The translations under genes and the position numbers were made by a program. A stretch of 8,848 nt of DNA, taken from contig DAOVRJ010000093.1 in assembly GCA_030628225.1 (NCBI GenBank), positions 1 to 8,848 of the forward strand, given 5' to 3'. The notes beneath the pieces are model-generated. The model ran no database searches. It saw only the letters and a list, made by a program, of their open reading frames with translations, and was not told the origin of the DNA. Numbering within the stretch: position 1 is the first letter of the stretch; every line of letters starts with the position of its first letter. This DNA comes from Candidatus Zixiibacteriota bacterium (GTDB lineage Bacteria > SM23-81). Shown piece after piece: positions 1-8,848 of the stretch.

Positions 1-264
1 ATGCTCGCCGTACAGGGCGCGGAAATCGCCTCGTTTTACCTGCTCCCAGAGAGGAGATAGGGTCTGGTAGGTGGCGACGGGAAAAGCCCGCTGGAATTCC
101 TCCCAGTCGCGGATCATCCCGGCTCCATGTTGATGACCGTACCGTCCCTGATCGTACCAGAACAACAGATTCCCCAGCACCCGTTCCTGCACCCTGCGGG
201 CATCCTTCAAGGCCCAGCGCCATGAGGCCAGAAGAGCTTCAAACGTTTCTCGGTGTTCGGACAT
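1..264 (-). CDS. GH3-like adenylate-forming enzyme, N-terminal part (cut by window edge)
   Basis: The reading frame runs from an ATG at 264 down to base 1 without a stop, giving the first 88 residues of a longer protein. The start has an AGGGG Shine-Dalgarno-like stretch a few bases upstream. Residues about 43-88 resemble the N-terminal part of the GH3 / auxin-responsive-promoter family: YGHQHGAG, then an acidic-aromatic stretch (WEEFQRAFPV), then TYQTLSPLWEQVKRGD, the usual 'yGk-HGf ... F...vPv..Y..l.p.ie....G' pattern. Family members activate a carboxylic acid with ATP; bacterial members have largely unknown substrates. The ATP-binding motifs lie outside the window, so activity cannot be judged. 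It follows the mscS-like gene on the same strand after 144 bases. A more distant acyl-adenylate or phenylacetate-CoA-ligase-like protein is the main alternative. Confidence 0.6.
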   Translation of the reverse strand, partial: MSEHRETFEALLASWRWALKDARRVQERVLGNLLFWYDQGRYGHQHGAGMIRDWEEFQRAFPVATYQTLSPLWEQVKRGDFRALYGEH

Positions 265-408
265 GATCGCCCCTGGAAAGTGATTCGTGGATCGGGATAT
301 CGCTGCTCGTAACAAGACCAGATCCCGGATCCTGGATTCTAAATGCTGTATGCTGGTTTGGAAGTTCGCGTTTGTCGTAAGTCGTGAATCGCATCTCGTT
401 CGCGCCCC

Positions 409-1224
409 CTACTCAGCGCCTGCCGAAACCATGTGCACCACCTGCTGCGGGAAGGGGATCTCGATGCCGTTCTCGTCAAAAGCTTCCTTGATCTTGCGGG
501 TGAGATCGCAGCGCACGGACCAATAATCCTCCCTTTTTGTCCAGTGGCGGACCAGGAGATTGACGCTGGAATCGGCCAGCTCAGAGACCATAATTTGGGG
601 AGCCGGGTCGGAGAGTATCCTGGTGTCTTCTTTGATCAGGCTCATCAGAACCTCTATTGCCTTTTGGATGGAAGAACCATAGCCGATGCCAACGGTAAGG
701 CTCAGCCTTCTGGTGTCATAAACGGAGAAATTCTTGATAATGTCCCCGTAGATCTTGCCATTGGGCACCAATATCTTGACGTTATCCGGGGTGGCCAGTA
801 CGGTATTAAATAGCTTGACATCTTTCACCGTACCGGCCACACCGGCGGCGTCGATAAAATCTCCGACTTTAAACGGGCGAAACACAAGAACCAGCACGCC
901 GGCGGCGAAATTGGACAACGAGCCCTGCAGGGCAAAACCTATGGCAAAGGTCGCGGCGCCCAATACGGCCACAAGAGAAGCCGTCTCCACGCCGAATTTG
1001 CCCAGCACAGCGATGATGACGAAGACTATGACCAAAGCATACGTCAAGTTCCCGGCGAAGGAGACGATAGATTCATCTGTTTTGGTCCTGGCCAACATCT
1101 TCCGCACGACCTTGCGGATGACGCCGGCCACGATGCGGCCGATGATCAGTATGAGGATGGCACCGATGACCTTCAGACCATAGACGGTGGCGAACTCGGT
1201 CAATTGCTCAATAACCCTTTCCAT
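409..1224 (-). CDS. mscS: MscS-family small-conductance mechanosensitive channel
   Basis: A 271-residue inner-membrane channel, close to the 286 residues of E. coli MscS. MscS channels open under membrane tension and release solutes on hypo-osmotic shock. Three hydrophobic segments are visible at about 15-37, 54-78 and 82-116. The third is the pore helix with the hallmark AIGFALQGSLSNFAAG (94-109) followed by VFRPFKVGDFI (114-124). The beta-domain then shows GVAGTVKDV (128-136) and the VPNGKI signature (153-158). By alignment the two pore-gate leucines of E. coli MscS (L105, L109) are phenylalanines here (F93, F97), a change seen in other family members. The ATG at 1224 is preceded by AAAGGAGG with 7-base spacing, which settles the start. 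It lies 52 bases after the DUF3078-like gene on the same strand, so the two are probably co-transcribed. Confidence 0.93.
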   Translation of the reverse strand: MERVIEQLTEFATVYGLKVIGAILILIIGRIVAGVIRKVVRKMLARTKTDESIVSFAGNLTYALVIVFVIIAVLGKFGVETASLVAVLGAATFAIGFALQGSLSNFAAGVLVLVFRPFKVGDFIDAAGVAGTVKDVKLFNTVLATPDNVKILVPNGKIYGDIIKNFSVYDTRRLSLTVGIGYGSSIQKAIEVLMSLIKEDTRILSDPAPQIMVSELADSSVNLLVRHWTKREDYWSVRCDLTRKIKEAFDENGIEIPFPQQVVHMVSAGAE

Positions 1225-1276
1225 AATAACCTCCTTTCGCTTTTGAGGGGGATTACACTGCGTTCCTCGGGTATGG

Positions 1277-2170
1277 TTAAATTAGCTTATAGGTCAGCCC
1301 CAGAGATAAGGTCTGCTTGAAACGTCCTCCCAGATCCACCTCCTTGTCATAGAGAAGCTGCATGTAGAGATTTACCATCAAGTACTTGGTGATGTCGGCC
1401 GTGAAGATATTCTCCCAGTTGACATCCGGGGACTTCCAGTATTCCTCATTGGGCAACCCTTTCAGCTCGTCCGCCTGGGAACTGAACAGGGCTTGAAAAA
1501 GGGTGATCTTGCTGGAGATAGTGATTTTTTCATCTGCCATAGGAGATTGAAACTCGCTGACGAATTCGATACCGCCATCGTTGGCAGTTTTGGTCTCCCG
1601 CCTTGCGTTCAGAGTATCTACCAGGACGTCGCGGTTTACATACTGCCTCAGTCCCATGCCCAGCCGGGCAGTCCACTCCCGCTTCTCCTTCTTGATCAGA
1701 ACCTTGATCGCTCCAAAGCTCTCGGTGAATTTGAGCGGATTGAGATAACGATCTTTCTGCGCGTCGCTGGCATCAAGAAACTGGCTCTCCAGCCTGCCGG
1801 CGGCGAAGGGATCTGCTAATCCACCCAGGGTGAAACTGAAAAGAGTCTCAAAATCGATGAGATCGGTGGATTTGTCCGGCCTAGCCCATCTCTTGGTCTC
1901 CCTGTTCTGGCTGTGGGTCTGGCCGAAGGAGAGCTTGAGAGTGTTCTTGTTGTGAACTTTAAGATGGAGCTGGTTCTCCACCAGAGAGTTGGAGTTGAAG
2001 GTCCAGGATAGAGCTCCGACTTCTCCGCCAGTCCAGTTATCGCTGTATGCAGTCTGGGTCATGGTCAGGTTAGCGTCCACGGACTTGGTCCAGGGGTCAG
2101 CCGCGGGGGCTGAGGCCATGGTCAGAATAAACGTAATGGTCATCACGACAACGGGTGTTCTCATTGGCAT
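1277..2170 (-). CDS. DUF3078-like secreted outer-membrane protein
   Basis: A 297-residue protein with an N-terminal signal peptide: basic start, hydrophobic core 7-19, likely cleavage in SAPAADP (20-26). The mature part is rich in alternating beta-strand patterns. It carries YSDNWTGGE (42-50) followed by a W/F/N-rich stretch, reminiscent of DUF3078, a family of predicted outer-membrane proteins found mainly in Bacteroidota; its molecular role is unknown. The last segment (LSLGLTYKLI) looks like a terminal beta-strand of a barrel. Two start codons, at 2170 and 2164, each lie exactly 7 bases after a GAGG in the doubled leader GAGGAAGAGGG, so the sequence does not decide between them; the second gives a more classical MRTP signal-peptide start. 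The gene sits between a small membrane-protein gene (76 bases upstream) and the mscS-like gene (52 bases downstream). The family call rests on motif resemblance only. Confidence 0.68.
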   Translation of the reverse strand: MPMRTPVVVMTITFILTMASAPAADPWTKSVDANLTMTQTAYSDNWTGGEVGALSWTFNSNSLVENQLHLKVHNKNTLKLSFGQTHSQNRETKRWARPDKSTDLIDFETLFSFTLGGLADPFAAGRLESQFLDASDAQKDRYLNPLKFTESFGAIKVLIKKEKREWTARLGMGLRQYVNRDVLVDTLNARRETKTANDGGIEFVSEFQSPMADEKITISSKITLFQALFSSQADELKGLPNEEYWKSPDVNWENIFTADITKYLMVNLYMQLLYDKEVDLGGRFKQTLSLGLTYKLI

Positions 2171-2246
2171 CCCTCTTCCTCAGGTGGTAGAGGATATTTT
2201 CTGCTGAGTAAAAAAGGCTTCACCTTTGTATAACCAGGGACTGTTT

Positions 2247-2597
2247 CTATTTAACTCCGCGTATGCACTTGCAGAACCCATGATAGTTGGCACAGATGCC
2301 ACCCATCAGACAGAATAGACCCCAAAAGAGGGGGCGGAAAAAGATGTGCGCCAAAATTGGCTTGGAGTAAGGTAAAAGATAGATACCCCAGGTGATCAAA
2401 ACGCACCCCAGCACGATACAGGTATGGCCGAAAACGATGAGGGCAACGCGATTCTGTCGCCAGCCTAAAAAACAGAGGGCACCGCCGATGAGAAAGGGGA
2501 CCAGGCCGATGAGGCCATTGCCGCTTATCAGTAAAAAAATCCCCAAAACGGTCAGAATGACCCCTAAAATAAAGCCGACAATACCACGTGGTCGCAT
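2247..2597 (-). CDS. Small four-helix membrane protein with Cys/His-rich C-terminus
   Basis: I do not recognise the family. The 116-residue product is almost wholly hydrophobic, with four candidate membrane helices at about 5-25, 28-46, 51-75 and 85-104 and short loops containing arginines (WRQNR at 46-50). It is unusually rich in cysteine (42, 60, 65, 96, 102, 109, 111). The C-terminal end groups C96, C102, H106, C109 and C111 within 16 residues, which could bind a metal or form disulfides; this is inference. The start is well supported by GAGGTGA about 5 bases before the ATG at 2597. The gene lies in the same direction as the DUF3078-like gene 76 bases downstream. A weak hairpin (AAAGG-TGAAG-CCTTT plus a short T run on the minus strand, about 2205-2225) between them may partly separate transcription. 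Confidence 0.7.
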   Translation of the reverse strand: MRPRGIVGFILGVILTVLGIFLLISGNGLIGLVPFLIGGALCFLGWRQNRVALIVFGHTCIVLGCVLITWGIYLLPYSKPILAHIFFRPLFWGLFCLMGGICANYHGFCKCIRGVK

Positions 2598-2627
2598 CTA
2601 TTCACCTCTTTAATATCCGCTAATCTC

Positions 2628-2648
2628 TTCAGCACCATGTTTGCTGAA
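2628..2648. promoter_or_regulatory. 7-7-7 dyad upstream of the small membrane-protein gene (possible operator)
   Basis: TTCAGCA (2628-2634) and TGCTGAA (2642-2648) are perfect inverted repeats with a 7-base spacer. The dyad centre is about 40 bases before the ATG at 2597, where a regulator could act on a minus-strand promoter. No convincing -35/-10 pair is seen, so the operator role is inference. Confidence 0.3.
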
Positions 2649-3003
2649 AGCTCGGAAAAAAGGCAGCGCGATTTCACCTCTCCCCCCACAATTTCCCCAA
2701 CACCCTGGCCACTAATCGGCACTTGGAGGGACGGTGATCCAGAAAGCTATCTGGTCTTTCAAGTGCTGAACCGCGATAAATCCGTGGATGACGATAATAA
2801 CGCCGTTTATAATCAAAAACAGATCATTGAAAATCCGTTTAACAGGTCTGCATCTCTTATCCCGGGTTTGAAATTACCCGTCACATACTGCGAATCCCTG
2901 AGGACACTGCGTTTTCCTTCACCCTTCTATTATCCGCGACGAACAGCATGCGTATAGTAAATAAATCAACTCCAGACAACAAGAGTTTTTCTCCATTCAC
3001 ATA
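2649..3003. other. Non-coding spacer with no supported gene
   Basis: About 355 bases between the dyad and the sigma-factor terminator. A plus-strand frame (2637-2957) has no Shine-Dalgarno sequence and a composition unlike a protein. On the minus strand an open stretch (2873-2712) encodes one hydrophobic segment (LIINGVIIVIHGFIAV) but has no ATG or GTG and no ribosome-binding site. I see no promoter, RNA gene or repeat that I can support. Confidence 0.5.
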
Positions 3004-3031
3004 CAAAAAGAGACAAGCACTTCAGTGCTCG
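3004..3031 (-). terminator. Intrinsic terminator of the sigma-factor operon
   Basis: Read on the minus strand, CGAGCAC-TGAA-GTGCTTG forms a 7-bp stem with one G-T pair (3031-3014), closely followed by TCTCTTTTTG (3013-3004). It lies about 60 bases after the TAA of the complete sigma-factor gene. On the plus strand the same hairpin is followed by CCCCTTTT, so weak bidirectional action is possible. Confidence 0.65.
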
Positions 3032-3089
3032 CCCCTTTTATACTGAAGTTCTGTTCTTTCTTCTGGGAATCAAAAACCTAACCGGATCG

Positions 3090-3920
3090 TTACTCCAGAT
3101 ACGGCCGAAGAACTCGGCTGCGGGAGATGTGACGGAGCCGGGAGATGGCCTTATTTCTGATCTGCCGTACGCGCTCACGGGTTAAATTCAGCCGATCCCC
3201 GATCTCCTCTAAGGTCATGGAATCTTCCCGTTCGATGCCGTAATAGTATTTGATCACCTGCGACTCGCGGGGATCCAGTGTATCCAGACTGGTCTTGACC
3301 TGAGAAACCAGGCTGTCCTTCCACAGGCTTCGATCTGGCGCCGGCTGACTGCTGTCTACCAGGAGGCTCTTGAGATCCTCCTTGCTGTCACTTCTCAACG
3401 GAGCGTCCAGAGAAAGGTACACTTTGGAGAGGGCCAGGGCACTGGATACGTTTTCCTCCTCGGTCCCCAGCTTCTTGGCCAACTCCGCACATTTGGGGTC
3501 TCTGTGCAGCTGCTGCTGCAAACGGCTGGACTCCCGCTGAATTTTATGCAGCTGGCCGATCTTATTCTGGGGCAACCTGACGATCCGGGACTGCTTAGCC
3601 AGCGCTGCCAGGATGGCCTGTCTTATCCACCAGACGGCATAGGATATGAATTTGAAACCCTTGGTGCCGTCAAACCGCTTGGCCGCCTCGATCAGCCCCA
3701 CATTGCCCTCGGCCACCAGATCTGCCAGGGACAAGCCCTGACCCTGAAACTGCCTGGCCACGCTGACGACGAAGCGAAGATTTGCCTCCACCAGCTTTTT
3801 CAGGGCCTCGCGATCGCCGCTCTTAATCTGATCGGCAAACTCGGCTTCCTGCTGGGCAGTGATAAGCGGCAGATCTTGTAAATCCCGCAAATACCGTTCA
3901 AATGCCCTTCGATCATCCAT
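3090..3920 (-). CDS. Sigma-70 family RNA polymerase sigma factor (complete, RpoD/RpoS-type)
   Basis: A 276-residue sigma factor directing RNA polymerase to promoters. Visible regions: 1.2 (about 5-35, FERYLRDLQDLPL), 2.1-2.2 (about 43-82, EANLRFVV and DLVAEGNVGLIEA, the core-binding helix), 2.3-2.4 (about 83-117, KFISYAVWWIRQ then RLPQN), region 3 (about 118-175, GQLHKIQRE onward) and region 4 (about 205-266). Region 4 has the region-4.2 helix-turn-helix TLEEIGDRLNLTRERVRQIRNKA. Region 1.1 is absent, typical of a short group-2 sigma rather than a full housekeeping RpoD. Q101 matches sigma70 Q437, while L104 replaces T440. The ATG at 3920 is chosen over the GTG at 3929, which would have GGAGG only 2 bases away; the ATG has GGTGG 5 bases upstream. 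The start overlaps the end of the truncated sigma gene by 8 bases (ATGGATGA), so translation is probably coupled. A terminator follows. Confidence 0.93.
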   Translation of the reverse strand: MDDRRAFERYLRDLQDLPLITAQQEAEFADQIKSGDREALKKLVEANLRFVVSVARQFQGQGLSLADLVAEGNVGLIEAAKRFDGTKGFKFISYAVWWIRQAILAALAKQSRIVRLPQNKIGQLHKIQRESSRLQQQLHRDPKCAELAKKLGTEEENVSSALALSKVYLSLDAPLRSDSKEDLKSLLVDSSQPAPDRSLWKDSLVSQVKTSLDTLDPRESQVIKYYYGIEREDSMTLEEIGDRLNLTRERVRQIRNKAISRLRHISRSRVLRPYLE

Positions 3921-4347
3921 GATAACCACCGCCTCCGCTTCCGAGACTGCCTGACCATTCTTGCCCCTGAGATTGTTTAACTAATGCCATCATGATGGTA
4001 TGTCTGACCCACCAGAGGGCGTAGGAGCGAAAACTAAGACCCTTGCTGCTGTTAAAATACTTGGCCGCTTCAACCAATCCCCGATTCCCCTCATCGATCA
4101 GGTCCTCCATAGATAGCCCATATCCCTGAAATTGCTTGGCGACTTTAACTACAAAGCTAAGATGGGCCTCCACCAATTCTCTCAAGGCCTGGTGATCGCC
4201 CTTTTTAATCTGTTCAGCAAGCATAGCCTCCTCCTTGGGAGATAGGAGTGGCAAATCTTGCACAAACTGCAGATATCGCTGAAATGCTCTGGGGTCATCC
4301 TTTCGGTCTCGTAATTCAACTATCTTGATTGCGGTTGTCTCAAGCAA
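3913..4347 (-). CDS. Truncated sigma-70 paralogue: regions 1.2-2.4 only
   Basis: A 144-residue protein whose residues 17-126 align with the start of the neighbouring complete sigma factor (67 identities in 112 positions by hand count). It keeps region 1.2 (AFQRYLQFVQDLPL), the core-binding region 2.2 (DLIDEGNRGLVEA, 82-94) and region 2.3 (FRSYALWWVRH, 106-116). It departs from the family straight after KQS (124-126) and ends in an unrelated glycine-rich tail (127-144) encoded by the ribosome-binding region of the next gene. Regions 3 and 4 are missing. Several conserved residues differ: the usual NLR is HLS (62-64), sigma70 Q437 is H116 and T440 is M119. The start is weak: TTG at 4347 with only AAGAG upstream and an in-frame TAA at 4357-4359. 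It may be a deletion-derived pseudogene or a functional half-sigma; B. subtilis RsoA shows that region-2-only sigma subunits exist. Confidence 0.75.
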   Translation of the reverse strand: MLETTAIKIVELRDRKDDPRAFQRYLQFVQDLPLLSPKEEAMLAEQIKKGDHQALRELVEAHLSFVVKVAKQFQGYGLSMEDLIDEGNRGLVEAAKYFNSSKGLSFRSYALWWVRHTIMMALVKQSQGQEWSGSLGSGGGGYHG

Positions 4348-4375
4348 TTTGGGCTCTTACCCCCGTCGTTGAAGA

Positions 4376-4450
4376 TCACTTTGTTCGCAGGGCGCGAGTG
4401 ATGTGACATCGGGCAATATTATCGAAAAAGTGCAGCTTAACCCTGACCAT
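4376..4450 (-). pseudogene. Remnant of a second HTH-TPR regulator gene (3' end only)
   Basis: On the minus strand this stretch reads in frame to ...DNIARCHITRALRTK and a TGA stop at 4376-4378. It matches the last residues of the intact regulator at 6322-6873 (EVARYHITRALRTK, then TAA). At DNA level 4386-4414 and 6332-6360 agree at 26 of 29 bases, including 17 consecutive bases. Upstream of the matching part the reading frame stays open to an ATG at 4450 but similarity fades. There is no helix-turn-helix and no intact TPR, so this is a tail fragment lying between the surface-protein gene and the truncated sigma gene. Confidence 0.6.
4386..4414. repeat. Left copy of direct repeat flanking the surface-protein gene
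   Basis: It shares CGCAGGGCGCGAGTGAT (4386-4402) exactly with 6332-6348 and matches 26 of 29 bases over 4386-4414 versus 6332-6360. The two copies are in the same orientation, 1,946 bases apart, and encode the same protein end (ARxHITRALR). Confidence 0.75.
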
Positions 4451-4499
4451 CTTTTTAGAACCGCTCAATTGATCATTCTGCTCAGTATAAATATGCTAT

Positions 4500-6245
4500 T
4501 TACCGCAGCAAAACCATCTTCCGTGTTCTAACAAAATCCGCCGACTGAAAATGGATAAAATAAACTCCGGACGGCAGGATTACATCTCGGCTGTCTTTGC
4601 CGTCCCATTTGATCTCATATTCGCCACCGGAAAAGGCTTCGTCGTATAACGTTTTAACCAATTGCCCCAGGCTGTTGAATATTACCAGTTTTACCTGCTT
4701 CAATTCTGATCCTGTCGTCGGGACGTCAAAACGGATGGTGGTTTCCGGGTTAAAAGGATTGGGATAATTGGGATAAAGTGCAAACTTTCCCGGTAATTCT
4801 TTGCTGGCGGTAATTGAGATTGTTTGGTGATAGGTGATAATCCCGCTATAATTGCGGTTTGCTAAACGGTAGTAGTAAGTTTTGCCGGCAGTTACATTCT
4901 GATCTACGAATTCATATTCATGGCCTTTGCTGCTGCTACCCTGTCCGCAAATTTGAGCAATTTGAACATAATCTTCGTTATCTTCACTGCGTTCTAACAG
5001 AAATGCCTCGTTGTTTATCTCCGATCCGGTCGTCCATTTGAGAGTAACCTGCCCGTTGCCGGCTATGGCAGTGAAAGAGGAAAGCTCGATCGGTAATGGA
5101 TTATCACCTGCATCACCAATTGAATACTGACTGAATTCTGTTACCCCTGTCCTGGAAAACGTTCTACTTCCAGTATCATGGGTATAATCGGAAGTTATAT
5201 CTGTCCAAGGGCTAACGGCATCTGCACGTTTTAGAAGATGAATAGCACCGGGAACGGTTATTCCCCCAATTCCACTGTAATCAAATACCACATCTGCAGT
5301 GACACTGCCGGTTTCCTCGATACCCCAAATAACATCTGAGCGATGAGTGATGCTGCCGGGGAAAGTTTCTCCGGTTACATCGCTGCTTCCATCACCGGTC
5401 TTGGAAAGGGTCAGATAGTTCGGAGGATCGCCGCCTTCGCTGATCGAAACCCGAACCTGCTGACCCGAAGCTCCGGCAGTTTCAGTCGTTCTGAAAACCC
5501 TTTCCCCCCCGTAAGCAGTACCTTTAGAATTTGTTGCATAAGCTCGCAGGTAATATGTAGTCGCCCCTGTTAAACCTGTAACAGAAGATGTAAAAACCCC
5601 TGTTCCAGCGCCGTCGCTGGTAAGAGAATCCAAGATAGTGGGACTTCCTGTTGTATTCCAGCAAACTCCGCGCACCGAGACCACATCTCCCCCATCGGAG
5701 GTGACATTGCCGCCGCAACTCGCTGTCGTGGTCGTAACAGCTGAAACAGCGGAGGTGGTCACCGTGGGAGTTGTGGCTGGACCTGTGTATGAGATATCAT
5801 CAATCAGTAAAGCTGTTGAACCAATAGCTGCATATAATTGGTCAATATTGTTCCAGTTCAAAACAAGCTGCTGGAATGTTGTAGTAATTACACCTGCAGG
5901 ATAGGTTTCACTGTAAATTTCAGAGCCATCACGATAGCCTTTTACATAAACCGTATAATTTGAACCGCCATAAAGTCTTACCCACATACTGGAGATACTG
6001 AACTCGTCTCCGCTTGCCAGGCCTAGCCGGCCCCCATTGGCCAGCATATACTTGGTACCGCTGTGCGCGTATCCGCTCAGGTTACCGAACCAGTTATTGC
6101 CGGTGATGTCCCAATCATATCCGTCTTCACTGAATTTCGTCTCACCTATGGTAACGGTTTCAAAACCCAGTTCGTGGGCAGGGGCAGAGGTTGAAAAAGC
6201 TACCATGGGTATCAGCATGAAAATGACAGCTACAGTCTTTTTCAT
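4500..6245 (-). CDS. Secreted surface protein with fibronectin-like domains and T9SS sorting domain
   Basis: A 581-residue exported protein. Residues 1-24 form a Sec signal peptide (MKK, hydrophobic core, cleavage near SAPAHE). Residues about 26-155 are a beta-rich, possibly ligand-binding N-terminal domain ending in LLIDDISYTG. Residues about 160-254 form a threonine-rich fibronectin-III-like domain with the familiar RGVCWNTTGSPT and TTYYLRAYATNSKGTAYG. Residues about 262-380 are a further beta-rich domain ending in EFSQYSIGD. Residues about 385-480 are a second fibronectin-like module (LSSFTAIAGNGQVTLKWTT ... KTYYYRL). Residues about 487-581 are the type A sorting domain with YPNYPNPFNPETTI, GQLVKTLY and LPSGVYFIHF. 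T9SS substrates are exported across the outer membrane and often surface-attached; no catalytic motif is seen, so adhesion or matrix binding is inferred. The start is firm: GGAGGAAAGGAGGAAAGG directly precedes the ATG at 6245. It follows the HTH-TPR gene after 76 bases and is bracketed by a direct repeat. Confidence 0.88.
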   Translation of the reverse strand: MKKTVAVIFMLIPMVAFSTSAPAHELGFETVTIGETKFSEDGYDWDITGNNWFGNLSGYAHSGTKYMLANGGRLGLASGDEFSISSMWVRLYGGSNYTVYVKGYRDGSEIYSETYPAGVITTTFQQLVLNWNNIDQLYAAIGSTALLIDDISYTGPATTPTVTTSAVSAVTTTTASCGGNVTSDGGDVVSVRGVCWNTTGSPTILDSLTSDGAGTGVFTSSVTGLTGATTYYLRAYATNSKGTAYGGERVFRTTETAGASGQQVRVSISEGGDPPNYLTLSKTGDGSSDVTGETFPGSITHRSDVIWGIEETGSVTADVVFDYSGIGGITVPGAIHLLKRADAVSPWTDITSDYTHDTGSRTFSRTGVTEFSQYSIGDAGDNPLPIELSSFTAIAGNGQVTLKWTTGSEINNEAFLLERSEDNEDYVQIAQICGQGSSSKGHEYEFVDQNVTAGKTYYYRLANRNYSGIITYHQTISITASKELPGKFALYPNYPNPFNPETTIRFDVPTTGSELKQVKLVIFNSLGQLVKTLYDEAFSGGEYEIKWDGKDSRDVILPSGVYFIHFQSADFVRTRKMVLLR

Positions 6246-6321
6246 CCTTTCCTCCTTTCCTCCAAAGTCTTGGACGGCTTTATGAACTTCTAACCCTTAC
6301 TCTTGTTCCCTCGTGAAAAGT

Positions 6322-6873
6322 TTACTTGGTACGCAGGGCGCGAGTGATATGATAGCGGGCCACCTCGGCCAGGTCAGAGCTCCTGTCGATATTCACGACC
6401 TGGCGCCACATCTCCAACGCCCGATCTCGCTTTTGCATCTCCTGGTAAAGCAACCCCAGAAAAAGATACGCAGCACTATCTCTGGGCCGGGATTCCAGTA
6501 TCTTCCGGTAGTATCCCTCAGCCTCATCGTATCGAGCCAGCCTACTGGCCGTAAGAGCCTTGATGTAAAGCGACCTCACCTGGTTAGGCACGTCCCGCAA
6601 AACCTCATCGGCCAGATCTTCAGCCCGCTCGAGACGGTCAGTATTGTCCTTGGGGTGAGGGCTCTTTTTATGCTCAGTGATCTCTGTTTCGCTATGCGGC
6701 CCCAGGCGACAGGCCTCTAAAAACTCCTCCAGGGCCTCTTGTTTAAAACGGTACCGGCTGGCGATCCGGTAAGCGTTAATCTTGTGGCTCTTGATGTAAC
6801 GACGCAAGGTTACCGTGCTTATTCCCAGGAACTTAGCTGCTTCCCGTATGGTATACCATTTCTCCCGCGTCAC
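6322..6873 (-). CDS. Helix-turn-helix (excisionase-type) regulator fused to TPR repeats
   Basis: A 183-residue cytoplasmic protein. Residues 6-55 form a winged-helix DNA-binding domain of the excisionase/MerR kind (YTIREAAKFLGIS, TLRRYIKS, then YRFKQEALEEFL). A charged linker (about 57-78) leads to tetratricopeptide-like helices at about 80-180, with clear TPR consensus in ARYDEAEGYYRKILESRPRD (113-132) and AAYLFLGLLYQEMQKRDRALEMW (134-156). The HTH should bind DNA and the TPRs a protein partner, suggesting a scaffold-type regulator; the target is unknown. I prefer the GTG at 6873, preceded by GGAG with 7-base spacing and giving MTREKWYTIREAA, over an upstream TTG at 6894 with no ribosome-binding site. 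It is the first gene after a near-perfect sigma70 promoter and leads the unit containing the surface protein and sigma genes. Part of its 3' end is duplicated at 4376-4450. Confidence 0.83.
   Translation of the reverse strand: MTREKWYTIREAAKFLGISTVTLRRYIKSHKINAYRIASRYRFKQEALEEFLEACRLGPHSETEITEHKKSPHPKDNTDRLERAEDLADEVLRDVPNQVRSLYIKALTASRLARYDEAEGYYRKILESRPRDSAAYLFLGLLYQEMQKRDRALEMWRQVVNIDRSSDLAEVARYHITRALRTK
6332..6360. repeat. Right copy of direct repeat flanking the surface-protein gene
   Basis: Partner of 4386-4414 (26/29 identical), lying inside the last codons of the HTH-TPR gene. Recombination between the copies would remove the surface-protein gene and leave the regulator with an intact, nearly identical C-terminus (Y to C at one residue). 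Confidence 0.75.
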
Positions 6874-6908
6874 CGAACATCTCCAGAATATCAATAGTTA
6901 TCTTTCGT

Positions 6909-6916
6909 GATCAACT
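6909..6916. repeat. GATCAACT repeat, promoter-proximal copy
   Basis: The octamer recurs at 6991-6998 in the same orientation. This copy lies just downstream of the predicted transcription start of the HTH-TPR gene and the other just upstream of the A-tract region, 82 bases apart (close to eight helical turns). A paired operator is possible but unproven; an 8-base match can arise by chance. Confidence 0.3.
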
Positions 6917-6925
6917 TTCATCTCC

Positions 6926-6954
6926 ATTATAAAAGGTTGTCCCTCTTTTGTCAA
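6926..6954 (-). promoter_or_regulatory. Consensus sigma70 promoter of the HTH-TPR operon
   Basis: On the minus strand TTGACA (6954-6949), a 17-base spacer and TATAAT (6931-6926) match the bacterial consensus at all twelve positions. Upstream (about 6955-6986) lie A-rich tracts of up to nine adenines on the minus strand, a likely UP element. Transcription should start near 6919, about 46 bases before the GTG start codon. Confidence 0.9.
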
Positions 6955-6990
6955 GCTTTTTTTTCATTTTTTTTTAAATTTTTTCTCTCA

Positions 6991-6998
6991 GATCAACT
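6991..6998. repeat. GATCAACT repeat, distal copy
   Basis: Second copy of the octamer found at 6909-6916, on the far side of the A-tract region and within the shared spacer between the two divergent promoters. Confidence 0.3.
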
Positions 6999-7038
6999 AA
7001 ATTGCCCGGGAAACCACCCACAGAACCAAATATTTTCA

Positions 7039-7066
7039 TTGACAATCGCCGGAAAGAGAATATCTT
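7039..7066 (+). promoter_or_regulatory. Probable promoter of the exonuclease gene
   Basis: TTGACA (7039-7044), a 16-base spacer and TATCTT (7061-7066; TATAAT with two changes) point toward the exonuclease gene. Transcription would start near 7073, leaving a leader of about 128 bases. The leader contains an eight-base T run near 7127-7134 but no convincing riboswitch or attenuator fold. Confidence 0.55.
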
Positions 7067-7200
7067 GTCCATGAATCGGGATTTGGAGAAATACCTCTCT
7101 GGACAGCTCTCCGGGTACATCAGCTCTTTTTTTGCACCACCCCCATGCTCATTGGATCCATAAGCTAACTGTTCTTCACACTTTTCCGGGAGGCTCAGCC

Positions 7201-7896
7201 ATGTTCAGCAAAATCATCCTGGATATAGAAACTGCCGGTGTCGACTGGGACACCCTGCCAGAAGATACGCAGAACTATCTTCTTAAGCGTGCAGAGTCAG
7301 AGAAAGATGTGCAAAAGACCAAAAGCATCATCGGCCTTTGGGCTCCCTTATCCAAAGTGGTGGTCATCGGTCTGCTCAATCCGGTCAGCAACAAGGCCAT
7401 GATCCTCTCCCAGGGATCACCCGATGAAACTCCGGCAGAGAGCCAACAAGGCGAGATCTCCGTCTCCAATTTCCGCGGCGACGAGGCGACCATCCTGACC
7501 AGGTTCTGGGAGCTAATCCCCAGTTTCAACCACTACATCACATTCAATGGAAAGGGGTTCGACTGCCCCTTCCTGATGCTCCGCTCCCTGATCCTGGGCA
7601 TCACCCCCACCCGCAACCTGGACACACGACGGTACAGCGTTAAACCTCATTGCGACCTGTTGGAGGTGCTGTCTTTTTTTGGGGCAACTCGCAAGTTCAC
7701 CCTTCAGTTCTGGTGCCAAACCCTGGGCATCGAGGATCCCAAGACCAAGTTCGGGGATGGATCGCATGTTCAGGAGGCCTACAAGGAGGGAAGGATCGAG
7801 GATATCATCGAGTATAACCTGGCCGATCTGGTGGCCACGGCCCGTCTGTACCAGATGGTGGATGAGCATTTGCTGAGTGTCTGGGATAAGAGGTGA
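7201..7896 (+). CDS. DEDDy-type 3'-5' exonuclease (PolB-like / RNase H-like fold)
   Basis: A 231-residue stand-alone nuclease of the family annotated as predicted 3'-5' exonuclease related to the proofreading domain of PolB. These enzymes remove nucleotides from 3' ends using two metal ions. The catalytic motifs are all present: Exo I LDIETAG with D8 and E10, Exo II FNGKGFDCPFL with D121, and Exo III YNLADLVAT with Y205 and D209. No polymerase or helicase domain is attached, so it probably acts in DNA repair or RNA trimming; the substrate cannot be read from sequence. The ATG at 7201 is preferred because GGGAGG lies 7 bases upstream; an upstream in-frame ATG at 7132 has no ribosome-binding site and adds an atypical His-rich stretch. 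It is transcribed divergently from the HTH-TPR operon and is followed by a non-coding repeat island. Confidence 0.88.
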   Translation: MFSKIILDIETAGVDWDTLPEDTQNYLLKRAESEKDVQKTKSIIGLWAPLSKVVVIGLLNPVSNKAMILSQGSPDETPAESQQGEISVSNFRGDEATILTRFWELIPSFNHYITFNGKGFDCPFLMLRSLILGITPTRNLDTRRYSVKPHCDLLEVLSFFGATRKFTLQFWCQTLGIEDPKTKFGDGSHVQEAYKEGRIEDIIEYNLADLVATARLYQMVDEHLLSVWDKR

Positions 7897-7951
7897 GTTT
7901 AGAGAGTTGAGCGAGTTTGGAGAGTTAAGAGAGTTGAGAGTTCGGAGCGCG
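7896..7951. repeat. GAGAGTT-type imperfect tandem repeats
   Basis: Directly after the exonuclease stop, units such as GAGTTTAGAGAGTTGAGC, GAGTTTGGAGAGTTAAGA and GAGTTGAGAGTT recur. It is low-complexity, purine-rich DNA with no coding signal. Confidence 0.6.
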
Positions 7952-7993
7952 GAACTGGGAGTGCGGAGTGCCACCCCATTCCACCACCCCAGT

Positions 7994-8021
7994 AAGCAGT
8001 CGGCAGGAAGCAGTTGGCAGA
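7994..8021. repeat. 14-base tandem repeat, two copies
   Basis: AAGCAGTCGGCAGG (7994-8007) is followed directly by AAGCAGTTGGCAGA (8008-8021), 12 of 14 bases identical. Confidence 0.7.
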
Positions 8022-8035
8022 AATTGAAATGCAAG

Positions 8036-8066
8036 ATGAAAAATGCAAAATGAAAAATGCAAAATG
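8036..8066. repeat. A-rich 14-base tandem repeat, two full copies and a partial one
   Basis: ATGAAAAATGCAAA occurs perfectly at 8036-8049 and 8050-8063 and continues with ATG. A degenerate partial copy precedes it (GAAATGCAAG, 8026-8035). Confidence 0.75.
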
Positions 8067-8125
8067 TGAATGGCAGTTGAACGCTGTTTTTACGAGTCTC
8101 GAGTCTCGGTCTTTCAGAGGGGGTA

Positions 8126-8248
8126 GCGGAAGACCGCGAGGCTGGCGGCCGGCCGAACGGGAGAGTGAGGACGGCATGGCCGCAGGCCATAGCCAGCCGG
8201 TGGCGCAAAGCGCCACGCGGGCTGAAGCGAGGGGGAGCCCTCCCCCTC
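8126..8248. repeat. Cluster of consecutive GC-rich hairpins (palindromic element or structured RNA)
   Basis: Within 123 bases lie: GCGG-AAGA-CCGC (8126-8137); ATGGCC-GCA-GGCCAT (8176-8190); CAGCC ... GTGGCGC-AAA-GCGCCAC ... GGCTG (8194-8224); and GAGGGGGA-GCCC-TCCCCCTC (8229-8248). GGCTGGC (8140-8146) also pairs perfectly with GCCAGCC (8192-8198), which could enclose the second hairpin or compete with the third. No T run follows on either strand in terminator position. It may be a REP-like or mobile palindromic element, or a folded RNA; orientation cannot be decided. Confidence 0.55.
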
Positions 8249-8274
8249 AAAAACATCATTTCAAATTGCAAAGT

Positions 8275-8298
8275 GCAAATTTTAAATTGTAAATTTGC
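8275..8298. repeat. AT-rich inverted repeat
   Basis: GCAAATTT (8275-8282) and AAATTTGC (8291-8298) are perfect inverted repeats with an 8-base loop, within an A/T-rich stretch (8259-8297) made of variants of AAATTGCAAA. Confidence 0.5.
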
Positions 8299-8320
8299 CC
8301 TTCCCCCACACTCTACCCCA

Positions 8321-8339
8321 GGGCGAGGGAACCTCGCCC
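8321..8339. repeat. GGGCGAGG palindrome
   Basis: GGGCGAGG-GAA-CCTCGCCC forms a perfect 8-bp stem with a 3-base loop and lies about 30 bases from the terminator of the next gene. No T run follows on either strand, so it looks like an interspersed palindromic repeat rather than a terminator. Confidence 0.55.
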
Positions 8340-8369
8340 CTACATTAACACTATTCCTTCCCTTTCACC

Positions 8370-8405
8370 AAAAAAAACCAGCCCGACGCAATGCATCAGG
8401 CTGGT
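8370..8405 (-). terminator. Strong intrinsic terminator of the outer-membrane protein gene
   Basis: Read on the minus strand, ACCAGCCTGATGC-ATT-GCGTCGGGCTGGT forms a 13-bp stem with two G-T pairs (8405-8377), followed by an uninterrupted run of T (8377-8370). It lies about 29 bases after the TGA at 8434-8436. Confidence 0.88.
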
Positions 8406-8433
8406 CTCCTAGTACACCCCAATGTCGAGACTA

Positions 8434-8848
8434 TCACAATCTCCACAAATAGCTGGCCTTGGCGAACATCCCATCTTGGGTAAGGCGGTAGTCGTGGTCG
8501 GTGCCCGCGCCGAAAACGTTCCCATAGCCGATGTAGAAGATGGTCACCGGGTCGAGCTGATACTTCAGAAGGAAATCCAGGACGATATCTTTGGAAAGCT
8601 CGTCCAGAGTGCCGTCCTCGTTATAATACTTCCGCCGGGAAACCTGCACAATGGTGCGCAAGGACAGCTCCCGGGAGAACTGGTAGGCGGCCCGAACGCG
8701 AAAGATACGCGCCCTGGCGAAGAAGCTGTCATCTGCCTGGCGGGTGACATCCTGGGCCAAGGGCCACATGTTCAGCTTCAGCCGGGAGGTGGGATAGAGA
8801 TCCATCCACGGCTCCAGGTGCCAGTATTCGCCCGGCACAACCTCGTCG
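8434..8848 (-). CDS. C-terminal part of an outer-membrane beta-barrel protein (DUF5916-like), cut by window edge
   Basis: The last 137 residues of a longer protein; the frame is open to the window edge, so the true start lies outside (an internal GTG at 8838 is not a credible start). The fragment alternates hydrophobic and polar residues in barrel fashion: LYPTSRLKLNMW, RIFRVRAAYQFSRELSLRTIVQVS, then VTIFYIGYGN, and ends in FAKASYLWRL. This matches the C-terminal barrel of large DUF5916 proteins, which often carry an N-terminal carbohydrate-binding (CBM9-like) domain and occur in Bacteroidota and related phyla. The aromatic C-terminus fits an outer-membrane barrel. A strong terminator follows. 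The exact family is uncertain without the N-terminus. Confidence 0.65.
   Translation of the reverse strand, partial: DEVVPGEYWHLEPWMDLYPTSRLKLNMWPLAQDVTRQADDSFFARARIFRVRAAYQFSRELSLRTIVQVSRRKYYNEDGTLDELSKDIVLDFLLKYQLDPVTIFYIGYGNVFGAGTDHDYRLTQDGMFAKASYLWRL

Follow-up and report, generated by a model that had tools for sequence, protein, structure and literature searches.

The window, i.e., the whole stretch of 8,848 nucleotides analyzed here, is one complete contig (C157) of a 2.34-Mb assembly that comprises 306 contigs and is 92% complete. Its minus strand carries, in this order, the gene of a helix-turn-helix and TPR protein (HTH-TPR), an extra gene whose product ends in a T9SS-type tail, a 43-bp copy of the HTH-TPR 3' end, a short sigma reading frame (half-sigma) and the gene of a complete sigma factor (full sigma) (Table 1). 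Outside these features, positions 7890-8330 form a non-coding dispersed repeat. More than 40 strong copies, matching parts of it at about 75-98% identity, are spread through the assembly, and the position of several at contig ends may be why the assembly is fragmented.

Table 1. Features of the sigma factor locus in window coordinates
Feature	Position	Strand	Details
Promoter-like TTGACA-17-TATAAT	6926..6954	-	12/12 match; upstream of HTH-TPR
HTH-TPR protein	6322..6894	-	HTH_17/excisionase-type helix-turn-helix plus TPR; directly before full sigma in the nearest relative, 70% identity
Extra gene, 581-aa protein	4500..6245	-	T9SS-type/FlgD-like C-terminal sorting tail; no counterpart at the locus of the nearest relative
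Copy of HTH-TPR 3' end, 43 bp	4372..4414	-	ARCHITRALRTK*; 84% identical to 6318-6360
Half-sigma ORF, 144 codons, TTG start	3913..4347	-	regions 1.2-2.4 (residues 17-127) and a 17-residue non-homologous tail
Possible shorter product, 103 aa	3913..4224	-	region 2 only; internal ATG (residue 42) behind AAGGAGGAGGCT; candidate from sequence
Overlap of half-sigma stop and full-sigma ATG, 8 nt	3913..3920	-	ATGGATGA; from sequence
Full sigma, 276 aa	3090..3920	-	from ATG 3920 (GTG 3929 possible); regions 1.2, 2, 3 and 4 (Pfam); ortholog in the nearest relative

Half-sigma and its overlap with full sigma

Half-sigma matches the Pfam families Sigma70_r1_2 (E 6.8e-6, 26.4 bits, cut-off 22) and Sigma70_r2 (E 2.2e-17, 63 bits, cut-off 24), and with both scores above the cut-offs it is a member of the sigma-70 region 1.2-2 domain. 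Sigma70 regions 3 and 4 were not found in it by Pfam, hence it does not combine regions 2 and 4 as a complete sigma-70 does. Regions 1.2-2.4 of full sigma, an RpoS/RpoD-like factor, and of its ortholog in G001, the nearest relative, align gap-free to half-sigma over 111 residues with 60-61% identity (67/111 residues for full sigma) and a clade support of 95; full sigma and the G001 protein are identical at 103/111 of these positions. The homology ceases at KQS(Q), residue 126-127. Compared with full sigma, half-sigma thus lacks regions 3-4, ends in an unrelated tail and is altered at many of the residues that contact promoter or core. The 111 homologous codons are open, with no stop and no indel, and the tail is likewise unbroken. 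Half-sigma is unique in sequence within the 92%-complete assembly, where no other protein was found to have region 2 but lack region 4. The original prediction of a 144-residue protein with regions 1.2-2.4, whose likeness to the full copy ends after KQS and whose frame overlaps the full-sigma start by 8 nt, was therefore borne out by the ORF and its two Pfam matches, and a chance frame is excluded.

The TTG start of half-sigma (4347) is preceded by GGGGGT, a mediocre Shine-Dalgarno sequence. The best-looking start in the ORF is the ATG at 4224, with a near-ideal AAGGAGG at a spacing of about 5 nt, which arose at a position where full sigma has Glu. At the other end, the stop codon (TGA, 3915-3913) overlaps the full-sigma ATG (3920) by 8 nt and the possible GTG start (3929) by 17 nt. 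A GGAGG lies ~11 nt upstream of the full-sigma ATG within the half-sigma tail, in agreement with the earlier proposal that half-sigma runs through the ribosome-binding region of full sigma. Ribosomes translating the tail would therefore finish on the full-sigma start, and, judged from this arrangement, translational coupling of half-sigma to full sigma is plausible. The promoter-like TTGACA/TATAAT pair upstream of HTH-TPR recurs at the equivalent place in G001, where HTH-TPR precedes the sigma gene. Half-sigma is probably co-transcribed with full sigma in a single putative operon; overall, the promoter and terminator scans gave no more matches than shuffles.

The inserted block and related genomes

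The comparison set consisted of four genomes of the phylum, among which G001, from the same family and another genus, is the nearest. There, the exonuclease, HTH-TPR and full-sigma genes are contiguous and in the same order, with the HTH-TPR stop ~100 bp from the sigma start, and no half-sigma, T9SS gene or second HTH-TPR end is present at the locus. Half-sigma was also absent from the other sigma matches in G001. Related sigmas are present in the remaining two genomes, but in other gene contexts. Half-sigma occurs in one of the four genomes only. The truncated-plus-full arrangement, which had been suggested as something to look for in relatives, was thus absent from the other three, and G001 has the full-length sigma alone.

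Relatives of half-sigma were also sought in other sequences. Among the matches listed from 98 genomes, there was no other short relative save one frame of 193 aa (in G047), which was rejected as a second half-sigma because it runs into a contig end. Viral contigs yielded no relatives, a search of genome contigs retrieved only a Treponema sigma region with 47% identity, and a literature search for truncated sigma paralogs returned nothing on point. The HTH-TPR gene accompanies this sigma in two genera, that of this genome and that of G001; the remaining two genomes of the set yielded no strong relative of it.

Relative to G001, the window contains an additional ~2.4 kb made up of the T9SS-tail gene, the 43-bp copy of the HTH-TPR 3' end and half-sigma. 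Since the block holds pieces of both neighbors in direct orientation, we infer that a further copy of this locus was its source. The block has a lower GC content, and GC3 is 0.53 in half-sigma versus 0.68 in full sigma. Third codon positions differ at 50 of 111 codons between half-sigma and full sigma, at 56 between half-sigma and the G001 sigma, and at 42 between full sigma and the G001 sigma; for the HTH-TPR 3' piece, the three pairings of the copy, the window gene and the G001 gene show 6, 5 and 7 differences in 39 positions. Both half-sigma and the HTH-TPR piece are therefore about equally distant from the window and G001 genes (star-like), and the block is not a recent local copy. It may stem from an old duplication that G001 has since lost, or it may have been imported from a third, related lineage; the three possible groupings of half-sigma, full sigma and the G001 sigma are within 2.5 lnL of each other and are not separated by the codon likelihoods.

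This composition also bears on the breakpoint, which the original prediction took for one clean in-frame deletion of the end of the first copy. Such a deletion is not demonstrated: the 17 codons of the tail do not recognizably resemble the leader of the G001 sigma, and an extra gene and a second duplicated piece, the HTH-TPR 3' end, stand upstream of half-sigma. The extra gene places a protein with a T9SS-type sorting tail within a regulatory operon; this protein has about 70 matching places in the genome, mostly via its tail.

Constraint, contact residues and predicted fold

Half-sigma and full sigma differ at 36, 19 and 50 sites at codon positions 1, 2 and 3, versus 9, 4 and 42 between full sigma and the G001 sigma. 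Positions 1 and 2 therefore show four to five times more change in the half-sigma comparison while silent change is similar. Codon maximum likelihood with three sequences gave an omega (dN/dS) of 0.35 (95% interval about 0.17-0.69) on the half-sigma branch, a value averaged over any full-length period and the period since truncation, versus 0.045 elsewhere. Equal omega was rejected with 2dlnL values of 15.9 (three sequences) and 21.6 (with outgroups), and strong relaxation of constraint, or acceleration of replacement change, in half-sigma is secure. An omega of 1 on the half-sigma branch was rejected in the three-sequence model (2dlnL 7.6), whereas with outgroups, and half-sigma branching outside full sigma and the G001 sigma, neutrality was not rejected (2dlnL 0.76), as saturation at silent sites lets the model move silent change to the other branch. 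The dN/dS comparison called for in the original prediction thus brought out strong relaxation, and residual purifying selection, with neutrality rejected in one model but not in the other, may persist but is not secure.

The 33 polarized replacements on the half-sigma branch fall at 5/26, 8/30, 13/35 and 7/20 sites of the four conservation classes (permutation p=0.12), i.e., they are spread almost evenly across conserved and variable sites. With omega above that of the orthologs and replacements little tied to conservation, half-sigma has the pattern of a partial duplicate under relaxed constraint. As to the marks of a pseudogene, it has neither a stop nor a frameshift, and omega=1 is rejected in the three-sequence model only. 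The chance that a frame stays free of stops under neutral change giving 33-44 replacements is about 0.09-0.14, with indels ignored.

We then mapped these changes onto known contact positions. Residues were numbered by alignment with the sigma70 sequence, which served for numbering only. Promoter -10-contact positions are changed in 10/18 cases versus 23/93 at other positions (Fisher p=0.012), which is indicative only because the contact list was drawn partly from general knowledge and partly from published work (PMC4496690, PMC10216364). The changed contacts include the equivalents of sigma70 N383, R385, E420, S428 and Q437, which are conserved in 94-100% of other sigmas; the aromatic melting residues, equivalent to F427, Y430, W433 and W434, are retained. 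Loss of function does not follow from single changes, since sigma32 itself has His at the N383 position. Three of six beta' clamp contacts are also changed, namely A to D at the Q406 position, V to R at the I410 position and I to V at the M413 position, and the D403, E407 and N409 equivalents are kept. Residue 89, the I410 equivalent (V89R), is I, L, M or V in all 33 other sigmas compared; the corresponding I84 of sigma32 is given as a beta' clamp-helix contact, and the listed sigma32 interface residues are the equivalents of D403, E407, I410 and M413 (PMC10216364). The earlier description of the core-binding helix DLIDEGN as intact is therefore only partly right: the motif is there, but the residue that follows is Arg 89 and the three changed positions belong to the same interface.

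AlphaFold predicted a confident sigma-2 fold for half-sigma, with a pLDDT of about 96 over the domain (such models being insensitive to point changes or damage) and a disordered tail. The best PDB match of the model was sigmaS (5ipl).

Origin and possible roles of half-sigma

We favor, with a probability of roughly 0.6, the reading that half-sigma is a partial extra sigma copy that has lost most of its constraint. The block between the HTH-TPR and sigma genes would be the product of an old duplication or have been imported from a related lineage, and half-sigma would probably no longer work as a regulator. Most likely, it shares an operon transcript with full sigma, and its translation, where it occurs, would mainly bring ribosomes to the overlapping full-sigma start. 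A partial leftover copy is favored because the nearest relative lacks half-sigma and the constraint is strongly relaxed. Among the roles proposed earlier, i.e., a competitor for core polymerase, an assistant of full sigma or a decaying copy that couples translation, the same two observations favor the third, whereas an RsoA-like assistant lacks an orphan region-4 partner; full neutrality and decay of the frame are not shown for a protein with 111 open codons and a predicted sigma-2 fold. Relatives with only a full-length sigma, or neutral substitution and stop codons in relatives, had been named as grounds against the original prediction; one of these largely applies, given the G001 locus and the strongly relaxed constraint. 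On present evidence, half-sigma appears to be a partial sigma copy that is losing constraint with its frame still open, an ordinary event.

It is quite unlikely that half-sigma is a pseudogene fragment evolving in full neutrality, with neither translation nor coupling. The even spread of replacements and the model with outgroups would suit such a fragment, but the frame is open without an indel through the homologous codons and the tail, and the three-sequence model rejects omega=1. That the arrangement is an artefact of assembly or binning is the least probable explanation; it comes from a single fragmented assembly with many dispersed repeats, yet the contig and G001 agree in genes and gene order to either side of the block, half-sigma is unique in the assembly, and the block junctions lie away from the dispersed repeat.

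It is tempting to speculate that half-sigma is instead a region-2-only sigma derivative, co-expressed with its full-length paralog via the overlapping stop and start, that has shed its promoter contacts and restrains the pathway of this sigma as an inbuilt brake or acts on it as a mimic, although we regard this as unlikely. If functional, it would add a third type of stand-alone sigma region 2 to RsoA and the sigma-like domain of PhyR, one whose operon partner is a paralogous full sigma. In domain content, half-sigma resembles Bacillus subtilis RsoA, which has a sigma region-2-like domain only (PMC8103513, PMC10028694) and works with SigO, and the possible 103-aa product from ATG 4224 adds to this likeness. 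Unlike RsoA, half-sigma precedes a full-length paralog and its promoter-contact residues are degenerate, being the most changed of all. The separately encoded region-4 partner of a SigO-RsoA pair was not found in the assembly, where all Sigma70_r4 matches are in ORFs with their own region 2 except one in a LuxR-type response regulator, a false positive on another contig (C97). As no true region-4 protein was found to lack a region 2, a two-subunit sigma of the SigO-RsoA kind, with half-sigma as the region-2 subunit, is unsupported and highly improbable, even allowing for a partner absent from this 92%-complete assembly.

With its predicted sigma fold kept and its promoter and core contacts degenerate, half-sigma matches the description of the PhyR sigma-like domain (PMC8103513), and it could by analogy titrate an anti-sigma or another sigma-2-binding regulator, as that domain does NepR. 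This is very unlikely: in contrast to PhyR, half-sigma is not fused to a receiver domain, its fold is primary-like (regions 1.2-2.4) rather than ECF-type, no anti-sigma partner is known for it, no candidate anti-sigma factor for full sigma was seen in the window, and it occurs in a single genome. A decoy or competitor, which would occupy the beta' clamp helices without -35 recognition and tune the output of the co-expressed full sigma, is unlikely as well, given the three changed core contacts, one of them radical (V to R), the strongly relaxed constraint and the presence of half-sigma in one genome only. The D403, E407 and N409 equivalents and the predicted fold would be compatible with such a role, as would the greater change at DNA-contact positions than in the remainder and the overlap with full sigma, which would tie the expression of both. 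In addition, a fragment of this extent can be a stable protein, since a sigmaA fragment comprising regions 1.2-2.4 has been crystallized and binds the non-template -10 strand (PMC4496690).
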